Source: Synechococcales cyanobacterium CNB | GTDB lineage: Bacteria; Planctomycetota; Phycisphaerae; Phycisphaerales; UBA1924 | Assembly (NCBI GenBank): GCA_030263455.1 | Contig: SZOZ01000005.1 | Location: 62,001-126,000 of the forward strand | DNA: 64,000 nucleotides | Reading direction: 5' to 3' | Part shown: in pieces, positions 1 to 64,000 of the stretch | Position numbering within the stretch: position 1 is the stretch's first letter | How the letters are laid out: each line of letters begins with the position of its first letter | Notes under the pieces: generated by a model | Told to the model about the DNA's origin: nothing | What the model saw: only the letters and a program-made list of their open reading frames with translations | Databases searched by the model: none | Program-made: the position numbers and the translations under genes

Positions 1-71
1 CACGCGATCAGCCCGACGGGGCCGGGCGGCGGACTTGCAGAAGCCTACCGCTCAGAGCGGCCCCGGGTTCG
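1..71. other. Window edge, no gene seen; small hairpin
   Basis: No coding region can be supported in these first bases. A short inverted repeat (CCGCT/AGCGG, 48-60) sits just downstream of the stop of the minus-strand YjbQ gene and could be a weak terminator for it. It has no run of T after it, so this is only a possibility. Confidence 0.3.
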
Positions 72-521
72 TCAGGAATGGCCAAGGACGGACACCACGA
101 CGCGCCGCGTGTGCGATGCACTGCGGTGTTCCCAGAGATAGATGCCCTGCCACGTGCCGAGGGCGAGCCGGCCGCGCAGGATCGGGATGCAGAGCGAGGT
201 CTGCGTGAGGACGGCCTTGACGTGGCTGGGCATGTCGTCGGGGCCTTCAGCGGTATGGGTGTAGAGCGGGTCGCCCTCCGGGACAAGGCGGTCGAGCCAG
301 GCTTCGAGATCGCGTCGCGCGGAGGGGTCGGCGTTCTCCTGGATGATGAGCGAGGCGGAGGTGTGGCGGATGAAGACGGTGCAGAGGCCGTCGTCCACGC
401 CGGCGTCGGTCACGACGCGCGCGACGAGGTCGGTAATCTCGTGCAGGCCGCGGGCGGGAGTCGGGATGGAGAGTTCGATGGTGTACACGCAGGGCGCTCT
501 GACCTCTTCAGCCCTGATCAT
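72..521 (-). CDS. yjbQ: YjbQ/UPF0047 family protein
   Basis: A 149-residue protein of the YjbQ (UPF0047) family, annotated elsewhere as having a weak secondary thiamine-phosphate synthase activity; its true cellular role is unsettled. Visible family marks are the RHTSASL segment with the conserved histidine, the ENADP segment, the HTAEGPDDMPSH stretch and the C-terminal GTWQGIYLWEHR signature. Length is normal for the family. The frame is open further upstream, but that part is the reading-frame shadow of the neighbour. The start at 521 gives the standard length and a 14-base overlap with the end of the upstream membrane-protein gene, so the two are probably co-transcribed. Confidence 0.88.
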   Translation of the reverse strand: MIRAEEVRAPCVYTIELSIPTPARGLHEITDLVARVVTDAGVDDGLCTVFIRHTSASLIIQENADPSARRDLEAWLDRLVPEGDPLYTHTAEGPDDMPSHVKAVLTQTSLCIPILRGRLALGTWQGIYLWEHRSASHTRRVVVSVLGHS

Positions 522-1683
522 TGCCGACGCTGCGTTCCGCCATGGCTCTGGCCATGGTGCCCTCGACCATGCCGGGCATCCAGAGCTCGGCATGGTCCTG
601 GCCGTCGCAGTGCTGGCGCATGAGGAGGTAGAGGAGCGTGCCTGCTGACCAGAAGTAACTGAGTGCGAAGGCCCAGACGAGCAGGAGGGGCAGGGCGGAC
701 CAGGTGGCGACCATGCCGCGTGCCCAGGCGTTGGTGCTGGTGAGGCCATCTTCGGTCGCGCCGCCGGTGACGATGGCCGTGCCGATCGGGCCGCTGAAGG
801 CGGTGGAGGCGGTGGAGGTGAACGAGACGACGCCTTGGGCGAGCACGCCGAGGACGCCGACGAGGACGCCGCCGACGACGCCGAGCAGGGCGAGGTACAG
901 GATCAGCCGCAGCGGTCGCGCGGCGACGTAGGCGAGGGAGCGCTGCACGGCGTCGATGGCGTCGGTGCCCTCGCAGGCGACGGCGGGAACGAGCATCGAT
1001 GAGCCGAGCAGGTACCCGGCGAAGAGCAGAACCGCGAGCGTGCCGAGGACGAGGAACAGCCCGTAGAGCAGACCGCCGAGGAGGTTCAGCACGGGCACGC
1101 CCTGCAGCACGAAGAAGCCGCCGACGGCCATGACGAGCGCGAGCAGGGCCACGCCCATCCAAGGCGCGAGGAGTGAGCCTGCGAGCGACGCCCACCGCTT
1201 GACGGCGAAGGCGAGCGCTTCAGGCCACGACATGACGACACCCTGCGAGAACTCGCAGGCAACGGAGCGGCTGATCGCCCCGCCGCCGATGGCCATGATC
1301 ACAACGTAGGGGATCGTGAGCAGGACGAGCGCGAGGGCGTGCTGGTCCCAGAGCGTGCGGGGGAGATCGTAGAGGAGGACGCTGAATCCACTGAGGACGG
1401 CCTCGCCGTTGAGGGCGCTGAGACCGCTGAAGATGAGGCCGAAGCCACGGAGTTTGAGGGCGACGGCCGCCTCGACGAACGATTGCTCACTCGACGACCA
1501 GAGGTTCGAGAGACTGCCGACGAACCACGCGGCGACGAGCGTGAAGAAAGCGAGTCCGAGTCGGCTCGGTCGCAGGGCGAGCGCGCCGGCGCGGAGGAGT
1601 TTGGGCCAGAGGAGGTCGTCGAGGAGGTCCGACAGCGCGATCCGGCGTTCGAGGGCCTCGCCGCGCGGCGTGGTGTCCGACAT
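508..1683 (-). CDS. Multi-pass membrane protein, unknown function
   Basis: A 391-residue hydrophobic protein, not recognised as a named family. A short charged N-terminus is followed by about six to eight likely membrane segments: near residues 45-65, a long stretch around 130-150, several between 180 and 270, and a last pair near 340-365. The small-residue-rich helices look like a channel or assembly protein rather than an enzyme, and no catalytic motif is seen. I chose the ATG at 1683 because everything upstream in this frame is Pro/Arg-rich and overlaps the lemA control region. Its end overlaps the yjbQ start, suggesting one transcript. The lemA gene is divergent, leaving about 150 bases between the starts. 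Confidence 0.75.
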   Translation of the reverse strand: MSDTTPRGEALERRIALSDLLDDLLWPKLLRAGALALRPSRLGLAFFTLVAAWFVGSLSNLWSSSEQSFVEAAVALKLRGFGLIFSGLSALNGEAVLSGFSVLLYDLPRTLWDQHALALVLLTIPYVVIMAIGGGAISRSVACEFSQGVVMSWPEALAFAVKRWASLAGSLLAPWMGVALLALVMAVGGFFVLQGVPVLNLLGGLLYGLFLVLGTLAVLLFAGYLLGSSMLVPAVACEGTDAIDAVQRSLAYVAARPLRLILYLALLGVVGGVLVGVLGVLAQGVVSFTSTASTAFSGPIGTAIVTGGATEDGLTSTNAWARGMVATWSALPLLLVWAFALSYFWSAGTLLYLLMRQHCDGQDHAELWMPGMVEGTMARAMAERSVGNDQG

Positions 1684-1775
1684 CGCAGGCCGTCCTTCCC
1701 TCGCGTCAAGGCCCGGCGTGGGCCGCGGGGGCGGGCAAATCCTACCAGAAGGCCGCAATCCGGGGGCGGGGTTCC

Positions 1776-1837
1776 TAACATCCTTGCGGGCGGGGCGACT
1801 GAGACCGCGCCCGACCCTCGACGGGAGGTACGACATG
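1776..1837 (+). promoter_or_regulatory. Upstream region of lemA: -10-like box and ribosome site
   Basis: TAACAT at 1776-1781 could be a -10 element about 50 bases before the lemA start. A strong Shine-Dalgarno (GGGAGG) lies about eight bases before the ATG at 1835 and fixes that start against the longer open frame. Confidence 0.4.
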
Positions 1838-2413
1838 GGGTGGATCGTCCTGCTCGTAGCCGCCGGGCTGTTCGTGGTCGTGCTGCTGTGGTTCGTGGCG
1901 ATGTACAACACGCTGGTGCGTCAGCGGGTGGACTGCGACAACGGGTGGTCGCAGATCGACGTGCAGCTGAAGCGGCGCTATGACCTGATTCCGAACCTGG
2001 TCGAGACGGTGAAGGGGTACGCGGCCCACGAGAAGGGCACGCTGGAGGCCGTCATCCAGGCGCGTCAGCAGGCCGTCTCGATCGCCTCGGACGGCGCGCA
2101 CGCAGCTGAGAAGGCGATGGCCGAGAACGCCATCACGCAGGCGCTGGGCCGGCTGTTCGCGCTGAGCGAGGCCTACCCGCAGCTCAAGGCGGACGCGAAC
2201 TTCCGGCAGCTGCAGGAGGAACTGGCGTCCACGGAGAACAAGGTCGGCTTTGCCCGCCAGCACTACAACGACTGCGTGGGCCGCTACGAGACCTCGCGGC
2301 AGTCCTTCCCGACGAACATCGTGGCGGGGGCGTTCTCGTTCCAGCCGCGGGAGTACTTCCGCGTCGAGGCGAGCGCGGAGCGCGAGGCGCCGAAGGTCTC
2401 GTTCACGAGCTGA
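1835..2413 (+). CDS. lemA: LemA family protein
   Basis: A 192-residue LemA family protein: one N-terminal membrane anchor (about residues 3-23) followed by a long helical domain outside the membrane. Family marks are the YNTLV segment, RYDLIPNLVETVKGY, and the late segment with F-P-x-N and Y-F. LemA proteins are commonly found next to HtpX/M48 proteases or TPM-domain proteins and are thought to act in envelope stress, but their biochemistry is not established. The next gene, six bases downstream, is such an M48 protease, so an operon is nearly certain. The start is set by a strong ribosome site; the frame runs open about 140 codons upstream, but that portion is antisense to the neighbouring membrane protein. 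Confidence 0.93.
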   Translation: MGWIVLLVAAGLFVVVLLWFVAMYNTLVRQRVDCDNGWSQIDVQLKRRYDLIPNLVETVKGYAAHEKGTLEAVIQARQQAVSIASDGAHAAEKAMAENAITQALGRLFALSEAYPQLKADANFRQLQEELASTENKVGFARQHYNDCVGRYETSRQSFPTNIVAGAFSFQPREYFRVEASAEREAPKVSFTS

Positions 2414-2419
2414 CCCGCG

Positions 2420-3517
2420 ATGAGCCAGGCCGGCAAGACTCCCGGATCGCCGACGCCGCCTCCGGTGCGGCGTTCGGCCCTCGACCGCGCCGCCGCGGGC
2501 GCGACGGCGACGGATCGCGCCGTGCGCGAGGGGATGAAGGCGTACCCCGGCACGATCACCTACATCGACCTGATCCGGAAGAACCGGCGCGACAGCACGA
2601 TGCTCATCACGCTGATGCTGCTCCTCGGGGCGGCGATCGGGGCGGCGATCGCGGCCGCGATCTCGCTCTACGCGACGGGCGACAGCGCGAGCCTGCTCCC
2701 GTCGGTCGCCGCTGGGGCGGTGGCTGCACTGGTGTTTGGAGGACTCGGGGCGATGTGGTCGTGGTTCGGCGGGGCGAAGGCGATCCTGCGGATGTCCGGG
2801 GCGTTCCCGGTCGGCCCGCAGGACGACCCGGAACTGTACAACGTCGTCGATGAGATGCGGATCGCGGCCGGCATCCCGATGCCGCGCGTCTACATCATCA
2901 ACGACTCTGCCCTCAACGCCTTCGCCACCGGGCGCGACCCAGAGCACGGCGTCGTGGCGATCACGCGCGGGCTGCGCGAGAAGCTGCCCCGCGACGAACT
3001 CCAGGCCGTCATCGCGCACGAGATCGCGCACATCCGGCACCTCGACATCCGCTTCGCCATGCTGATGGCGACGATGGTGGGGCTGATCGTCTTCGCCTGC
3101 GATGCGTTCCTCCGTGTGGCGCTCCGCGGCGGGCTGCACGGGGGGCGGCGTTCGTCGGGCGGCAAGGGGGGAGGGGCGGCCGTGCTCGTGCTCCTCGTCG
3201 TCGCGCTCGTGCTCGCGGTGATCGCGCCGCTCTTCGCCCGGATCATCCAGATGGCATACAGCCGGCAGCGTGAGTACCTCGCCGATGCGGGTGCGGTCGA
3301 ACTGACGCGGAATCCCGAAGCCCTCGCCAACGCCCTGCGGCGGCTGGGAGACGACGAGGAGCCGCTGGTGGACACCGCCAACCGGGGCACTGCCCACATG
3401 TACATCGTCAACCCGCTCCGCAAGGTCCGCAAGGCCCACGGCGAAGTTGAAACGCTCTTCTGCTCACACCCGGCGATCAGCAAGCGGATCGCCCGGCTGC
3501 TGGCCCTGGTGCGATGA
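2420..3517 (+). CDS. HtpX-like M48 family zinc metalloprotease
   Basis: A 365-residue integral-membrane M48 peptidase. After a Pro/Ala-rich N-terminus come membrane helices at about 62-85 and 91-112, then the soluble protease part. The zinc site HEIAH is at residues 200-204, and the third ligand is likely the Glu of the later REYLADAGAVEL segment. A further pair of hydrophobic stretches lies between them (about 213-232 and 248-270) around a Gly/Arg-rich loop. HtpX proteases degrade damaged membrane proteins with the active site facing the cytoplasm. It is directly downstream of lemA and overlaps the following membrane-protein gene by four bases (ATGA), so the three form one unit. It differs from the HtpX at 38006-38845, which is shorter and lacks the N-terminal extension. 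Confidence 0.9.
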   Translation: MSQAGKTPGSPTPPPVRRSALDRAAAGATATDRAVREGMKAYPGTITYIDLIRKNRRDSTMLITLMLLLGAAIGAAIAAAISLYATGDSASLLPSVAAGAVAALVFGGLGAMWSWFGGAKAILRMSGAFPVGPQDDPELYNVVDEMRIAAGIPMPRVYIINDSALNAFATGRDPEHGVVAITRGLREKLPRDELQAVIAHEIAHIRHLDIRFAMLMATMVGLIVFACDAFLRVALRGGLHGGRRSSGGKGGGAAVLVLLVVALVLAVIAPLFARIIQMAYSRQREYLADAGAVELTRNPEALANALRRLGDDEEPLVDTANRGTAHMYIVNPLRKVRKAHGEVETLFCSHPAISKRIARLLALVR

Positions 3518-4470
3518 CCACCGATTCCCCCATGGCGGTTGCCCCGGGCGTGCGGGCTGGCCATCATCCGGCCATGCTCAAAGCCGCCTCGCGCTACCTG
3601 CCCCCCCTCACCGCGCTCTTCGTCCTCGGCCCGGTTGCGGCGTTTCTGGTCAATTTGCTGCGAGCCTCGGACGGCAGCCGCGACGCGACACTCCTGGTCG
3701 GTGCCTCGCCCGTGCTCGGCATCGTGGTGATGCTCGGTGTGTTCGCTATCGCCGGCACGGCGGCTCTACTGGCGACGCACTTTCACGGGTGGCGGTCGGG
3801 GATGTGGACCGCTGGGTTGACGCTGGCACACGCCGCGTGGGCGTCGGGGCCGGTGGACATGGTCATCCGGCGCGAGGCGTCGCCCGGGGTGCTGACGGCG
3901 TTCGCCGTCGAAGGGCTGATGGTCGGCGTGCTGAGCGCGGTACTGGCGGCCGCGGTGTGGCTGGTCGCGGTTCAACGGTACGAGCGGTCCCACGACCCGC
4001 ACGAGGCGCCGGACTCTGCACCACGACGGCCCCACCCGAAGAACGAACTCCTCCGTGCGGTCATGGCGCCGGGTGCGGTCGCCGGCATGGGAGTGGCTGT
4101 GGTGGTCGGCGGGGCGGTCGCATGGCTGGTGGCGCAGGAGCCGCTCAAGGGGCAGGCGGTCTTCGCTGCGATCTTCGCGGGCATCGTCGGGGCAGGGTTC
4201 GGTCGGCTGACGTCGTCGTACCTCGACGATGCGGCGAACAGCCTGACGTTCTTCGTCGCGATGGCCTTGCTCGCGCTGGTCGCGCCGATCGCGGCCCGTT
4301 TCGTGCACGGGGAGCAGTTGGTGGCGGATTTGTACGCGGGGCGTTACTTCGGCCCGGCCGCGCCCGTCGGACTGGACTGGGCCGCCGGCGGGTTCCTCGG
4401 GATTCCGATCGGCGTCTCGTGGTTTGCCTCGCTGTTCGAACGCAGACGCCAAGCCCGTGCATCGGCCTAA
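3514..4470 (+). CDS. Multi-pass membrane protein, unknown
   Basis: A 318-residue protein with about eight hydrophobic segments (roughly 30-50, 62-88, 90-108, 128-150, 185-207, 215-235, 250-268, 285-305) separated by short charged loops, one of them His/Pro-rich near residue 160-175. No family is recognised. The ATG overlaps the stop of the M48 protease gene as ATGA, implying translational coupling and a job tied to the LemA/M48 pair, for example as a membrane partner or substrate; that is inference. An internal ATG about seven codons in is a possible alternative start. The TAA stop at 4468 is also the first half of a TAAACT hexamer that may serve folE2. Confidence 0.75.
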   Translation: MTTDSPMAVAPGVRAGHHPAMLKAASRYLPPLTALFVLGPVAAFLVNLLRASDGSRDATLLVGASPVLGIVVMLGVFAIAGTAALLATHFHGWRSGMWTAGLTLAHAAWASGPVDMVIRREASPGVLTAFAVEGLMVGVLSAVLAAAVWLVAVQRYERSHDPHEAPDSAPRRPHPKNELLRAVMAPGAVAGMGVAVVVGGAVAWLVAQEPLKGQAVFAAIFAGIVGAGFGRLTSSYLDDAANSLTFFVAMALLALVAPIAARFVHGEQLVADLYAGRYFGPAAPVGLDWAAGGFLGIPIGVSWFASLFERRRQARASA

Positions 4471-4473
4471 ACT
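4468..4473 (+). promoter_or_regulatory. TAAACT -10-like box overlapping a stop codon
   Basis: TAAACT begins with the TAA stop of the preceding membrane protein and lies 39 bases before the folE2 start. The same arrangement recurs before the DinG-like gene and before the adenine deaminase gene. Confidence 0.35.
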
Positions 4474-4512
4474 CCGGTGGAGGGCCGATCCGGGCGCCTC
4501 CCCGGAGCACCG

Positions 4513-5331
4513 ATGACCCGCCGCGACACCGCCAACGCGACCCGGCGAACCATGCCGGACGTGCAATCGCTCGCCGACGACCGCCGGGTCGCCATCGATC
4601 GCGTCGGCGTGAAGGACGTGACCTACCCGCTTCGATTGCACACGCGGGAGGGCGGGGAGCAGACAACGGTCGCCGCGATCAACATGTACGTGGCCTTGCC
4701 GCACCACCAGAAGGGCACGCACATGAGTCGGTTTCTGGAGGTGCTCAACGAGCAGACGTGCGAGCCGGTCTGCCCGGAGCGTATTCCCGTGATCGCACGG
4801 GCGATCCGGGAGCGGCTGGAAGCTCACGAGGCCCACTTCGAGGCCGAGTTCACCTACTTCATCGCCAAGCGTGCCCCGGTGACGGGCGCGCCCGGCCTGA
4901 TGGACTACCGGGTGCGGTTCGCATGCACGGCCAACGGCGAGACGGACTTCGTGATGACCGTCTCGGCCCCGGCTGCGAGCCTGTGCCCCTGCTCGAAGGA
5001 GATCAGCGAGTACGGCGCGCACAACCAGCGGTGCCGCATCGAGGCGTCGGTGCGCACGAACGCGATGATGTGGATCGAGGACCTGGCGGAGTTGCTGGAG
5101 CAGGCCGCCTCCGCGCCGGTGTTCGCGGTGCTGAAGCGGCCGGACGAGAAGTGGGTGACTGAGCACGCCTACGACAACCCGAAGTTCGTCGAGGACATCG
5201 TCCGCGACCTCGCGCTCTTGCTGGAGGCCGACGACCGGGTGGTGTGGTACTCGATCAACTCGGAGAACTTCGAGTCGATCCACTCGCACAACGCCTACGC
5301 CCAGGTGACGCGCGACAAGCGACACGACTGA
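4513..5331 (+). CDS. folE2: GTP cyclohydrolase FolE2 (type IB)
   Basis: A 272-residue GTP cyclohydrolase of the IB type (FolE2, COG1469), which makes 7,8-dihydroneopterin triphosphate from GTP, the first step to folate and to queuosine-type modified bases. Recognisable parts are the YPL segment near the N-terminus, the SRF segment, the SLCPCSKEIS motif with the metal-associated cysteine, YGAHNQRC just after it, and the late NxENxExIHxHNAYA segment. FolE2 can use metals other than zinc and often replaces or backs up FolE. The ATG at 4513 follows GGAG at a good distance; an earlier in-frame start would add 12 residues. The cell-wall genes follow 39 bases later in the same direction. Confidence 0.93.
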   Translation: MTRRDTANATRRTMPDVQSLADDRRVAIDRVGVKDVTYPLRLHTREGGEQTTVAAINMYVALPHHQKGTHMSRFLEVLNEQTCEPVCPERIPVIARAIRERLEAHEAHFEAEFTYFIAKRAPVTGAPGLMDYRVRFACTANGETDFVMTVSAPAASLCPCSKEISEYGAHNQRCRIEASVRTNAMMWIEDLAELLEQAASAPVFAVLKRPDEKWVTEHAYDNPKFVEDIVRDLALLLEADDRVVWYSINSENFESIHSHNAYAQVTRDKRHD

Positions 5332-5370
5332 CGATCTCGCCTCCCGTGGGCAACGGAGGCCCCGGTAGGT

Positions 5371-7779
5371 GTGACGACGCGAGCGAATCCCGGACCACGG
5401 ATGAAGGCGACCCGACCGATCCGCTCCATGTTCCGGCGAAGGCTCACGCTCCTGTTGGGGCTGGTCTTGGTCGCCTGCGCGGCGATGGGCGCGCAGCTGA
5501 CCCGCCTGACCGTGGTTGAGCACGGCACGCACGTCGCCGACGCCGAGCGGCGGCTGTACGCCGAGCGGTGGTTGCCAACGGTGCGGGGACGCATCCTCGA
5601 CCGGCATGGGCGGGTGCTGGCGCAGGATCGTCCGAGTTACGAGGCTGCCGTCGATTACCGCGTGCTGTCCGGGGCGTGGGCGGACGAGCGGGCGAGGTCG
5701 TTCGCCCGGCGTGCTCACCGGGACGCCTGGCCCGTGCTGGACGCGGACGCACGCGAACGGTTGGTCGAGCGCTATCGGCAGGCGTACGACGCTCACGTGT
5801 CGGCCATGTGGACGCGACTGGCGTCGGTCACGGCGGCGGACGCGGCGGAACTCGAGTCGAGGCGTGCCCGCATCCTCGCCCGCGTCGATCGGATGGCGGG
5901 CACGGTCGCGGACGCTCGGCGGCGGCAGGCCATCCGAGAACAGGCGGCGCGGGGGAGACAGTTCACGCCGGAACTGCTGGCGCAGATCGACGAGCGGGCC
6001 GCGGCCGAGATCGCCGAGCAGCGGAGGCCGCACGTGGTGCTGCCCGACCTCGACGACGCGACGGCGTTTCTGCTGATGCGACTCGCGGAGCAGAGCGTGC
6101 CGCTCTTCGCGTGGCTGGACGATCCGTCGATCGACCGTGACGCCGCGTTGGCCGAGCAGGTTCCGCTGCTGCCCGGTCTGGTCGTGCGTCGGAGCGCCGA
6201 CCGCGAGTACCCATTCGATCGTGTGACGGTGGAGATCGACCGCTCGACGTTTCCGGGTCCGTTGAAGCGCCAGGGGCACGAGAGCGTGTCGGTCGAGGGT
6301 GTGGCGGCCCACGTGCTCGGGTGGATGGGCAGGCGGGCGATCGACATCGACGTTGCCGCACGGCGTGAAGCCCTGAGCGCGGACGACGACCTGCACGCGC
6401 GCTCGACGGTCCGAACGCTCGACGGCCGGACGCGCGACCGGGGTCAGTACATGCCCGGTGACCCGGCGGGCAGGGCGGGGGTCGAGCGCGCCCATGAGGC
6501 CAGGCTGCGCGGGCTGCGCGGGCTTGAACTCACGCGGCTGGACCTTTCGCAGCGCACGGCAGTCGAGCCGGACTTCGGGCGCGACGTGCATCTGACGCTG
6601 GACGTGATGCTTCAGGCTCGTGTGCAGGCCGCGATGACGCCCGGTGTCGGACTCGCACAGGTCCACGCCTGGCATGGGGAGGACAACCCGACGATGCCTG
6701 TGGGCGCGCCGCTCAACGGGGCGGCGGTGGTGCTCGACGTGGATACCGGGGACGTGCTGGCGCTCGTCTCGACGCCATCGTTCAACCGCGACATGATGCG
6801 GGACGACCCCGAGTCCATCGCTGCGGAAGAGCTCGACAAGCCATATCTCAATCGCGCTATCGGTGTCGCGTATCCGCCCGGGTCGGTGGCGAAGGCGCTG
6901 ATTCTGAGCGAGGCCGTCACGCGCGGGAACTACTCGCTCGACCAGCGGATCGAGTGCACGGGGCACCTCTTCCCGAACCTGCCGAACAACTACCGCTGCT
7001 GGGTCTATCGCGAGCGTTTCGGCTTCTCGACGCACCAGGCGCGGATGGGGCACCCGCTCGACGCGGTCGAGGCTCTGATGGTCTCGTGCAACATCTTCTT
7101 CTACACGCTCGGACAGAGGCTGGGGCCGCGCGATATCCAGGCGGCGTACCGAGACTTCGGCGTGGGTGAGCGGTTCGGGCTTGGGATCGGGCCGGAGCAC
7201 CCGGGCACGCTGGGACCGGAGGGGAACGCTGCCGGGCTCTCGGCGTCGGACGCGATCCTGATGGGGATCGGCCAGGGTCCGGTGGACTGGACGCCGCTGC
7301 ACGCCGCTTCGGCGTACGCGACGCTGGCGCGCATGGGCGTGGTGGTCCGGCCGCGACTGATCGACGACGGTACGCCGCCCGAGGTGCGGGAGCTTCGGTT
7401 GAACCGTCCGGCGGTGCAGGCCGCGCTCGAGGGGCTGGACCGCGTCGTGAACGACTCGCGCTACGGGACCGCGCACGCGATGACGATCAACGAGCGGCGC
7501 GAACCGATCTTCAACGCACCGGGCGTGCGTGTCCGGGGCAAGACCGGCACGGCGACCGCGCCGGACCTCCGCATCGACCCCGACGGCCCCGGCCCGCTGC
7601 CGGCGCAGGTCGCGCGTTCGGGCGACCACTCGTGGTTCGTTGTGCTGGTCGGTCACGAGGGGGAGAGGCCGCGGTACGCGATCGCGGTCGTGATGGAGTA
7701 TGCCGGGAGCGGCGGGCGCGTCGCCGGCCCGATCGCCAACCAGATCATCCACGCCCTCATCGCCGAGGGATACCTGTGA
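5371..7779 (+). CDS. mrdA: Penicillin-binding protein 2 (peptidoglycan transpeptidase)
   Basis: An 802-residue class B PBP of the elongation machinery. It has an N-terminal membrane anchor (about residues 24-46), a dimerisation/pedestal region starting at VRGRILDRHGRVL (71-83), and a C-terminal transpeptidase domain. The catalytic motifs are S505-V-A-K508, S572-C-N574 and K724-T-G726. It cross-links peptidoglycan with RodA during lateral growth. It is longer than E. coli PBP2 (about 630 residues) because of a helical, Arg/Ala-rich insertion at about residues 105-235. The start is a GTG preceded by GGAGG; an ATG ten codons later is an alternative. The stop overlaps the rodA start by one base (TGATG). 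The presence of mrdA/rodA implies a peptidoglycan wall. Confidence 0.94.
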   Translation: MTTRANPGPRMKATRPIRSMFRRRLTLLLGLVLVACAAMGAQLTRLTVVEHGTHVADAERRLYAERWLPTVRGRILDRHGRVLAQDRPSYEAAVDYRVLSGAWADERARSFARRAHRDAWPVLDADARERLVERYRQAYDAHVSAMWTRLASVTAADAAELESRRARILARVDRMAGTVADARRRQAIREQAARGRQFTPELLAQIDERAAAEIAEQRRPHVVLPDLDDATAFLLMRLAEQSVPLFAWLDDPSIDRDAALAEQVPLLPGLVVRRSADREYPFDRVTVEIDRSTFPGPLKRQGHESVSVEGVAAHVLGWMGRRAIDIDVAARREALSADDDLHARSTVRTLDGRTRDRGQYMPGDPAGRAGVERAHEARLRGLRGLELTRLDLSQRTAVEPDFGRDVHLTLDVMLQARVQAAMTPGVGLAQVHAWHGEDNPTMPVGAPLNGAAVVLDVDTGDVLALVSTPSFNRDMMRDDPESIAAEELDKPYLNRAIGVAYPPGSVAKALILSEAVTRGNYSLDQRIECTGHLFPNLPNNYRCWVYRERFGFSTHQARMGHPLDAVEALMVSCNIFFYTLGQRLGPRDIQAAYRDFGVGERFGLGIGPEHPGTLGPEGNAAGLSASDAILMGIGQGPVDWTPLHAASAYATLARMGVVVRPRLIDDGTPPEVRELRLNRPAVQAALEGLDRVVNDSRYGTAHAMTINERREPIFNAPGVRVRGKTGTATAPDLRIDPDGPGPLPAQVARSGDHSWFVVLVGHEGERPRYAIAVVMEYAGSGGRVAGPIANQIIHALIAEGYL

Positions 7780-9005
7780 TGAACGTGCAACTGCACACGC
7801 TCATCAAGGGTTCGCGCGCGCCGCACCGGACGATCCGCTCGACGCTGACGCTGACGAACGCGGCGTGGCTCTCGGTGATCGCCGCTCTCGGGCTGAGCCT
7901 GCTGGGCATCTACTCGATCGATCTCGTCGGGCGTCCGACTGCGGGGGGGGCGTTCGATCTCGCGCCGCTGGCGTGGAAGCAGCTGGTGTTCCTGATCCTC
8001 GGGCTGCTCGCGGCGGTCATCGTCGCGCTGCCGCACTATCGGATGCTGTCCCTCGCGGCGTGGCCGGCGACGGTCGTCGTGCTGGGGCTGCTGGTATTCC
8101 TGCTCGCCCCGGGCGTGCCCAAGTGGCTCGTGACTCCGACGAACGGCGCACGGGCGTGGATCAACCTCGGCCCTGTGAACTTCCAGCCGGCGGAACTGGC
8201 GAAGATCGTCTTCGTGCTGGTGGTGGCGCGGTACATGCGGTTCCGGCGCACGCACCGCGAGTTCCGGGGGCTGATCGTGCCCGGGATCATCGCCTTCGTG
8301 CCGATGGCGCTCATCACGCTGCAGCCGGACCTGGGCAGCGCGAGCCTGTTCGTGCCTTCACTGTTCGCGATGCTCGTGGCGGCGGGCGCGAGGCTGCGGC
8401 ACGTTGGTGTCATCATCCTCGCGGGATTGCTGGCTGCGCCGGCGAGCTGGCCGCTGCTCCGGCCCTACCAGAAGGAGCGGTTCATCGCGCTGGTGCATCA
8501 GGTGCAGGGCGACCGATCGCGCGAACAGGACATCAACTTCCAGTCGTTCACGGCCCAGCGGCTGGTCGGGGCGGGAGGGCTGTCGGGCAACTCGGATGCC
8601 CGCACGAGGGCGCTGGTGCGTTTCAACCGGCTGCCCGAGGCGCACAACGACATGGTCTTCGCGGTCGTGGTCAACCGCTTCGGCGCGCTGGGGGGGGTCG
8701 CGGTGTTCGGGTTGTATCTCGTGTGGCTCGGGGGCGCCCTGCTGACGGCGCTCTTCTGCCGAGAGCCGATCGGGCGGATTCTGTGCGTGGGGCTGGCGGC
8801 GTTCGTTGCGGTGCAGATGGTGATCAACGTGGGCATGACGATCGGGCTGCTGCCGATCGTCGGCATCACGCTGCCGTTCCTGTCCTACGGCGGGTCGAGC
8901 CTGCTGGCGTGCTGGATCATGACGGGGCTGATTCTGAACGTCGCGCTGCGGCGTCCGATGCCGCCGTTCCGCCCCTCGTTCGAGTACGCTGACGACGATG
9001 AGTGA
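7779..9005 (+). CDS. rodA: RodA/FtsW family glycosyltransferase
   Basis: A 408-residue SEDS protein with about ten membrane segments, the peptidoglycan polymerase partner of PBP2. Signature segments include the LGPVNFQPAELAK-type loop (near 130-140), LQPDLGSA with the Asp needed for glycosyltransfer, the PEAHNDMVFAVV loop, and the C-terminal GITLPFLSYGGSSL motif. It starts in the TGATG overlap with mrdA, so the two are translationally coupled and presumably made in fixed ratio. Its last eight bases overlap the rsmG start. RodA rather than FtsW is chosen because of the pairing with mrdA and the absence of division genes nearby. Confidence 0.93.
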   Translation: MNVQLHTLIKGSRAPHRTIRSTLTLTNAAWLSVIAALGLSLLGIYSIDLVGRPTAGGAFDLAPLAWKQLVFLILGLLAAVIVALPHYRMLSLAAWPATVVVLGLLVFLLAPGVPKWLVTPTNGARAWINLGPVNFQPAELAKIVFVLVVARYMRFRRTHREFRGLIVPGIIAFVPMALITLQPDLGSASLFVPSLFAMLVAAGARLRHVGVIILAGLLAAPASWPLLRPYQKERFIALVHQVQGDRSREQDINFQSFTAQRLVGAGGLSGNSDARTRALVRFNRLPEAHNDMVFAVVVNRFGALGGVAVFGLYLVWLGGALLTALFCREPIGRILCVGLAAFVAVQMVINVGMTIGLLPIVGITLPFLSYGGSSLLACWIMTGLILNVALRRPMPPFRPSFEYADDDE

Positions 9006-9780
9006 ATCCGCCTCTCCCATCGCGCCGACGCCGGAGTTTCTCGCCGCGCTGGACGAGTTGGGGGTGGAGTTGGAGCCGGGCGACGGCGAGCGGCTGGGGA
9101 GGTATCTCGGGCTGCTGCTGGAGACGAACCGGGCGTTCAACCTGACCGCGATCACCGACCCCGGGCAGGCGTGGATGCGACTGATCTTCGACGCGCTGAC
9201 ACTCGTGCCGCTGCTCGCGGAACTGCCGGCGCGGGCGTGCGTCCTGGATGTCGGATCCGGAGGCGGCCTGCCCGGCGTGCCGCTGGCGATCGTGATGCCG
9301 CAGTTGGACTTCACGCTGCTTGAGGCGACAGGAAAGAAGGCGGAGTTCCTTCGCACGGTTGCCGAGCGGCTGCACTTGACCAATCTCACGGTCGTCAACG
9401 ATCGCGCGGAGCGGGCGGCGCACGACCGCGGTCCCAAGGACGAGTGGGCGGGGCGGGGCCTTGCAGGCCCGGTCGGACTGCGCGGTTCGTTCGACGCAGT
9501 GACAGCCCGTGCCCTTGGTCCCCTTGCGACGGCCGTCGAACTCACGGTGCCCTTCGCAAAGGTGGGAGGGTTGGTCTTGCTCGTCAAGGGTCAGCGGGCG
9601 GAGGAGGAACTGGCGGCGGCCCAGGAAGCGCTGCACCTGCTGCATGCAGCGCACGCAGCTACCGTCGAGACACCGACCGGCCGCATCGTCGTGCTGGAGA
9701 AGTTCCACCACACGCCGAAGGTGTACCCGCGTCGGGACGGCGAGCCGAAGCGTGCGCCGCTGGGCCTGCGACGCCCGTAA
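8998..9780 (+). CDS. rsmG: 16S rRNA (guanine-527-N7)-methyltransferase RsmG
   Basis: A 260-residue SAM-dependent methyltransferase of the RsmG/GidB family, which methylates G527 in the 530 loop of 16S rRNA. The SAM-binding motif VLDVGSGGGLPGVPLAI is at residues 82-98, preceded by the typical NLTAI segment (48-52). The later DAVTARAL segment is also typical. It carries a short extra loop (about 140-160), making it somewhat longer than the usual 210-240 residues. It overlaps rodA by eight bases and its TAA stop is ten bases before the DinG-like gene. Loss of RsmG is known in other bacteria to give low-level streptomycin resistance. Confidence 0.92.
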   Translation: MSESASPIAPTPEFLAALDELGVELEPGDGERLGRYLGLLLETNRAFNLTAITDPGQAWMRLIFDALTLVPLLAELPARACVLDVGSGGGLPGVPLAIVMPQLDFTLLEATGKKAEFLRTVAERLHLTNLTVVNDRAERAAHDRGPKDEWAGRGLAGPVGLRGSFDAVTARALGPLATAVELTVPFAKVGGLVLLVKGQRAEEELAAAQEALHLLHAAHAATVETPTGRIVVLEKFHHTPKVYPRRDGEPKRAPLGLRRP

Positions 9781-9783
9781 ACT
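9778..9783 (+). promoter_or_regulatory. TAAACT -10-like box six bases before a GTG start
   Basis: The hexamer starts with the TAA stop of rsmG and ends six bases before the GTG at 9790. If used as a -10 element, transcription would begin at or within the start codon, giving a leaderless message for the helicase. No clear ribosome site is seen before this GTG. Confidence 0.35.
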
Positions 9784-9789
9784 CCCTGC

Positions 9790-11901
9790 GTGCCCGACGC
9801 CGTCGATTCAATCCTCGGTCCCGACGGCCCGATCGCGGGCGCGCTCGGTGCGGACTTCGAAGCCCGCGACGAGCAACAGCGGATGGCGCGGGCGGTGGCC
9901 CGCGCGATGGCGCAGCGCGGGAGGCTGCTCGTCGAGGCGGGCACGGGCGTCGGCAAGAGTTTCGCGTACCTCGTGCCGGCGATCCTGCGGTGCCTGGCGC
10001 ACGGCGAGACGGTGGTCGTCGCGACGAACACGATCTCGCTGCAGGAGCAGTTGATCGAGCGCGACGTGCCGCTGCTGGTGCGCACACTGGGTCTGCAGGG
10101 CGCGCCGGAGGCGTGGGCGGGAGAACTGCGCCCCGTGCTCGTCAAGGGTCGCGGCAACTACCTGAGCATCCGCCGGCTGGCGCTTGCGTCGGAGCGGGCG
10201 GTGCGGCAGCTGCCCGACGCGGCGAGCCGACGATCGCTGCAGGTGATCCAGGAGTGGGCGTACGCAACGCGCGACGGCACACTGAGCACGCTGCCCCCGC
10301 TGGAGCGACCCGGCGTGTGGAACCTGGTGCAGTCCGATTCTGGCAACTGCATGGGACGCAAGTGCCCGAACTACAAGCAGTGCTTCTACCAGGCCGCGCG
10401 TCGGCAGATGGAGGAGGCGAATCTGCTCATCTGCAACCACGCGCTCTTCTTTGCAGATCTTGCGCTGCGTGCGCGGAATGTCGGGTTCCTGCCGAAGTAC
10501 GACCACGTCGTGCTGGACGAAGCGCACAACGTCGAGGACGTTGCCGCCGAGCATTTCGGGCTGTCGCTCTCGGAGGGGCGGGTGTTCCACCTGCTGGGGA
10601 TGCTTCATCATCCGCGGGCGGCGCGGGGGTACCTCGCCCAACTGGACCTGTCGGTGGGGGACACGGAGGCGGTGTCGCGGACGGTGTCGCTGGTGATGCG
10701 GGCGGACACGGCCGCGCGCGAGTTCTTCGGCTCGCTGGCGGGGGCGCACCAGCGGTCGGACTCGCGGAACGGTCGTGTGCGAAGGCCGGGGGTCGTCGAG
10801 AACGTGCTGACGCCGGCGATGAATGAACTGGCGGTGAGGCTGCGGAGCCTGCGCGACGACGTGAAGTCGGAGGCGGATCGGTTCGAACTGACTGCCTACG
10901 CCGAACGAGCGGGCGAGATCGCCGACACGGCGGAGGCGCTGATCGAGCAGACGGCCGCAGGGTGTGTGTACTGGATCGAGTCGCGCCGGCCGAACGAGCC
11001 GGGAAGGCACGGCGCGACGAGGGTGACGCTGGCTTGTTCGCCGGTGGACGTCGCCCCGCTCCTGCGCGAGCGGTTGTTCGAGGGGCAGCACTCGGTGGTG
11101 CTGACGAGCGCGACGCTGGCGACGCGCACCGTGCGCGACGACGAGCCTGCGGAGCGCGCGGAGACGGCCTTTGCTCACGCCATCTCGCGGCTCGGGTGCG
11201 AAGGCGCGCCGACGCTGCAACTCGGCTCTCCCTTCGACTACGCGCGGCAGATCGAGGTCTTCGTCGACAGGTCCATGCCCAGCCCCAGGGCCGGCGACGA
11301 GGCGGCGGCACACGGCGACGACGTGTACACGCGGGAACTGGTGTCGCGCATCCTTGATCACGTGTCCGCGACGGAGGGTGGGGCGTTCGTGCTGTTCACG
11401 TCGTTCGGTTCGCTCTACCGGGCGGCGGACGCGCTGCGATCGTCCCTGCGGGAACTGGGGCTGCCACTGCTCGTGCAGGGCAGGGACGGCTCGCGGCGGG
11501 ACATCCTCCTGCGTTTCCGCGAGGACGGGCGGTCGGTGCTGCTCGGTGCGGCAAGTTTCTGGCAGGGGGTAGACGTTCGGGGGCACGCGCTGCGGAACGT
11601 CATCATCACGCGGCTGCCGTTCGAGCCGCCGGATCGACCGCTGACGGAGGCCCGCCTGGACCTGATCCGGGAACGGGGGGGAGACCCATTCCGCGACGAC
11701 TCGCTCCCGCGGGCGGTGCTGCGGTTCAAGCAGGGGTTCGGCAGGCTGGTGCGGTCGGCGACTGACCGTGGGCGGGTCGTGGTGTTGGACCCTCGTATCC
11801 TGACGACCGGCTACGGGCGACACTTCTTGGCGGCATTGCCCGAGGGGGTGCCGCTCCGGGTGCTGCCAGTCCAAGCGGACGACCCCGCGATCGCGGACTG
11901 A
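9790..11901 (+). CDS. dinG: DinG/XPD-type ATP-dependent DNA helicase
   Basis: A 703-residue superfamily 2 helicase of the DinG group, 5'-3' translocases involved in removing unusual DNA structures and R-loops. Walker A (EAGTGVGKS, 49-57) and the DEAH box with the following Asn (VLDEAHNVED) are intact, as are the C-terminal LLGAASFWQGVDVRG and QGFGRLVR segments. Of the four iron-sulfur cysteines of E. coli DinG, three are present with exact spacing (C187, C192, C198), but the first, normally Cys in a GRxNYLC context, is serine here (S126). The cluster may therefore have an altered ligand or be absent. GTG start; the gene follows rsmG by ten bases. The symbol marks the family, not proven orthology. 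Confidence 0.87.
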   Translation: MPDAVDSILGPDGPIAGALGADFEARDEQQRMARAVARAMAQRGRLLVEAGTGVGKSFAYLVPAILRCLAHGETVVVATNTISLQEQLIERDVPLLVRTLGLQGAPEAWAGELRPVLVKGRGNYLSIRRLALASERAVRQLPDAASRRSLQVIQEWAYATRDGTLSTLPPLERPGVWNLVQSDSGNCMGRKCPNYKQCFYQAARRQMEEANLLICNHALFFADLALRARNVGFLPKYDHVVLDEAHNVEDVAAEHFGLSLSEGRVFHLLGMLHHPRAARGYLAQLDLSVGDTEAVSRTVSLVMRADTAAREFFGSLAGAHQRSDSRNGRVRRPGVVENVLTPAMNELAVRLRSLRDDVKSEADRFELTAYAERAGEIADTAEALIEQTAAGCVYWIESRRPNEPGRHGATRVTLACSPVDVAPLLRERLFEGQHSVVLTSATLATRTVRDDEPAERAETAFAHAISRLGCEGAPTLQLGSPFDYARQIEVFVDRSMPSPRAGDEAAAHGDDVYTRELVSRILDHVSATEGGAFVLFTSFGSLYRAADALRSSLRELGLPLLVQGRDGSRRDILLRFREDGRSVLLGAASFWQGVDVRGHALRNVIITRLPFEPPDRPLTEARLDLIRERGGDPFRDDSLPRAVLRFKQGFGRLVRSATDRGRVVVLDPRILTTGYGRHFLAALPEGVPLRVLPVQADDPAIAD

Positions 11902-11934
11902 GCACCCGGCTCTGGACGATTCGCAGGGGCGTGC

Positions 11935-11940
11935 TAGGCT
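11935..11940 (+). promoter_or_regulatory. TAGGCT -10-like box upstream of the phosphohexomutase
   Basis: TAGGCT lies 47 bases before the ATG at 11988. There is no convincing -35 hexamer at standard spacing; CTGGAC upstream is only a weak match. The ribosome site GGAG lies close to the ATG. Confidence 0.35.
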
Positions 11941-11987
11941 TTCCCCTTCGTCAAGCCCATACCTGCCCCCCCCGGAGAACCCCGGTC

Positions 11988-13394
11988 ATGCTGGGACGCG
12001 TTTTCAAGGCCTACGACGTCCGCGGCACTTATCCCGATCTCCTGAACGACCAGATGGCCTGGCAGATCGGCTTCGGCGTCTCGCGGTTCCTGCGCGGGGA
12101 GGCGGAGGCCGCTGGGCAGACGAACCCGATGATGCGCAACATTGTGGTGGGCAGAGACATGCGCGCGTCAAGCCCGTCGCTGGCACGAAGCCTGATCTCG
12201 GGGATCAATGCCCAGGGCGGCGACGTGATCGATGTCGGGCTGGTCGATACCCCCTTTGTTACCTTTGCGATCAACCATTTGGGCTGCGCGGGCGGGGTAA
12301 TGGTGACGGCGAGCCACAACCCGCCGCAGTACAACGGGTTCAAGGTGTCCCGCCGACAGGGCAAGCCTGTCGGCGAGATGAACGGGCTGGCGGAAGTCCG
12401 CAAGTACGCCGCGATGGTGGACACGACCATCGGCAGGGGAGCGGGCGGGCGTTCGGAGACGCGGGACTTGTGGGAGGCCTACGCCCGCCATGTCCTGCGG
12501 ACATTGGACCTGAAGCGGCCGTTGAAGATCGTCATCGACGCATCGAACGGCATGGCCGGGGCGATGGTGCCGAGAGTATTCGGCAAAGGCGGCTCGAACG
12601 TCAAAGGTCTCACGATCGTCGAGGTGAACTTCGAGCACACGAAGGGGAACTTCGCGCACGAGCCGAACCCGCTGGTGTCGGCGAACCTGGCGCAGACGCA
12701 GGAGGCGGTGAAGGCGAACAAGGCCGACCTCGGCGTGTGCTTCGACGGCGACGCGGACCGGCTGGTGGTGGTGGACGAGAAAGGGGCGATCATCGGGTGC
12801 GATCACCTGACCGCGCTGCTCGCGAAGTGGTTCCTCGCCCGCGCCCCCGGGGGGGGGATCGTGTACGATCTGCGCTCGACGAAGGCGGTGGAGGAGGACG
12901 TGCGTGCGGCCGGCGGGAGGCCGTACCGGTGCCGGGTCGGGCACGTTTTCATGAAGCAGGTGATGGCGGAGCACGACTGCGTGTTCGGGGGGGAACTCTC
13001 CGGGCACTTCTACTTCCGCGACAACTTCTATGCGGATTCGGGCGCGATCGCGCTGACGACGCTGCTGACTGTGATCTCGTCCCAATCGAAACCCCTGAGT
13101 GCACTGATCGCGCCGGTGCGGCGGTACGTGCAGTCGGGCGAGATCAACTTCGTGAACGAGGAGGCGGACGCCGCGCTGGATGCGCTGCGGGAGCAGTTCG
13201 TTGACGAGGCGGACGTGGACGAACTCGACGGCGTGACCATCGACCTGTTCAAGGCCCGGGGATGGTGGTGCAACGTGCGCAAGAGCAACACCGAGCCGCT
13301 GCTGAGGTTGAACGTCGAGGCGAAGGATAAGAAGGTGCTGGACAAGGTTCTCGCGGAACTCCGCCCCCGCCTCGGACGCAGGGTCGATCACTGA
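11988..13394 (+). CDS. Phosphomannomutase/phosphoglucomutase
   Basis: A 468-residue alpha-D-phosphohexomutase, interconverting hexose 1- and 6-phosphates for nucleotide sugars used in polysaccharide and LPS synthesis. All four family motifs are visible: the start segment KAYDVRG, the catalytic phosphoserine loop VTASHNP (Ser109), the magnesium loop FDGDADR (252-258) and the C-terminal phosphate-binding RKSNTEPLLR. Substrate preference between mannose and glucose cannot be told from the sequence; the sugar-binding loop contains GELSGH (GEMSGH-type), usual for PMM/PGM. The ATG at 11988 has GGAG about eight bases upstream. It stands between the DinG-like gene and an unknown ATPase, with no obvious pathway partners next to it. 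Confidence 0.92.
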   Translation: MLGRVFKAYDVRGTYPDLLNDQMAWQIGFGVSRFLRGEAEAAGQTNPMMRNIVVGRDMRASSPSLARSLISGINAQGGDVIDVGLVDTPFVTFAINHLGCAGGVMVTASHNPPQYNGFKVSRRQGKPVGEMNGLAEVRKYAAMVDTTIGRGAGGRSETRDLWEAYARHVLRTLDLKRPLKIVIDASNGMAGAMVPRVFGKGGSNVKGLTIVEVNFEHTKGNFAHEPNPLVSANLAQTQEAVKANKADLGVCFDGDADRLVVVDEKGAIIGCDHLTALLAKWFLARAPGGGIVYDLRSTKAVEEDVRAAGGRPYRCRVGHVFMKQVMAEHDCVFGGELSGHFYFRDNFYADSGAIALTTLLTVISSQSKPLSALIAPVRRYVQSGEINFVNEEADAALDALREQFVDEADVDELDGVTIDLFKARGWWCNVRKSNTEPLLRLNVEAKDKKVLDKVLAELRPRLGRRVDH

Positions 13395-13445
13395 CCGCTC
13401 GACGTCGGGCGGGCGGCCCGGCGGCGTGCGGCGAGCGAACCACGC

Positions 13446-14984
13446 ATGAACCTCGCGCAGTTCTTCGACCATTGGCGGATCGCCGAGAACCCCTTTCAGG
13501 GCGAGGAGGCCCGGCACGACGCGGTGTTCGCTCGTATGGCGTTGCGCCTCGAGTCGGCGCACGCGCCCGTGGCGACGCACTCGGACTTCGAGAAGATCCT
13601 CGGCGGTATGAGCAGGCCCGCCACCGCGGTGGTGTTCGGCGAGAAGGGGAGCGGCAAGACCGCGATCCGGATGCAGATCGCCGACCACGTCGCGCGGCAT
13701 AACGCAGCGAACCGGTCGGGGCGCGTGTTCCTCATCGCGTACGACGACCTGAACGCCTTCCTTGATCGGCTGCACGAGGCCAACGGTGGAAAGACACCCC
13801 TCGACTCGTTCCAGCGGATGCGGCTGGTGGATCACATCGACGCGGTGCTGTCGATCGGGGCGACGGAGGTTGCCGACGCGCTGCTCGACGGGCGCACGAG
13901 CACCGCGAACCCACTGAGTCCGGACGATCGGCGAACATTCCGGCGTGCGCCGGTCGACGTTCGACGCGACCTCCTGATTCTCCAGGCGGTGTACGACCGA
14001 TCCGACGACGCCGACACACGGACCGAGAGGCTGGCGCGGTGGCTGCGTCTCGGTCGGCTCGGCTCGGACGCGGTGTGGCGAGCGGCGGCCGCACTGGGCT
14101 GGCTTCCGGCGGCTGCGTTCCTCGCATGGCTCGTCGTGGACAAAGCCGCGCCCGGGGGGAGGACCGCACTGTACCTGTTTGCCGCGCTGCTCGCGCTGTG
14201 GGGCGTCCTCCTGCTCAAGACGTTCGTGCTCGACAGGTTCGCGCTACGTCGGTTGGCGCATCGCCTGCGCCGACAGTTGCGGGTGCTGCGGCGCACGGAC
14301 GACTCGTTCGCGAGGTCGCTGGGCAGGCTGGGCCGCGCGGACCGGACGCATTCGGTGCTCCCGATGACCTCGTCGGACGAGCAGCGCTACGCGATGCTGG
14401 ACAGGCTGCGTCGGGCGCTGCGGTCGCTCGGCTACGACGGCGTGATGGTCGTCATCGACCGTGTGGACGAGCCGACGCTCGTGAGCGGCGACGCCGAGCG
14501 GATGCGGGCGATCGTGTGGCCGATGTTCAACAACAAGTTCCTGCAGCAGGAAGGCTTCGGCGTCAAGATGCTGCTGCCGATCGAGCTGCGCTACGCGTTG
14601 TTCAAGGAGTCCAGCGCGTTCTTCCAGGAGGCGCGGCTGGACAAGCAGAACCTCGTCGAGCGCCTGACCTGGACCGGGGCGATGCTCTACGACCTGTGCG
14701 ACGCGAGGCTGCGGGCGTGCCGTGCGCCTGATGCGGAGGGTTCGATCACGCTCCTCGACCTCTTCGCGGACGACGTGACGCGGCAGGACCTGGTCGACGC
14801 CCTCGACCAGATGCACCAGCCGCGGGATGCGTTCAAGTTGCTCTATCGGTGCCTGACGGAGCACTGCTCGAACGTGACCGCGGAACAGGCGCAATGGCGT
14901 GTGCCTCGGCTCGTGCTGGAACACGTCCGCAAGCAGGAAGCGGATCGTGTGCAGCAGTTGTACCGGGGGATCAGGCCGGCATGA
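13446..14984 (+). CDS. Membrane-anchored P-loop NTPase, KAP-like layout
   Basis: A 512-residue protein not recognised as a named family. It opens with an ENPF segment (14-17) like that of ExeA-type ATPases. Walker A is GEKGSGKT (65-72) and a Walker B-like hydrophobic strand ends in IDRVDE (337-342). Between them, near residues 213-231 and 241-259, are two membrane helices with a short loop and a strongly basic stretch after the second. Membrane helices inserted between Walker A and B are the hallmark of KAP-type NTPases, but sequence alone does not prove that relationship. The C-terminal 150 residues look helical, with an HxxN-type LLPIELR strand after Walker B as in AAA/STAND sensors. It is alone on its strand, about 50 bases after the mutase gene. 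Function is unknown. Confidence 0.8.
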   Translation: MNLAQFFDHWRIAENPFQGEEARHDAVFARMALRLESAHAPVATHSDFEKILGGMSRPATAVVFGEKGSGKTAIRMQIADHVARHNAANRSGRVFLIAYDDLNAFLDRLHEANGGKTPLDSFQRMRLVDHIDAVLSIGATEVADALLDGRTSTANPLSPDDRRTFRRAPVDVRRDLLILQAVYDRSDDADTRTERLARWLRLGRLGSDAVWRAAAALGWLPAAAFLAWLVVDKAAPGGRTALYLFAALLALWGVLLLKTFVLDRFALRRLAHRLRRQLRVLRRTDDSFARSLGRLGRADRTHSVLPMTSSDEQRYAMLDRLRRALRSLGYDGVMVVIDRVDEPTLVSGDAERMRAIVWPMFNNKFLQQEGFGVKMLLPIELRYALFKESSAFFQEARLDKQNLVERLTWTGAMLYDLCDARLRACRAPDAEGSITLLDLFADDVTRQDLVDALDQMHQPRDAFKLLYRCLTEHCSNVTAEQAQWRVPRLVLEHVRKQEADRVQQLYRGIRPA

Positions 14985-15047
14985 GGCGCCGGAAGCCGCG
15001 ACTTGCAAGGCCCCGGCCCATGTGGGCGTCTCTTTCCGCGGATCGGT

Positions 15048-15626
15048 TCAGTGCACGACGCTGGTCGAGCGTTCGATGGATTCGACGACCTGGCGGACTT
15101 GGAAAGGCTTGCGGAGGAAGTCGTCGAAGCCCTGGGAACGGAGGGCGTGGGCCTGGCCGTCGGTCATCTTTGCGCTCATGGCGACGATCTTGGTCATCTG
15201 GAGAGCGTCGCTCCGGCGGACAAGATCGGCGACGTGGCGCGAGTCACCATCGGAGAGGTGCATGTCGAGGAGGATGACATGGGGGCGGAAGCGTTCGCAC
15301 TCCATGCCTGCCTGGAAGCCGGTGGTGGCGGTATGGACCTCGTAGGTGGTCTGCTCGGTCAGGACGCGGTGAAGGGTGTCCACGACGTCGCTGTCGTCGT
15401 CCACGATGAGGACGCGGGTGCGGCCGGAGGATATCCCGTCCATGGGGATGCCGTGGGCGCGCATGAAGCGGAGAAGTTCAGCGACGGGGATTCTCCGGTC
15501 CTTGGAGCCGGGGATGCGGTACCCCTTGAGGGTGCCGGTGTCGAACCACTTGGAGACGGTGCGGGGGGCAACGTTGCAGATCTTCGCCACCTCGCCGGTC
15601 GTCAGCACGTCCTTATCGATGGTCAT
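15048..15626 (-). CDS. Response regulator, N-terminal excisionase-type HTH plus C-terminal receiver
   Basis: A 192-residue protein in unusual domain order. Residues 8-55 are a MerR/excisionase-family helix-turn-helix (LTTGEVAKICNVAPRTVSKW, then the wing with YRIPGSKDRRIP). Residues 71-188 are a receiver domain with the acidic pocket D76-D78, phosphoacceptor D121 in VILLDMHLSD, Ser151 and Lys173 in LRKPF. It probably binds DNA as a dimer controlled by phosphorylation from a histidine kinase that is not in this window. The start is supported by a GAGGTGA ribosome site. It is convergent with the ATPase gene and divergent from the secreted HEAT-like gene, which might be its target; that is inference. 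Confidence 0.9.
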   Translation of the reverse strand: MTIDKDVLTTGEVAKICNVAPRTVSKWFDTGTLKGYRIPGSKDRRIPVAELLRFMRAHGIPMDGISSGRTRVLIVDDDSDVVDTLHRVLTEQTTYEVHTATTGFQAGMECERFRPHVILLDMHLSDGDSRHVADLVRRSDALQMTKIVAMSAKMTDGQAHALRSQGFDDFLRKPFQVRQVVESIERSTSVVH

Positions 15627-15951
15627 CGTCTCACCTCGCGCACGAAGCGGGCAGCAGCCCGGAGGGCTTCACCGGGCTTGCATCGGCGAGGAGGGGGTCT
15701 TGCTTGACGGGCCGGCCTCGGGGAGGCCCAACTTCTGGTTCTGGGACGCCGAACGGGCGGTCGAGCCTGGGGTTGGGGTTTGAGCGTGGCGATTGACACG
15801 GGTTGTTGGGGACCGCTAGATTGCGGGGCCTCGGGACAGGGGGGGTAGGCTTGGAGTCCGTCCGGGCGGCCGCGGGCTGTGGCTGTCTTGGCTCGGAGCA
15901 AGTCCCGAGGATCAGGTTCGTCCCGCCCGAGTGGCGATAGGAGAGGTTCCC
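15627..15951. other. Divergent intergenic region, 325 bases
   Basis: This region separates the HTH-receiver regulator (leftward) from the secreted HEAT-like gene (rightward). It holds a good sigma-70 type promoter for the rightward gene (15793-15822) and a GC hairpin (GGCCT/AGGCC around 15714-15728). No conserved small ORF or structured RNA was recognised. A site for the neighbouring regulator would be expected here but no operator can be named. Confidence 0.5.
15793..15822 (+). promoter_or_regulatory. Sigma-70 type promoter TTGACA-18-TAGATT
   Basis: A perfect -35 TTGACA (15793-15798) and TAGATT (15817-15822) are 18 bases apart, pointing to the secreted HEAT-like gene about 130 bases downstream. 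This is the best promoter match noticed in the window. It leaves a 5' untranslated leader of about 120 bases. Confidence 0.65.
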
Positions 15952-18135
15952 GTGCGAATCGTTGCCCCCGGTCGTTTGGTCGTGGTTCTGTGCATGCTCG
16001 CGGTGGCCGTTCTCTCTGTTCCGGTTCGCGGGCAGGCGGTGCCTGCCACGGATGCTGACCGGCTGCGGGACTTCATCCACTACACGAAGATCGCGCGCTA
16101 CGACGCGGCGGAACTGATGGGTCAGCAGTTGCTGGCGTCGGGGATGTCGCCGGAGGCGTTCGCCGACCTGGTCGAGGTGTCGGGCGAGTCGCTGCGGTTC
16201 GCCGAGGCGGTGGGCCTGGCGATGCGGGCCGAGGGTGGCGAGACGGAACTCGAGGCGACGGCGGGTGCACTGCAGCGGCTCTTCGAGCGGGGTCGCCTGA
16301 ACAAGGCGCGCGCGCCCGCGGAGGTCGAGCGGAACATCGCGCTGCTGACGGGCGGGCTTCAGGGCCGGTTCCTGGCGCAGCAGCGGCTGGTGACGGCGGG
16401 CGAGTACGCCATGCCGCAGCTGCTCGAAGCGCTGCTGGACGGCAACAACCCGCAGTTGCAGGCGGCGGTGCAGAGGTTGATGATCGACATGGGCCGGCAG
16501 GCGGTGATACCGCTGTGCGCTGCGCTGCCGCACCTGCAACCCTCGGAGCAGGAACTGGTGGTGCAAGTGCTTGGGCAGTTGAAGTACGGCACGTCCGCGC
16601 CGTTCGTGATGGAACTGATGACGGGGACGAAGTCGCCCGCGGTGGCGGCGGCGTGCAGGCGTGCGCTGGACGCGGTGGGGGGGTCGCTCGGCGCGCTCGA
16701 CGCTGCGTCGCTCTACGAGTGGTTGGGCGAGGTGTACTACGGCGAGCGGGCGGAGGTCACGTCCTTCCCCGGCGAGGAGCACCAGTTGCTCTGGTCGTAT
16801 CTTCCGGGCGCGCCGAAGACGCCGCTCATCGCAACGGCGATCCGCACCGAGGTGTATCACGAGGCGATGGCGATGCGGATGGCGGAGAAATCGCTCGCGT
16901 TGCGCGGCGACAACGCGGACGCGCTGGCGCTCTGGGTGGCCTCGAACTTCAAGCGGCAGAACGAGACGCCGGACGGATACGAGAACCCCGCGTATGCCTC
17001 GACGCGGCGCGGCGCGGAGTATTTCGCGGCGGCGGCGGGCGTGCCCGTGAATCAGCGCGTGCTGGCCCGTGCGATCGACACGCGGAACACGCGGCTCGCC
17101 CGGCAGGCGATCGCGGCGATCGAGCGGACGGCGGGAGGCTCGCAGTTGTGGTCGGGGCTTGCCGCCCGGAGACCGTTGCTGGAGAGCCTCGCGTACCCGA
17201 ACCGTCGCGTGCAGTATGACGCCGCGCTGGCGCTGGGCAGGGCGCAGCCGACGGAGACGTTCACGGGGTCGGAGCGTGTGGTTCCGCTGCTGGCGAGCGC
17301 GATCCGGGATGCGTCGAAGCAGTACGCCGTTGTGATCACGCCCGAGGCGGAACAGTACCAGGCGGTTCGGCGTGTGCTGGAGCGCGAGGGGTACGTGGTG
17401 CTGCCGCGTGCGGGCACGCTCGCCGAGGCCGCGGAGCCGATCGCGGAGACGCCCGGGATCGACCTGATCGTGACGGCGCAGGTGGCGGACGCGACGCTGC
17501 GGACAATCGACGAAGCGAGGGCCTCGACGAAGCTGGCCGCGACACCTGTGCTTGGTCTGGTGAGTTCGGTCTCGTACGCCGAACTCGGGCCGCAGTTCGA
17601 GCGCGACACGACGGTGTCGATCCGACAGCTCGGGCTGACGGAGGCGATGCTGGCGACGGCGGCCAGGGAACTGGTGGATGCGGCGTCCGGCGGCGTCGTC
17701 GGCGCGGAGGAAGCCGCGGAGTACGCCTCGCGGTCGCTCGCGGTGCTGCGAGATCTCGCTGTGGCGGGCAACCCGGTGTTCGACGTGAGCGACGCGGCTG
17801 CGCCGCTCATCGCCTCGCTCGGCGCGTCGAGCGGCGCGACGAAGATGCGCGTTGCGGAGGTGCTGTCCCGCATCGGGCAGGAGCGAGCGCAGGTTGCAAT
17901 CATGGACGCCGCGCTCGCGGCCTCGGGACAGGAACGGGTCGCCCTGCTCGAGATGGTGGGCGAGTCAGCCAAGCGGTTCGGCAACATGCTCTCCGATCGC
18001 CACGTCACGCGGCTGGTCGGGCTGGCAAGGGACGGCCAGAGTGAAGAGGCGGTGACCGCCGCGGCCCTGATGGGTGCGCTGAACCTGCCCAACACCGAAC
18101 TGCTCGGCCTGATCGGGTCCGGGTCGTCCAACTGA
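15952..18135 (+). CDS. Secreted HEAT-repeat-like protein with embedded receiver-like domain
   Basis: A 727-residue exported protein. The GTG at 15952 follows AGGAGAGG closely and starts directly on a signal peptide (basic tip, hydrophobic core, likely cleavage near VRGQA). Residues of roughly 30-230 and 600-720 are paired amphipathic helices resembling HEAT/TPR repeats. At about 459-580 there is a segment with the alternating strand/helix pattern of a response-regulator receiver (AVVITP, GYVVLPRAG, IDLIVT, TPVLGLVSS), but the aspartate after the central strand is missing, so it would be a pseudo-receiver. Such a fold in an exported protein is odd. No enzyme motif is seen and no partner is named. 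It has its own promoter and lies just before the pseudopilin cluster. Confidence 0.75.
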   Translation: MRIVAPGRLVVVLCMLAVAVLSVPVRGQAVPATDADRLRDFIHYTKIARYDAAELMGQQLLASGMSPEAFADLVEVSGESLRFAEAVGLAMRAEGGETELEATAGALQRLFERGRLNKARAPAEVERNIALLTGGLQGRFLAQQRLVTAGEYAMPQLLEALLDGNNPQLQAAVQRLMIDMGRQAVIPLCAALPHLQPSEQELVVQVLGQLKYGTSAPFVMELMTGTKSPAVAAACRRALDAVGGSLGALDAASLYEWLGEVYYGERAEVTSFPGEEHQLLWSYLPGAPKTPLIATAIRTEVYHEAMAMRMAEKSLALRGDNADALALWVASNFKRQNETPDGYENPAYASTRRGAEYFAAAAGVPVNQRVLARAIDTRNTRLARQAIAAIERTAGGSQLWSGLAARRPLLESLAYPNRRVQYDAALALGRAQPTETFTGSERVVPLLASAIRDASKQYAVVITPEAEQYQAVRRVLEREGYVVLPRAGTLAEAAEPIAETPGIDLIVTAQVADATLRTIDEARASTKLAATPVLGLVSSVSYAELGPQFERDTTVSIRQLGLTEAMLATAARELVDAASGGVVGAEEAAEYASRSLAVLRDLAVAGNPVFDVSDAAAPLIASLGASSGATKMRVAEVLSRIGQERAQVAIMDAALAASGQERVALLEMVGESAKRFGNMLSDRHVTRLVGLARDGQSEEAVTAAALMGALNLPNTELLGLIGSGSSN

Positions 18136-18492
18136 GCAAAGCACGAAGCGCACGCGATCGCCGCGCTCCATCGCCGCGTGGCGTCGTAGGGGCTGTTCGT
18201 GCGTGCCCGATAAGCCGCCTCTGAGTGTTCGCGGTGATCCCCTCGTCGGGGGGAGAGTGCCCGCGCAAGCGTCAATGTGACCGCAGCCGTCACGATCCCG
18301 CACGGCATGGCTGCATTCACACCAGCAAGGTCAATCGGGGGTGTTCCGCGGCCGATGGCCTGTTGCGGCGCGGTTGCGCCCGGGCGGCGGAGGAGCCGTC
18401 CGGGGGCCGCTCGCCGGATTCAGGAACCCCCCGCCGCGTTGGCGGAACGCAGGAGCTCGCGAGTGACTCGAGTGAGTGAAGGAGGCCTCAAC
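18136..18492. other. Intergenic region before the pseudopilin cluster, 357 bases
   Basis: No gene is supported here. It contains a hairpin TCCCC/GGGGA (from 18238) that could end the HEAT-gene transcript, a five-base inverted repeat GTGAC/GTCAC separated by seven bases (18277-18293), and a ribosome site GGAGG just before the first pseudopilin. No clear -35/-10 pair and no cyclic-di-GMP riboswitch core was recognised. Confidence 0.4.
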
Positions 18493-18924
18493 ATGAAGGC
18501 GAATCGTGCCCGGGCGCGGGCGTTCACGCTGGTTGAAATTCTGATCGTCGTGGTGATCCTCGGCATCCTCGCGGCGATCGTCGTGCCGCAGTTCACGAAC
18601 GCGGCGAACGACGCCCGCGGCGGCAACATCCAGACGCAGCTCCAGACGCTGCAGAACCAGATCGAGCTGTACGCCGCCCGCAACAACGGGAACTACCCGG
18701 ACCTCTCGGCCGACTGGGACGATCTCCTGGACGGCAACTACCTCAAGTCGGCTCCGGCGAACCCCGCGTGGCCGACCGCGGGGACGCGCACCAGCGTCGC
18801 CTCGGGCGACGAGGGCACCGGCTCGGCGGTCGCCGCCTGGTTCTTCAATACCACCAACGGGACGATCTACGCCTCGTACTTCGACGAGGAGAACGGTGAG
18901 ATCACCGGCAACGCGACGGACTGA
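18493..18924 (+). CDS. GspG-like type II secretion pseudopilin
   Basis: A 143-residue prepilin-like protein. A basic leader of ten residues ends at the type III signal peptide A-FTLVEILIVVVILGILAA, with cleavage expected before the Phe (Phe+1, Glu+5), followed by the long hydrophobic N-terminal helix. The globular part (GspG/major pseudopilin pattern) has IETYAARN-like and YPDL segments, a DxWxxLLxGxYL motif and a C-terminal acidic stretch. It would be processed by a prepilin peptidase not present here and assembled in the periplasmic pseudopilus. A strong GGAGG precedes the start. A second GspG-like gene follows 103 bases later. This is the first gene of a cluster running to the secretin and TPR lipoprotein. 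Confidence 0.88.
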   Translation: MKANRARARAFTLVEILIVVVILGILAAIVVPQFTNAANDARGGNIQTQLQTLQNQIELYAARNNGNYPDLSADWDDLLDGNYLKSAPANPAWPTAGTRTSVASGDEGTGSAVAAWFFNTTNGTIYASYFDEENGEITGNATD

Positions 18925-19027
18925 TCCTCGCGTGCCTGCATGACACACTGGCCCCGCTCCCGGGAGGGAGCGCGGGCCGATTCAACGCAAGATTCGCTCC
19001 ACGGCTGACGGGACACGGAGAGTCGAG

Positions 19028-19453
19028 ATGGACAAGGCCATGCGCGGATTCACGCTCGTTGAGATTCTCGTCGTGGTGGTCATCCTCGGCATCCTGGCCG
19101 CGGTGGTCGTGCCGCGATTCGCCAACGCGACGAGCGAGGCGAGCGAGAAGGCCACGTTCCACGAGCTTCAGAAGGTGCGGCGCGTGATCGACGTGTACCG
19201 CGTTCGGAACTCGGATGTGCTCCCGACGATCGAGGAAGGAAACGGGACGTGGGGTTCGCTGCTGAACAATCAGTACCTCAAGACCGCGCCGGTCAACGCC
19301 TGGGTCGGCCAGCCGAACGGCAGCGTGATCGTCTTCGGCGACGGTCCCGACGTGGCGTATCAGACCGAGCACGGGTGGATCTACGACCCCGCGACGGGTC
19401 GCGTGTGGGCGGGCGGGTTCGACGGCAACGACGAGCCTCATCCGAAGAACTGA
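19028..19453 (+). CDS. GspG-like type II secretion pseudopilin, second copy
   Basis: A 141-residue prepilin-like protein closely similar in plan to the one at 18493. The leader is only seven residues (MDKAMRG), then FTLVEILVVVVILGILAAVVVPRF. The globular domain keeps the VIDVYRVRN, LPTIEEGNGTWGSLLNNQYLK and Trp-rich C-terminal segments, and the two proteins differ enough to have separate roles, such as major and minor pseudopilin. GGAG lies close upstream. The stop is immediately followed by the small membrane-protein gene, so the genes 18493-20593 are probably one transcript. Confidence 0.88.
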   Translation: MDKAMRGFTLVEILVVVVILGILAAVVVPRFANATSEASEKATFHELQKVRRVIDVYRVRNSDVLPTIEEGNGTWGSLLNNQYLKTAPVNAWVGQPNGSVIVFGDGPDVAYQTEHGWIYDPATGRVWAGGFDGNDEPHPKN

Positions 19454-19471
19454 GTGAGTGAGGAACAGACC

Positions 19472-19759
19472 ATGGACGCCATCAACAGCGGGCACGACCG
19501 ACCGAGGTTCCGATTCGCTGGCCGCGCGTGGACCAACGGGTTGCTCGCGCTCATCGCGGTCCTTGTCGGCGCGACGATCCTGAAGCAGCCGCCGGCGGTC
19601 GCGTCGGCGTCGCAGGACGACGAGCCTCGCGCCAGGGGCGTGGTCAACCCGGCGGACCAGCGCAACGAGATCATCCGGCAGCTGCGGTCGCTCAATGACC
19701 GGCTCGGCCGGGTCGAGAAGCAACTGACTGACGGCGTGCGAGTCCGCGAGACGAAGTGA
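19472..19759 (+). CDS. Small single-span membrane protein in pseudopilin cluster
   Basis: A 95-residue protein with a polar N-terminus, one hydrophobic segment (about residues 28-45) and a C-terminal tail predicted to form a short coiled coil (NEIIRQLRSLNDRLGRVEKQL). No family is recognised. The ATG at 19472 has GAGGA upstream; an in-frame GTG at 19454 is possible but lacks a ribosome site. Its position between pseudopilin genes suggests a small assembly factor for the secretion system, inferred only from context. Confidence 0.65.
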   Translation: MDAINSGHDRPRFRFAGRAWTNGLLALIAVLVGATILKQPPAVASASQDDEPRARGVVNPADQRNEIIRQLRSLNDRLGRVEKQLTDGVRVRETK

Positions 19760-19770
19760 GGGAGGCGACC

Positions 19771-20364
19771 GTGATCGCGCGTTGCTGCACCGGGCGGGGT
19801 GGGCGGCCTGGCCGGGCGGCGTTGCCTCGCGCCTACACCCTGATCGAGGTGCTGGTGGTGGTCGTGGTGCTGGGGATCGCGGCCGCGCTGGTCGTGCCTT
19901 CGATCGGCAGCGCGGGCGTGCTCCGCGTCCAGGCGGCGGTGCGGACCGTGGTCTCCGACATCGCGTTCGCGCAGGCGGATGCGCTGGCCTACCAGCAGAG
20001 GCGGGCGATCATCTTCTACCCCGAGAGCAACGCCTACATGCTGGCCGAGGTGCAGGTCACGATGATCGGCGAAGGGCAGACGGAAGTGACCTACGAGCCG
20101 CTGCTCCTGCGGGGCGGACCGGACGACCGCTACATCATCAACTTCAACGACGCGAGATTCAGCGGCGCGGAAATCCTGTCGGCGTCGTTCGACGGCGATT
20201 CCGTGCTGATCTTCGACGAGCTCGGCGGGCCGGTCGTCGATCCGGCGGCCGATGAGGCGGGTTCGGGCGGGAGCGTCGTCATCCGAGGGAGCGGGTCAGT
20301 GTTCCGGGTGAACGTCTCGCCGTTCACGGGGCAGGTTTCCGTCGAGAAGATCGCCGATGATTGA
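19771..20364 (+). CDS. GspH/FimT-like pseudopilin
   Basis: A 197-residue minor pseudopilin. A long leader (about 21 residues, Arg/Gly-rich) precedes the cleavage site A-YTLIEVLVVVVVLGIAAALVVP, with tyrosine instead of phenylalanine at +1 and Glu at +5. The segment after the helix (AAVRTVVSDIAFAQADALAYQQRRAIIFYP) is typical of the GspH/FimT domain. The GTG at 19771 has GGGAGG five bases upstream; a GTG at 19756 overlapping the previous stop would add five residues. The last eight bases overlap the next small gene. Confidence 0.85.
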   Translation: MIARCCTGRGGRPGRAALPRAYTLIEVLVVVVVLGIAAALVVPSIGSAGVLRVQAAVRTVVSDIAFAQADALAYQQRRAIIFYPESNAYMLAEVQVTMIGEGQTEVTYEPLLLRGGPDDRYIINFNDARFSGAEILSASFDGDSVLIFDELGGPVVDPAADEAGSGGSVVIRGSGSVFRVNVSPFTGQVSVEKIADD

Positions 20365-20593
20365 GCGGGGCAAGAGCAGGGGCGCATCGCGCGGACGCAG
20401 GCCGAGCGGGTTTCGACTCGCGGTCGTGGCGTTGACGGGCGCACTGAGCCTGCTCATCTGGCAGCGGCTCCGCCTGGTGACGGATACGCCGAGGTCAGTC
20501 TACGCCGAGCCGCGCGAGGATGAGGATGCTCGCTCGGCAGGACGTGCGACGGAGCGGCCTGAACGCGCGCCGCTGGATGACGCGGCGGACTGA
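20357..20593 (+). CDS. Small membrane-anchored protein in pseudopilin cluster
   Basis: A 78-residue protein: basic N-terminus, one hydrophobic segment (about 20-36) and an acidic, Arg-rich polar tail. It overlaps the GspH-like gene by eight bases, which supports it as a real, co-translated gene despite its length. No family is recognised. Size and topology fit a small inner-membrane accessory of the secretion machine, but nothing in the sequence proves that. Confidence 0.55.
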   Translation: MIERGKSRGASRGRRPSGFRLAVVALTGALSLLIWQRLRLVTDTPRSVYAEPREDEDARSAGRATERPERAPLDDAAD

Positions 20594-20793
20594 AGCCCGG
20601 GGTGGCGCCGGTCGGTTATTGCGCGTTCCGTTTGTGCGGGCTTGGGTTGGCCGCGCTGGTCAAACGGCAGACTCGCCCCAAAGTCCTCATCCGGTCTGGA
20701 CGACATACCGAGAACAACCGGCCGAGCCGACGGTGAGTGGCCCGGGATGCGTCCGGGACGACGGCAGGCCCGAGAAACAGGCAGGGTTGAGAC

Positions 20794-23325
20794 ATGAGCC
20801 ACCGTCACAACGAGTCGAGCGGGTCCGAATCTCAGCGGAAGAACCGTCGCGTGGGCCGGGTCGCTACCTCGGCGGCCGCGCTCGCCCTGATCGCGGGCAC
20901 GCCCGCCGCGTTCGCGCAGGACGAGGACGGCGACCTGGGCCTGGGCCTGGGCGCGATCATGGAGGCGGCTCGGAACGCCGCCGCGTCCGCGAACAGCCGG
21001 GCGGCGGAGGTCAACGCGACCGCCGGGGACATGCCCGCTCCCGCGCAGCAGTCCAACCAGCCGGACGAGCAGCGCGTGCAGGAACTGATGGACCGTGTGC
21101 GAGTGGACGAGAACATGATCGTCGAGCTGCACGTGCAGAACGAGGCCCTGGCGAACGTGCTGCAGCTGCTCTCGATCCAGAGCCAGCGGAACATTGTCGC
21201 GAGCCAGGCAGTCTCCGCAACGGTCTCGGCGAACCTGTACGGCGTGACGTTCTACGAGGCGCTTGACGCCATCCTGCACGTCAACGGGTTCGGGTACGTG
21301 GAGAAGGGCAACTTCATCCACGTCTACACGCTGGCGGAACTGGAGCAGATCGAGCAGGCGTCGCGGCGGCGGGTCCACAAGCGGGTGACGCTGAACTACC
21401 TGAACGCCGTCGACGCGGCGGAGTTCGTCACGCCCCTGCTGAGCGAAGGCTCCTTCATCAAGACCAACAACCGCACGGAACGGTTCAGCCTGCCGGGCGA
21501 CGCCCCTGCGGGCGCGGACGACTTCGTGCACGGCGCGACGCTCATCATCTTCGACTACCCCGACCGCGTCGAGGAGATCGAGGGCCTGCTGCGCGAACTC
21601 GACACCCGGCCGGCCCAGGTGCTCGTCGAGGCGACCATCGTGCAGACGCAGTTGAACGAGGCCAACGCGTTCGGCGTGGACTTCTCGATCATCGCGGACC
21701 TGAGCATGGGCGATTTCGTCAACCTCGGCGGCCCGCTCGGCTCCGTGGACGGTCTGATCGGTGGCACCGGATCGCGCATCTCCGGCGGGTCTTCGCAGAC
21801 CGTGGGCATTCCCGGCGACGACGGGCGCGGCGGCGCGCTGGTCTCCACCGCGGGCAACGCCTCCGGCCCCGCGACCTTCAAGGCCGGCATCGTCTACAAC
21901 GACGTCGCCGTCTTCCTGCGGATGCTCGACGAGGTGGGCGACACGACCATCATCTCGAACCCCAAGATTCTCACGCTCAACCGGATGCCGGCCCGTGTGC
22001 TCGTCGGTCGCAAGGTCGGCTACCTGAGCACAACGTCGAATGAGACCAGCACGACGCAGACCGTGCAGTTCCTCGACACTGGTACGCAGCTGTACTTCCG
22101 TCCCTTCGTGACGAACGAGGGCATGATCCGCATGGAGCTCAAGCCGCAGGTGTCGGAGGCGGTCATCCGCAACGCGACCGACGCGACCGGCGCGGCCGTC
22201 ACGATCCCGGACGAGATCACGAACGAGCTGGTGACGAACGTGATCGTGCCGGACGGGCACACGATCGTGCTGGGCGGCCTGTTCCGCGAGTCGACCACGA
22301 CCTCGCGGCGTCAGGTGCCGTTCCTGGGCGACATCCCGATCATCGGGGCGGCGTTCCGCGGGCATGAGGACGAGACGCAGCGCAACGAGATCATCTTCAT
22401 GATCACGCCGTCGATCGTGAGCGACGACGTGCTGATCAAGGCCGGGACCGAGGGGCTGGAGGTCGCGCGTCGGGCGCGGGCCGGCGCCCGTGAGGGTCTG
22501 CTGCCGTGGTCGCGTGAGAAGCAGGCGAGCAAGCTGCTCGTGGACGCGGACCGCCTGGCGTCGGAGGGCAAGACCGAGGAGGCGCTGCACCGGGTGCGTC
22601 GCTCGCTCGAGCTGTTCCCGAACCAGCCGGACGCGATCGAGATGCGTGAGAAGCTGATGAACGAGCGCACGGTCTGGCCGAACCGCGACCTGCTGCACTC
22701 GATCATCCACGGCGAAGTGGAGGAACTGCTGCACACGGACGCGGACCGGCGCTCGGCGATCACGCCCGCACCGGACTCGATGAGCGTCACGGGCACGGCG
22801 GGTGGTCCGGACGCCGCGAACGGCACCATGGCTGTTGCGGCTGCCGAGCCGGAGCGGTCCGGCGGCAATGCGGCTTCCTTCGCCGAGACAACGGATGATC
22901 CGCAGATGGAACAGGTCAACGTTGTTGCCGACACGGGCGAGGCGTGGGACTCCGGCAACGTCTGGGGTCTGGAAGAGAGCGGCGATCCGTTCGCTTCGGG
23001 CGTGCAGGCCGATTCACCGAACACCGACGCCGACAGCGCGGCATTCGAGGTTGCCTCGGAGCCGTGGTCCAACGCTGCCGGCAACGACCTCGCGATCGAG
23101 AGAAACGACGCCCCGCTGGAGGAGTGGGACAACGGTGCGCAGGTCGCCGAGTCCGACTCGACCTCGTGGATCGACGAGTTGAACGAGGAGGAGCGCCGCA
23201 TTCTCGGCTGGGCGACGATGATGCACGGGTTCCGCGGGCTGGCCCGCATCTTCGGTGCGGCGGCGGAGAGCGTGCCGAGCTTCTCGACCGTGCCCACGGA
23301 GCCGACGCCGGCTGAGAACAAGTGA
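20794..23325 (+). CDS. Type II/IV secretin (GspD/PilQ-like) with C-terminal extension
   Basis: An 843-residue outer-membrane secretin. There is a signal peptide ending near AAFAQ (residue 41), an Ala-rich linker, N-domains from about residue 105 (VELHVQNEALANVLQLLS and the following VTFYEALDAIL repeat), then the secretin core with the VEATIVQTQLNEANAFGVDF strand and the signature VPFLGDIPIIGAAFR starting at residue 508. The core ends near ITPSIV (about 555). The last 280 residues are unusual: a TPR-like helical stretch (about 575-625) and then an acidic, Ser/Asp-rich tail with repeated tryptophans and a final helical segment. The gene follows the pseudopilins after a 200-base gap. No secretion ATPase or platform protein gene is nearby. 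Confidence 0.9.
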   Translation: MSHRHNESSGSESQRKNRRVGRVATSAAALALIAGTPAAFAQDEDGDLGLGLGAIMEAARNAAASANSRAAEVNATAGDMPAPAQQSNQPDEQRVQELMDRVRVDENMIVELHVQNEALANVLQLLSIQSQRNIVASQAVSATVSANLYGVTFYEALDAILHVNGFGYVEKGNFIHVYTLAELEQIEQASRRRVHKRVTLNYLNAVDAAEFVTPLLSEGSFIKTNNRTERFSLPGDAPAGADDFVHGATLIIFDYPDRVEEIEGLLRELDTRPAQVLVEATIVQTQLNEANAFGVDFSIIADLSMGDFVNLGGPLGSVDGLIGGTGSRISGGSSQTVGIPGDDGRGGALVSTAGNASGPATFKAGIVYNDVAVFLRMLDEVGDTTIISNPKILTLNRMPARVLVGRKVGYLSTTSNETSTTQTVQFLDTGTQLYFRPFVTNEGMIRMELKPQVSEAVIRNATDATGAAVTIPDEITNELVTNVIVPDGHTIVLGGLFRESTTTSRRQVPFLGDIPIIGAAFRGHEDETQRNEIIFMITPSIVSDDVLIKAGTEGLEVARRARAGAREGLLPWSREKQASKLLVDADRLASEGKTEEALHRVRRSLELFPNQPDAIEMREKLMNERTVWPNRDLLHSIIHGEVEELLHTDADRRSAITPAPDSMSVTGTAGGPDAANGTMAVAAAEPERSGGNAASFAETTDDPQMEQVNVVADTGEAWDSGNVWGLEESGDPFASGVQADSPNTDADSAAFEVASEPWSNAAGNDLAIERNDAPLEEWDNGAQVAESDSTSWIDELNEEERRILGWATMMHGFRGLARIFGAAAESVPSFSTVPTEPTPAENK

Positions 23326-23428
23326 CCCACCAACCCCGGGGGACGGCCCGCCGCGCGCGGGCCGCCTCTCGGGCGTCCGCGACGACACGACGACCGTTCG
23401 GAGGAGAGGGAAGAAAGGGAGAACCGCG

Positions 23429-24673
23429 ATGAACGCACGGACCACGCTGCGCTTCGGATTGACAGCCTGTCTCTGCCTCGTCGGCCTCGCGGCCGGGTGC
23501 GGGGGCGGTGGGCACGGCAAGTACACCCGCGAGCACCTCTCGGCGGCGCGAGAGAAGCTCAGCATCATGAAGAGCGCAACAGAGCACGACATGGCGCGGC
23601 AGGCGTTCCTTGCCGGCGACCTTGACAAGGCCCTGAAGCGCATCGATACCTCGATCGCCATCAACGACCAGGTGGCGCGGAGCCACGTGCTTCGCGGCCG
23701 CATCCTCAACGAGATGGGGGCGCTCGACCAGGCCGTGCACTCGCTCAAGGCCGCAGAGTCGCTCGACCCGGAGAACGTCGAGGCGCAGTTCTACCTCGGC
23801 GTGCTCTTCGAGCGGCTGCAGGAGCAGGAGACCGCGCTGGGCCACTATCGGCGTGCAATGGAGATCGACCCGACCGCGCCGCAGTACGCGGTGGCGGCCG
23901 CAGAGACGCTGATCGACATGGGCCGGCCGGCGGAAGCCGAGACGCTCCTGCGCGATGGTGGCGGGCGGTACGAGCACGCGGCGGGCGTGAAGCAGACACT
24001 GGGGCACATCGCGCTGATGGCGGGCCGGAACGCGGAGGCCGTGGACCTGTTCAACCAGGCGCGGCTGCTTGCGCCGGACGACCTCGCCATCCTCGAAGAT
24101 CTTGTGCGTGCGCAGGTGGCCGTGCGGGACTACCGCGCCGCGGAGGGGAATCTTGCACGCCTGCTGAAGAACGCGGACCGTGCTGGACGGCGCGACCTGC
24201 TGCACTCCCGTGCACGGTGCCTGACGGAACTGGCTCGACCGGTGGAAGCACGCACAATCTACGTGACGCTGACCGAAGGTGACGAGGGGGCGGGCGACGT
24301 CGAGGCGTGGATCGGCCTGGGCGAGCTTTCCTACGTGCTCAAGGATCAGCATCGGCTTCGTGCCGCGGCGATGCGCGTGATCGCGCTCGCGCCGGAGCGG
24401 CCGGACGGCTACCTGCTGCGAGCGCTGTGGCACCGACGGCAGAACGAGAACGCGGCCGCGCTGGAGTGGCTCGGGCGAGCGGCGGCGCGCGATCCCGCCT
24501 CGGCGAAGATCAACACGCTTCGCGGGCTGGTGCTCCGCGACATGGGCCGACACGAGGCGGCGAGGGAATCGTTCACGCTGGCGCTGAACGCCGATCCGAC
24601 GAACGCCGGCCTGCGGGCGTTGCTGGACTCGGTCGGCGGCACGACAGTGGCGGGCGTGCAGAACGAGCCGTGA
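23429..24673 (+). CDS. TPR-repeat lipoprotein
   Basis: A 414-residue lipoprotein. The signal peptide ends in the lipobox LAAGC with Cys24 as lipidation site, followed by a glycine-rich tether. The rest is a run of about nine TPR-like helix pairs (for example AFLAGDLDKALKRID, AQFYLGVLFERLQEQETAL, GLVLRDMGRHEAARESF). In secretin systems TPR lipoproteins (PilF/PilW type) help the secretin reach and assemble in the outer membrane. Its place 103 bases after the secretin gene makes that a reasonable role, although it is much longer than those pilotins. A purine-rich AGGGAGAA ribosome site precedes the ATG. Confidence 0.82.
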   Translation: MNARTTLRFGLTACLCLVGLAAGCGGGGHGKYTREHLSAAREKLSIMKSATEHDMARQAFLAGDLDKALKRIDTSIAINDQVARSHVLRGRILNEMGALDQAVHSLKAAESLDPENVEAQFYLGVLFERLQEQETALGHYRRAMEIDPTAPQYAVAAAETLIDMGRPAEAETLLRDGGGRYEHAAGVKQTLGHIALMAGRNAEAVDLFNQARLLAPDDLAILEDLVRAQVAVRDYRAAEGNLARLLKNADRAGRRDLLHSRARCLTELARPVEARTIYVTLTEGDEGAGDVEAWIGLGELSYVLKDQHRLRAAAMRVIALAPERPDGYLLRALWHRRQNENAAALEWLGRAAARDPASAKINTLRGLVLRDMGRHEAARESFTLALNADPTNAGLRALLDSVGGTTVAGVQNEP

Positions 24674-24721
24674 CCGGCACAATCGCACGATGATGTGGAT
24701 TTGTATCCGTGGCGGGGCGTA

Positions 24722-26497
24722 TCAGGCCCCGCTTTCTTTCGTGCACACGTCGAGCAGCTCCGCCTCGACGTTGGTCGTGCCGTTCCAGGTGTTGAGTTTC
24801 GGGCGCACGACGGCGTCGATGGTCATGCCGGGGCGGAGGCGGTCGGCCCTGTCGCCCCAGTTCCACGCGACGAGCCGCAGGGCCTTCGCTCCGGTTCCGC
24901 TTACCATCACTGACAGGTGCTTGCCGCGCTCGCCCATGCGGCGCGGCTCCTCGCGCACGCGGACGCCTGACAAGCGGAGGGCGACGTGCGGGTTCTCCGG
25001 CCCGAACGGGGCCAGGCGTTCGAGTTCACGCACCGCGCCTGTCTGCAACTCCTCGACGGCCGCGTCGCAGTCGTAGTCGAGGTCGAGCACGAGGTCGTCC
25101 TGGCCGATGCGCTGGTTGGCGTGCACAATGAAAGCCGCAGTGAAAGCATCGAGAGCGGATTCGCGCAGGTGCAGGCCAGCGGCCATGTCGTGCCCCCCGA
25201 ACCGATCGAGGTGCGATTCGCACGCCCGCAGCGCGCCGTGCAGGCTGAAGCCGCGCACGGACCTGCCCGACCCGTGGCACTCACCCCCCTCGGATCGCAG
25301 CAGGATGGTGGGTCGAGCGAAGCGTTCGACGAGACGGGAGCAGGCGATGCCAACGACGCCGGTGTGCCAGTCCCGATGCGCGAGGACGATGGCCCGAGTG
25401 TCGGTGCGAGTCATGCCCCGGGAATGGGCGAGTTCCTCCGCCTGAGCGGTGATGCGGCGCTCGACCTCCTGCCGGTCCTTGTTCTGCTGCGTCAGCTGGT
25501 CGGCGATCCGTTCGGCAACGGCCGGGTTGTCGGTGGTGAGCAGTTCGACGGCCTCGCGGGCGTGGCCCATGCGGCCGCAGGCGTTGAGGCGCGGCGCCAG
25601 GAAGAACGCGACGCGCTCGGAGTCAACCTTGTCGTCCGCGAACCCCGAGGCCTGGATCAGCGCCCGCAGGCCGACGAACGGAGTCGATCGGATACGGCGC
25701 AGGCCCGCGTGCGTGATGACGCGGTTCTCACCTACCAGCGGGACGACATCGGCGATGGCAGCGAGCGCACCGACCGGCAGCAGGTCGAGGAGCAGGTCGC
25801 GCAGAGGCTGCGGCAGGCGATCGCCGCCGGCGTGCATGGTCATCAGTCGCCAGGCGAGTTTGTACGCCACGCCCGCGCCGCAGAGGTCGCCGAACGGGTA
25901 CTCGCTGCCCGGCAGGCGCGGATGAACGAGCGCGCACGCCTCGGGGAGTTCATCGCTCAGGTTGTGATGGTCGGTGATGATGAGGTCGATGCCGAGCGAC
26001 CGGGCGGTGCTGGCGGGGCCGACAGCCGTGATGCCGCAGTCCACGGTGATGATGACACGGACGCCTTCGGAGGCGAGCTGACGGATGGCGTCCTCGTTGA
26101 GGCCGTAGCCCTCGTCGATGCGGTGGGGGACGTAGGTACGAACGGGGGCGTCGGGTTCAAGAGCGCGGATGGTGCGGTAGAGGATGGTGGTGGCGGCGAC
26201 ACCGTCCACGTCGTAGTCGCCGTAGATGATTGTCGGCTCGCGCATCTTGATCGCGGAGAGCACCCTTTCCGCTGCCCGATCGAGGCCCGGTATCGCGGAA
26301 GGAGGGTGCAAGTGCGTGAGGGAAGGGTGGAGAAACCGCTCGGCGTCGCCGGTGAGGCCGCGGGCGGCGAGGACACGCTGTACGAGCGGCATCGCGGCAG
26401 CGGCATCGGTCCGCGACGGGGACCGAAGCGACCACCGCCTGAGCAGTCCTCGCTGCAAGGCGGCGGCGTCCATGCCGGATAGACTGGCCGGGGGCAT
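24722..26497 (-). CDS. recJ: Single-stranded-DNA-specific exonuclease RecJ
   Basis: A 591-residue DHH-family 5'-3' exonuclease acting on single-stranded DNA in recombination, mismatch and base-excision repair. The catalytic metal motifs are GDYDVDG (93-99, motif I), TVDCG (151-155, motif II) and TDHH (175-178, motif III), with a downstream DHHA1-type RNA/DNA-binding segment (GRSVRGFSLHGAL and GGHDMAAGL) and the C-terminal OB-like domain. Length matches the family. The ATG at 26497 has GGAG about 11 bases upstream; one eight codons further in (26473) is also possible. It is divergent from the cobalamin adenosyltransferase gene, with only 34 bases between the starts. Confidence 0.93.
   Translation of the reverse strand: MPPASLSGMDAAALQRGLLRRWSLRSPSRTDAAAAMPLVQRVLAARGLTGDAERFLHPSLTHLHPPSAIPGLDRAAERVLSAIKMREPTIIYGDYDVDGVAATTILYRTIRALEPDAPVRTYVPHRIDEGYGLNEDAIRQLASEGVRVIITVDCGITAVGPASTARSLGIDLIITDHHNLSDELPEACALVHPRLPGSEYPFGDLCGAGVAYKLAWRLMTMHAGGDRLPQPLRDLLLDLLPVGALAAIADVVPLVGENRVITHAGLRRIRSTPFVGLRALIQASGFADDKVDSERVAFFLAPRLNACGRMGHAREAVELLTTDNPAVAERIADQLTQQNKDRQEVERRITAQAEELAHSRGMTRTDTRAIVLAHRDWHTGVVGIACSRLVERFARPTILLRSEGGECHGSGRSVRGFSLHGALRACESHLDRFGGHDMAAGLHLRESALDAFTAAFIVHANQRIGQDDLVLDLDYDCDAAVEELQTGAVRELERLAPFGPENPHVALRLSGVRVREEPRRMGERGKHLSVMVSGTGAKALRLVAWNWGDRADRLRPGMTIDAVVRPKLNTWNGTTNVEAELLDVCTKESGA
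26480..26485 (+). promoter_or_regulatory. TAGACT -10-like box for the adenosyltransferase gene
   Basis: TAGACT on the plus strand lies 46 bases before the ATG at 26532, inside the first codons of the divergent recJ gene. It matches the -10 box type seen before rpsL and other genes here. Confidence 0.35.
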
Positions 26498-26531
26498 TGC
26501 TTCGGCGTTCTCCGTCTGCGTGCGAGGGTCG

Positions 26532-27131
26532 ATGGTCAGGATCAGTAAGGTATACACGAAGACGGGCGACGACGGGACGACGGGCCTGATCGGGGGCATG
26601 CGCGTCTCGAAAGCGGACCCGAGGGTCGAGGCCTACGGCACGGTGGACGAGGCGAACGCCTGCGTCGGTCTGGCGGTGGTCGCAGCGGAGGGTGCAGGAG
26701 CGGGCGACATCGTTGACCTGCTGCGCTCGGTGCAGCATGACCTCTTTGATGCCGGAGCGGACCTCGCGACACCTGTTGTGACTGGCGAGGGGCGGTCGCT
26801 GCGCATCACGCCCGCGCAAACCGAGCGGCTCGAACGGGCGATCGACGCCCACAATGCGGGGCTGCCAGCGCTGACGAGTTTCGTGCTGCCGGGCGGCTCC
26901 GCGCTGGGGGCCGCGCTGCACCTGGCCCGCACGGTTGTGCGTCGGGCGGAACGGTGCGCGGTGGCGCTGCGATCGCACGATCCGGCGGCGACGAGCGAAG
27001 AGATGGTGCGGTATCTCAACCGTCTGAGCGATCTGCTCTTCGTGCTTGGTCGCGTCGCCAACGCCCGCGCGGCCGGCGACGTGCTGTGGAAGCCTGGCGC
27101 GAACCGTGGCGAGTGTGGGGGGGCGGGCTGA
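26532..27131 (+). CDS. Cob(I)alamin adenosyltransferase, PduO type
   Basis: A 199-residue ATP:corrinoid adenosyltransferase of the PduO/MMAB family, which makes adenosylcobalamin from ATP and cob(I)alamin. The N-terminal ATP-binding motif VYTKTGDDGTTGL, the helix with VDEANAC, the SFVLPGGS segment and the RxxERxxVAL and YLNRLSDLLFVLGR helices are all present. Length is normal. No cobalamin biosynthesis or B12-dependent enzyme gene is adjacent, so it may serve salvage. Its stop overlaps the next start (TGATG), coupling it to the phosphatase gene without an obvious functional link. Confidence 0.93.
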   Translation: MVRISKVYTKTGDDGTTGLIGGMRVSKADPRVEAYGTVDEANACVGLAVVAAEGAGAGDIVDLLRSVQHDLFDAGADLATPVVTGEGRSLRITPAQTERLERAIDAHNAGLPALTSFVLPGGSALGAALHLARTVVRRAERCAVALRSHDPAATSEEMVRYLNRLSDLLFVLGRVANARAAGDVLWKPGANRGECGGAG

Positions 27132-28579
27132 TGGCTCTCTCGTCCAGCGCGGCGTACACGACCGATTTCCACCACGAGTTTCGCGTGGAGACCGAGCGGC
27201 TTCTGCTGCGGCGGTTCCTGTGGTTCACGGGCGTGATCGGGGGGCTGCTGTTGCTGGGGCTGCTGGTGCGGACCGGCGCGCTGATCTGGGCGCGCTCCTC
27301 GCAGGTGCCGCTGCCTCGGGGCTGGCCGTGGTGGTTCCTGGCGTTGATCTGGGTTGCCATGTACGTGGCGGCGTTCTGGTACGCAAGGAATCGCAGGCCG
27401 GTGGGCGACGTGCTTGTCCGGCTGAGCATCGGGATCGTGGCCATCGACGGGTTGATGAACGTGCTGATGCGCGCCCTGGACCTGCCGGCCGCGGGGGGCC
27501 TGCTGGCGTTCACGCTGACGCACTTTCTGGCGTGCGCCCTGCTGCCGTGGACCCCGAAGCAGGCGATCCGCCCCGCCGTGCTGGTGTTGCTCGTCAGTGC
27601 GGCGGTTCAACTGCTCTGGGAGACGCCCCTCTGGTCATCCAACGTGGAGACCATCGTCGGCGTGAGCATCGGCATCGTGCTCTCGCCGCTGCTGGTCGCG
27701 CCGGGCTTCGCCATCTGCTGGCTGCGTCACTCTCGTCGGATGGAGACGTTCAAGCTCCGGTTTCTGCAGAACAAGTACGGGGAGATGAGGCGGGAACTCG
27801 TGGATGCACGGCGGATTCACGAGTCGCTCTTTCCGACATCGATCGCCGAGGGACCGGTGCGGCTGAGCTACGAGTACGAGCCGATGCGTGCAATCGGCGG
27901 GGACTTCCTGTTCGCCCACCGTCGCTCGGACGGCCCGCTGAGCATCGTGCTGCTCGACGTGACGGGGCACGGGATCCCGGCAGCGCTGACGGTGAACCGT
28001 CTGCACGGCGAACTCGAGCGGGTCTTTGCCGAGAACCCGGACATCGGACCGGGCGAGGTGCTGCGGCTGCTGAATCGCTACGTCCACCTCACGCTGGCGA
28101 CGCACTCGATCTACGCGACAGCACTCTGCTTCCGCATCGACCCACGCACCGACAGGCTCGAGTACGCCTCGGGCGGGCACCCGCCGGCGTTTGTGCGCGG
28201 CGTGGACGGCACGCTCGAAGAACTGGAGAGCACCTCGTTCGTGCTGGGAGCGTGCGCCGGCCAAGACTTCGACCCGGCGCCTCGGTCGGTCCCCTTCGGC
28301 GCGGGCGACTGTGTCGTCGCCTACACAGACGGCGCGATCGAGGCACGCGACTCGAAGGGGGCAATGCTGCGGATCGAGGGCCTGCGGCGGCTGTTGGCAT
28401 CGGCTTCAGACGTGAGCAACGGTTCGTGGCCGGGTGTGATCCGGTCGAGGGTGATGCACCACCGCTCGGGGCCGGCCGCGGACGACACGCTCATCATCGA
28501 GGTCTATCGCCCGATCGGTCAGCGTGATCCGGCTTCGGGCGTCACGACTGCCGGGCATCGGGCGTCGGTCACCCCTTGA
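27131..28579 (+). CDS. Membrane-bound SpoIIE/RsbU-type PP2C protein phosphatase
   Basis: A 482-residue protein. The N-terminal half has about six membrane helices (near 28-52, 66-86, 98-116, 122-140, 148-165, 175-198), then a coiled linker (205-235) and a PP2C-like SpoIIE domain. Metal-binding motifs are visible: IGGDF (255-259), LLDVTGHGIPA (275-284) and the late AYTDGAIEA. Such enzymes dephosphorylate anti-anti-sigma factors in partner-switching networks in response to a sensed signal. No anti-sigma or STAS gene is in the window. The linker followed by the phosphatase suggests signalling through the membrane part. It begins in a TGATG overlap, and its last 11 bases overlap the end of the convergent mazG-like gene. 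Confidence 0.9.
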   Translation: MALSSSAAYTTDFHHEFRVETERLLLRRFLWFTGVIGGLLLLGLLVRTGALIWARSSQVPLPRGWPWWFLALIWVAMYVAAFWYARNRRPVGDVLVRLSIGIVAIDGLMNVLMRALDLPAAGGLLAFTLTHFLACALLPWTPKQAIRPAVLVLLVSAAVQLLWETPLWSSNVETIVGVSIGIVLSPLLVAPGFAICWLRHSRRMETFKLRFLQNKYGEMRRELVDARRIHESLFPTSIAEGPVRLSYEYEPMRAIGGDFLFAHRRSDGPLSIVLLDVTGHGIPAALTVNRLHGELERVFAENPDIGPGEVLRLLNRYVHLTLATHSIYATALCFRIDPRTDRLEYASGGHPPAFVRGVDGTLEELESTSFVLGACAGQDFDPAPRSVPFGAGDCVVAYTDGAIEARDSKGAMLRIEGLRRLLASASDVSNGSWPGVIRSRVMHHRSGPAADDTLIIEVYRPIGQRDPASGVTTAGHRASVTP

Positions 28580-28901
28580 CGCCCCCAACCCGTCCCGGAT
28601 CGGTGTATTTCGACAGGGCCTTGGCCATGTCCACGCCGTTGACATTGGCGAGCGTCATCAGCCACGCCAGCACGTCGGCGAACTCCTCGTCGAGGTTGGC
28701 CCGCTGCTCGGGCGTGGGGCTGCGTCCCGGGGCGTTCTGCTGGAGGGCGGTCGCCAGTTCGCCGACCTCTTCGATGAACCACATGAAGGTCGCGGGCGTG
28801 CCGCGTGCGGAGTCGGTGGCGAGGTAGCGGTCGCGGATCAGGGCCTGAAAGCCGGCGACGGTGAGGGTGGCAGGGTCGGCGGGGTCGGCGGGGTCGGGCA
28901 T
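28569..28901 (-). CDS. MazG-like nucleotide pyrophosphohydrolase
   Basis: A 110-residue single-domain protein of the all-alpha NTP pyrophosphatase (MazG-like) group. The magnesium motif is EEVGE (44-48) with the second-helix acidic residues E72, E73 and D76 (EEFADVLAW), the usual EExxE...ExxD arrangement. Members hydrolyse nucleoside triphosphates to monophosphates, often cleaning damaged nucleotides; the substrate cannot be told. The N-terminus is Pro/Asp-repetitive. It converges on the phosphatase gene with an 11-base overlap of the two 3' ends, and diverges from the rpsL promoter. Confidence 0.85.
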   Translation of the reverse strand: MPDPADPADPATLTVAGFQALIRDRYLATDSARGTPATFMWFIEEVGELATALQQNAPGRSPTPEQRANLDEEFADVLAWLMTLANVNGVDMAKALSKYTDPGRVGGVKG

Positions 28902-28949
28902 ATGGGGAGGCTATGGCGGGTCTGGCCGGGGGTGGTCATGGGCGTGGGC

Positions 28950-28977
28950 TTGCCGGGGCGGGGGTGGGGGCTAGACT
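28950..28977 (+). promoter_or_regulatory. rpsL promoter TTGCCG-16-TAGACT
   Basis: TTGCCG (28950-28955) and TAGACT (28972-28977) are 16 bases apart, and the ATG of rpsL is 33 bases beyond, leaving a short leader of about 25 bases. It is the only candidate before rpsL and the downstream distance is right for a strong ribosomal-protein promoter. Confidence 0.6.
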
Positions 28978-29010
28978 TCCCGCCCACGAGGGAGCCGCCA
29001 GGGAGTTTCC

Positions 29011-29385
29011 ATGCCGACGATCAACCAGTTGATCCGCAAGCCCCGCCGCACGCCGAAGGCCAAGTCCAAGGTCCGCGACTTGGACGAGTGCCCGCAGCGT
29101 CGCGGCGTGTGCCTGACGGTCAAGACCACCACGCCCAAGAAGCCGAACTCCGCGCTGCGGAAGATCGCCCGCGTGAAACTGAGCAACGGCAAGGAAGTCA
29201 CGGCGTACATCGGCGGCGAGGGGCACAACCTCCAGGAGCACTCGATCGTGCTGGTCCGCGGCGGGCGCGTGCGCGATCTCCCCGGCGTGCGCTACCACAT
29301 CGTCCGCGGCGCGCTGGACTGCCTGGGCGTGTCGGACCGCAAGAAGGGCCGCTCGAAGTACGGAGCCAAGCGCGGCAAGAAGTAG
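29011..29385 (+). CDS. rpsL: 30S ribosomal protein S12
   Basis: A 124-residue S12, part of the decoding centre of the 30S subunit. Sequence is textbook: start [12 protein letters not shown], the [13 protein letters not shown] segment (with the lysine position associated with streptomycin resistance), [14 protein letters not shown] with the second such lysine position replaced by arginine as in many phyla, and the basic C-terminus. Length is normal. It forms a pair with rpsG 117 bases downstream; the elongation factor genes fusA and tuf that usually follow are not here. Confidence 0.98.
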
Positions 29386-29398
29386 CCGCGACATGGGG

Positions 29399-29453
29399 CG
29401 CCCGCGCGGGCGTCCCGGCAAGTAATCGGCACGCCCCGGGCCGGGGCGTGCCG
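29399..29453 (+). promoter_or_regulatory. Tandem hairpins in the rpsL-rpsG spacer
   Basis: A perfect 14-base palindrome (29399-29412) is followed by a 13-base perfect inverted repeat with a single central base (29427-29453), and a smaller GCCGC/GCGGC stem after it. In E. coli, protein S7 binds the S12-S7 spacer to repress its own translation, so this could be a comparable feedback site or an attenuator. No U-run follows, which argues against a simple terminator. Confidence 0.5.
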
Positions 29454-29502
29454 GTGAACACACGGCCGCCCTGCGGCGGCGGATGAGCCGAAAGGAACCA
29501 CG

Positions 29503-29994
29503 ATGGCCGGTCGAATCACGAAGTCCGACGATCAGTTGCGTCCCGACCCCCGCCACGGGGACGTGGTGCTGTCCAAGTTCATCAACTGCGTCATGGAGGA
29601 CGGCAAGAAGAGCGTGGCGCAGCGCGTGGTCTACGACGCGCTGGACATGATCCAGGGAAGGCTCGACAAGGAAGCAAACCCGGATGCGCCGAAGACGTCG
29701 ATCGAGGTCTTCCGTCGCGCGATCGACAACGTGAAGCCCTACGTCGAGGTCCGCTCGAAGCGGATCGGCGGCGCGAACTACCAGGTGCCGATGCAGGTGA
29801 ACCGGCGTCGCCAGCAGTCGCTGGCGTTCCGGTGGATCATCCAGGCTGCCCGGGGCGAGAAGGGCAGGCCGATGGGGCGGAAACTGGCGGAAGAGCTGTA
29901 CATGGCGGCCCGGGGCGAGGGCAAGGCGATGACCACCCGCGACCAGACGCACCGCATGGCCGAGGCCAACAAAGCGTTCGCGCACTACGCGTGA
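29503..29994 (+). CDS. rpsG: 30S ribosomal protein S7
   Basis: A 163-residue S7, which nucleates assembly of the 30S head by binding the 3' domain of 16S rRNA. Family marks are the [13 protein letters not shown] segment, [16 protein letters not shown] and the C-terminal [19 protein letters not shown] helix. A clear AAAGGA ribosome site precedes the ATG. It is the last ribosomal gene here: instead of fusA the next genes, on the other strand, are a restriction-modification pair. Confidence 0.98.
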
Positions 29995-30036
29995 GGCACG
30001 ACTCTGCCTGATTCTCCATGCGTTCGGCCGTCGGAT

Positions 30037-30751
30037 TCAGCGGCCGATTGCCTCGACGTGCGATGTCAGGCGAGCGATGAATCGAGTGAAGGTAAGTTCG
30101 GGATGCGGCTCCGAGTAGTCGCCTGTCCCGGCTTTGGCTGCGTCCGAGAGCAGGAAGCACGCCTGGTCGTACAGCCGCTCTCGCACCATCTTCTCGAGAA
30201 GGATCGAGTATCGGTCTCGGTATGAGGCGATCTTGAACTCCGGGAATACCGGGAAGTGCGTCGAGGCGACACGGACCGGCGTTCGCGAACGCTCACAGTC
30301 CTCGAGCAGCATGACGTATCCGAGGAACGGCCGGGCGGAACGCGCCTTCACGGAATGCAGCCCAGATGTCCGTCGCGCTGCCGAGCGCTTCCTCCGTCCG
30401 GTTGTTGAAGTTGTTGCCGAACGATGGTCCGACCTGCGATTTGAACTCGACCGCGGCGTGCAACTCTCCGGCGTGCACGACGACGAGATCCCATTACTTC
30501 TCGGCGCGGAACCAGCCTGGAAGTTCGATGCGCCGGTGGGTTGCGATGCTGTCCGGTGGCACGCCGGCATCGACGAGCAGGCTTCGGACGAGACGGACGA
30601 ACCCGTCCATCTGCTTCCCGCCGGTGACCGCGCTCCTCGCACCTCTGTCGCGGTCGTCGTCCCGCCCCTGATTGGCGGACTGCCGGAATCTGGTCTCCCA
30701 GAACTCACGCACCGCGTCGCGGAGGTCTCGGTCAAGGTCGCGCATTGTCAT
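30037..30751 (-). pseudogene. Broken XhoI/PaeR7I-type restriction endonuclease gene
   Basis: Three fragments together match a type II restriction endonuclease of the XhoI/PaeR7I family (expected target CTCGAG). The first (from the ATG at 30751) ends at an in-frame TAA (30494-30496) just before the [11 protein letters not shown] strand. The same frame resumes with the family hallmark [15 protein letters not shown] and [11 protein letters not shown]. Near 30333-30335, in a run of three G (C on the coding strand), the frame shifts by one base, and the remainder ([30 protein letters not shown]) reads on to the stop. The total span, 715 bases, is one base over 238 codons, consistent with one extra base. 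Both lesions should abolish the enzyme. It overlaps the 3' end of the intact methyltransferase gene by 20 bases. Confidence 0.88.
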
Positions 30752-31733
30752 GCACTCTTGTTGATACCGTGGACGCGAGGTACAAGTCCGCGTCGTGCGA
30801 AGCGACGCGCTTGCGGGCCAGTTCGAAGTATGCGGCGTCGAGTTCGACGCCGATGCTGTTCCTGCCCCAGCGGGCGCAGGCGATGTTCGTGGTCCCGGTG
30901 CCCATGAACGGGTCGAGCACGGTATCGCCGACGAACGAGAACATCCGCACCAGGCGCTCGGCGAACTCGACGGGGTACGGCGCGGGATGCCGAGGGTGGG
31001 AGGTGCCCCGGAGGTCCGACCAGATCTGCCGGAACCATGCCCGATGGTTCTCCTCGCCGATGACGCTCAGCAGGCGGTTTCGGACGCTCGGGCTGCGGTA
31101 GCCGCCGGGCTTGCGTTGCATCAGCACGAACTCGATGTCGTTCTTGATGACCGCGTTCGGTTCGTAGGGCTTGCCGAGAAAACCACCGCCGCCCTGCACC
31201 TCGTAGTTGGCGTTGGCGATCTTGTGCCAGATGATCGGGGCGAGGTTGTCGAATCCGATCGCCTTGCACCGCTCCTGGATCGTCGCGTGAAGCGGCACAA
31301 CGGTGTGCCGTCCGTTGTTCTTTCGCCTGGAGAGGCAGACGTCGCCGACGTTGACGACGAGGCGCCCCCCTGGAACGAGCGCACGGTAGCAGTTCCGCCA
31401 CACTTCGTCGAGAGCGGCCATGAACTCGTCGTAGTCCGTCACATGCCCCATCTGGCTGGGATGGTCGTTGTACCGCTTGAGTGTCCAGTAGGGCGGAGAC
31501 GTCACCACAAGATGGACGGAGTTATCCGCCAGCAGCGACGAGGAGCGCGCGTCACCAAGAATCAGTTCATGGTTCGTCGGGAGAGCGCGGACGACCGACT
31601 CGATTTCACGGATAGCCTTGGGATCACGCGCAAGCTTCGGGATGACGTCGTCTGGGTTGCCGCCGCCGAGGAGCCTGTCGAGCAAAGCGCTCTCGCTGGT
31701 CGTTCGTGCGGCGGTTTCGTCGAGCAGAGTCAT
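30732..31733 (-). CDS. DNA methyltransferase of a type II restriction-modification system, beta class
   Basis: A 333-residue SAM-dependent DNA methyltransferase. Motif IV is TSPPYW (78-83) and the SAM-binding motif I, with FMGTGTT, comes near the C-terminus (about 273-284). This order is that of beta-class N4-cytosine/N6-adenine enzymes. The region between them contains the presumed target-recognition segment. The gene appears intact and full length. It precedes and overlaps the broken endonuclease gene, so it is now probably an orphan methylase; the inherited specificity would be CTCGAG if the pair was matched. Whether it methylates adenine or cytosine cannot be decided from the motif. Confidence 0.92.
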   Translation of the reverse strand: MTLLDETAARTTSESALLDRLLGGGNPDDVIPKLARDPKAIREIESVVRALPTNHELILGDARSSSLLADNSVHLVVTSPPYWTLKRYNDHPSQMGHVTDYDEFMAALDEVWRNCYRALVPGGRLVVNVGDVCLSRRKNNGRHTVVPLHATIQERCKAIGFDNLAPIIWHKIANANYEVQGGGGFLGKPYEPNAVIKNDIEFVLMQRKPGGYRSPSVRNRLLSVIGEENHRAWFRQIWSDLRGTSHPRHPAPYPVEFAERLVRMFSFVGDTVLDPFMGTGTTNIACARWGRNSIGVELDAAYFELARKRVASHDADLYLASTVSTRVHDNARP

Positions 31734-31754
31734 GGATCCTTCCGGAGCGACCGT

Positions 31755-31813
31755 GGCCGGGAGTGTTGAGGCTACCGATGTGCCGTGCTGAACCCGGCGG
31801 TCAACTCCCGGCC
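31755..31813. repeat. Inverted repeat upstream of the methyltransferase gene
   Basis: GGCCGGGAG (31755-31763) is repeated in reverse complement as CTCCCGGCC (31805-31813), extendable by wobble pairs to about 12. It lies between the acetyltransferase stop and the methyltransferase start. It may be an operator controlling the methylase or a terminator of the acetyltransferase transcript. Confidence 0.4.
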
Positions 31814-31893
31814 ATGCTAACAGATCCCTTCGGAGCCGACAAGTCGGGTTGGCTCGCTTGGTACCGTTGGCGCTGGATGCCGGCGTGCACGAT

Positions 31894-32556
31894 CTAGACC
31901 CTCGACCTGTGCTCGTGGCAGTCCCACTCCTCCGCCATCACGCCCCAGCCGAGGCGGTCGGTGACGCCGACGCCGGGGACGAAGAAGTCATCGCGCTGGT
32001 GGACTTCCTGCCGCACGCCGAGTTTCTCGACGACACGGCGCGAAGGAGCGTTGGCGGCCGAGCAGTAGATGCGGATGCGGCGGAAACCCATGCCGTTCTC
32101 GGCCCGCGGGCGCAAGGCCCAGGAGATGACGTGGCGTGCCGCCTCGGTGGCGTAGCCCTGGCCGCGTGCGTCGCCGCGGATCCAGTACCCGGCCTCAGCC
32201 GCGCAGGTATCGCGGGTGACGCCATGGATGCCTGTGCCGCCGACGAGCCGACCGGACTCGCGTTCGAAGACGCCGAGCACGACGTTGTCCAGTTTGTCCG
32301 GTTCGCGCAGATGCATCATCTTCGAAGTGATGAAGTGCGTCGTCTCGGCCAGGTCGCGGTGGGTGTCGCGTGCCCAGACCATCCACGGCAGGAGCGAATC
32401 GCGGCCGGTTGACACGGCCTCAAAGAGCGCGGGAGCATCGTCAATCCCGTAGACCCGCAGGATCAGCCGCGGTGTCTCGACCCGCACCGGCAGCGGGTCC
32501 GGCGGAGTCCAGCCCAACCCAAGTCCTGTTTCACGCTCGCTCGCGCACCTCGTCAT
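31894..32556 (-). CDS. GNAT family N-acetyltransferase, RimJ/RimL type
   Basis: A 220-residue GNAT acetyltransferase of the ribosomal-protein-alanine-acetyltransferase-like group. The N-terminal TPRLILRVYGIDDAPALFEAV, the central LVGGTGIHG strand, the acetyl-CoA loop GYWIRGDARGQGYATEA and the NAPSRRVVEKLG helix are typical. The substrate is unknown; relatives acetylate protein N-termini, aminoglycosides or small amines. It has an N-terminal tail of about 20 residues. It is divergent from the ThiF/MoeB-like gene and is followed by the methyltransferase in the same direction, 160 bases later. Confidence 0.88.
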   Translation of the reverse strand: MTRCASERETGLGLGWTPPDPLPVRVETPRLILRVYGIDDAPALFEAVSTGRDSLLPWMVWARDTHRDLAETTHFITSKMMHLREPDKLDNVVLGVFERESGRLVGGTGIHGVTRDTCAAEAGYWIRGDARGQGYATEAARHVISWALRPRAENGMGFRRIRIYCSAANAPSRRVVEKLGVRQEVHQRDDFFVPGVGVTDRLGWGVMAEEWDCHEHRSRV

Positions 32557-32604
32557 GGCGGGAGCATATGGGGCGTGCCGCGGGTTGATCGGTCCGCGCG
32601 TTCC

Positions 32605-32610
32605 TACAGT
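32605..32610 (+). promoter_or_regulatory. TACAGT -10-like box just before a GTG start
   Basis: TACAGT ends five bases before the GTG of the ThiF/MoeB-like gene, and no ribosome site is visible between them. TTGATC at 32585-32590 is a possible -35, though the spacing (14) is short. This fits a leaderless transcript. Confidence 0.35.
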
Positions 32611-32615
32611 TTCGA

Positions 32616-33662
32616 GTGGACGACCTCGCGCGGTATCACCGGCAGATGCTCCTTCCCCGCATCGGTGAGGCCGGGCAACGTCGGCTCACGGCATCGAGCG
32701 TACTGCTGGTGGGGTGCGGTGCGCTGGGGTCGGTGTCTGCGGACCTGCTTGTGCGGGCCGGCGTCGGCCGGCTCGTGCTGATCGACCGCGACCTCGTCGA
32801 GCCGACAAATCTCCAGCGGCAGACCCTCTACACCGAGACCGATCTGGGGATGCCGAAGGCTGAGGCAGCGCGGCGGCGGCTCGCGGCGGTGAACTCGGGC
32901 GTGGCCATCGAAGCGCACGTCGCGGACTTCACTGGCGATGCCGCGGAAGACCTCGCGGAGGGGACGATCGACGTCGTGGTGGACGGTACCGACAACTTCG
33001 AGACTCGGCTGGCGCTCAACGACCTCGCGGTCGAACGCGGCGTGCCTTTCGTGTACGCGGGCGTCGTCGGCACGTGCGGCACGACAATGACCGTGATTCC
33101 CGGGCGCACCCCGTGCCTGCGGTGCCTCGTCGATGCTCCGCCGCCGCCCGGCGTGCTGCCGACCTGCGATACGGCCGGGGTGTTCGGGCCGACGGTCGTC
33201 ATGGCGGCTGCGTGGCAGGCGTCGGAGGCGCTGCGGCTGCTCATCGGCGTCGATGCTCTGGGGGGCGAACTCATCGAGTTTGATCTCTGGCCGTCGCGGG
33301 TGCGCCGCTTCGACCTGCGATCGTCGCGCCGGGCGGACTGTCCATGCTGCGTGGGGCGCCGTTTCGACTACCTCCGCGGCGTCGCGGGGACACGCACCAC
33401 CACGCTCTGCGGGCGCAACTCGGTGCAGGTGCTGCCGCAGCGCAACGGCGGTGTGGATCTGCCCGCGCTCGCGGGGCGGCTCGTGACGCACGGCGCGGTC
33501 GCGGCCAACGAGTTCCTCGTGCGTTGCGAACTCGGCGCGGAACCGGGCGACGGCGGCGGGGCGTGCACGCTCACCGTGTTCAGCGACGGTCGGGCGATCG
33601 TCTCGGGCACGCTGCGGGCTGAGCGGGCGCGGGCGATCTATGCGAAGTACGTGGGGTCGTGA
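32616..33662 (+). CDS. ThiF/MoeB-type E1-like adenylyltransferase
   Basis: A 348-residue E1-like enzyme that adenylates the C-terminal glycine of a ubiquitin-like sulfur carrier (ThiS or MoaD) for thiamine or molybdopterin synthesis. Visible are the nucleotide-binding VGCGALGS (32-39), DRDLVEPTNLQRQ (57-69), DGTDNFETR (123-131), the likely catalytic Cys184 in PTCDTAG, and the structural zinc pairs C167/C170 and C242/C245. Beyond residue 255 is an extra domain of about 90 residues common in stand-alone ThiF-like proteins (TLCGRNSVQVLP, then LTVFSDGRAIVSGT); no rhodanese domain. Which pathway it serves is unclear because no thi or moa genes are nearby. GTG start without a Shine-Dalgarno. Confidence 0.9.
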   Translation: MDDLARYHRQMLLPRIGEAGQRRLTASSVLLVGCGALGSVSADLLVRAGVGRLVLIDRDLVEPTNLQRQTLYTETDLGMPKAEAARRRLAAVNSGVAIEAHVADFTGDAAEDLAEGTIDVVVDGTDNFETRLALNDLAVERGVPFVYAGVVGTCGTTMTVIPGRTPCLRCLVDAPPPPGVLPTCDTAGVFGPTVVMAAAWQASEALRLLIGVDALGGELIEFDLWPSRVRRFDLRSSRRADCPCCVGRRFDYLRGVAGTRTTTLCGRNSVQVLPQRNGGVDLPALAGRLVTHGAVAANEFLVRCELGAEPGDGGGACTLTVFSDGRAIVSGTLRAERARAIYAKYVGS

Positions 33663-33747
33663 GGTTGCACTGACAGCGTGAAGAAGCGACGGAGTGGCAG
33701 GCGGAAGACAAGCCAGAGTACCCGTCCGTGCAATAGCAGCACCGGCC

Positions 33748-33753
33748 TACACT
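33748..33753 (+). promoter_or_regulatory. TACACT -10-like box upstream of DinB-like gene
   Basis: TACACT is 36 bases before the ATG at 33790, and an AAGGAGAG ribosome site sits immediately upstream of that start. No good -35 is seen. Confidence 0.3.
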
Positions 33754-33789
33754 CGCGGCACGCACACCGTAACGGCAAGGAGAGTACAC

Positions 33790-34317
33790 ATGGGCACGCT
33801 CGGGCAGGCCATCGCGGACAACGGTGGACTGAGCGTCGGATTCGCGGACATGCTGATGAAGGACATCCCCGCGGAGAAGACGGCTTCGCTCCCTCGCGTT
33901 TCCGGGCTGGTCATCCAGACGAACCATCCTGCCTTCATTCTCGGGCACCTGTCGATCTATCCGAAGCGAATCGCTGCGTTGGCGGGGCTGGGCGAGGACT
34001 TCGTTCCCAACCCCGCGGGCTTCGAGGACCTCTTCGCTGCCGGGAAGGAGTGCGTGGACGATCCGGACTGGAAGGTCTATCCGCGATTGGACCGCATTAC
34101 GGAGCACTACTTCGCCGGTCATCGCAAACTGCTGGCTGCGCTGCCGGAAGTAGGCGATGACATGCTTGCCCAGCCGCACGGGGTGCCGAGCGATTTCGCG
34201 AAGCGGTTCCACACCAGGGCCGGCTTGCTCGGGTTCTACCTCGGCGGGCACCAGATGATGCACATGGGCCAGATCAGCGCGTGGCGTCGCTGCATGGGCA
34301 TGGGGCGTGTGTTCTGA
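33790..34317 (+). CDS. DinB-superfamily (four-helix, metal-binding) protein
   Basis: A 175-residue four-helix-bundle protein of the DinB/YfiT superfamily, whose members bind zinc or nickel through three histidines and include thiol-dependent S-transferases. Candidate ligands are the histidine in the HPAFILGHLS segment, a middle HYF/GHRKL histidine, and GGHQMMHMGQISAWRR at the C-terminus, the last being the characteristic end of the family. The substrate is unknown. A strong ribosome site fixes the start; the open frame extends upstream without one. It converges with lspA, 10 bases between the stops. Confidence 0.8.
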   Translation: MGTLGQAIADNGGLSVGFADMLMKDIPAEKTASLPRVSGLVIQTNHPAFILGHLSIYPKRIAALAGLGEDFVPNPAGFEDLFAAGKECVDDPDWKVYPRLDRITEHYFAGHRKLLAALPEVGDDMLAQPHGVPSDFAKRFHTRAGLLGFYLGGHQMMHMGQISAWRRCMGMGRVF

Positions 34318-34327
34318 CGGGCAGGCG

Positions 34328-35023
34328 TCAGGGCGCGTGCTCCGTGATCGCGGGCTTCTGCCTTGGCTCTCCCCTGCGCCAGACGTGCACGACCAGCACC
34401 CCGATGCCGATGAGAAGGAGCAGGTCGGCGACGTTGGATACCCAGGGCCAGAGTTCGTTGGTGCCGCTGCCCGGCCAGCGCAGACGGAAAGGGAGGTTGA
34501 CGCCCGGCAGGGGATGGATGAAGTCGCGGACGCAGGCGAAAACGAGGCGGTCGTAGAGGTTGCCCAGCCCACCGCCGAGCACGAGGCCGACAGCGGCGTG
34601 GGCGAGTCGGTTGCGCGGCCCGCTCCAGGCGCCGAAGACCCAGACGCCAAAGCCGACAGCGATGAGCGTGAGGGCGATGAACGCCGCGCGCCACCCCGCG
34701 CCGATGCCGAAGACTGCGCCCTCGTTGAGCACGAGCGTGAACTCGAGCAGGCCTGGCACGACGACCACTGGTTCGTGGGCGGGGATGAGGACGCCGAGTC
34801 CCACGCCGGACTCAGAGGCTTGCAGAACGATCGAGCGTTCGACGGTCACCGGTCGTTCGGCGACGTGGCGGAAGGCGAGGTGCTTCGTCGCCAGGTCGGC
34901 GGTGAGTGAGGCAACGACAGCGAGGGCGAGCGTGATCCACGCGGCCCGCGACCGCCACGCCGTGCCGTGTTCGTCCGGTGGTGGGGGAGCGGGTGGGTCG
35001 CTTGGCGTCGTCTGGTCGTTCAC
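34328..35023 (-). CDS. lspA: Lipoprotein signal peptidase (signal peptidase II)
   Basis: A 231-residue aspartyl protease of the inner membrane that cleaves prolipoproteins at the lipobox. It has four membrane helices and the two catalytic aspartates in GGLGNLYDRL and NVADLLLLIG; the NEGAVFGIG segment is the conserved N-x-G-x-x-F/W-G loop. There is a 25-residue Pro-rich N-terminal extension and a longer first periplasmic loop than in E. coli. The GTG start overlaps the TGA stop of the DksA-like gene (GTGA), so the two are translationally coupled. It would process the lipoproteins encoded at 23429 and 47247. Confidence 0.92.
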   Translation of the reverse strand: MNDQTTPSDPPAPPPPDEHGTAWRSRAAWITLALAVVASLTADLATKHLAFRHVAERPVTVERSIVLQASESGVGLGVLIPAHEPVVVVPGLLEFTLVLNEGAVFGIGAGWRAAFIALTLIAVGFGVWVFGAWSGPRNRLAHAAVGLVLGGGLGNLYDRLVFACVRDFIHPLPGVNLPFRLRWPGSGTNELWPWVSNVADLLLLIGIGVLVVHVWRRGEPRQKPAITEHAP

Positions 35024-35910
35024 AGTCGGCCGGCCCGGCGTTCGATCTCGCGTGCGGCCTCGATCGAGTACCGCGCCCAGGGCAGCTCTTCGAGCCGCTC
35101 CGGGTTGATCGGCTTGCCCGTCATCTCGCACACGCCATAGGTCCCGTCGTTGATCCGGTGGAGTGCGGCCTCGATCTCACGCAGCAACTGGCGGTCGGCA
35201 GCGGCGAGGTCCAGCGCAAGCGACTGCTCGTAGGTCTCGGAGCCTTGCTCGGCGATGTGCTGCGGCGTGTGCGAGAGCGAGCCGCTCTGGCCACGCAGGG
35301 CCTGTGTCTCCATGTTGCCGATGTCGCCGACGAGTTCCGCACGTTTGGCCAGCAGGATCGAGCGGTACTTTTCGAGTTGCCGCTTGGTGAACGGCGACTT
35401 GCGCTTCCTGCTCGCTGCGGCGTCCTCGTCGAGGGCAAGGCCGACGGCCGGAGCGCCAGGTCCGGACGGGATCAGCGGCTTGCGCTTCGGTGTTCCGGGG
35501 CCGAGCAGGGTGCCAGCCGCGGGCATCGGTGCGAGGGGAGGGGCGGCCTTCGCCTTCTTCGGTGCGGGCTTGGGCGCCACGATGGTGATGCCCTTGCGGT
35601 TCGGCTTCGCCGGCTCGGGGGGGGGAGTCGTGGCGGGCTTTGACGTGGTCTTGGACTCGGGCTTCTTCGCGCCCTTCGGAGCGGCGGCCGCCTTGCTCGG
35701 GGCGGGCTTGCCGGCCGACTTCGCGGGTGCGGCAGGCTTCGACTTGCTTGCTGCGGGCTTCGGGGGAGCCTTCTTCACGGACGGCTTGGCGGCCGTTTTT
35801 GGCTTTCCCGCAGCGACGGCTGGCTTTCGGCCCGTGCCACTGCCCCTCAATGGCGCCTTCTTGCTCGGTGCCTTACCCGTGGACTTGGATGTGGGCTTCG
35901 CTTTGGCCAA
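35020..35910 (-). CDS. DksA/TraR-like protein with long histone-H1-like basic N-terminus
   Basis: A 296-residue protein in two parts. Residues 1 to about 175 are low-complexity Lys/Ala/Pro (repeats of the KPA, KPAAxK and AAPK kind), resembling the tail of histone H1 or bacterial H1-like proteins. The C-terminal 120 residues are DksA/TraR-like: a helical hairpin (TKRQLEKYRSILLAKRAELVG), then the segment with ETYEQSLALDLA, ending in GVCEMTGKPINPERLEELPWARY. Only one of the four zinc-finger cysteines remains. DksA-type proteins bind RNA polymerase through its secondary channel. Start: TTG at 35910 with AAGGA nine bases upstream; there is no ATG at this position. It has a promoter at 36008-36036 and is coupled to lspA. 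Confidence 0.82.
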   Translation of the reverse strand: MAKAKPTSKSTGKAPSKKAPLRGSGTGRKPAVAAGKPKTAAKPSVKKAPPKPAASKSKPAAPAKSAGKPAPSKAAAAPKGAKKPESKTTSKPATTPPPEPAKPNRKGITIVAPKPAPKKAKAAPPLAPMPAAGTLLGPGTPKRKPLIPSGPGAPAVGLALDEDAAASRKRKSPFTKRQLEKYRSILLAKRAELVGDIGNMETQALRGQSGSLSHTPQHIAEQGSETYEQSLALDLAAADRQLLREIEAALHRINDGTYGVCEMTGKPINPERLEELPWARYSIEAAREIERRAGRL

Positions 35911-36007
35911 GCGGGGCGTTCCTTGCGCCGTAAAGCCGGCGTTTCCCCTTGATTTCCGATCCTGGCCAGCGTCGTGCGGCCGGTGGGCCGGTCGCGGGGT
36001 GGGCGGA

Positions 36008-36036
36008 AGGGTACAGAGGCCCACCCAGCTTGTCAA
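36008..36036 (-). promoter_or_regulatory. Sigma-70 type promoter TTGACA-17-TACCCT for the DksA-like gene
   Basis: On the minus strand TTGACA (36036-36031) is followed after 17 bases by TACCCT (36013-36008). The TTG start at 35910 is about 95 bases downstream. Perfect -35 and ideal spacing make this one of the better promoters here; it also separates dksA-lspA transcription from accA. Confidence 0.65.
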
Positions 36037-36064
36037 AGGGGGGGCAGGGCGGCGGCATGGGGGG

Positions 36065-37093
36065 TCAGGAACGGTTAGGCACGGATTCGTGCTTGCCCAT
36101 GCGACGAAACCTTGCGTACCGCTGCTCGACGAGCACATCCGGGTTCAGTTCGCGCAGTTCCATGACTTGAGCGACGATCCAGCGTTCGAGATTCGCCGCA
36201 GCAAGCGCCGGGTCGCGGTGCGCGCCGCCCGGCGGCTCGGGAATGACGGCGTCGATGATGCCGAGTTCGAGGTTGTCCGCGGCCGTGAGTTTCAGGGCCG
36301 AGGCGGCCGCCTTGTTCGTCTGCTCGTTGGCCTGCTTCCAAAGGATGGCGGCGCAGCCCTCGGGGCTGATGACGGAGTACCAGGCGTGCTGGAGCATCGC
36401 TATACGATCGGCAACGGCAATGCCGAGCGCGCCGCCCGAGCCGCCTTCCCCGATGATGACGGAGACGATCGGCGTGCGGAGCACACTCATCTCGCGCAGG
36501 TTGACGGCGATGGCTTCTGCCTGACCGCGCTGTTCCGCGCCCAGACCCGGGTAGGCGCCCGGCGTGTCCACGAGCGTGACGATGGGCAGCCCGAACTTCT
36601 CCGCGAGTTTCATCTTCGCGAGGGCCTTGCGGTAGCCCTCCGGGTGGGCGCAACCGAAGTGGCAGGCGAGTTTCTCGCCGGTGTTGCGGCCCTTCTGGTG
36701 CCCGACGATGAGGCACTTGATCGAGCCGATGCGCCCGAAGCCGGTCACGATCGCGGGATCGTCGCCGAAGCGCCGGTCGCCGTGCAGCTCGCAGAAGTCG
36801 CGGCAGAACCCGGCCACGTAGTCGCGGGTCTGCGGGCGGTTCGGGTGCCGCGCAACGCGGACCGTGTCCCACGGCGAGAGTCGCGAGTAGAGTTGCACGA
36901 TCAGTTCTTCGCGGCGTGCTCGCAGTTCGTTCAGGTCGGGGGGCGGTTCGACGACGGCCGTCTCGCTCACTCCGCCGAACGCGGGGATCGGCTGCGGCGT
37001 CAGGCCCTCGCGCTGGGCCGCCTCGGCAGCCGCGATCTGCTGCTCCAGCTCCGTCAGCGGACGCTCGAACTCGAGTTGATAGAACGTGCTCAT
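36065..37093 (-). CDS. accA: Acetyl-CoA carboxylase carboxyltransferase subunit alpha
   Basis: A 342-residue AccA, the carboxyl-transfer half that with AccD makes malonyl-CoA, the first committed step of fatty-acid synthesis. Typical segments include FERPLTELEQQI at the start, the VRVARHPNRPQTRDY loop, FCELHGDRRFGDDPAI, the GHQKGRNT loop, VTLVDTPGAYPG and the oxyanion-type GEGGSGGALGI, then SVISPEGCAAILW. The N-terminus carries a short extra Pro-rich loop (about 32-48). Length otherwise matches. It stands alone; accD is not adjacent. The proC gene is divergent, 60 bases between the two starts. Confidence 0.96.
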   Translation of the reverse strand: MSTFYQLEFERPLTELEQQIAAAEAAQREGLTPQPIPAFGGVSETAVVEPPPDLNELRARREELIVQLYSRLSPWDTVRVARHPNRPQTRDYVAGFCRDFCELHGDRRFGDDPAIVTGFGRIGSIKCLIVGHQKGRNTGEKLACHFGCAHPEGYRKALAKMKLAEKFGLPIVTLVDTPGAYPGLGAEQRGQAEAIAVNLREMSVLRTPIVSVIIGEGGSGGALGIAVADRIAMLQHAWYSVISPEGCAAILWKQANEQTNKAAASALKLTAADNLELGIIDAVIPEPPGGAHRDPALAAANLERWIVAQVMELRELNPDVLVEQRYARFRRMGKHESVPNRS

Positions 37094-37142
37094 GCCGTTC
37101 CTCCCGTGCGGGGGAAGTCTATCGCACGTGCCTCCGCTCGCG

Positions 37143-37148
37143 TAGGCT
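37143..37148 (+). promoter_or_regulatory. TAGGCT -10-like box five bases before proC
   Basis: TAGGCT ends five bases before the ATG of proC. A transcript started from it would begin at the start codon, so proC is a good candidate for a leaderless message; only GGGG lies between box and ATG. Confidence 0.4.
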
Positions 37149-37153
37149 GGGGC

Positions 37154-38002
37154 ATGGACCACGTGCCGAACCCGGTGGCCTTCGTGGGCGGCGGCAACAT
37201 GGCCAGAGCCATCGTCGCCGGCTCGCTGGAGGCCGGCTTGCTCCATCCGGGCGGCGTGTGCGCTGCCGATCCGGACGCGGGCGCACGGGCGTGGTTCGAG
37301 TCGGTCGGGTGCGAGACCTTCGTTGAAGGGTCGGGCGCGCTGCGGTGGCTCGAACGGACTGAATCGACGCCTGGCAGCGGCGTGCTCGTGCTGGCCGTCA
37401 AGCCTCAGGTGTTCGACCAGGCGGCCGCGCCGCTCGCGCTCGCGCTCAAGGGCGGCTCGCGACTCGTCGTCTCGATTCTCGCGGGCACAACGACGGAGCG
37501 GGTCCGCGCCACGCTCGGCGGGGGGGTGCACGTCGTCAGGGCGATGCCGAACACGCCTGCAAGGGTGCGCAAGGGGATTACCGCGATCGCGACGGGTGTG
37601 AGCGCGACCGATGATGACGCCGCTCAGGCAGCCGGATTGTTCAGAGCGGTTGGTCGCGTGGTGCGCATCGACGAGTCGCTCATGGACGCTTTCACTGCCG
37701 TGGCGGGGAGTGGGCCGGCGTACGTCTTCCTGCTCGCCGAGGCGATGGTCGAGGGGGCGGTCGAGGCGGGGTTCGATCGTGAGACAGCGCTGCTGGCCGT
37801 GCGGGCGACCGTGGCGGGAGCGGGCGCGCTGCTCGAATCCGGCGATGAGGAGCCTGCCGCGTTGCGAGCCGCGGTGACGAGCAGGGGGGGGACGACGGCA
37901 GCGGCAGTCGCCGTGCTCGAATCGGCGCGGGTGCGCGAAGCGGTGGTTCGCGCCGTGGTCGCGGCGCGGGATCGGGGTCGCGCCCTGTCGGGTGGAGCGT
38001 AA
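37154..38002 (+). CDS. proC: Pyrroline-5-carboxylate reductase
   Basis: A 282-residue ProC, NAD(P)H-dependent reduction of pyrroline-5-carboxylate to proline. The nucleotide-binding start VAFVGGGNMARAI (8-20), the VLAVKPQV strand, the RAMPNTPA motif, and the C-terminal substrate loop AGSGPAYVFLLAEAM with the later SRGGTTAAA segment are all present. Length is normal. The start at 37154 is chosen by homology and the -10 box just before it; the frame is open for a long way upstream antisense to accA. The stop is three bases from the end of the convergent htpX gene. Confidence 0.96.
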   Translation: MDHVPNPVAFVGGGNMARAIVAGSLEAGLLHPGGVCAADPDAGARAWFESVGCETFVEGSGALRWLERTESTPGSGVLVLAVKPQVFDQAAAPLALALKGGSRLVVSILAGTTTERVRATLGGGVHVVRAMPNTPARVRKGITAIATGVSATDDDAAQAAGLFRAVGRVVRIDESLMDAFTAVAGSGPAYVFLLAEAMVEGAVEAGFDRETALLAVRATVAGAGALLESGDEEPAALRAAVTSRGGTTAAAVAVLESARVREAVVRAVVAARDRGRALSGGA

Positions 38003-38005
38003 CGA

Positions 38006-38845
38006 TCAGGCCAGCCGTCGCAGGGCGGCGATGCGCTGCTCGGTGGGTGGATGCGTGGCGAACAGCCGCAGAACCGAGTTGCCGCAGAGCGGCTCGACGA
38101 TGAACAGGTTGTTCTGAGCGGGGTTCGGGTTGTCCATCGGGATTCGTTTCGCGTAGAGGTCGAGTTTTTCGAGCGCGCTGACAAGCCCCCACGGCGAACC
38201 GGCGATACGGGCGCCGTCAGCATCGGCGACGAACTCACGCGAGCGGCTGATCATTGCCTTGATAATGGCCGCGCCGACCGCGGCGAGGATGATCGTGAAC
38301 AGGGCGACGATCGGGTTGCCGCCGTGGTTGCGGCCCATGCCGAGGATGAACCCCCACTGGGCGACGGCGGCGAGCACGCCCGCCACCGTGGCCGCGACGG
38401 TGGAAGTGAGTGTGTCGCGGTTCTTGATATGGGCGAGCTCGTGTGCTATCACGCCCTCGAGTTCGTCCGGGTCGAGCACGCGCAGCGCGCCCTGCGTCAC
38501 GGCGACCGCGGCATGGCGCGGGCTGCGACCCGTTGCGAACGCGTTCGGCGCATCCTGTGGGCAGACGTAGACCCTCGGCATGGGTAGCCCGGCCCGGTCC
38601 GCAAGCCGGTGCACGATCGCGTACAACTCGCCGCCCGTCCGCGCGTCGACCTCGCGCCCGCGCATCGCGGCGATGGCGACCTTGTCCGAGAAGAACCAGG
38701 CAAGAAAGTTCATCACCCCCGCCATCACGAGGAACGGCAGGATGAGACGCTCGCCGAAGGTTGCACCCACGGCGACAAACATGCCCGTCAGCGTGCCCAG
38801 CAGCAGCACGGTCTTGGCGTTGTTGACGAAGGCGGTAGCGGTCAT
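38006..38845 (-). CDS. htpX: HtpX-type M48 zinc metalloprotease
   Basis: A 279-residue HtpX-like protease with membrane helices at about 12-30 and 34-52, the zinc motif HELAH (135-139), a second helix pair (about 148-170 and 180-202), and the third ligand in SREFVADADG. Length and plan match classical HtpX, a membrane-protein quality-control protease facing the cytoplasm. A strong AGGAGG precedes the ATG. Together with the proteases at 2420 and 48780 this makes three M48 enzymes in the window, of three different builds. Confidence 0.93.
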   Translation of the reverse strand: MTATAFVNNAKTVLLLGTLTGMFVAVGATFGERLILPFLVMAGVMNFLAWFFSDKVAIAAMRGREVDARTGGELYAIVHRLADRAGLPMPRVYVCPQDAPNAFATGRSPRHAAVAVTQGALRVLDPDELEGVIAHELAHIKNRDTLTSTVAATVAGVLAAVAQWGFILGMGRNHGGNPIVALFTIILAAVGAAIIKAMISRSREFVADADGARIAGSPWGLVSALEKLDLYAKRIPMDNPNPAQNNLFIVEPLCGNSVLRLFATHPPTEQRIAALRRLA

Positions 38846-38982
38846 GCGGTCCTCCTGTGCCACGATCCCGACGAGCCAGGCGATCGTTCGCGCGTATGCA
38901 TACGCCGGGCCGCGGCGCGTGTTCGCATGAACGCGATTGAGGTTCACTCGGGGCGGACTGGCGTGCCGAGAGGGCGTAGGGC

Positions 38983-39780
38983 TCAGAGAAGGCCTGCCAA
39001 TCTGGCACCCGCAGCGGCGAGCGCGAGTGCGACGGCGAGGCGCAGGTGGGGCAGGCGCAGTCGGTGCGTCAGGCGTGCGCCGAGGGTCGAGCCGACGACA
39101 GCGCCGATCGCCATCGCGCCGGCGAGGGCGAGGGCGGGCGAGGTCGGCAGGCCGAGCCGGGGCAGCGTGGCGAGTTTGAGCGTCGCGCCGACGAGCGCGG
39201 TCAGCCACATGACGGCCGCGCTGGTGGCGATGGCGTTGCGCAAGGGCACGCGGGCAGCGATCTGCAGGAGCGGCACGAGCACGATCCCGCCGCCAATGGC
39301 GAGGAATCCCGCCAGGAAGCCGGTCACAAGACCGATCGCCGCGAAGAGCGCGGGGGAACACCGCTGCGCCTCAGGGGGGGGGTCTGGGATCGACCGCACG
39401 GTGGTGAAGAGCGTGTAGAGAGTGAACGCGAAGATGAACGCGACGAGCGCGAGCTTGGGCACCGTGCCCGGAAAGGCGTTGGACGACAGCACGCCCGCTA
39501 CGACCGCGACGGCCATGGCGGGGAGGATGAGTCGCACGAGTTCGCCTCGCACAGCGCCAGCCCGCGTGTGCTGGCGGAGAGCGACGAAGGCGACGACGAC
39601 GTTCACGAGCATCGCCGAAGCCATGTAGAGGTGGTGTCGCGTGCGTTGTTCGTCGTCGTACCCGAAGAGCAGCCCCAATGCGGGCAGCATGACGATGGAA
39701 CCGCCGATCCCGCACAAACCCCCGAGGAGGCCCGCGACCAGCCCGATTGCGGCGGCGATGGCTATTTCGGCAGGGGACAC
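38983..39780 (-). CDS. TauE/SafE family anion permease
   Basis: A 265-residue TauE/SafE family transporter (sulfite/sulfoacetate or other small organosulfur anions are the usual substrates). About eight membrane helices in two homologous halves, each with the family glycine motif: GLLGGLCGIGGSIVMLP near the start and GFLAGFLAIGGGIVLVP in the middle. The GTG at 39780 has GGAG upstream and gives the normal length. Substrate cannot be told and no sulfur-metabolism gene is adjacent. It is divergent from the 3D-domain gene. Confidence 0.88.
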   Translation of the reverse strand: MSPAEIAIAAAIGLVAGLLGGLCGIGGSIVMLPALGLLFGYDDEQRTRHHLYMASAMLVNVVVAFVALRQHTRAGAVRGELVRLILPAMAVAVVAGVLSSNAFPGTVPKLALVAFIFAFTLYTLFTTVRSIPDPPPEAQRCSPALFAAIGLVTGFLAGFLAIGGGIVLVPLLQIAARVPLRNAIATSAAVMWLTALVGATLKLATLPRLGLPTSPALALAGAMAIGAVVGSTLGARLTHRLRLPHLRLAVALALAAAGARLAGLL

Positions 39781-40039
39781 GGCGCGATTGCTCCGGGCGT
39801 GGTCGGGCGATGGTAGTGGCGGGCCTGCGGTCTGTGCGGGCTGGGATGGGCATGGTCCGCATAACCGAACAACATCCGTGCGCGGTTGCTCAAGTCGGGC
39901 TTGCACCGCGTGCGCGCCGAGGTAGACTTCCCGCTCTGCCGCAGTCCCGTCGGTGGTGGTGATCGGCGGGCCTCGGGCGACGGCCGTTGGTGGCGGCCAA
40001 ACCCGGCGTTGTGTGCGGCATCGTCGGAGGCGAAAAGCG
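39781..40039. other. Divergent intergenic region, 259 bases
   Basis: This region lies between the TauE-like and 3D-domain genes. It holds a TAGACT box at 39923-39928 reading toward the 3D-domain gene with a leader of about 105 bases. No -35 of quality, hairpin terminator or small gene was recognised. Confidence 0.4.
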
Positions 40040-40714
40040 ATGGGCTGCATCCACGCCGGGAGTGCGCACGCCGCGCGCCGACGCAGGATCGCGCTGGAAG
40101 CGAGCGCGTTCGTCGCATTGGCGGTGATGGTCGGTTCGACAGCCGCGCTTGCGAAGCGCACGACGGGCGTGACCCCGCTGGCCGCGGTCGAGCGGCCGTC
40201 CCGGCTTGTCGAGTCCGCGTTCGCTCCGGTGCCTGCAACGAGCGCTGCCTTGATCGACATGAGCGAGGTCGTCGAGAAGAACACCGCACCGTCCGCTGAA
40301 TCGAGCGATCAGCCCGAGTACGGGCCGGAGGTGCGCTGGTTCAACGGCCGGCCCGTGCGCCCGGCCCGCGTGATGTGGATGACGGTCACCGCCTATTCAC
40401 CTGATGCTCGCTCGTGCGCGCCGTTCGATGACGGCCTGACCGCGACGCTCCACTCCGTCGAGACGAACGCGATGCGCCTTGTCGCCGCGGACACCTCGGT
40501 CCTTCCCTTCGGCTCGTTGCTCTCGATCCCCGGATACGACGAGGATCGGATCGTTCCTGTGCTGGATCGCGGCTCGGCCATCAAGGGCCGGCGGCTCGAC
40601 GTGATGATGCCGACGCACAAGGAGGCCCGCGCATGGGGCGTGCAGCGGCTGCGGGTCGTGGTGTGGGAGTACGCGGACGGGCTGCCGCCGGACAATCCGC
40701 GCCGATTCCGCTGA
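40040..40714 (+). CDS. Secreted/anchored 3D-domain protein (double-psi beta-barrel)
   Basis: A 224-residue protein with a basic N-terminus, one membrane or signal segment (about 18-40), a variable linker and a C-terminal 3D domain (about 115-215), named for three aspartates. Clear elements are MTVTAYSPDARSCAPFDDG, a GSLLSIPGY strand, and DRGSAIKGRRLDVMMP. The domain is shared with MltA-type lytic transglycosylases and the Bacillus YabE/resuscitation-type proteins, so cell-wall cleavage or binding outside the membrane is likely. A GGAGG ribosome site supports the ATG at 40040. It converges with the next gene, 13 bases apart. Confidence 0.82.
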   Translation: MGCIHAGSAHAARRRRIALEASAFVALAVMVGSTAALAKRTTGVTPLAAVERPSRLVESAFAPVPATSAALIDMSEVVEKNTAPSAESSDQPEYGPEVRWFNGRPVRPARVMWMTVTAYSPDARSCAPFDDGLTATLHSVETNAMRLVAADTSVLPFGSLLSIPGYDEDRIVPVLDRGSAIKGRRLDVMMPTHKEARAWGVQRLRVVVWEYADGLPPDNPRRFR

Positions 40715-40727
40715 AAGTTGAAAGTCG

Positions 40728-41546
40728 CTAACGGGGCTGCCCCGGCGCGGGCGGAGGCGTTGCGCTCGGCGCGGCGTCGGGCGGTGCGGGCAGCACACGC
40801 GGGCTGGCGGTCAGCGACACCCACTCCAACTCGAACGCGAACTCCGCATACGGCCCGATGAACGGCGGATGGTTGAAGACGCCCTCGGTCTCACGCCGCT
40901 CTTCGAAGCGCGGAGCCGCGGCGACGTTGGCGGTCAGCGTCCAGAGGCGCTGGTCCGGTCGGCCGCGAACCTGTGCGGCGTGGCGGGCAGGGATGCGGAC
41001 ACGCACGGCCTCGCCGATCGGGCGAAGCAGGGCTTCGTCGTAGATGCGCACCATCGCCTCCGGACGCGAGGGTGAGACACCAGGCTCCTCGACAGGCGCG
41101 ATCGTAACCAGCCACTCGCGGCGGCCCTTCAGCTCCGCGCGGATGGACCTGCACCACGCCGCGACCGCCGCTCGTCGCGCCGCGGCGTCGGACGGTGCTC
41201 CTGCGAGGTCGCGTTCGTACCGGCGACGCAACTCGACCAGCATCGAAACGGGCGAAGCGAGCGGATCGGCTGGCGCATCGACTGCTGCGGGCTCGGTGTC
41301 TTCCGTCGTTGTACCGAGGGGCGCACCGAGTCGGGCCAGCGCAGCCTCGGCCGCTGCCAAGCGACGCAGGGCCTCGTCCAGAGCGGCACGCAGCCGTTGC
41401 ACCTCGGCGCGGAGCGAGTCGTTCTCGGCGCGGAGCGCATCGGGCGCGGCAGGTTGGGGCGCGGCGTCCTGCGCGAGCACGCCGCACGGCTCCAGCGTTC
41501 CGATCACACACGCCAGCACGCACCATCGCAGGAAGGTCGCGGCCAT
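40728..41546 (-). CDS. Secreted coiled-coil protein, unknown
   Basis: A 272-residue exported protein: a signal peptide (about 1-25, ending near VLAQD), a coiled coil of about 35 residues (ALRAENDSLRAEVQRLRAALDEALRRLAAAEAAL), an acidic Pro-rich linker, and a mixed alpha/beta domain (about 105-250) ending in a Pro/Ala tail. No family is recognised. On the minus strand TAGAGT around 41571-41576 is a possible -10 element, with GGAGG close to the ATG. It is divergent from the DUF58 gene, so a shared control region of 56 bases serves both. Confidence 0.7.
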   Translation of the reverse strand: MAATFLRWCVLACVIGTLEPCGVLAQDAAPQPAAPDALRAENDSLRAEVQRLRAALDEALRRLAAAEAALARLGAPLGTTTEDTEPAAVDAPADPLASPVSMLVELRRRYERDLAGAPSDAAARRAAVAAWCRSIRAELKGRREWLVTIAPVEEPGVSPSRPEAMVRIYDEALLRPIGEAVRVRIPARHAAQVRGRPDQRLWTLTANVAAAPRFEERRETEGVFNHPPFIGPYAEFAFELEWVSLTASPRVLPAPPDAAPSATPPPAPGQPR

Positions 41547-41602
41547 GGTCGCCTCCGTTCGTTCCCGCGTACTCTACCACGCGCACCCGATGGAGGGCCT
41601 GA

Positions 41603-42577
41603 GTGCTCATTACCCCGCACGCCGAGCGAGTCCGCACGGTCGAGGACCTGATCGGCCCGGAGCTTGCCGCGCGCTTGGACCGGCTCGACCTGCTGAGCAG
41701 GCGCGTCTTCGCAGGCCGCCTGCCGGGTGAGCGCAGGAGCAAACGCCGCGGCAGGAGCGTCGAGTTCGACGACTACCGCGACTACACGCCGGGCGACGAC
41801 CTGCGGCACCTGGACTGGAACGTCTACGCGAGGCTCGACAAGTTCCTGATCAAGCTCTTCCGCGAGGAGGAGGATCTCGGGCTGCACGTCGTCATCGACG
41901 GCTCGGCGTCGATGGAAGCCGGTGCAACCGAGGCTTCGCCCAGCAAACTGCTGTTCGCGCACAGGCTGGCGATGGGGCTGGGCTACCTCGGCCTGGTGAA
42001 CCAGAACCGCGTGAGCGTGGCAGTCTTTGGCGCGGCGGGCGGGGCGCGCCTGCGGAGGCTGGCGCCGATGCGCGGACGCCGGAACGTCCAGCGGCTGGCG
42101 GCGTTTCTCGTCGAGAGCATGAGCGAGCGGCCGGCGGGCGCCGCGGCCGAGCCGGATTTCGCCGGGGCGATGCGGGAGTTCGCGCTGTCACGCAGGGGCA
42201 AGGGCGTCGTCGTGCTCGTGAGCGACTTCCTGTTCCGCGCCGGTCTGGCCGAAGGGCTGAACTACCTCGTGGGCGGGCACGATGTGGACGCCTACGCGAT
42301 CCACGTTCTCTCGCCGGGCGAGTTGGAGCCTGAGCGTGACGCCGAGCGAGGCCTCGTCGGCGACCTGCGGCTCACGGACTCCGAGAGCGGCTCGACGGCG
42401 GAGGTCACGCTCTCTGGCGCGCTCATCCGCGCGTACAAGCGGCGGTTGGAGGACCACGTCGCGGCTGTCCGAGCGGCCTGCCGCGCTCGCAGCGCGGCGC
42501 ATGAGATCGTTCGCAGCGATACGGACCCCGGCGACCTGCTGCTCGGCTCGCTCCGCCGGCGCGGGCTGCTCGGGTAG
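41603..42577 (+). CDS. DUF58 domain protein (MoxR-associated type)
   Basis: A 324-residue DUF58 protein. The signature RSVEFDDYRDYTPGDDLRHLDWNVYARLDKFLIKLF (about 50-85) is followed by a von Willebrand A-like fold with the metal-site strand VVIDGSASM (DxSxS) and VVLVSDFL. These proteins usually work with a MoxR AAA ATPase and VWA/BatA-type membrane proteins in envelope or stress functions, but none of those genes is adjacent here. The GTG start follows GGAGGG closely. TAGGAT downstream belongs to the next gene. Confidence 0.88.
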   Translation: MLITPHAERVRTVEDLIGPELAARLDRLDLLSRRVFAGRLPGERRSKRRGRSVEFDDYRDYTPGDDLRHLDWNVYARLDKFLIKLFREEEDLGLHVVIDGSASMEAGATEASPSKLLFAHRLAMGLGYLGLVNQNRVSVAVFGAAGGARLRRLAPMRGRRNVQRLAAFLVESMSERPAGAAAEPDFAGAMREFALSRRGKGVVVLVSDFLFRAGLAEGLNYLVGGHDVDAYAIHVLSPGELEPERDAERGLVGDLRLTDSESGSTAEVTLSGALIRAYKRRLEDHVAAVRAACRARSAAHEIVRSDTDPGDLLLGSLRRRGLLG

Positions 42578-42676
42578 CGGATCGCCGCGTTCGGGAGCTG
42601 AATGCGGGATATCGCGACACAGGCGCGACCGGGTAGGATTGGCTTGTGCCCGCCCCGGGCACCATGGAGGTTGACC

Positions 42677-44815
42677 ATGCCGCGCCGTATCCGGTTCGCC
42701 CTTGTTCAGGCCGCGTGTGTCGTCGTGTTCTGTGCGGTGGTGCACGTCTGCCCGACCGCCGCGCTCGGGCAGGGGATGGACTACCCGCAGACCCGTCGCG
42801 GCGACGTGGTCGAGGAGATGCACGGCGTCCGCGTCGCGGACCCGTACCGCTGGCTGGAGGACGAGTCGTCTGCCGAGACGCAGGCATGGATCGCGGCACA
42901 GAACGAGCTGACGTTCACGTGGCTCGCGGACGTACCGGAACGCGACCGCATCGCGGCCCGCATCCGCGAGCTGTGGGACTACGAGCGGTACACCACGCCA
43001 TTCAAGGAAGGCGGGCGCTACTTCTGGGAGCGGAACGACGGCTTGCAGAACCAGAACGTGCTCTACTGGGCGCCCTCGCTGGACGCCGAGCCTCGCGTGC
43101 TGATCGACCCCAACACGTTCTCGGGTGACGGCACCGTCGCGCTCGCGTCGTACTCGGTCTCGCCGGACGGGAAACGGATCGCGTACGCGGTCTCGGACGG
43201 TGGATCGGACTGGAAGGTCTGGCGAGTGATGGAGATCGACACCGGCATTCATCTGCCGGACGAGATCCGGCACGTGAAGTTCACGGGCGTCTCGTGGGAG
43301 CGAGACAGCACGGCGTTCTACTACAGCCGGTACCCGATCGGGGCTAACGGCAAGGCGGACGACCAGCAGGCGGTGAAGGTCTATCGGCACCGGCTCGGCA
43401 CGGCCCAGGACGCCGACGTGCAGGTCTACGAGGCGCCGGACCATCCGACCTGGAACCCGTACGCGGGCGTGACCGAGGATGGCCGGCACCTGATCGTGTC
43501 CATCTTTGACGGATATCTGACGAACGCGGTGTTCATCGCCGCGCCGGGCGAGGGGCGGGCTGAGGTGCGGCCGCTGTTCGACAAGTGGGACGCGCGGTAC
43601 AACTTCGTCGGCAACGAGGGGGATGAACTGATTTTCGCGACGACGAAGGACGCCCCGCTGCGCCGGGTGATCGCCATTGACGCCGACACGCCCGAAGCGG
43701 TGCGCGAGGTCGTGCCCCAGGCGGCGGAGACGCTCGGGAGCGTGTCGTACGTGGGCGGGCGGATCGTCGCGTCGTACCTGCGCGACGCGCACTCGATGGT
43801 GCGGGTGTTCGAACGTGACGGCACGCACGCCTACGACGTGGACATGCCGGGGCTTGGCTCCGCGGGCGGTTTCGGCGGGCGGGGCGACGACCCCGAGACC
43901 TTCTTCTCGTTCACGGGCTTCACATCGCCCTCGACGATCTACCGGCTCGACGTGCGCACCGGCGCGGCACGCGAGTTCAAGCGGTCCGACGTGCGGTTCA
44001 ACCCGGATGACTACGAAACGAAGCAGGTCTTCTACGCGAGCAAGGACGGCACGCGGATCCCGATGTTCATCGTCCACCGCAGGGGCGTGAGCCTCGACGG
44101 GAGCGCGCCGCTGCTGCTCTACGGGTACGGCGGGTTCAACGTGTCCATGACACCCTCGTTCAGCGTGACGCGGATCGTGTGGCTCGAGATGGGCGGCATC
44201 TGGGCGATGCCGAACCTCCGCGGCGGGGGTGAGTACGGCAAGGACTGGCATGTCGCCGGGACGAAGGCCAACAAGCAGAACGTCTTCGACGACTTCATCG
44301 CGGCGGCGGAGTGGCTGATCGAGAACGGGTACACCTCGACTCCGCGGCTGGCGATCCAGGGGGGCAGCAACGGTGGGCTGCTGGTCGGGGCGTGCATGAC
44401 GCAGCGGCCGGACCTGTTCGGAGCGTGCTTGCCCGCGGTCGGCGTGATGGACATGCTGCGCTACCACTTGCAGAGCGCGAACGCGCGCAACTGGCAGACC
44501 GACTTCGGCATCGCGGAGAACGAGGATGAGTTCCGCACGCTCCTTGCGTACTCGCCCTACCACAACCTGCGCGAGGGGACGTGCTATCCGCCGACGCTCG
44601 TTACAACGGCGGAGGGCGACGACCGCGTCGCGCCGTGGCACAGCTACAAGTTCGCGGCGGAGTTGCAGCGGGTGCAGTCGTGCGCCAACCCGACGCTGAT
44701 CCGCATCGAGCCGCGGGCGGGGCACGGGGCGGGCAAGCCGACGAGCAAGCGCATCGAGGAAGCGGCGGACATCTACGGCTTCCTGGTGCGCGCTCTGCAG
44801 ATGGACGTTGAGTGA
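42677..44815 (+). CDS. Prolyl oligopeptidase family serine protease (S9A)
   Basis: A 712-residue exported prolyl oligopeptidase. A signal peptide (about 1-32, ending LGQG) precedes the N-terminal propeller start YPQTRRGDVVEEMHGVRVADPYRWLED, the seven-blade beta-propeller (about 100-430) and the C-terminal alpha/beta hydrolase. The catalytic serine is Ser564 in GGSNGG, with the Asp in DDRVAPWHSY and His in GHGAGK. It cleaves short peptides after proline; the signal peptide places it in the periplasm or outside, while most relatives lacking one are cytoplasmic. A GGAGG lies six bases before the ATG, and TAGGAT at 42634-42639 is a likely -10. Confidence 0.94.
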   Translation: MPRRIRFALVQAACVVVFCAVVHVCPTAALGQGMDYPQTRRGDVVEEMHGVRVADPYRWLEDESSAETQAWIAAQNELTFTWLADVPERDRIAARIRELWDYERYTTPFKEGGRYFWERNDGLQNQNVLYWAPSLDAEPRVLIDPNTFSGDGTVALASYSVSPDGKRIAYAVSDGGSDWKVWRVMEIDTGIHLPDEIRHVKFTGVSWERDSTAFYYSRYPIGANGKADDQQAVKVYRHRLGTAQDADVQVYEAPDHPTWNPYAGVTEDGRHLIVSIFDGYLTNAVFIAAPGEGRAEVRPLFDKWDARYNFVGNEGDELIFATTKDAPLRRVIAIDADTPEAVREVVPQAAETLGSVSYVGGRIVASYLRDAHSMVRVFERDGTHAYDVDMPGLGSAGGFGGRGDDPETFFSFTGFTSPSTIYRLDVRTGAAREFKRSDVRFNPDDYETKQVFYASKDGTRIPMFIVHRRGVSLDGSAPLLLYGYGGFNVSMTPSFSVTRIVWLEMGGIWAMPNLRGGGEYGKDWHVAGTKANKQNVFDDFIAAAEWLIENGYTSTPRLAIQGGSNGGLLVGACMTQRPDLFGACLPAVGVMDMLRYHLQSANARNWQTDFGIAENEDEFRTLLAYSPYHNLREGTCYPPTLVTTAEGDDRVAPWHSYKFAAELQRVQSCANPTLIRIEPRAGHGAGKPTSKRIEEAADIYGFLVRALQMDVE

Positions 44816-44832
44816 GCGACTTGACAAAAGGA

Positions 44833-44897
44833 CCGGCCGCCGGGCGCGAAACGGAGCGCTTCCTCCGGGCGCTCTCGTCTCACATCCCGGCGGCCGG
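44833..44897. repeat. Branched stem-loop, possible terminator or structured RNA
   Basis: The 12-mer CCGGCCGCCGGG (44833-44844) pairs perfectly with its complement at 44886-44897. Inside the 41-base loop a second hairpin forms (GAGCGC/GCGCTC with loop TTCCTCCG). It starts 17 bases after the prolyl oligopeptidase stop and could end that transcript, but no T-run follows. The nested structure could equally be a small RNA fold. Confidence 0.45.
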
Positions 44898-45087
44898 GGG
44901 GTGGGGCGAGGTTGAACCGGCGGACCGCGCCGCCGGCGTTCGGACAAATCGGGCTTCCTGCCTGGGGTTGCCCACGAGGCGGTGCGGTGAACGCACGCGC
45001 CGCGGTGCGCCGTCGTGAGCGCACGACACGAAGATACAGAGTGTCGTTGGGCCGTGCAACCCGACATTCACCGGTGATTTGCAGAGA

Positions 45088-45114
45088 TTGCGCGAGTGTG
45101 AATCTGGGTAAACT
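45088..45114 (+). promoter_or_regulatory. Possible promoter TTGCGC-15-TAAACT
   Basis: TTGCGC (45088-45093) and TAAACT (45109-45114) are 15 bases apart, slightly short, and would drive the zinc-ribbon membrane protein with a leader of about 110 bases. The inverted repeat ACGACAC/GTGTCGT (45023-45047) just upstream could be an operator. Confidence 0.35.
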
Positions 45115-45231
45115 GGCCCACGAAACGGGTCTCTATCCCAAGATATCGCGGGGCGGTTTCGGGACGCTCGAACGCGACAACCACGCCCTTCGTACCCGAC
45201 AGCGACGGCACGCACGGCAAAGGACGCGGCT

Positions 45232-45945
45232 TTGACCGAATCTGAACGCCTCCCCGACGGGATGACCTGCCGCGAGTGCGGTTACTGCGTCGGCAGCCTG
45301 CCGATGGGGCGGTGTCCCGAGTGCGGCGCCGACGTCGGGGCGAGCGAGATCGCGTTGAGCGAGCGAGTCCGCGGCGTCGAACATGCATGGCCTGCACTCC
45401 GGGCGTCGAGGCTGAGGCTGTACGGGGCGGTGATTCCGGTGTACGCGTTGGGGGCGGGTGTGCTCGGCTGGCACTGGGGCGCCATGGTGGCGGCGTTCGG
45501 GCTGATGAGCCTCATGGTCGCCGGGAGTTGGTTCGTGGGCTGGCTGGTGACGAGGCTGGCTCTCCCGGCTGCACGACATGCGCTGTACGCCAACTGGGTT
45601 CGTTGTCTTCCGATCCTTCACGGTCCATGGCTGGTCGCACCGTTGTGTGCGGCGATCGCGTTGGTCGCCGCACTTGTCGATCGAAGCGCCGGGACGGATG
45701 CGAAGGTGCTGATGGGAGTGTCTCTCCTCGGGCTCTTTCTCTGGGGGCTTGGTTGTTTCGGGTGCCTGGTCGCCTGGGCGGATCGGTGGGGGCGGTGTAC
45801 CGGCCCGCTTGGCATTCGGATCGGGGGGCCTTGCGGGACGGCGCTCGTGGCGGGCATGTTGGCGACGCTCGGATTCTCCGTGCTCCTCGGCTTCGGGGGC
45901 GGCGTGATGGCCGCGGGCGGGGTCGCCTCCCATCTCTTCGAGTGA
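45232..45945 (+). CDS. Zinc-ribbon membrane protein, unknown
   Basis: A 237-residue protein with an N-terminal zinc ribbon (CRECGY...GRCPECGADVG: two CxxC knuckles, residues about 13-34) followed by about six membrane helices (near 60-85, 88-110, 125-150, 155-180, 200-230). Proteins of this type, a short ribbon plus hydrophobic helices, are frequent in planctomycetes but have no known function. The TTG at 45232 is preceded by AAAGGA, so a non-ATG start is likely. It is 66 bases before ndk and may be co-transcribed. Confidence 0.7.
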   Translation: MTESERLPDGMTCRECGYCVGSLPMGRCPECGADVGASEIALSERVRGVEHAWPALRASRLRLYGAVIPVYALGAGVLGWHWGAMVAAFGLMSLMVAGSWFVGWLVTRLALPAARHALYANWVRCLPILHGPWLVAPLCAAIALVAALVDRSAGTDAKVLMGVSLLGLFLWGLGCFGCLVAWADRWGRCTGPLGIRIGGPCGTALVAGMLATLGFSVLLGFGGGVMAAGGVASHLFE

Positions 45946-45973
45946 CGGCGCGGAGCCTGCGCGTCTCCGGGGC

Positions 45974-45979
45974 TATGGT
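45974..45979 (+). promoter_or_regulatory. TATGGT -10-like box upstream of ndk
   Basis: TATGGT is 32 bases before the ndk ATG, and an AGGAGA ribosome site follows. No clear -35 is present. Confidence 0.3.
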
Positions 45980-46011
45980 TCGGCCCACACGAGACAGGAG
46001 ACAATCCGAGC

Positions 46012-46482
46012 ATGGAGACGACGCTGATCATTCTGAAGCCTGACGCGGTGCAGCGGGGGCTGATGGGGCGGATTCTGGGGCGGTTCGAGGACAAGGGCCT
46101 GCAGATCGTCGGGTGTAAACTGATGCGGATCTCCCAGGAACTTGCCGCGCGGCACTACGAGGCCCACCGGGAGAAGCCGTTCTATCCGGGCCTGGTGAAG
46201 TTCATGACGAGCCAGCCCGTGCTGGTGCTCGCGGTGCGTGGGAACGGGGCGATCGGCGTCTGCCGCAAGATGATGGGGGCGACCTTCGGGTCGAAGGCCG
46301 AGCCGGGGACGATCCGCGGCGATTTCGGCGTATCAAACAGTTTCAACCTGATCCACGGCTCGGACAGCCCCGAGGCGGCCGAGCGGGAACTGGGCCTGTT
46401 CTTCGCTCCTGGCGAGGTGTTGAGCTACGAGCGGGCTGTCGAGGGGTGGGTCTACGACCTCTCGGGCGGCAAGCCGGAGTGA
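46012..46482 (+). CDS. ndk: Nucleoside diphosphate kinase
   Basis: A 156-residue NDK, transferring the gamma-phosphate from ATP to other (deoxy)nucleoside diphosphates through a phosphohistidine. The start ETTLIILKPDAVQRGL, the YxxHxxKPFYxxLxxFM segment (here HREKPFYPGLVKFM), and the active-site NLIHGSDSPEAAERE with its histidine are present. The C-terminus is longer than usual by about ten residues. A clear ribosome site and short leader precede it. It converges with csrA across about 50 bases. Confidence 0.97.
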   Translation: METTLIILKPDAVQRGLMGRILGRFEDKGLQIVGCKLMRISQELAARHYEAHREKPFYPGLVKFMTSQPVLVLAVRGNGAIGVCRKMMGATFGSKAEPGTIRGDFGVSNSFNLIHGSDSPEAAERELGLFFAPGEVLSYERAVEGWVYDLSGGKPE

Positions 46483-46533
46483 CGGGCGGACGGGCGGACA
46501 CCGCCCGTTGACCGGTCGATGGCAGATCGTGGT

Positions 46534-46746
46534 TCAGCGGGCGGCAACAGCGGCGTCAGCGACGGCGGGTTCCTCACTGACGATCTGGTCAGCGATCTCG
46601 CGCCGGTGAATGTCCACGTCACGCGGGAAGTCAAAGGCGACGCGCACGCGCTCGCCCTTGATCGACGCGATGCGAACGACTCCGAGAGGGTGCCGCGGGT
46701 CGCCGATGACGACCTCTTCGCCCTCGCGCCGGGTGATGACAAGCAT
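46534..46746 (-). CDS. csrA: Carbon storage regulator CsrA
   Basis: A 70-residue CsrA, a homodimeric RNA-binding protein that blocks ribosome sites at GGA hairpins, regulating flagellar, motility and metabolic genes. The start MLVITRREGEEVVIGD, the VRIASIKGERVRVAFDFPRDVDIHRREI core and an Ala-rich tail are visible. Its own leader contains GGAGG close to the ATG, the kind of site CsrA can bind, so autoregulation is possible. A minus-strand promoter lies at 46797-46824 with palindromes near it. Confidence 0.95.
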   Translation of the reverse strand: MLVITRREGEEVVIGDPRHPLGVVRIASIKGERVRVAFDFPRDVDIHRREIADQIVSEEPAVADAAVAAR

Positions 46747-46796
46747 GTTGACCGCCTCCGATTACCCGCAGCGTCCAGCCACGGTCCACCGCCCGG

Positions 46797-46824
46797 AGCA
46801 TACCGGATCGGGGGGCTGACACAA
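46797..46824 (-). promoter_or_regulatory. csrA promoter TTGTGT-16-TATGCT with nearby palindromes
   Basis: On the minus strand TTGTGT (46824-46819) and TATGCT (46802-46797) are 16 bases apart, about 50 bases before the csrA start. ACAAACACTTTGT (46821-46833) overlaps the -35 and GGAACAGTTCC (46846-46856) lies just upstream; both are inverted repeats and could be operators. Confidence 0.5.
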
Positions 46825-46910
46825 ACACTTTGTGCCCAGATGCTTGGAACAGTTCCTTTGATTGGCCCGCCGGCTGAACGGATTTTGTAAGGGAGTGGGC
46901 GGGCCGGGAG

Positions 46911-47171
46911 TCACTCGACCGATTCGACGGCCGACACCTCGGGGATATGGGCCTTGAGATTGCGCTCGATGCCCATCTGGAGGGTCATGCTGGCGGATGG
47001 GCATCCGACACAGGCCCCGTGGAACCGGATGCGGACGAGGCCGCCTTGGGTGACGCCGACGAGTTCGAGGTCGCCCCCGTCCGCCTGGACAGCCGGGCGC
47101 ATGAGTTCAATGACGCGCGCAACGCGGTCGCGGAGGGTGGGCGTGTCGGAGTGTGCAGCGGTCTTGGCCAT
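46911..47171 (-). CDS. NifU C-terminal domain (Nfu-type) iron-sulfur scaffold
   Basis: An 86-residue protein consisting only of the NifU C-terminal domain. The IELMRPAVQADGGDLELVGV segment and the CxxC pair in GACVGCPSASMTLQMGIE identify it; two such monomers hold one [4Fe-4S] cluster for transfer to client proteins. It is a stand-alone Nfu without the N-terminal IscU part. It lies between csrA and a divergent lipoprotein gene, with no isc or suf genes near. Confidence 0.92.
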   Translation of the reverse strand: MAKTAAHSDTPTLRDRVARVIELMRPAVQADGGDLELVGVTQGGLVRIRFHGACVGCPSASMTLQMGIERNLKAHIPEVSAVESVE

Positions 47172-47232
47172 GATCTCGCGTCGCGTCGTGCGACGGGGAA
47201 TGGTAGTCGCCGGTTGGGTTGTCGGGCGGGTG

Positions 47233-47238
47233 TAGACT
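47233..47238 (+). promoter_or_regulatory. TAGACT -10-like box eight bases before an ATG
   Basis: TAGACT ends eight bases before the start of the lipoprotein gene. A transcript from it would have almost no leader. The CAGGA just before the ATG is a weak ribosome site. Confidence 0.35.
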
Positions 47239-47246
47239 CGGGCAGG

Positions 47247-48764
47247 ATGAACACGACGCGACAGGGCGGATGGTGTGCTGCGGTTGCGCTGGCGGTGCTC
47301 GTGGCAGGCGGGTGCGGCAGCGCGGGGGGTCAGACGCGGACGGCGGACCCGCTGAGCGACGTCCGCAACACGAAACTCTCGACCAAGGCCAGGGTCGATG
47401 CGGTCGGGCCGGCGTGGGAGGTTTCTGCGGGAAACGCGACGGACCGGAACGTAACGCGCGAGGCGTACAAGGCGATCGCGTGGAGCCGGGCGGAGCCGAG
47501 AGAGTTGCGTCTGGCCGCGCTGCGGGCGGTGCTCTCGGACGGGGAGAACGAAGCGGACTCACGGCAGCTGGTGTCGCTCATGCTGCCGCACGAGCAGGAC
47601 CGGGAGGTGGTCGCGTTGCTGGGGACAGCGGCTGCGCGGAATGGGTGGACGGATGCCACGAGCGCGCTGGTGCGAAGCCTGTCGAGGCCGATGCTCTCGG
47701 TGAAGGACAACGAGCGGGCGGAATGGCGAGCGATCGAGGCGTTGCACCCCGGTCGGCCCGTCGAGGAGGTGGTGCTGGGCACGTTCCTCGACCCGCAAAC
47801 CGACCCGGGGCCGGGAGACGCGCGGTACGACGAGCGAGTGCGGGCGAGCGCGTGGGACTTGCTCGGCCGGCTCGACCCGACGGGCGTGCGCCGGGCGGAG
47901 ATGCTCTCGACGATGGACACGTCCGGCGCGTCGGGGGAGTCGCGGGCGGCGGTGGAGGACGTCCGCGCGGCGTTCCGTGATCTGGCGGCCGCGCCGGTGA
48001 CAGGGGAGGAACTGAAGTGGCTGCGCTCGCTGCGCGACGGGTCAAAGCGTGAAAATGCGGCATGGTGGGGCGAGGCGACGCGGGCGATCGCGTCGCTGGA
48101 CTCGGAGCGCCGGCGTGGGATGGGGCTGCGTCACGCGGAGCCGATCCGTTGGGCGACGGCGAACCGGCCCGAGTGGGTCGCGGCGGGGCGGGGAGAACTG
48201 CTCTCGGAAGTACGGTCGCGGCTGGCGGATCGGCGGCATTATCGGCGCGTGAAGGACGACACGGACTTCACGAAGCCGCATCCGGATCGGCTCTCGGACT
48301 GGGAAGAACGGCTGACATGGGCGGACCTGCTGACGATCCTCGCGATCGACGATGCGCTGGCGGAAGATCGAGTCCGCCGGGAGTTGTTCCGGCAGGCGGA
48401 CCTCGACCGCGACGACGGCACCACGGAGTACGGCGGGATCATCGAGGCGGAGGGGGGGCGCATGCGGGCGGTGCTGTTCGTGCCGCGGGCGAGCCAGCGG
48501 CGGCACGACCGTGAGTTCGTCGCATCGCAGGACATGATCGATGCGAGCGATCGCGCGCTGGCGCACTACCACTTCCATGCTCAGAAGGCTCGGAACCGTG
48601 AGTTCGCGGGGCCGAGCATGCCGGACCTGGTGACGGCGGCGCGGCTGGGGCGAACGAGCCTGGTCTTCACGAGCATCGACCGCGACGTGCTGAACGCGGA
48701 CTTGTACCAGCCGGACGGCGTGCTGATCGACCTCGGTGAGGTGCGGCGGCCGCGGGGGGAGTGA
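47247..48764 (+). CDS. Predicted lipoprotein, unknown
   Basis: A 505-residue lipoprotein with lipobox LVAGGC (Cys23). The middle (about 60-270) is a run of helix pairs with HEAT-like spacing (REAYKAIAWSRAEPRELRLAALRAVLS, then QDREVVALLGTAAARNGWTD). The C-terminal half (300-500) is mixed and ends in a strand-rich domain with FTSIDRDVLNADLYQPDGVLIDLG. No family is recognised and no catalytic motif is evident. The next gene, an M48 protease, follows 15 bases later in the same direction, so they are probably co-expressed. Confidence 0.75.
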   Translation: MNTTRQGGWCAAVALAVLVAGGCGSAGGQTRTADPLSDVRNTKLSTKARVDAVGPAWEVSAGNATDRNVTREAYKAIAWSRAEPRELRLAALRAVLSDGENEADSRQLVSLMLPHEQDREVVALLGTAAARNGWTDATSALVRSLSRPMLSVKDNERAEWRAIEALHPGRPVEEVVLGTFLDPQTDPGPGDARYDERVRASAWDLLGRLDPTGVRRAEMLSTMDTSGASGESRAAVEDVRAAFRDLAAAPVTGEELKWLRSLRDGSKRENAAWWGEATRAIASLDSERRRGMGLRHAEPIRWATANRPEWVAAGRGELLSEVRSRLADRRHYRRVKDDTDFTKPHPDRLSDWEERLTWADLLTILAIDDALAEDRVRRELFRQADLDRDDGTTEYGGIIEAEGGRMRAVLFVPRASQRRHDREFVASQDMIDASDRALAHYHFHAQKARNREFAGPSMPDLVTAARLGRTSLVFTSIDRDVLNADLYQPDGVLIDLGEVRRPRGE

Positions 48765-48779
48765 GGCGCGGCGCGGGGC

Positions 48780-50291
48780 ATGATGCACCTGCTCGTCATC
48801 GCGGTCTTCGTCGTGTGCAATCTCCGCGATGCGCTGGAGGTGGAGGCTCCGGGGGGGTTAAGCGCGCCGGTTGCGGCCGCGGTGTCGCTCGCGCCGATGG
48901 TGGCGTTGGTTGGATTCGTGGCCGTGTGGGTGTGGGGGTGCCGGCGGCGGCTGGACGCGGCACGGCACGTGCGTGAGGCGCGTCGGGCTGAGCGAGTGGT
49001 CGCGTGGTCAAGGCCGGCGGCGGTGGCCTTGCACGCGTGGAACGTGCTGGCGGTGGGGTGGCTGGACGCGGTGCGTGCGGGCGTGGGCGACCTGCTGCTG
49101 GTGGATGAGTTGCTCGCTGCACTGCCCCCGCTGGCGGTGTTCGTCGCGGGATGGTGGGCGATCTACCCGGTCGAGCGTCGGCTGCGCGAGGCGATGCTGA
49201 TGCGCCGCTTCGACGAGGGTCTGCACGTGCCCACACTGCCGACGCGCCGGGCGTTCGTGCTGCAGGCAACGCGGCATCACGTGCTGTTTGCTGCCGTGCC
49301 GGTCGCACTGATCCTGGGGTGGGCGGAGGCGGTGTTGTGGCTCGCTGAGTCGGCCGTGCTGGCGGATGCGGGTGTGCGAGCGGCAACGCCGGGGTTGCCC
49401 ACCGCGCCGGGATGGGCGATCGCGTTGCCGGCTTGGGCGGTGCGGCCGGAGCTCGTTGCGCCGGTGCAGGGCGTGCTGCAACTGGCGGGCGTTGTTGTGG
49501 TGATCGCGTTGCTTCCGCTCGCGCTGCGCTGGTTGTGGGACACCGTGCCGCTCGGGGCAGGGGAGCTGCGGGATCGACTGGAGCGTGTGCTGCGATCGAA
49601 CGGCGTGCGCGTGCGCGGACTGCTGGTGTGGCGGACGGACGGGACGCTGCTCAACGGCGCGGTTGTGGGGTTTCTCGGGCCGGCGCGGTACGTGCTGCTG
49701 ACCGATGCCCTGCTCGAGAGTCTGCCGACGGACGAGGTCGAGGCGGTGATGGCGCACGAGGTGGGGCACGTGTGGCATCGGCACGCGCCGTGGCTGGCGG
49801 TGGCGTTTCTGGGGTGTGCGACCGTGGCCGGTGCAGGCGCGAGCGCGATGGGCAGGGTTCTTGGGATGGATCCGGTGAACGGGTGGCCCGCGATCGGCGT
49901 CGTCATGGTCTCGCTCGCCTTCGGGCTTGCGGTGTTCGGGTACGTCAGCCGTCGGTTCGAATGGCAGGCTGACGCCTTCGCGGCCCGGTATCTGAGCGAG
50001 AGCGTGCATCCACCGCCGCCCGAGGCCGCGGGGACCGTCTCGCACGAGGCGGCGTGTGCGATGGCGAGCGCGCTGGGGCGGGTTGCGATGCTCAACGGGT
50101 CGGAACCTGAGCGGTTCTCGTGGCGACACGGGTCGATCGGGCTGCGGCGGAGGCGGCTGCGCGCTCTGGTTGGGGCGCCGTTGGACCGGATGCGGATCGA
50201 TGCGGTCGCGCGTCGCGTGAAACTGTCGAGCGCGATCGTCGGCGCTGCAGCGTTGGGACTGGTGATGGTGGAGGTCTGGCTCGCGTCCTGA
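48780..50291 (+). CDS. Multi-pass M48 family membrane metalloprotease
   Basis: A 503-residue integral-membrane protease. Several hydrophobic helices (about 1-12, 32-55, 108-128, 165-190, 225-250) precede a soluble domain with the zinc motif HEVGHVWH (326-333) and the third-ligand segment RFEWQADAFAARYL. A further helix pair lies after the HExxH. The plan resembles CAAX prenyl protease (Ste24/M48A) rather than HtpX. It is the longest of the three M48 enzymes in this window. It directly follows the lipoprotein gene and converges with the sulfotransferase gene (16 bases between stops). Its substrate is unknown. Confidence 0.87.
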   Translation: MMHLLVIAVFVVCNLRDALEVEAPGGLSAPVAAAVSLAPMVALVGFVAVWVWGCRRRLDAARHVREARRAERVVAWSRPAAVALHAWNVLAVGWLDAVRAGVGDLLLVDELLAALPPLAVFVAGWWAIYPVERRLREAMLMRRFDEGLHVPTLPTRRAFVLQATRHHVLFAAVPVALILGWAEAVLWLAESAVLADAGVRAATPGLPTAPGWAIALPAWAVRPELVAPVQGVLQLAGVVVVIALLPLALRWLWDTVPLGAGELRDRLERVLRSNGVRVRGLLVWRTDGTLLNGAVVGFLGPARYVLLTDALLESLPTDEVEAVMAHEVGHVWHRHAPWLAVAFLGCATVAGAGASAMGRVLGMDPVNGWPAIGVVMVSLAFGLAVFGYVSRRFEWQADAFAARYLSESVHPPPPEAAGTVSHEAACAMASALGRVAMLNGSEPERFSWRHGSIGLRRRRLRALVGAPLDRMRIDAVARRVKLSSAIVGAAALGLVMVEVWLAS

Positions 50292-50307
50292 CGCGCCGCG
50301 GGCACGC

Positions 50308-51777
50308 TCACTCGGCGAGCGCTTCACGCAGGGGCGCAAGGTGTGGCTCGTAGTGCGTGTAGCGAGCGACGGCGGTCTTGTAGATCGGTCGGCGAACCTG
50401 GTCCACGCTCGGTGTGAGCACGGGGCGATCGACCGCGTGATGCTCGATCACGGCGTCGTGCCATTCGAGGCCGACGAACTCGATCAGGCGGCGTTTGGTC
50501 TCGTCGGGCCGCTCGACCATGGTCTCGTAGCGAAGTTCAAGGATCGGTACGTCAAGGACCGTGGTCCAGTGGCGCATGACCGTACGATACTCGGCGTACC
50601 AACGCCCGATTGCACGGAGGGAGCCGATGGAGACGTGCGGGCCGCCGAGGTCGTGGAAGTAGCACGAGAGGCAGGTGTCGAGCGGATCGCGGACGCAGTG
50701 AACGATCCTTGCGCTCGGGAACGCGGCCCAGATGAGGCCGAGGTGGAGGTAGTTCTGCGGATTCTTGTCGCTGGCGCGCAAAGCCCCCGGGGCGGCACGG
50801 CGCATGCGTTCGATCCACCGGCGTGCGAAGCGGGTGAGGGGTCGCTCGGCGAGCCGTTCGAGCGAAAAGAAGTGCCACTGTCCGCCCTCGACGCCGTGCT
50901 GAAGTTCGCCGACGAGGGTATGGATGTCGCGCAACTCGCCCGCGCCGTGGAATCGTGGGTGCGCCGAGAGCACCTGTTCGGTCAGCGTGGTGCCGGAGCG
51001 GGGCATGCCGACGATGAAGACGGGCATGTCGCTGGTTTCGAGGCTCCGCGGAAGCGTGCGGATGCGCTCCGGCGTCCAGGCGTCGAGCATGCGGCGGATG
51101 GAAGCGGAATATTCGTCGATGTCGGGACGTTCGCCCTTGATGCGGTTGGCCTCGTCGAAGGCGGCGAAAGCCTCGTCGTAGCGTCTGAGATGGTCGAGCA
51201 GATTGCCGAGGATGAAGAGCGAGGAGATGCGCTGGGGCAGGGGGACGTCCGGTGCGGCGTTCGCGCGGCGGAGCAGATCAACCGCCTGCTCCTCGCGGCC
51301 GACGCGACGGGCGGATTGCCCGAAGGCGATGGCGACGGCGACGTGCGGCGGGTCATCGGCGAGGAACGGCTCGACGGCTGCGGCGGCCTCGTCGTAGCGG
51401 CGCGCCTGGAACAAAACTTCGGATCGGGCTGCGGCCAGGCCCAGGTGGTCGGGCCGACGCGCGAAGGCGGTGTCGAGAACGCCGAGCGCCTCGTCGTATC
51501 GACCCTCGCGGTTGTAGGTCATGGCGAGGAGCTGGAGCAGCTCGGGATCGTCCGGCGTGATCTCGACGCCGCGCCGGGCGTGCTGCCGGGCGTCGGCGTA
51601 ACGCCCGAGGGCGTTGAGACACAGGCCCATGAGATGCCAGGCCCGCGGGTTCGACTTCTCGCGGCGCAGGGCGTCACGGCAGGCGGCTTCCGCGCCGAGC
51701 GGATCGCCGCTCAGGTACAGCCGGAGAGCCTCGTGCAACTGAGGCGAAGGGCGAGCAGTCGCTGGTCGTGGGGGCAT
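50308..51777 (-). CDS. TPR-repeat sulfotransferase
   Basis: A 489-residue fusion. Residues of about 10-235 form tandem TPRs (LYLSGDPLGAEAACRDALR, GLCLNALGRYADARQHARRG, LAMTYNREGRYDEALGVLD and others), and the C-terminal half is a sulfotransferase. The 5'-phosphosulfate-binding loop is MPVFIVGMPRSGTTL; the later HCVRDPLDTCLSCYFHD segment corresponds to the 3'-phosphate site. Such proteins transfer sulfate from PAPS to carbohydrates, peptides or small molecules; TPR-linked ones are common in planctomycetes and proteobacteria. The start at 51777 gives a clean N-terminus; an ATG 11 codons earlier is possible. It is divergent from the M20 gene. Confidence 0.88.
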   Translation of the reverse strand: MPPRPATARPSPQLHEALRLYLSGDPLGAEAACRDALRREKSNPRAWHLMGLCLNALGRYADARQHARRGVEITPDDPELLQLLAMTYNREGRYDEALGVLDTAFARRPDHLGLAAARSEVLFQARRYDEAAAAVEPFLADDPPHVAVAIAFGQSARRVGREEQAVDLLRRANAAPDVPLPQRISSLFILGNLLDHLRRYDEAFAAFDEANRIKGERPDIDEYSASIRRMLDAWTPERIRTLPRSLETSDMPVFIVGMPRSGTTLTEQVLSAHPRFHGAGELRDIHTLVGELQHGVEGGQWHFFSLERLAERPLTRFARRWIERMRRAAPGALRASDKNPQNYLHLGLIWAAFPSARIVHCVRDPLDTCLSCYFHDLGGPHVSIGSLRAIGRWYAEYRTVMRHWTTVLDVPILELRYETMVERPDETKRRLIEFVGLEWHDAVIEHHAVDRPVLTPSVDQVRRPIYKTAVARYTHYEPHLAPLREALAE

Positions 51778-51821
51778 GACGAAAGGCAGGGTAGCGGGCG
51801 TGCGGCGCACGGCAAAGGGCC

Positions 51822-51827
51822 TACGGT
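51822..51827 (+). promoter_or_regulatory. TACGGT -10-like box six bases before the M20 gene
   Basis: TACGGT ends six bases before the ATG at 51834, with no ribosome site between. If used it would make a leaderless message and would be the promoter of the arginine-succinylation cluster. Confidence 0.3.
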
Positions 51828-51833
51828 TGCGTC

Positions 51834-53066
51834 ATGCCAACACTCGGCGCGGCGGGACTGTCGGAACGCGAGCACGCCCTGTGTCGCGCCGTGGAGCGAC
51901 GGCGCGACGATCTGCTCGCGGACCTTCGGTTGCACGTCGGGCTGCCGACCGGCGGCAACAACGCGGCGGCGCTGGACGAGACGCGCGAGCGGCTCACGGA
52001 CCGGCTGCGGGCGATCGGCGCGACGGTTGAGCTGATCCCTGGCGATCCGAGGCCGGACTGGCTTTACGGGCAGTCGGGGTCTGGGCCGATCCCGCCGACG
52101 GCCGTGTGCAGGAAGCGATCGAAGCGAGGCGACGCACCGCGTGTGCTGCTTGTCGGTCATCTGGACACGGTGCATGACCCTGCGGGGCCGTTCCGAGAGT
52201 TGACGGTCGGCGCGGACGGCCGGACGGCGACGGGGCCGGGTTGCGTGGACATGAAGGGCGGGCTGGTGATCCTCGTGGCCGCCCTGGAGTCGCTGGTCGA
52301 GTCGGGGATCGACGCGGATTGGACGGTCGTCTTCAACAGCGATGAAGAGACGGGGTCGTACCACTCGGACGCGGTGCTCGCTGCGGAAGCGGTGAAGCAC
52401 GACGCAGGACTGGTTGTCGAGCCTGCCTTGCCGGGCGGCGCGCTGGCGGTCGAGCGGATGGGTTCGGGGCAGTTCTGCCTGCGGACGTACGGACGCTCGG
52501 CGCACGTCGGGCGCGACTTCACGTCGGGAGTGTCGGCGGTGACCGCGCTCGCCCGCTGCCTGATCGAAGTTGCCGAGATGGCGGACGCCGAGCGGGGGAT
52601 GATCACGAACGTCGGGCCGCTCGAGGGCGGGACGGTGACGAACGCCGTGCCGGATCGGGCGCGGGCGTGGGGGAACGTGCGGTTTTCGACGCCTGCATCA
52701 GCCGCCGCGCTGGGGTCCAGGCTCGATGCGCTTGCGACCGGCAGTGACGCCATGCCGCGCGTGGAGGTGCTGCGGAGTTTCAACCGTCCTGCCAAGCCGC
52801 TGACGCCCGGGACAAGCGCGCTGGCGGAACTGGCAAGAACCGCGGCGCAAGCCCTCGGGCAGTCACTCCCGTTCACGAAGACCGGGGGGGTGTGCGACGG
52901 GAACCAGTTGCAGGCGTGCGGGCTGCCGACGATCGACACGCTCGGCGTGCGCGGCGGCGGGCTGCACACGCCGGAGGAGTGGATCGAACTGGCGAGCCTG
53001 GTGGAAAGATGCCAGTTGCTGGCCGTGGTTGTTTCGCGGCTGTCCGAGGGCCGATTGAAGGTGTGA
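51834..53066 (+). CDS. M20 family amidohydrolase/desuccinylase candidate
   Basis: A 410-residue di-zinc M20 peptidase (the family of ArgE, DapE and carboxypeptidase G2). Metal-site motifs are GHLDTVHDP (His109, Asp111), GPGCVDMKGG (Asp139), NSDEETGS (Glu171/172) and the dimerisation-domain SAHVG; a late GGVCDGNQLQACGLPTIDTLGVRGGGLHTPEEW segment carries the last histidine. Family members remove N-acyl groups from amino acids. As the first gene of the astA-astD cluster, it is a good candidate to release succinate from succinylglutamate, a step normally done by AstE of another family (M14). That is inference. The aminotransferase gene starts 62 bases downstream. Confidence 0.88.
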   Translation: MPTLGAAGLSEREHALCRAVERRRDDLLADLRLHVGLPTGGNNAAALDETRERLTDRLRAIGATVELIPGDPRPDWLYGQSGSGPIPPTAVCRKRSKRGDAPRVLLVGHLDTVHDPAGPFRELTVGADGRTATGPGCVDMKGGLVILVAALESLVESGIDADWTVVFNSDEETGSYHSDAVLAAEAVKHDAGLVVEPALPGGALAVERMGSGQFCLRTYGRSAHVGRDFTSGVSAVTALARCLIEVAEMADAERGMITNVGPLEGGTVTNAVPDRARAWGNVRFSTPASAAALGSRLDALATGSDAMPRVEVLRSFNRPAKPLTPGTSALAELARTAAQALGQSLPFTKTGGVCDGNQLQACGLPTIDTLGVRGGGLHTPEEWIELASLVERCQLLAVVVSRLSEGRLKV

Positions 53067-53128
53067 GCGCGCCCGCTGGACGGCGTGGAGCCGGTGGGCC
53101 AAGGATGCCCCGCCGGGAAAGGACCGAT

Positions 53129-54586
53129 ATGTCGCAGACCGTGCAGACGCCGACGACGCAGGGAAGCCAGTTGCACGCCAGCCCGGCGGTTCGGGAGGCG
53201 ATCGGTGTGCTGCGCGAGGAGGTGCGCAGGCGCAGCGCGACGATCACCGGGCCGCGCGCGGGGCGCGAGGAGTTGCGGGAGACCTACGCGGACCTGCTCG
53301 AACGGGCGAAGAAGGTTCGCGGGCGCGAGCTGCTGTACCCGTACATCGGCTCGGGCGTGGGCAACGGCGCGCTGGTGGAACTCGCGGACGGTTCGGTGAA
53401 GTGGGACATGATCTGCGGGATCGGGGTCCACTTCTTCGGGCACTCGGACGAGGAGTTGATCGCTGCGGGGGTGGAGGGCGCGCTGGAGGACACGCTGCAG
53501 AACGGGAATCTGCAGACGAACTTCGAGGCGTACCGGTTCGGTGAGACGCTGCTGGCCGAGGCGTCGCGCAGCACGAGGCTGGCGCACTGCTACGCCTCGC
53601 CGACGGGCGCGCTGGCGAACGAGAACGCGCTGAAGGTCTGCTACCAGAAGCACGCCCCAGCGAGCCGAGTGCTTGCATTCAAGGACTGCTTCATGGGGCG
53701 GACGGTGACGCTCTCGCAGATCGGCGACGCCGCGGCGAACCGGGTGGGGCTGCCGCTGAGCACGCTCGTGGACTACGTGCCGTTCTACAGCGAGGTGGTC
53801 GCGGAGCGTGTGGGGCAGGCGAAGCACATCGGCATGATCGTCGATCACGTCTGCTCGTACGTGGAGCGGTACCCGCGCCAGCACGCGTGCTTCATCATGG
53901 AACTTGTGCAGGGCGAGGGCGGCTTCAACACCGCGCCGCGCGAGTTCTTCCTCGCGCTGGTCGAGGTCTGCCGGGCGAACGGCATCGCGGTGTGGGCCGA
54001 CGAGGTGCAGACGTTCGGACGCACGACAGCGATGTTCGCGGCCGAGGCGCTGGGCATCGGCGAGCACGTGGACGTGATGACCGTAGGCAAGATGTCGCAG
54101 GTGTGCGCGACGCTCTACACGCCGGAATACAACCCCGGCCCCGGGCTGCTCTCGGCGACCTTCACCGGCGCGGGGCCCGCGTTCACGGTCGGGCGGAGGA
54201 TCATCGAACGCCTCCGCGACGGGGATTACTACGGCCCTGGCGGACGCATCGCGCAGCATCACGCCGCGTTCCGCGAGCAGGTGCGCGCTCTGGCCGCGAA
54301 GCATCCGCAGTGGTTCCCGCCGGTCGCGGACGGGGTGCTGACGCCCGCGCCGAAGGGGGTCGTGGGGGGGATCGGTGGGATGATGCGGTTCAGCCCGTTC
54401 GGCGGGCGGAAGGAACGGATCACGAAGGCGTGCCGCACCTGCTTCGATGAAGGTGTGATTCTCTTTTCCTGCGGGCACGGGCCGTACCACCTGCGGATGC
54501 TCCCGCCTTTGGGCGTGATGCGGCTGGAGGACTGGTCGCGGGTGTTCGAGTGCGTGGAGCGCGGGTTGGCGAAGGCGGCATCGTGA
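53129..54586 (+). CDS. Class III pyridoxal-phosphate aminotransferase
   Basis: A 485-residue class III aminotransferase. The PLP lysine is Lys321 in VMTVGKMSQVC, preceded by the cofactor-binding VWADEVQTFGRT (Asp holding the pyridine N) and earlier CYASPTGALANENALK, which replaces the usual SGxEAxExAxK. The GKxxQVC active-site loop resembles that of lysine 6-transaminases more than that of the AstC/ArgD group. In this cluster it is the natural candidate for succinylornithine aminotransferase (the AstC step), giving the semialdehyde that AstD oxidises. Substrate could also be ornithine, lysine or 4-aminobutyrate. AAAGGA six bases before the ATG supports the start. Confidence 0.88.
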   Translation: MSQTVQTPTTQGSQLHASPAVREAIGVLREEVRRRSATITGPRAGREELRETYADLLERAKKVRGRELLYPYIGSGVGNGALVELADGSVKWDMICGIGVHFFGHSDEELIAAGVEGALEDTLQNGNLQTNFEAYRFGETLLAEASRSTRLAHCYASPTGALANENALKVCYQKHAPASRVLAFKDCFMGRTVTLSQIGDAAANRVGLPLSTLVDYVPFYSEVVAERVGQAKHIGMIVDHVCSYVERYPRQHACFIMELVQGEGGFNTAPREFFLALVEVCRANGIAVWADEVQTFGRTTAMFAAEALGIGEHVDVMTVGKMSQVCATLYTPEYNPGPGLLSATFTGAGPAFTVGRRIIERLRDGDYYGPGGRIAQHHAAFREQVRALAAKHPQWFPPVADGVLTPAPKGVVGGIGGMMRFSPFGGRKERITKACRTCFDEGVILFSCGHGPYHLRMLPPLGVMRLEDWSRVFECVERGLAKAAS

Positions 54587-54617
54587 TGATCGTCTGTCGG
54601 CGTGCAGGGAGGCTCGT

Positions 54618-55787
54618 GTGATCGTCATCCGTCGGGCGAGGGTCGAGGACGCGGGCACGCTGCTGAAACTGGCGCGGATGGTGCACTTCATCAATCTGCC
54701 GGCTGACAAGGAACTGATCGACCTGAAGATCACGCAGAGCCGCCTCTCGTTCCTGCGGGCGGCGTCGGGCGAGAGGCCGCCGGGAGACAACGGGGCGGCA
54801 CGAAAGCCGGAGAAGCCGGTCGGCGTGACCGGCCTTTCGTCGGCGGACTTCACGCGAGACATCTTCATGTTCGTGGCCGAGAGCCGGGAGGACCGCACCG
54901 CGCTCGGCACCTCGCAGGTGCTGGCGCGGATGGGTGGGCCGGGCAACCCGAACTACTCGTTCAAACTGGAGCAGCGATCGACCTTCGCGCCGGACCTGAA
55001 GACGGGCACGACGCACGTCGTCGCCCGGTTGCACGGCGACGAGACCGGGCCGACGGAGATCGGTGGGCTGATCCTGCAGCCGGCGTCGCGTGGGCACCGG
55101 GTGGGGCGGTTCTTGAGCTTCGTGCGATTCCACTTCATCGCGCTGCACCGGCACCTCTTCGCGGACCGTATCCTGGCGGAGATGATGGCGCCCATCACCG
55201 AGGACGGGCGGAGCCTGCTGTGGGAGTACCTCGGCCGACGGTTCATCCCTCTGAGCTACACCGAAGCGGATAAGCAGTGCCAACGCTCGCGGAAGTTCAT
55301 CCCTGCGCTGCTGCCGTCGGGAGACATCTACCTGTCGCTGCTCCCTCCCGAAGCGCGCGACGTCGTGGGTGAGGTTGGGCCGGAGACGGTGCCGGCGCGC
55401 CGGATGCTGGAGCGGCTGGGCTTCCAGTACACGGGGTTCGTTGATCCGTTCGACGGCGGCCCGCTGCTTGAAACACGAACGGACGACGTGCCGATCATCC
55501 GCGCGACGCGAGAGGCGGAACTCGGCGAGCCGGCGGCGAGGAGCAAGTGTCGGCAGCCCGCGATGGTGAGCACGCTGCACCAGGACGGGGAGTTCTATGC
55601 CGTGCAGGAGGACTGCTGCATCGACTCGAAGGGCCGCGTCTGCCTGCCTCGCGAGGCGATGGAGTCGCTGCACGGCGAGCCGGGGATGGCGGCGGGTTAC
55701 ACCGACATGGCGTCGATCGCGAGCGATGAGTCTCCGCCCGCTCGCGGCGGGGCGAAGCGCAGGGCGAAGGCGGGGGCGAGGCCGTGA
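54618..55787 (+). CDS. astA: Arginine N-succinyltransferase
   Basis: A 389-residue AstA, which transfers a succinyl group from succinyl-CoA to the alpha-amine of arginine, the first step of the AST catabolic pathway. Matching segments are the start IVIRRARVEDAGTLLKLA, the GTSQVLARMGGPGNPNYSF loop, the GxGRFLSFVRFHF region, and the later ALLPSGDIYLSLLPPEARDVVGEVGPET with RMLERLGFQYTGFVDPFDGGP. It is longer than the 340-residue E. coli enzyme by a 20-residue Pro/Lys loop (about 50-75) and a C-terminal basic tail of about 30. GTG start after GGGAGG; it overlaps astD by four bases (GTGA), so the two are coupled. Confidence 0.92.
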   Translation: MIVIRRARVEDAGTLLKLARMVHFINLPADKELIDLKITQSRLSFLRAASGERPPGDNGAARKPEKPVGVTGLSSADFTRDIFMFVAESREDRTALGTSQVLARMGGPGNPNYSFKLEQRSTFAPDLKTGTTHVVARLHGDETGPTEIGGLILQPASRGHRVGRFLSFVRFHFIALHRHLFADRILAEMMAPITEDGRSLLWEYLGRRFIPLSYTEADKQCQRSRKFIPALLPSGDIYLSLLPPEARDVVGEVGPETVPARRMLERLGFQYTGFVDPFDGGPLLETRTDDVPIIRATREAELGEPAARSKCRQPAMVSTLHQDGEFYAVQEDCCIDSKGRVCLPREAMESLHGEPGMAAGYTDMASIASDESPPARGGAKRRAKAGARP

Positions 55788-57337
55788 GCGTACGTCATCC
55801 GTCGCTTGCGCGCGAATGCGCCGACCTGATCGCGGGGGAGTGGATTCCGCTGCCGAGGGGGGGCATCCGATCGGTCAATCCTGCCCGTCCGGCGGCGGCG
55901 GTGTGGGAGGGGTCGGCACGGCTGGAGCATGTTGACAGGGCCGTCGAGGCGGCGCGGGCGGCGCAGTCCGCATGGGCGGCGTGGCCTGCGGAGCGGCGCT
56001 TCGGCGCGCTGCGGACCTACCGTGATCTCTGCAAGGCAAACGAGGACCGGATCGCCGCGCTCATCCGGGATGAGACTGGCAAGGTCGGCTGGGATGCGAA
56101 GGGCGAGGCTTCCGCGCTGGCGGCGAAGGTGGACGTGACACTGGACGCGACGGAGCACGGCGGGCTGCGTCGCGTCGCGGGGTTCGAGGTCGACCTGGGC
56201 GGGTCCAAGCGCGGCCGCTGCTGGTTCCGCCCGCACGGGGTGATGGCGGTGATCGCCCCGTTCAACTTCCCGATGCACCTGCCGAACGGACACGCGGTTC
56301 CCGCGCTGGCGATGGGCAATACGGTGGTCATCAAGCCCAGCGACAAGACGCCGGCCTGCGGGCAGTTGCTGGCGGAGTTACTGGACGAGGCTCTGCGAGG
56401 AGCGGGTGCGCCGCCGGGCGTCGTGAACCTCGTGCAGGGGGGGGCCGAGGCTGCGTCGCGGCTGGTCACGCACGACGGGATCGACGGCGTGCTGTTCACG
56501 GGGTCGTGGCCGGTGGGTCGGCGGATTCTGGAGTCGAACCTCGACCGGCCGGGACGGATCATCGCGCTGGAAATGGGCGGGAACAACCCGGCCGTCGTGA
56601 TGGACGACTGCGGCCTGCGACAGGCGGTGGTGGAGTGCGTTCGCTCGGCGTTCGTGACGACGGGTCAGCGGTGCACCTGCACGCGGCGCGTCATCGTGCA
56701 TAGGGCGGTGGCGGGCCGGTTCATCGCGGCCGTGTGCAAGGTGACGAGCAACCTGATCATCGGCGACCCGGCCGCGCCGCACCCCGTCTTCATGGGGCCG
56801 ATCATCTCGGAGCAGGCGCGGCGTGCCGCACTCGACGCGCAGGCCCGTTTCGCGCGCGCCGGCGGCGAGGTGATGGTCGAGAGTCGGGCGGTGGAGGCAC
56901 AAGAAGGTGGGTTCTTCATTTCGCCGGGTGTCGTACGCGTCGATCGCTTCACGGCCGACGATGGCGGCGGGGCGGGGTGCGACGAGGAGGTCTTTGGTCC
57001 CATGCTTCGGGTCGCCGTAACGGATTCGCTCGACGATGCGATCGAGCAGGCGAACACGACGCGCTTCGGCCTCGCGGCCTCGATCTTCACGCGCAGCGAA
57101 CGCCACGCGGAGCGGTTCTTCAACGCCGTGCGGGCAGGCTGCGTGAACCTGAACGCCGGCACGGCCGGCGCAAGCAGTCGCTTGCCCTTCGGCGGGCTGG
57201 GCATTTCGGGCAACCATCGTCCGGCGGGGTCGTTCAGCCTCGACTACTGCGCGTACCCGGTGGCCGGGATGATCGAGACCGGCGACGCGGCCGCGGTGCA
57301 CCCGGGCATGCGCGTCGAGGACTCGTGGCTGGCATAA
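55784..57337 (+). CDS. astD: N-succinylglutamate 5-semialdehyde dehydrogenase
   Basis: A 517-residue aldehyde dehydrogenase of the AstD type, oxidising N-succinylglutamate semialdehyde to succinylglutamate with NAD. The NAD-binding region has APFNFPMHLPNGH and IKPSDKTP; the general-base Glu is in ALEMGGNNP and the nucleophilic Cys in TTGQRCTCTRR, whose GQRCTC pattern is characteristic of AstD. The C-terminal EEVFGPMLRV and GSFSLDYCAYP segments also match. GTG start in a four-base overlap with astA, so co-translation is expected. It shows extra length at the C-terminus. Confidence 0.94.
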   Translation: MSVRHPSLARECADLIAGEWIPLPRGGIRSVNPARPAAAVWEGSARLEHVDRAVEAARAAQSAWAAWPAERRFGALRTYRDLCKANEDRIAALIRDETGKVGWDAKGEASALAAKVDVTLDATEHGGLRRVAGFEVDLGGSKRGRCWFRPHGVMAVIAPFNFPMHLPNGHAVPALAMGNTVVIKPSDKTPACGQLLAELLDEALRGAGAPPGVVNLVQGGAEAASRLVTHDGIDGVLFTGSWPVGRRILESNLDRPGRIIALEMGGNNPAVVMDDCGLRQAVVECVRSAFVTTGQRCTCTRRVIVHRAVAGRFIAAVCKVTSNLIIGDPAAPHPVFMGPIISEQARRAALDAQARFARAGGEVMVESRAVEAQEGGFFISPGVVRVDRFTADDGGGAGCDEEVFGPMLRVAVTDSLDDAIEQANTTRFGLAASIFTRSERHAERFFNAVRAGCVNLNAGTAGASSRLPFGGLGISGNHRPAGSFSLDYCAYPVAGMIETGDAAAVHPGMRVEDSWLA

Positions 57338-57426
57338 TGCGCGGGAGACCTTCCCGTCCTGGAGCATGTCGTGAGAACCCGGGAGTGCGCCTGGACCGAG
57401 GGTGATGGCACCGCGAGGAGTTCGAC

Positions 57427-58392
57427 ATGCCGACGATGCTGCCCGATCCGCGTCAGTACCCCCGGTTCGCCGGCGTGGCGACGTTCTGCCGCTACCCGCT
57501 GCTGGAATGGGTCGCGCCCGAGCATCGTCCGGTGGACTGGGCGATCTACGGCGTGCCGTTCGATGGGGGCGTGACGTTCCGGCCCGGCGCGCGGTTCGGG
57601 CCACGGGCGGTGCGGGACGCCTCGCAGTACGTCAAGCGGTACTCGATGGAGCACGGGCTGGATCTGTGCGAGGAGCTGAGCCTTGCGGACGCGGGGGATG
57701 CGCCGGTGCAGCCGTACTCCTGCCGCGCGACGGCAGAGGCGGCGACGGCGTTCGCACGCGGGCTGGGCGAGCCGTCGCACACGCGGCTGTTCGCGGTTGG
57801 TGGCGATCACTCCATTGCTTACGCAAACGTGCGGGCGACGTGGGAGCGGCGCGGCTCGCCGAAGGGCGGTCTGGCACTCGTGCACTTCGACGCGCACTTC
57901 GACACCGTGGACCAGGTATGGGGCGAGCGGTGGGGGCATGCCTCGCCGTTCATCCGGGCGGTTGAGGAGGGGATGATCGACCCGAAGCGGATGATCTCGG
58001 TCGGCATCCGCGGGCCGCTGAACACGTGCGAGGACGCCGAGTATGCCCCGAAGCACGGCGTTCGGATCGTGACCTGCAACGAGTGGCGACGGAGCGGGAA
58101 CGGCGTGCTCGAACGGTTCGTCGCGGAACTGGGCGGAGCGGAGGCGTACCTGAGTTTCGATGTGGACTGCTGCGATCCCGCCTTCGCGCCCGGCACGGGG
58201 ACGCACGCGATCGGCGGCTTCGCGTCGCACGAGGCGCTCGGGGCGATCCGTTCGCTGCGGGGGCTGAACGTGGTGGGGGCGGACGTGGTGGAAGTGCTGC
58301 CCGACCGTGACGTGGCGGAGATCACCGCGCTGTTGGCCGGGACGGTGATCTTCGAGGTGCTGTGCCTCGACGCGGTGCGTCGCCGGAAGTAG
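57427..58392 (+). CDS. Ureohydrolase (agmatinase/arginase family)
   Basis: A 321-residue di-manganese ureohydrolase. The metal-ligand motifs are complete: GGDHS (His128), DAHFD (Asp155, His157, Asp159) and DVDCCDP (Asp245, Asp247, Asp250), with PAFAPGTGT following as in agmatinases. It hydrolyses a guanidine to an amine and urea. Annotation by family would be agmatinase, but no arginine decarboxylase is in the window, whereas it is the last gene of a cluster for succinylated arginine. It could supply the step of the missing succinylarginine dihydrolase (AstB) by releasing urea. A GAGGAG site precedes the ATG. Its 3' end overlaps the convergent zincin gene by 71 bases. Confidence 0.9.
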   Translation: MPTMLPDPRQYPRFAGVATFCRYPLLEWVAPEHRPVDWAIYGVPFDGGVTFRPGARFGPRAVRDASQYVKRYSMEHGLDLCEELSLADAGDAPVQPYSCRATAEAATAFARGLGEPSHTRLFAVGGDHSIAYANVRATWERRGSPKGGLALVHFDAHFDTVDQVWGERWGHASPFIRAVEEGMIDPKRMISVGIRGPLNTCEDAEYAPKHGVRIVTCNEWRRSGNGVLERFVAELGGAEAYLSFDVDCCDPAFAPGTGTHAIGGFASHEALGAIRSLRGLNVVGADVVEVLPDRDVAEITALLAGTVIFEVLCLDAVRRRK

Positions 58393-58822
58393 CGACTTTG
58401 TGCGGCGGCTTGTGGCGGGGTTCGGCGTAGGGCAGCAGTTCGGCGGGGAGCGCGCGCAGACCGCGCCGGCGGGCCTTCATCACGGCGTAATGCAACGAGT
58501 CGTGGACGCGGTGGCGCACGCGGTCGGTGACGTTGAGGCCGAGCGCCCCCATTTGGGCGAGGGAAAAGGCCCAGGCGTGGTACTCCTCGAGGCATCGGGG
58601 CTTGTAGCGGTGGAAGCCGATGGCGTGGTGGCCGATCTCGTGGAGGAAGATGGCGGCCGAGACCGGGCCGCGTGGCCGCGGGGACTCGATGAGTCGGCGC
58701 GTTTCGCCGTTGGCGTAGGAGACCTCCCACGCGAGGCCGGTCATGTCGTTGCGCCAGCGCCGGACACGAACGCCGTAGCGGTCGAGCATCGCGCGTGTCA
58801 TGGCGTCGTAGCGGTCTTGCAT
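58322..58822 (-). CDS. Small zincin-like HEXXH protein, unknown
   Basis: A 166-residue protein with a putative gluzincin-type site HEIGHHAIGFH (His61, Glu62, His65) and, 14 residues on, a Glu pair in CLEEYHAW that could be the third ligand, the arrangement of small HExxH-containing proteins of the ImmA/IrrE type. The N-terminal 50 residues are basic with an aromatic strand (GLAWEVSYANGETRRL). No family is recognised. The ATG at 58822 lacks a Shine-Dalgarno, so the start is uncertain. The last 24 codons are antisense to the end of the ureohydrolase gene, an unusually long convergent overlap, and this end is low-complexity (Arg/Pro-rich), so the true C-terminus may be unimportant. Confidence 0.6.
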   Translation of the reverse strand: MQDRYDAMTRAMLDRYGVRVRRWRNDMTGLAWEVSYANGETRRLIESPRPRGPVSAAIFLHEIGHHAIGFHRYKPRCLEEYHAWAFSLAQMGALGLNVTDRVRHRVHDSLHYAVMKARRRGLRALPAELLPYAEPRHKPPHKVATSGDAPRRGTAPRRSPSRPTAR

Positions 58823-58929
58823 GGAGGGGCCGGACGGCGGCCTGCGCCGCAGGCCGGAGCATGGCGGTCGTGCAGTGCGCGGTCCCGGAGGCGGGCGCAC
58901 GCGGCGTGGTGAGATGAGATCCCAGAGCG

Positions 58930-59880
58930 TCAGCACGGCGACGCTCCGTGGCAGGATGCGAGCGTCGCTCCTCGCTCGATGCGGTGGCCGCGTGCGAAGT
59001 CCGTCCATGGCATGGCGCGTCCGCCCGCTGGTTGAACGGTGAGCAGGCGAAGCGCGGTTCCGCCGCCGCAGGCGACGATGCCTTGCTCGGGATTCGTGAT
59101 CGTGCCCACGGCGGATTGTTGGGTTTCCGTAGAGAGAGGTTCAACACGAAGGAGCCTGAGCGATCGACCGCCGAGCGTGGCTGTGACGCCGGGCCAGGGG
59201 GTCAGGCCGTGGATGCGCCGGCGGCAGGCCTCGGCGGGCTGGGCGAAGTCCACCCAGCCGTCGGCCTTCGAAAGCTTCGGCGCGAGCGTGACGAGGGTTT
59301 CATCCTGCGAGCGTGGCGCGAGCGTGCCCCCGGCGTGCGCGCGCAAGACGGATTCCACCAGGGCCGGACCGTCGGTGGCGAGGAGGTCGTGCAGTTCGCC
59401 GGCGGTCAGGGCGGGGTCGAGCGGGCGGCCCGACTGGGCGAGGATGTCGCCGGCGTCCATGCGATCGGCGAGCGTGATGACGGAGTTCCCGGTCTGGGCA
59501 TCGCCGGCGAGGATGGCGGCATTGATGGGCGCCGCGCCGCGCCACCGAGGGAGGAGCGAAGCGTGCAGGTTGATGGCGAAGCGCCCTTCGAGCAAGGCAC
59601 GCCCGAGTTTCTGTCCGAAGGCGATGACGACCCAGGCGTCTGCGTGGAAGGCGCGAATCCGCGAGCACACGGAAGGCTCGTTGACGTGCCCTGGCTTCAG
59701 CAGCGGCACACCCTGGGCGTGCTCCGCGGCCCACGCGCCGATCGGCGTCGGGGTGAGTCGACCGCCGCGCCCGGCGGGGCGATCGGGCTGCGTGACGATG
59801 CACCGCACGCGGTGATGCGTGGCGAGGTGTTCGAGCGTCGGCAGGCCGAACGCGCCGGAGCCGAAGAAGACGAGGTCCAT
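58930..59880 (-). CDS. fmt: Methionyl-tRNA formyltransferase
   Basis: A 316-residue Fmt, formylating initiator Met-tRNA with 10-formyltetrahydrofolate. The start DLVFFGSGAFGLPTL, the formyl-transfer motif INLHASLLPRWRGAAPI with the catalytic His and neighbouring Asn, the ADRMDAGDI segment and the C-terminal OB-like domain are present. It follows def with 24 bases between stop and chosen start; an ATG seven codons earlier (59901) is possible but makes an unusual N-terminus. def-fmt pairing is widespread because Fmt and Def act on the same N-formyl group. Confidence 0.94.
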   Translation of the reverse strand: MDLVFFGSGAFGLPTLEHLATHHRVRCIVTQPDRPAGRGGRLTPTPIGAWAAEHAQGVPLLKPGHVNEPSVCSRIRAFHADAWVVIAFGQKLGRALLEGRFAINLHASLLPRWRGAAPINAAILAGDAQTGNSVITLADRMDAGDILAQSGRPLDPALTAGELHDLLATDGPALVESVLRAHAGGTLAPRSQDETLVTLAPKLSKADGWVDFAQPAEACRRRIHGLTPWPGVTATLGGRSLRLLRVEPLSTETQQSAVGTITNPEQGIVACGGGTALRLLTVQPAGGRAMPWTDFARGHRIERGATLASCHGASPC

Positions 59881-59904
59881 CCGCGGGCAGGATAGTGCCA
59901 TTCG

Positions 59905-60453
59905 TCAGGCGCGCTCGAGTTCTCGGATGAGGCGACGATTGCGGATGCGGTCCATCTGGGCCATGCGGTCAAGGATGAGGATGCCGTCGAGGTGGTCGCA
60001 CTCGTGCTGCCAGCAGCGGGCGAGGAGGCCTTGGGCGGTTCTGGTGAAGGGTCGGCCTTCGAGGTCGAGCGCGGAGATGGTGATGATGGGAGGGCGGAGT
60101 ACACGGCCGACGACGTCCGGGATGCTCAGGCAGCCTTCATCGGCCGGCTCGACCGGGCCGGACGGGTTGGACAGGACCGGATTCACATAGACGGTCGGCT
60201 GTGGCGTCGCGCCGGCCGGGTCGGAGTCCGGGCTTCGGCCATCCAGCGCGGGAACATGGCAGACGAACAACCGCCACGGCAGCCCGACCTGGGGCGCGGC
60301 TAGGCCGATGCCCTCGGCGAGGCGCATGAGCTCGATCATCCGCGACGCGACGCGACGAACCTCGTCGGTTATGTCCACGATCGGCTCGGCCTTGGCGCGG
60401 AGCGAGGGGTCGGGGTAGTGCAGGATGTCCAGCGAGGCGGGATCGACCGTCAT
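59905..60453 (-). CDS. def: Peptide deformylase
   Basis: A 182-residue Def, removing the N-formyl group from nascent chains. The three motifs are GIGLAAPQVG (48-57), EGCLSIP with its metal-binding cysteine, and QHECDHLDG with the two histidine ligands and catalytic glutamate. The start ILHYPDPSLR is typical. Length is normal. The gene is divergent from the TPR protein (133-base gap), and fmt lies immediately downstream. Confidence 0.96.
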   Translation of the reverse strand: MTVDPASLDILHYPDPSLRAKAEPIVDITDEVRRVASRMIELMRLAEGIGLAAPQVGLPWRLFVCHVPALDGRSPDSDPAGATPQPTVYVNPVLSNPSGPVEPADEGCLSIPDVVGRVLRPPIITISALDLEGRPFTRTAQGLLARCWQHECDHLDGILILDRMAQMDRIRNRRLIRELERA

Positions 60454-60505
60454 TGGGCGATCGTATGAGGGGAGGGCGTCGGCTGGCGGGAGCGGGGCGG
60501 TTCGC

Positions 60506-60511
60506 TACAAT
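60506..60511 (+). promoter_or_regulatory. TACAAT -10-like box upstream of the TPR protein
   Basis: TACAAT, a near-consensus -10, lies 75 bases before the GTG at 60587 in the divergent gap with def. No convincing -35 is seen. Confidence 0.35.
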
Positions 60512-60586
60512 CGCTCCGCCCGGGTCGGCTCGGCGGGTGGTCGGCGACGGTTCGGGACGCAAGGCAGCATGATCGGGGACTGAAGC

Positions 60587-62110
60587 GTGGCGTTGTTCCG
60601 CAAGAAGGGACGAGATGAGGCCGGAGAACCGGCTTCGGAGGGCGGCGCACCGGCCGCGACGGAGGGCAACGGCGAGGCGCCCGTTTACTCGCCCGAGAAG
60701 GCGGCGAGGTTCTTCGAGCACGCCAAGACGGTGGCGGAAACGGGCAACCACGAGTACGCCATGCAGCTGTGGCTCAGCGGGCTTCGGCAGGACCCGACGA
60801 GCATGGAGGCCATGGAAGCGTTCTTTCGCAGCGCGGGGATCGTGGCCGGCGGCGACAAGCCCGCGAAATCCGGCCGAGAAGCCGCCAAAGCAGTGGAGGG
60901 CCGGGGTCCGGTCGAGCGGTACCTCCAGGCGTTGCTGGCGTGGGGCTTGAACCCGATGGACGCCGCTGCGGCGGTGCGTGCGGTGGAGGCCGCAGTCAAA
61001 CTGGACCTCGGTGAGCAGGCGTACTGGATGGGGGAGCGGGCGCTGGCGATCGCCCAGCGCGACAAGAAGCCTCGGAAGGATCTGCTCGTCAAACTGATGG
61101 AATCGCTCGCGGCCGTGCAGGCGTATCCGCTCGCGGTCAAGGCGGGCGAAGCGGCCAAGCAACTCGACCCGAGCGACGGCGAACTGGCGGCGCGCGTCCG
61201 CAACATGTCGGCGGCGGAAACGATGACGCGAGGAGGGTTCGACGAAACGGGGCAGGCCGGTGGCTTCCGCAAGAACGTCAAGGATATCGAGAAGCAGCGG
61301 CTGATGGAGGACGCCGACCGCGTCTCGAAGACGGAAGAGACGATCGACCGGCTGATCGAGGCGGCTGAAGCGGACTACGCCCGTCGGCCGGAGGACATGT
61401 ACGTCGTGCAGACGCTGACGAAGAGGCTGCTCGAACGCGGCCGCGACGAGGACGAGCAGCGCGCCCTGCGCCTGCTGATGAAGGCGTACGAGGAAACCAG
61501 GAGTTTCCGGTTCCGCCAGGAAGCGGGAAGGATTCAGGTCCGGCGTGCGCGACGGGCGCTTGTGAAATACCGGGATGCCGCCGAGGCGAACCCCAACGAT
61601 CCCGAGGCGAGGGCGAGGTATGAGGAGGCGGAGCGGAAGTTCCTGGAGATGGAAGTCACGGAACTCCTGGCGGCTGTCGAGGCGTATCCGACGGACCTGT
61701 CGCTGAAATACGAGCTTGGCAAGCGGCATTTCGCGCTGAAGGACTACGAGAAGGCGATCCCGCTGCTGCAGGAGGCGAAGGGCGATCCCCGGTTCCGCGC
61801 GCACGCGCTGGGGCAACTCGGGCACGCCTTCCAGGCGATCGACTTCGTGGACGAGGCGATCACGACGTTCCGGCAGGCGATCGAGGCGCACCGCTCGACC
61901 TCGGACGAGACAGGCATGGAACTGCGGTACGGGCTGATGGCCGCGCTGCAGGCGAAGGCCGAGCACGAGCGCGACCTCGTGGCCGCCGAGGAGGCCGAGA
62001 AACTGGCGTCCGCGATCGCGATCGAGCAGTTCGGGTATCGCGACGTTCGCCAGCGGCGCGAGCAGTTGAAGAAACTGGTGGTCGAACTGCGGCAGGGCGC
62101 GGGGGCGTAG
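60587..62110 (+). CDS. Cytoplasmic TPR-repeat protein, unknown
   Basis: A 507-residue helical protein without signal peptide or membrane segment. There are TPR-like repeats throughout (FFEHAKTVAETGNHEYAMQLWLSGLRQDP at 42-70; KYELGKRHFALKDYEKAIPLLQEAK; QLGHAFQAIDFVDEAITTFRQAI), separated by charged helical linkers. The N-terminal 30 residues are Gly/Ala/Glu-rich. Function is unknown; TPRs suggest a scaffold. GTG start with only a weak GGGGA before it. The kdsB gene follows six bases after the stop, so the two are probably co-transcribed, though no link is obvious. Confidence 0.8.
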   Translation: MALFRKKGRDEAGEPASEGGAPAATEGNGEAPVYSPEKAARFFEHAKTVAETGNHEYAMQLWLSGLRQDPTSMEAMEAFFRSAGIVAGGDKPAKSGREAAKAVEGRGPVERYLQALLAWGLNPMDAAAAVRAVEAAVKLDLGEQAYWMGERALAIAQRDKKPRKDLLVKLMESLAAVQAYPLAVKAGEAAKQLDPSDGELAARVRNMSAAETMTRGGFDETGQAGGFRKNVKDIEKQRLMEDADRVSKTEETIDRLIEAAEADYARRPEDMYVVQTLTKRLLERGRDEDEQRALRLLMKAYEETRSFRFRQEAGRIQVRRARRALVKYRDAAEANPNDPEARARYEEAERKFLEMEVTELLAAVEAYPTDLSLKYELGKRHFALKDYEKAIPLLQEAKGDPRFRAHALGQLGHAFQAIDFVDEAITTFRQAIEAHRSTSDETGMELRYGLMAALQAKAEHERDLVAAEEAEKLASAIAIEQFGYRDVRQRREQLKKLVVELRQGAGA

Positions 62111-62116
62111 CGAACG

Positions 62117-62908
62117 ATGGCACAGGGACCGGCCGGATCGTCGTCGTCGGTCGGCGGCGCGGTCGCCATCATTCCGGCGCGGATGGGATCGGTTCGATTC
62201 CCCGGCAAGGTGATCGCGGACGCGACGGGCAGGCCGCTGATTCAGCACGTCTACGAGGCGGCGCAGGCGGCACGGTCCGTTGTGCGAACCGTCGTGGCGA
62301 CGGACGACGCGCGTGTGCTCGCGGCGGTTCAGGGGTTCGGCGGCGAGGCGGTGATGACGGGCGAGCACCCGAACGGCACGAGCCGTCTGGCGGAAGCGGC
62401 GGCGACTCTCGGGCTGGAGTCGGATCGCGTGATCGTCAACGTCCAGGGCGACGAACCGGAGATCGAGCCGCGATTGATCGACCTGAGTGTGCAGGCCCTC
62501 GTCGAGACGGGCGCGGAGGCGGCGACGGCGGCGTGCCCGTTCGGCCCGGACGAGCAGCACGACGATCCCAATGTCGTGAAGGTCGTGCTTGACGGGCGGG
62601 GAATGGCCTTGTACTTCTCGCGCGCGCCGATTCCGCACCGCCGCGACGATGACGATGGCCCGTGCGCACGCCCGCTGCGGCACGTCGGGTTGTATGTCTA
62701 TCGGCGCACGTTCCTGGAGGACTATCTGCGGCTGCCCGCGACGCCGCTGGAAATGACGGAGAAACTCGAACAACTGCGGATTCTCGAGCACGGTCGGCGA
62801 ATCGCGGTGGCGGTCGCTGCCGGTGTCAGCCGGGGGATCGACACGCCGGAGCAATACGCCGCGTTCGTGGAGCGGTGGAGGGCGGGCGGGCGCGGCAGGG
62901 CGGAGTAG
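62117..62908 (+). CDS. kdsB: 3-deoxy-manno-octulosonate (Kdo) cytidylyltransferase
   Basis: A 263-residue CMP-Kdo synthetase, activating Kdo with CTP for transfer to lipid A. Motifs are AIIPARMGSVRFPGK (17-31), the ATDDARVLAA strand, NVQGDEPEIEP and the LRHVGLYVYRRTFL segment, then TEKLEQLRILEHG. A 12-residue Ser/Gly-rich N-terminus is extra. Its presence implies Kdo-containing lipopolysaccharide and hence an outer membrane. It is tightly linked to the TPR gene, and its TAG stop overlaps the -10 box of the next gene. Confidence 0.95.
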   Translation: MAQGPAGSSSSVGGAVAIIPARMGSVRFPGKVIADATGRPLIQHVYEAAQAARSVVRTVVATDDARVLAAVQGFGGEAVMTGEHPNGTSRLAEAAATLGLESDRVIVNVQGDEPEIEPRLIDLSVQALVETGAEAATAACPFGPDEQHDDPNVVKVVLDGRGMALYFSRAPIPHRRDDDDGPCARPLRHVGLYVYRRTFLEDYLRLPATPLEMTEKLEQLRILEHGRRIAVAVAAGVSRGIDTPEQYAAFVERWRAGGRGRAE

Positions 62909-62911
62909 ACT
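62906..62911 (+). promoter_or_regulatory. TAGACT -10-like box overlapping the kdsB stop
   Basis: The hexamer begins with the TAG stop of kdsB and ends six bases before the GTG of adenine deaminase, which lacks a ribosome site at this distance. It is the third case in the window of a stop codon that doubles as the start of a -10 box. Confidence 0.35.
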
Positions 62912-62917
62912 GCGGGC

Positions 62918-64000
62918 GTGACGGCCGACACGCACACGATGGTCGAACGGACGGACCCGCGGCTGCTGGCGGTCGCGCGGGGCGACGCGCCGGCCGACCT
63001 GCTCATCAGCGGCGCTTCGGTCGTCAATACGTTCACCTGCGAGATCGAGCGGGCTGACGTGGCAGTCTTCGGCGGGCGGGTTGCGGCGGTGGGGGAGCCG
63101 CGCGAGGCGAAAGAGACAATCCACGCGCGCGGGGCGTTTGTCACACCGGGGTTGATCGACGCGCACATGCACGTCGAGTCCACGATGCTCATGCCGCGGG
63201 AGTTCGTGCGCGTCGTGCTGCCGCACGGGACCACTGGGGCGGTTCTGGACCCGCACGAGATCGCAAACGTGCTCGGGACGCCCGGCATCCGGCTGCTGAT
63301 GGACGACGCGGCAGGGATGCCGATGGAGCTGATGTGGTGTGTGTCCTCGTGCGTTCCCGCCTCGCACCTGGAGACGAGCGGGGCGAGCCTCGGCGTGGGT
63401 GATCTTGAGCCTCTGTTCGACGATCCCCGCGTCGTCGCGCTCGCGGAGATGATGAACTTTCCCGGCGTCGTGAGGGGCGTTCCCGAGGTGCTGGCCAAGG
63501 TCGCGATCGGGCTGCGGCGGCGCATCGTGGACGGGCACGCTCCGGGGCTGCGCGGAGCGGGGTTGCAGGCCTACGTCGCGGCCGGGATCACCTCCGACCA
63601 CGAGTGCACAACCGCCGAGGAAGCGAGCGAGAAGGTCCGGCTCGGGATGACCGTCTACATCCGCGAGGGGAGCGCGGCCCGGAACCTGGAGGCGTTGCTG
63701 TCTGCCGTGATGCCGACGAACCGGCATCGGTTCTGCTTCTGCACCGACGATCGCCACCCCGCGGACCTTGTGGACGAGGGACACATCGACCACGTCGTTC
63801 GCCGGGCGGTCGCGCTCGGGCTGGACCCGGCGGTTGCCGTGGCGATGGCGTCGCTCCATCCCGCTCGTCATTACGGCAAGCGAGACCTGGGCGCGGTTGC
63901 GCCCGGTTACGCGGCCGACCTGCTCGTGCTGGATGATCTGCGCGAGTTTCGGCCTCGGCTCGTGCTGTTCCGTGGGCGCATGGTTGCGCACGAAGGGCGG
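62918..64000 (+). CDS. ade: Adenine deaminase, 5' part (runs off the window)
   Basis: The first 361 codons of an amidohydrolase of the Ade/YicP type, converting adenine to hypoxanthine in purine salvage. The metal site starts with GLIDAHMHVESTM; TGAVLDPHEIANVLG, then ITSDHE and the CTDDRHPADL segment with further ligands, are characteristic of bacterial adenine deaminases. The reading frame stays open to the last base, so the C-terminal third is missing only because the window ends. GTG start (62918) is chosen; an in-frame ATG seven codons later (62939) would also serve. Confidence 0.9.
   Translation, partial: MTADTHTMVERTDPRLLAVARGDAPADLLISGASVVNTFTCEIERADVAVFGGRVAAVGEPREAKETIHARGAFVTPGLIDAHMHVESTMLMPREFVRVVLPHGTTGAVLDPHEIANVLGTPGIRLLMDDAAGMPMELMWCVSSCVPASHLETSGASLGVGDLEPLFDDPRVVALAEMMNFPGVVRGVPEVLAKVAIGLRRRIVDGHAPGLRGAGLQAYVAAGITSDHECTTAEEASEKVRLGMTVYIREGSAARNLEALLSAVMPTNRHRFCFCTDDRHPADLVDEGHIDHVVRRAVALGLDPAVAVAMASLHPARHYGKRDLGAVAPGYAADLLVLDDLREFRPRLVLFRGRMVAHEGR

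Follow-up and report, generated by a model that had tools for sequence, protein, structure and literature searches.

Within a 64,000-nucleotide stretch of DNA (the window), five neighbouring genes probably encode an arginine succinyltransferase (AST) pathway in which the guanidino group of arginine leaves as urea. The substrates of three of the enzymes, a ureohydrolase (UH), a class III aminotransferase (AT3) and an M20 metallohydrolase, are predicted from sequence. Directly visible are the content and order of the genes, the lack of AstB and of a convincing AstE, and an alternation between AstB and UH in related genomes on a common background of AstA, AstD and AT3. A textbook route of arginine breakdown thus appears to exist in a second, urea-releasing chemical form.

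The five ORFs are intact and lie on the forward strand between positions 51834 and 58392, as the first-pass annotation of the window had claimed, and Pfam searches confirmed the family of each. The M20 gene (51834..53066; Peptidase_M20 PF01546, 86.9 bits; also PF07687) comes first and is proposed to encode a succinylglutamate desuccinylase that replaces AstE. It is followed by AT3 (53129..54586, with an ATG start at 53129; Aminotran_3 PF00202, 124.9 bits), a proposed succinylornithine transaminase. Next are astA, for arginine N-succinyltransferase (54618..55787, with a GTG start), and astD, for a probable succinylglutamate-semialdehyde dehydrogenase (55784..57337; Aldedh, 377.8 bits). These two share the GTGA overlap described earlier, the astD start at 55784 falling inside the end of astA. 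The last gene, UH (57427..58392; Arginase PF00491, 257.8 bits), is a candidate N2-succinylarginine ureohydrolase in place of AstB. The order M20-AT3-AstA-AstD was found again in relatives, so the arrangement is not due to chance, and the comparison that the first-pass annotation had proposed showed that the five-gene order also recurs.

In the proposed pathway, AstA would convert arginine to N2-succinylarginine, which UH, a dinuclear-metal enzyme, would split into N2-succinylornithine and urea. AstB, whose place it would take, releases two ammonia and CO2. After transamination of succinylornithine by AT3, AstD would oxidise the semialdehyde, giving succinylglutamate, which the M20 enzyme, in AstE's place, would cleave into succinate and glutamate. 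As in the astCADBE cluster of E. coli, AstA and the probable AstD lie together here, and the reactions on either side of the guanidino step presumably do not differ. Unlike that cluster, this one has no AstB and no convincing AstE, for which UH and the M20 enzyme would stand in, and its AT3 is remote from AstC.

AstA is a member of its Pfam family (PF04958, 270.7 bits against a cut-off of 29.4), but it scored under the cut-off of the equivalog model TIGR03244 (174.5 against 391 bits). In 41 AstA columns, conservation reached 95% or more in both UH and AstB genomes, and 32 of the 41 are identical in E. coli AstA. At the 70% level, no AstA column discriminated the two kinds of genome. The best NCBIfam models for AstD were both AstD-type, with scores below their cut-offs (PRK09457, 468.6 against 514 bits; TIGR03240, 447.2 against 579.3 bits). 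For the aminotransferase, the class III assignment of the first-pass annotation stood (PF00202), while the resemblance to AstC proved remote: the cluster's enzyme reached 61.5 bits with the AstC-type model PRK12381, whose cut-off is 630. Judged by its sequence, AT3 is not of the AstC family and is only remotely AstC-like. No AT3 column separated UH from AstB genomes.

AstB was not found in the genome with PF04996, a search that recovered the E. coli control, and the idea that astB lies elsewhere in the genome was therefore rejected. AstA is carried by 145 of 201 genomes of the same planctomycetal order. Among these, 68 have AstB, 71 have UH, six have neither and none has both; the two did not occur together in any of the 201 genomes. 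All 71 UH genomes carry AstA. The UH count includes a partial gene in G548 and genes with one internal stop reported (G368, G474, G501, G435 and G393), and excludes 35% identity matches in G407 and G425 (E about 1e-42) and a second, 39% match in G534. The AstB count includes the fragmentary genes of G364 and G399 and the match in G397, which is in two pieces. Close pairs of genomes have swapped the enzyme and kept AstA, with AstA identities of 85% (G502/G514), 83% (G406/G469), 81% (G423/G172) and 67% (G535/G507).

A phylogeny of the common cluster genes revealed at least eight switches between the AstB and UH states that were forced by supported branches. This quick tree, with SH-aLRT support, covered 105 of the 108 loci fetched from the 145 AstA genomes; G231, G242 and G356 were left out, their AstA being closer to the E. 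coli query than to that of the window. Because the tree was built from the cluster's own genes, transfer of a whole cluster would mislead it. A pair test on the 105 rows (67 UH, 32 AstB and six neither) yielded 11 independent pairs that differ in UH. Among these, AstB differed in the opposite direction in 7.6 pairs on average, in the same direction in none and not at all in 3.4 (sign test, p 0.008-0.016). SpeA, included as a control, showed no trend (median p 1).

UH lies within 36 of the 67 fetched clusters and outside the fetched ast stretch in the other 31. When inside, it is always the next AST gene after astD (36/36), on the same strand in 35 cases and within 150 bases in 19. AstB is mostly unlinked in this order, being absent from 33 of the 35 stretches of AstB genomes, which makes the swap a change in gene content that did not happen in place. 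The 31 UH genes outside the stretch, the mostly unlinked AstB and the six AstA genomes with neither enzyme weigh against the proposed pathway. The mutual exclusion, the alternation on the tree, the opposite pairs and the position after astD make it very likely that UH is a non-orthologous replacement of AstB. Near the unlinked UH genes of the 31 stretches, no partner gene was readable as arginine or polyamine metabolism, names being assigned by reading. Two genomes, G342 and G422, have M20-AT3-AstA-AstD with neither enzyme, and ORFs of at least 200 amino acids behind astD included no evident substitute.

The UH protein has the full metal-ligand set that had been attributed to it. H128, D155, H157, D159, D245 and D247 occupy the metal-ligand positions of the superfamily and H171 and E289 the catalytic ones, all invariant in 68 of 68 rows of the UH clade, which is a single group (SH-aLRT 100). 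Its nearest solved relatives by sequence are guanidinopropionase, proclavaminate amidino hydrolase and guanidinobutyrase, and an AlphaFold2 model (mean pLDDT 89.8) gave guanidinopropionase and proclavaminate amidino hydrolase as best Foldseek matches. UH was matched better by solved guanidino-acid hydrolases than by agmatinases. Proclavaminate amidino hydrolase of Streptomyces clavuligerus (1GQ6; 208 bits, TM-score 0.86) belongs to the same superfamily and is the sister of UH in the tree (SH-aLRT 88). It serves secondary metabolism, where its substrate derives from an N2-substituted arginine, and it has H, N and P where UH has K70, V161 and N199. The Pseudomonas aeruginosa enzymes guanidinopropionase (3NIP) and guanidinobutyrase (3NIO) are among the three best solved sequence matches and also among the best fold matches (identities of 38-39% and 35% when aligned by fold); both have R at the K70 position, and Y and N in place of N199 and V161 of UH.

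K70 is present in 67 of 68 UH rows and aligns with R72 of GbuA. That arginine caps the neighbouring active site and might contact the carboxylate of the substrate (PMC9772407). Outside the UH clade, 60 of 95 rows have R here, so that K70 is no proof of a succinylarginine substrate. In the adjoining column, the commonest residues of the 68 UH rows are P (36), R (23), H (3) and A (3). This column aligns with Trp68 of E. coli agmatinase, which is placed at the mouth of the site and is not conserved in all agmatinases (PMC8125230).

In the main rival reading, UH would instead cut free arginine into ornithine and urea, after which AstA would succinylate ornithine and the rest of the pathway would be unchanged. 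This order would make AstB superfluous, and it also accounts for the exclusion of AstB by UH and for the linkage to astA. The AstA of the window does match TIGR03245, which models the arginine/ornithine enzyme, albeit far under the cut-off (144.1 against 458.8 bits), and since pseudomonad relatives of AstA accept ornithine too, the order is chemically possible. We nevertheless consider it unlikely. The sequence of UH is not arginase-like: it reached 62.8 bits with the arginase model TIGR01229 against a cut-off of 227.6. In human arginase, Asn130 is a determinant of arginine specificity (PMC8125230), and UH has V161 at this position (V 59, L 4, A 4 and I 1 in 68 rows). Two caveats apply here: three non-arginase relatives have Asn there as well, and arginase loops transplanted into E. 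coli agmatinase brought no arginase activity (PMC8125230). Finally, AstA would have to change its substrate at each of the at least eight switches, and none of its columns tracks the state.

Another option, raised by the first-pass annotation, is that UH is an ordinary agmatinase whose place beside astA and alternation with AstB have other causes. UH passes the NCBIfam agmatinase equivalog TIGR01230 (185.3 against 174.3 bits), and SpeA is encoded on another contig of the genome. Since SpeA occurs in 63 of the 71 UH genomes, agmatine is probably available in them, which counts against a succinylarginine ureohydrolase. However, the genome encodes another ureohydrolase, L002, that likewise passes the agmatinase model (185.5 bits) and has two relatives of roughly 47% identity, L282 in G002 and L291 in G423, the one an AstB genome and the other a UH genome. 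UH was moreover found in AstA genomes only, and at position 70 it carries a lysine instead of the alanine of E. coli agmatinase. SpeA does not alternate with either UH or AstB: it occurs in 60 of the 67 rows with UH and in 24 of the 32 with AstB (51 of 72 AstB genomes). A plain agmatinase is thus strongly disfavoured. A tie of UH to polyamine synthesis was likewise rejected, SpeA being common in both groups with no alternation on the tree. Equally improbable is that UH acts on some other guanidino acid (e.g. 4-guanidinobutyrate) in a parallel arginine route, the cluster merely pooling arginine-degrading genes: this would suit its sequence and fold neighbours, but leaves unexplained why AstB is absent wherever UH occurs and how succinylarginine is processed in 71 AstA genomes without AstB.

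Returning to the succinylarginine ureohydrolase, we found no urease in this genome or in the 71 UH genomes (eight of the 201 genomes had a match, seven of them over the cut-off), so the urea is probably excreted. We think there is a good chance that this N2-succinylarginine ureohydrolase is a new activity in a pathway that has exchanged AstB, AstC and AstE, has switched form at least eight times and excretes urea without a urease. Among the literature matches listed, titles and abstract openings held no precedent for a urea-releasing AST route, most subscription journals lying outside the scope of the search. The prediction assigns an activity to a clade that NCBI models would label agmatinase and supplies the missing pathway step in roughly half of the order's AstA genomes (71/145). 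If correct, three of the five textbook AST enzymes have been replaced by unrelated or distant ones, and arginine breakdown yields urea for the community, usable by urease-bearing neighbours, instead of ammonia. The repeated swaps between a two-ammonia and a urea-releasing hydrolase would then amount to a natural experiment in the economy of nitrogen.

AstE was not matched in the genome, which is 98.7% complete, by either PF04952 or TIGR03242, and none of the 201 genomes exceeded the TIGR03242 cut-off. The genome search with PF24827 gave a single match, L075, at 34 bits (cut-off 25). This protein of 257 amino acids, whose start resembles a lipoprotein signal, was rejected as a hidden AstE, as models of M14 peptidases and MpaA-type amidases fit it better (Peptidase_M14, 57.6 bits; MpaA, 87.1 bits, under the MpaA cut-off of 157). 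The proposal that the M20 enzyme replaces AstE is supported by this lack of a convincing AstE, but the replacement is not coupled to the ureohydrolase: the M20 gene is found in 47 of 67 UH stretches and also in 21 of 35 AstB stretches, and would stand in for AstE in both kinds of genome. H109, D139, E171, E172, E196 and H378, which we take to be the M20 zinc-ligand set, all reach 95% conservation or more across the 67 rows. By sequence, the nearest solved group is that of carboxypeptidase G2 (1CG2; 88.5 bits), which cleaves glutamate off N-acyl-glutamates; this fits succinylglutamate as the predicted substrate. Unlike carboxypeptidase G2, the M20 enzyme sits within an AST cluster. One of its columns, 379 (T or R), does follow the AstB/UH state.

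Five genes on the same strand occupy 51834-58392 of the window, in the order M20 hydrolase, class III aminotransferase (AT3, ATG start at 53129), astA, astD (its start overlapping astA via GTGA) and a ureohydrolase (UH, 57427-58392, + strand). Pfam placed each of them clearly. NCBIfam recognises AstA and AstD with scores under the equivalog cut-offs, and its agmatinase model is narrowly passed by UH (185.3 vs 174.3). The AstC-type model gives AT3 only 61.5 bits (cut-off 630). For the M20 gene the nearest model is the hydrolase PRK07338 (332 bits, cut-off 357), while the glutamate carboxypeptidase PRK06133 ranks third. The family match of AstA (54618-55787) is broken before residue 80, the best PF04958 stretch being 80-357, and several family f1 relatives break likewise, which suggests an inserted segment close to the N-terminus. 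The M20 start is separated by 23 bases from that of a divergent gene (50308-51810), whose product combines TPR repeats with a sulfotransferase domain (PF13469, 153 bits); any promoter serving the cluster would thus overlap this gene.

The window's genome (17 contigs, 98.7% complete) contains no AstB, and the AstE profiles PF04952 and TIGR03242 match nothing in it. One protein exceeded the PF24827 cut-off of 25 with 34 bits; we rejected it as AstE, since it scores higher with Peptidase_M14 (57.6 bits) and with amidase MpaA (87.1 bits, under that model's cut-off). Because the AstB, AstC-type and AstE features of a canonical arginine succinylation (AST) operon are missing, the cluster is not such an operon, although it would work like one. 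Three ureohydrolases are encoded in the genome. Besides UH there are L002, which clears the agmatinase cut-off as well (185.5 bits), and L003, for which HutG is the top model at 163.3 of 229, below cut-off. SpeA lies on another contig. L003, on contig C11, adjoins an amidohydrolase (PF01979) that reads like HutI, a pairing by which the genome may use histidine.

We determined how UH and AstB are distributed across 201 genomes sampled evenly from the same order. AstA occurred in 145, AstB in 72 and UH in 71; for UH, close matches at 51-100% identity were counted and two more at 35% left out. Among the 145 AstA genomes, 68 had only AstB, 71 only UH, none both and six neither (Fisher p 1.2e-34, uncorrected for kinship). 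UH never occurred without AstA, and AstB did so in four genomes. To account for kinship, a quick tree was built from the cluster's own AT3, AstA and AstD at 105 loci (67 UH, 32 AstB, 6 neither); its supported branches require eight or more switches between AstB and UH. All 105 rows yielded 11 independent pairs differing in UH; AstB differed in the opposite direction in 7.6 on average, in the same direction in none, and not at all in 3.4, where a 'neither' row is involved (sign test, p 0.008-0.016). Substituting SpeA for AstB as a control gave a median p of 1. Switches are seen within single genera: g2 (five AstB, one UH, G423), g311 (four UH, three AstB) and g342 (G514 UH, G502 AstB). The exclusion says that UH performs AstB's job or makes AstB needless. 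Two genomes, G342 (L062) and G422 (L252), have the M20-AT3-AstA-AstD cluster but neither gene anywhere in the genome and no evident substitute behind astD; they may solve the guanidino step in a third way.

At 36 of 67 UH loci the fetched stretch includes UH, every time as the next AST gene after astD, on the same strand in 35 cases and within 150 bases in 19. AstB is mostly unlinked in this order, being absent from 33 of 35 stretches fetched from AstB genomes. Linkage is underestimated because many of the sampled assemblies are split into many contigs and most of the named relatives are MAGs; for the same reason, a few absences may be gaps. Outside the order, 9 of 15 stretches fetched from AstA genomes contained AstB and none contained UH. 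AstB followed AstD in four of the nine (L063, L066, L067 and L069), and L063 and L069 have the window's order with AstB at UH's place; the other five read AstB-AstD-AstA. Both groups possess M20 (47/67 UH and 21/35 AstB stretches) and AT3 (54/67 and 30/35), and TIGR03242 exceeds its cut-off in none of the 201 genomes, with weak matches up to 46 bits in 33. Therefore, M20 in place of AstE looks like a trait of the whole group, the variable step being AstB or UH. Contig G242:C38 carries two AstA paralogues, L047 and L048, of which one is accompanied by M20, AT3 and AstD and the other stands alone; G410, G416 and G446 each have two AstA matches as well.

The 68 UH rows formed one clade with an SH-aLRT of 100 and a long stem (0.48); proclavaminate amidino hydrolase groups with it (support 88). 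The closest structures to the AlphaFold2 model of UH (pLDDT 89.8) are guanidinopropionase, proclavaminate amidino hydrolase and guanidinobutyrase. Among the best 80 of at least 588 relatives in named genomes, 21 loci (L076-L096) were 60-68% identical to UH, all with planctomycetal titles except L092, titled only 'uncultured bacterium'. The next relatives among these 80, at most 46% identical, came from Actinobacteria, Proteobacteria and others, and none of the 59 more distant loci had AstA in the flanking DNA, examined for up to 9 kb either way. The window itself probably comes from a Phycisphaerales-like planctomycete.

Two readings fit the exclusion: UH acts on succinylarginine, or it is an arginase ahead of AstA, which would make the succinylarginine step of AstB needless. 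We infer substrates throughout, for UH as for the rest of the pathway. Against an arginase, no AstA column separates AstB from UH genomes at the 70% level. Human arginase Asn130, an arginine determinant according to PMC8125230, corresponds to valine in 59 of 68 UH rows, with the caveat that three non-arginase relatives also have Asn. Sister genomes differing in AstB or UH share 81-85% AstA identity in three pairs and 67% in a fourth, and 41 AstA columns are conserved in both groups alike. These AstA similarities speak for action on succinylarginine, as does the sequence of UH. No AT3 column and one M20 column (379) track the AstB/UH state. K70, present in 67 of 68 UH rows, aligns with GbuA R72, which PMC9772407 describes as reaching into the neighbouring active site, where it could meet the substrate carboxylate. 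Since R occupies this position in 60 of 95 relatives, a basic residue here marks guanidino-acid hydrolases at large. W38, Y68, N134 and R294 are nearly confined to the UH clade, whereas S173 and N199, though typical of it, are also present in 14% of other rows.

Of the 201 genomes, 8 have a urease alpha match, 7 of them over the cut-off, but no UH genome (of 71) is among them, so urea is probably excreted, unless another urea-using enzyme exists. Excretion would suit users of arginine for carbon and energy; it would fit less well with nitrogen scavenging, the purpose AST serves in E. coli. The literature searched, at the level of titles and abstract openings, gave no precedent for a urea-releasing AST route, and we predict a new enzyme activity within a new form of a known pathway. 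Two f3 genomes of the same order contain adjacent ureohydrolase genes (G407:C1:69642-71697, L288; G425:C260:1683-3869, L287), recalling two-subunit metformin hydrolases. In G407, urease alpha (C1:61957-62316) is some 7 kb away from the pair, and such pairs may belong to a guanidine-to-urea-to-ammonia set.
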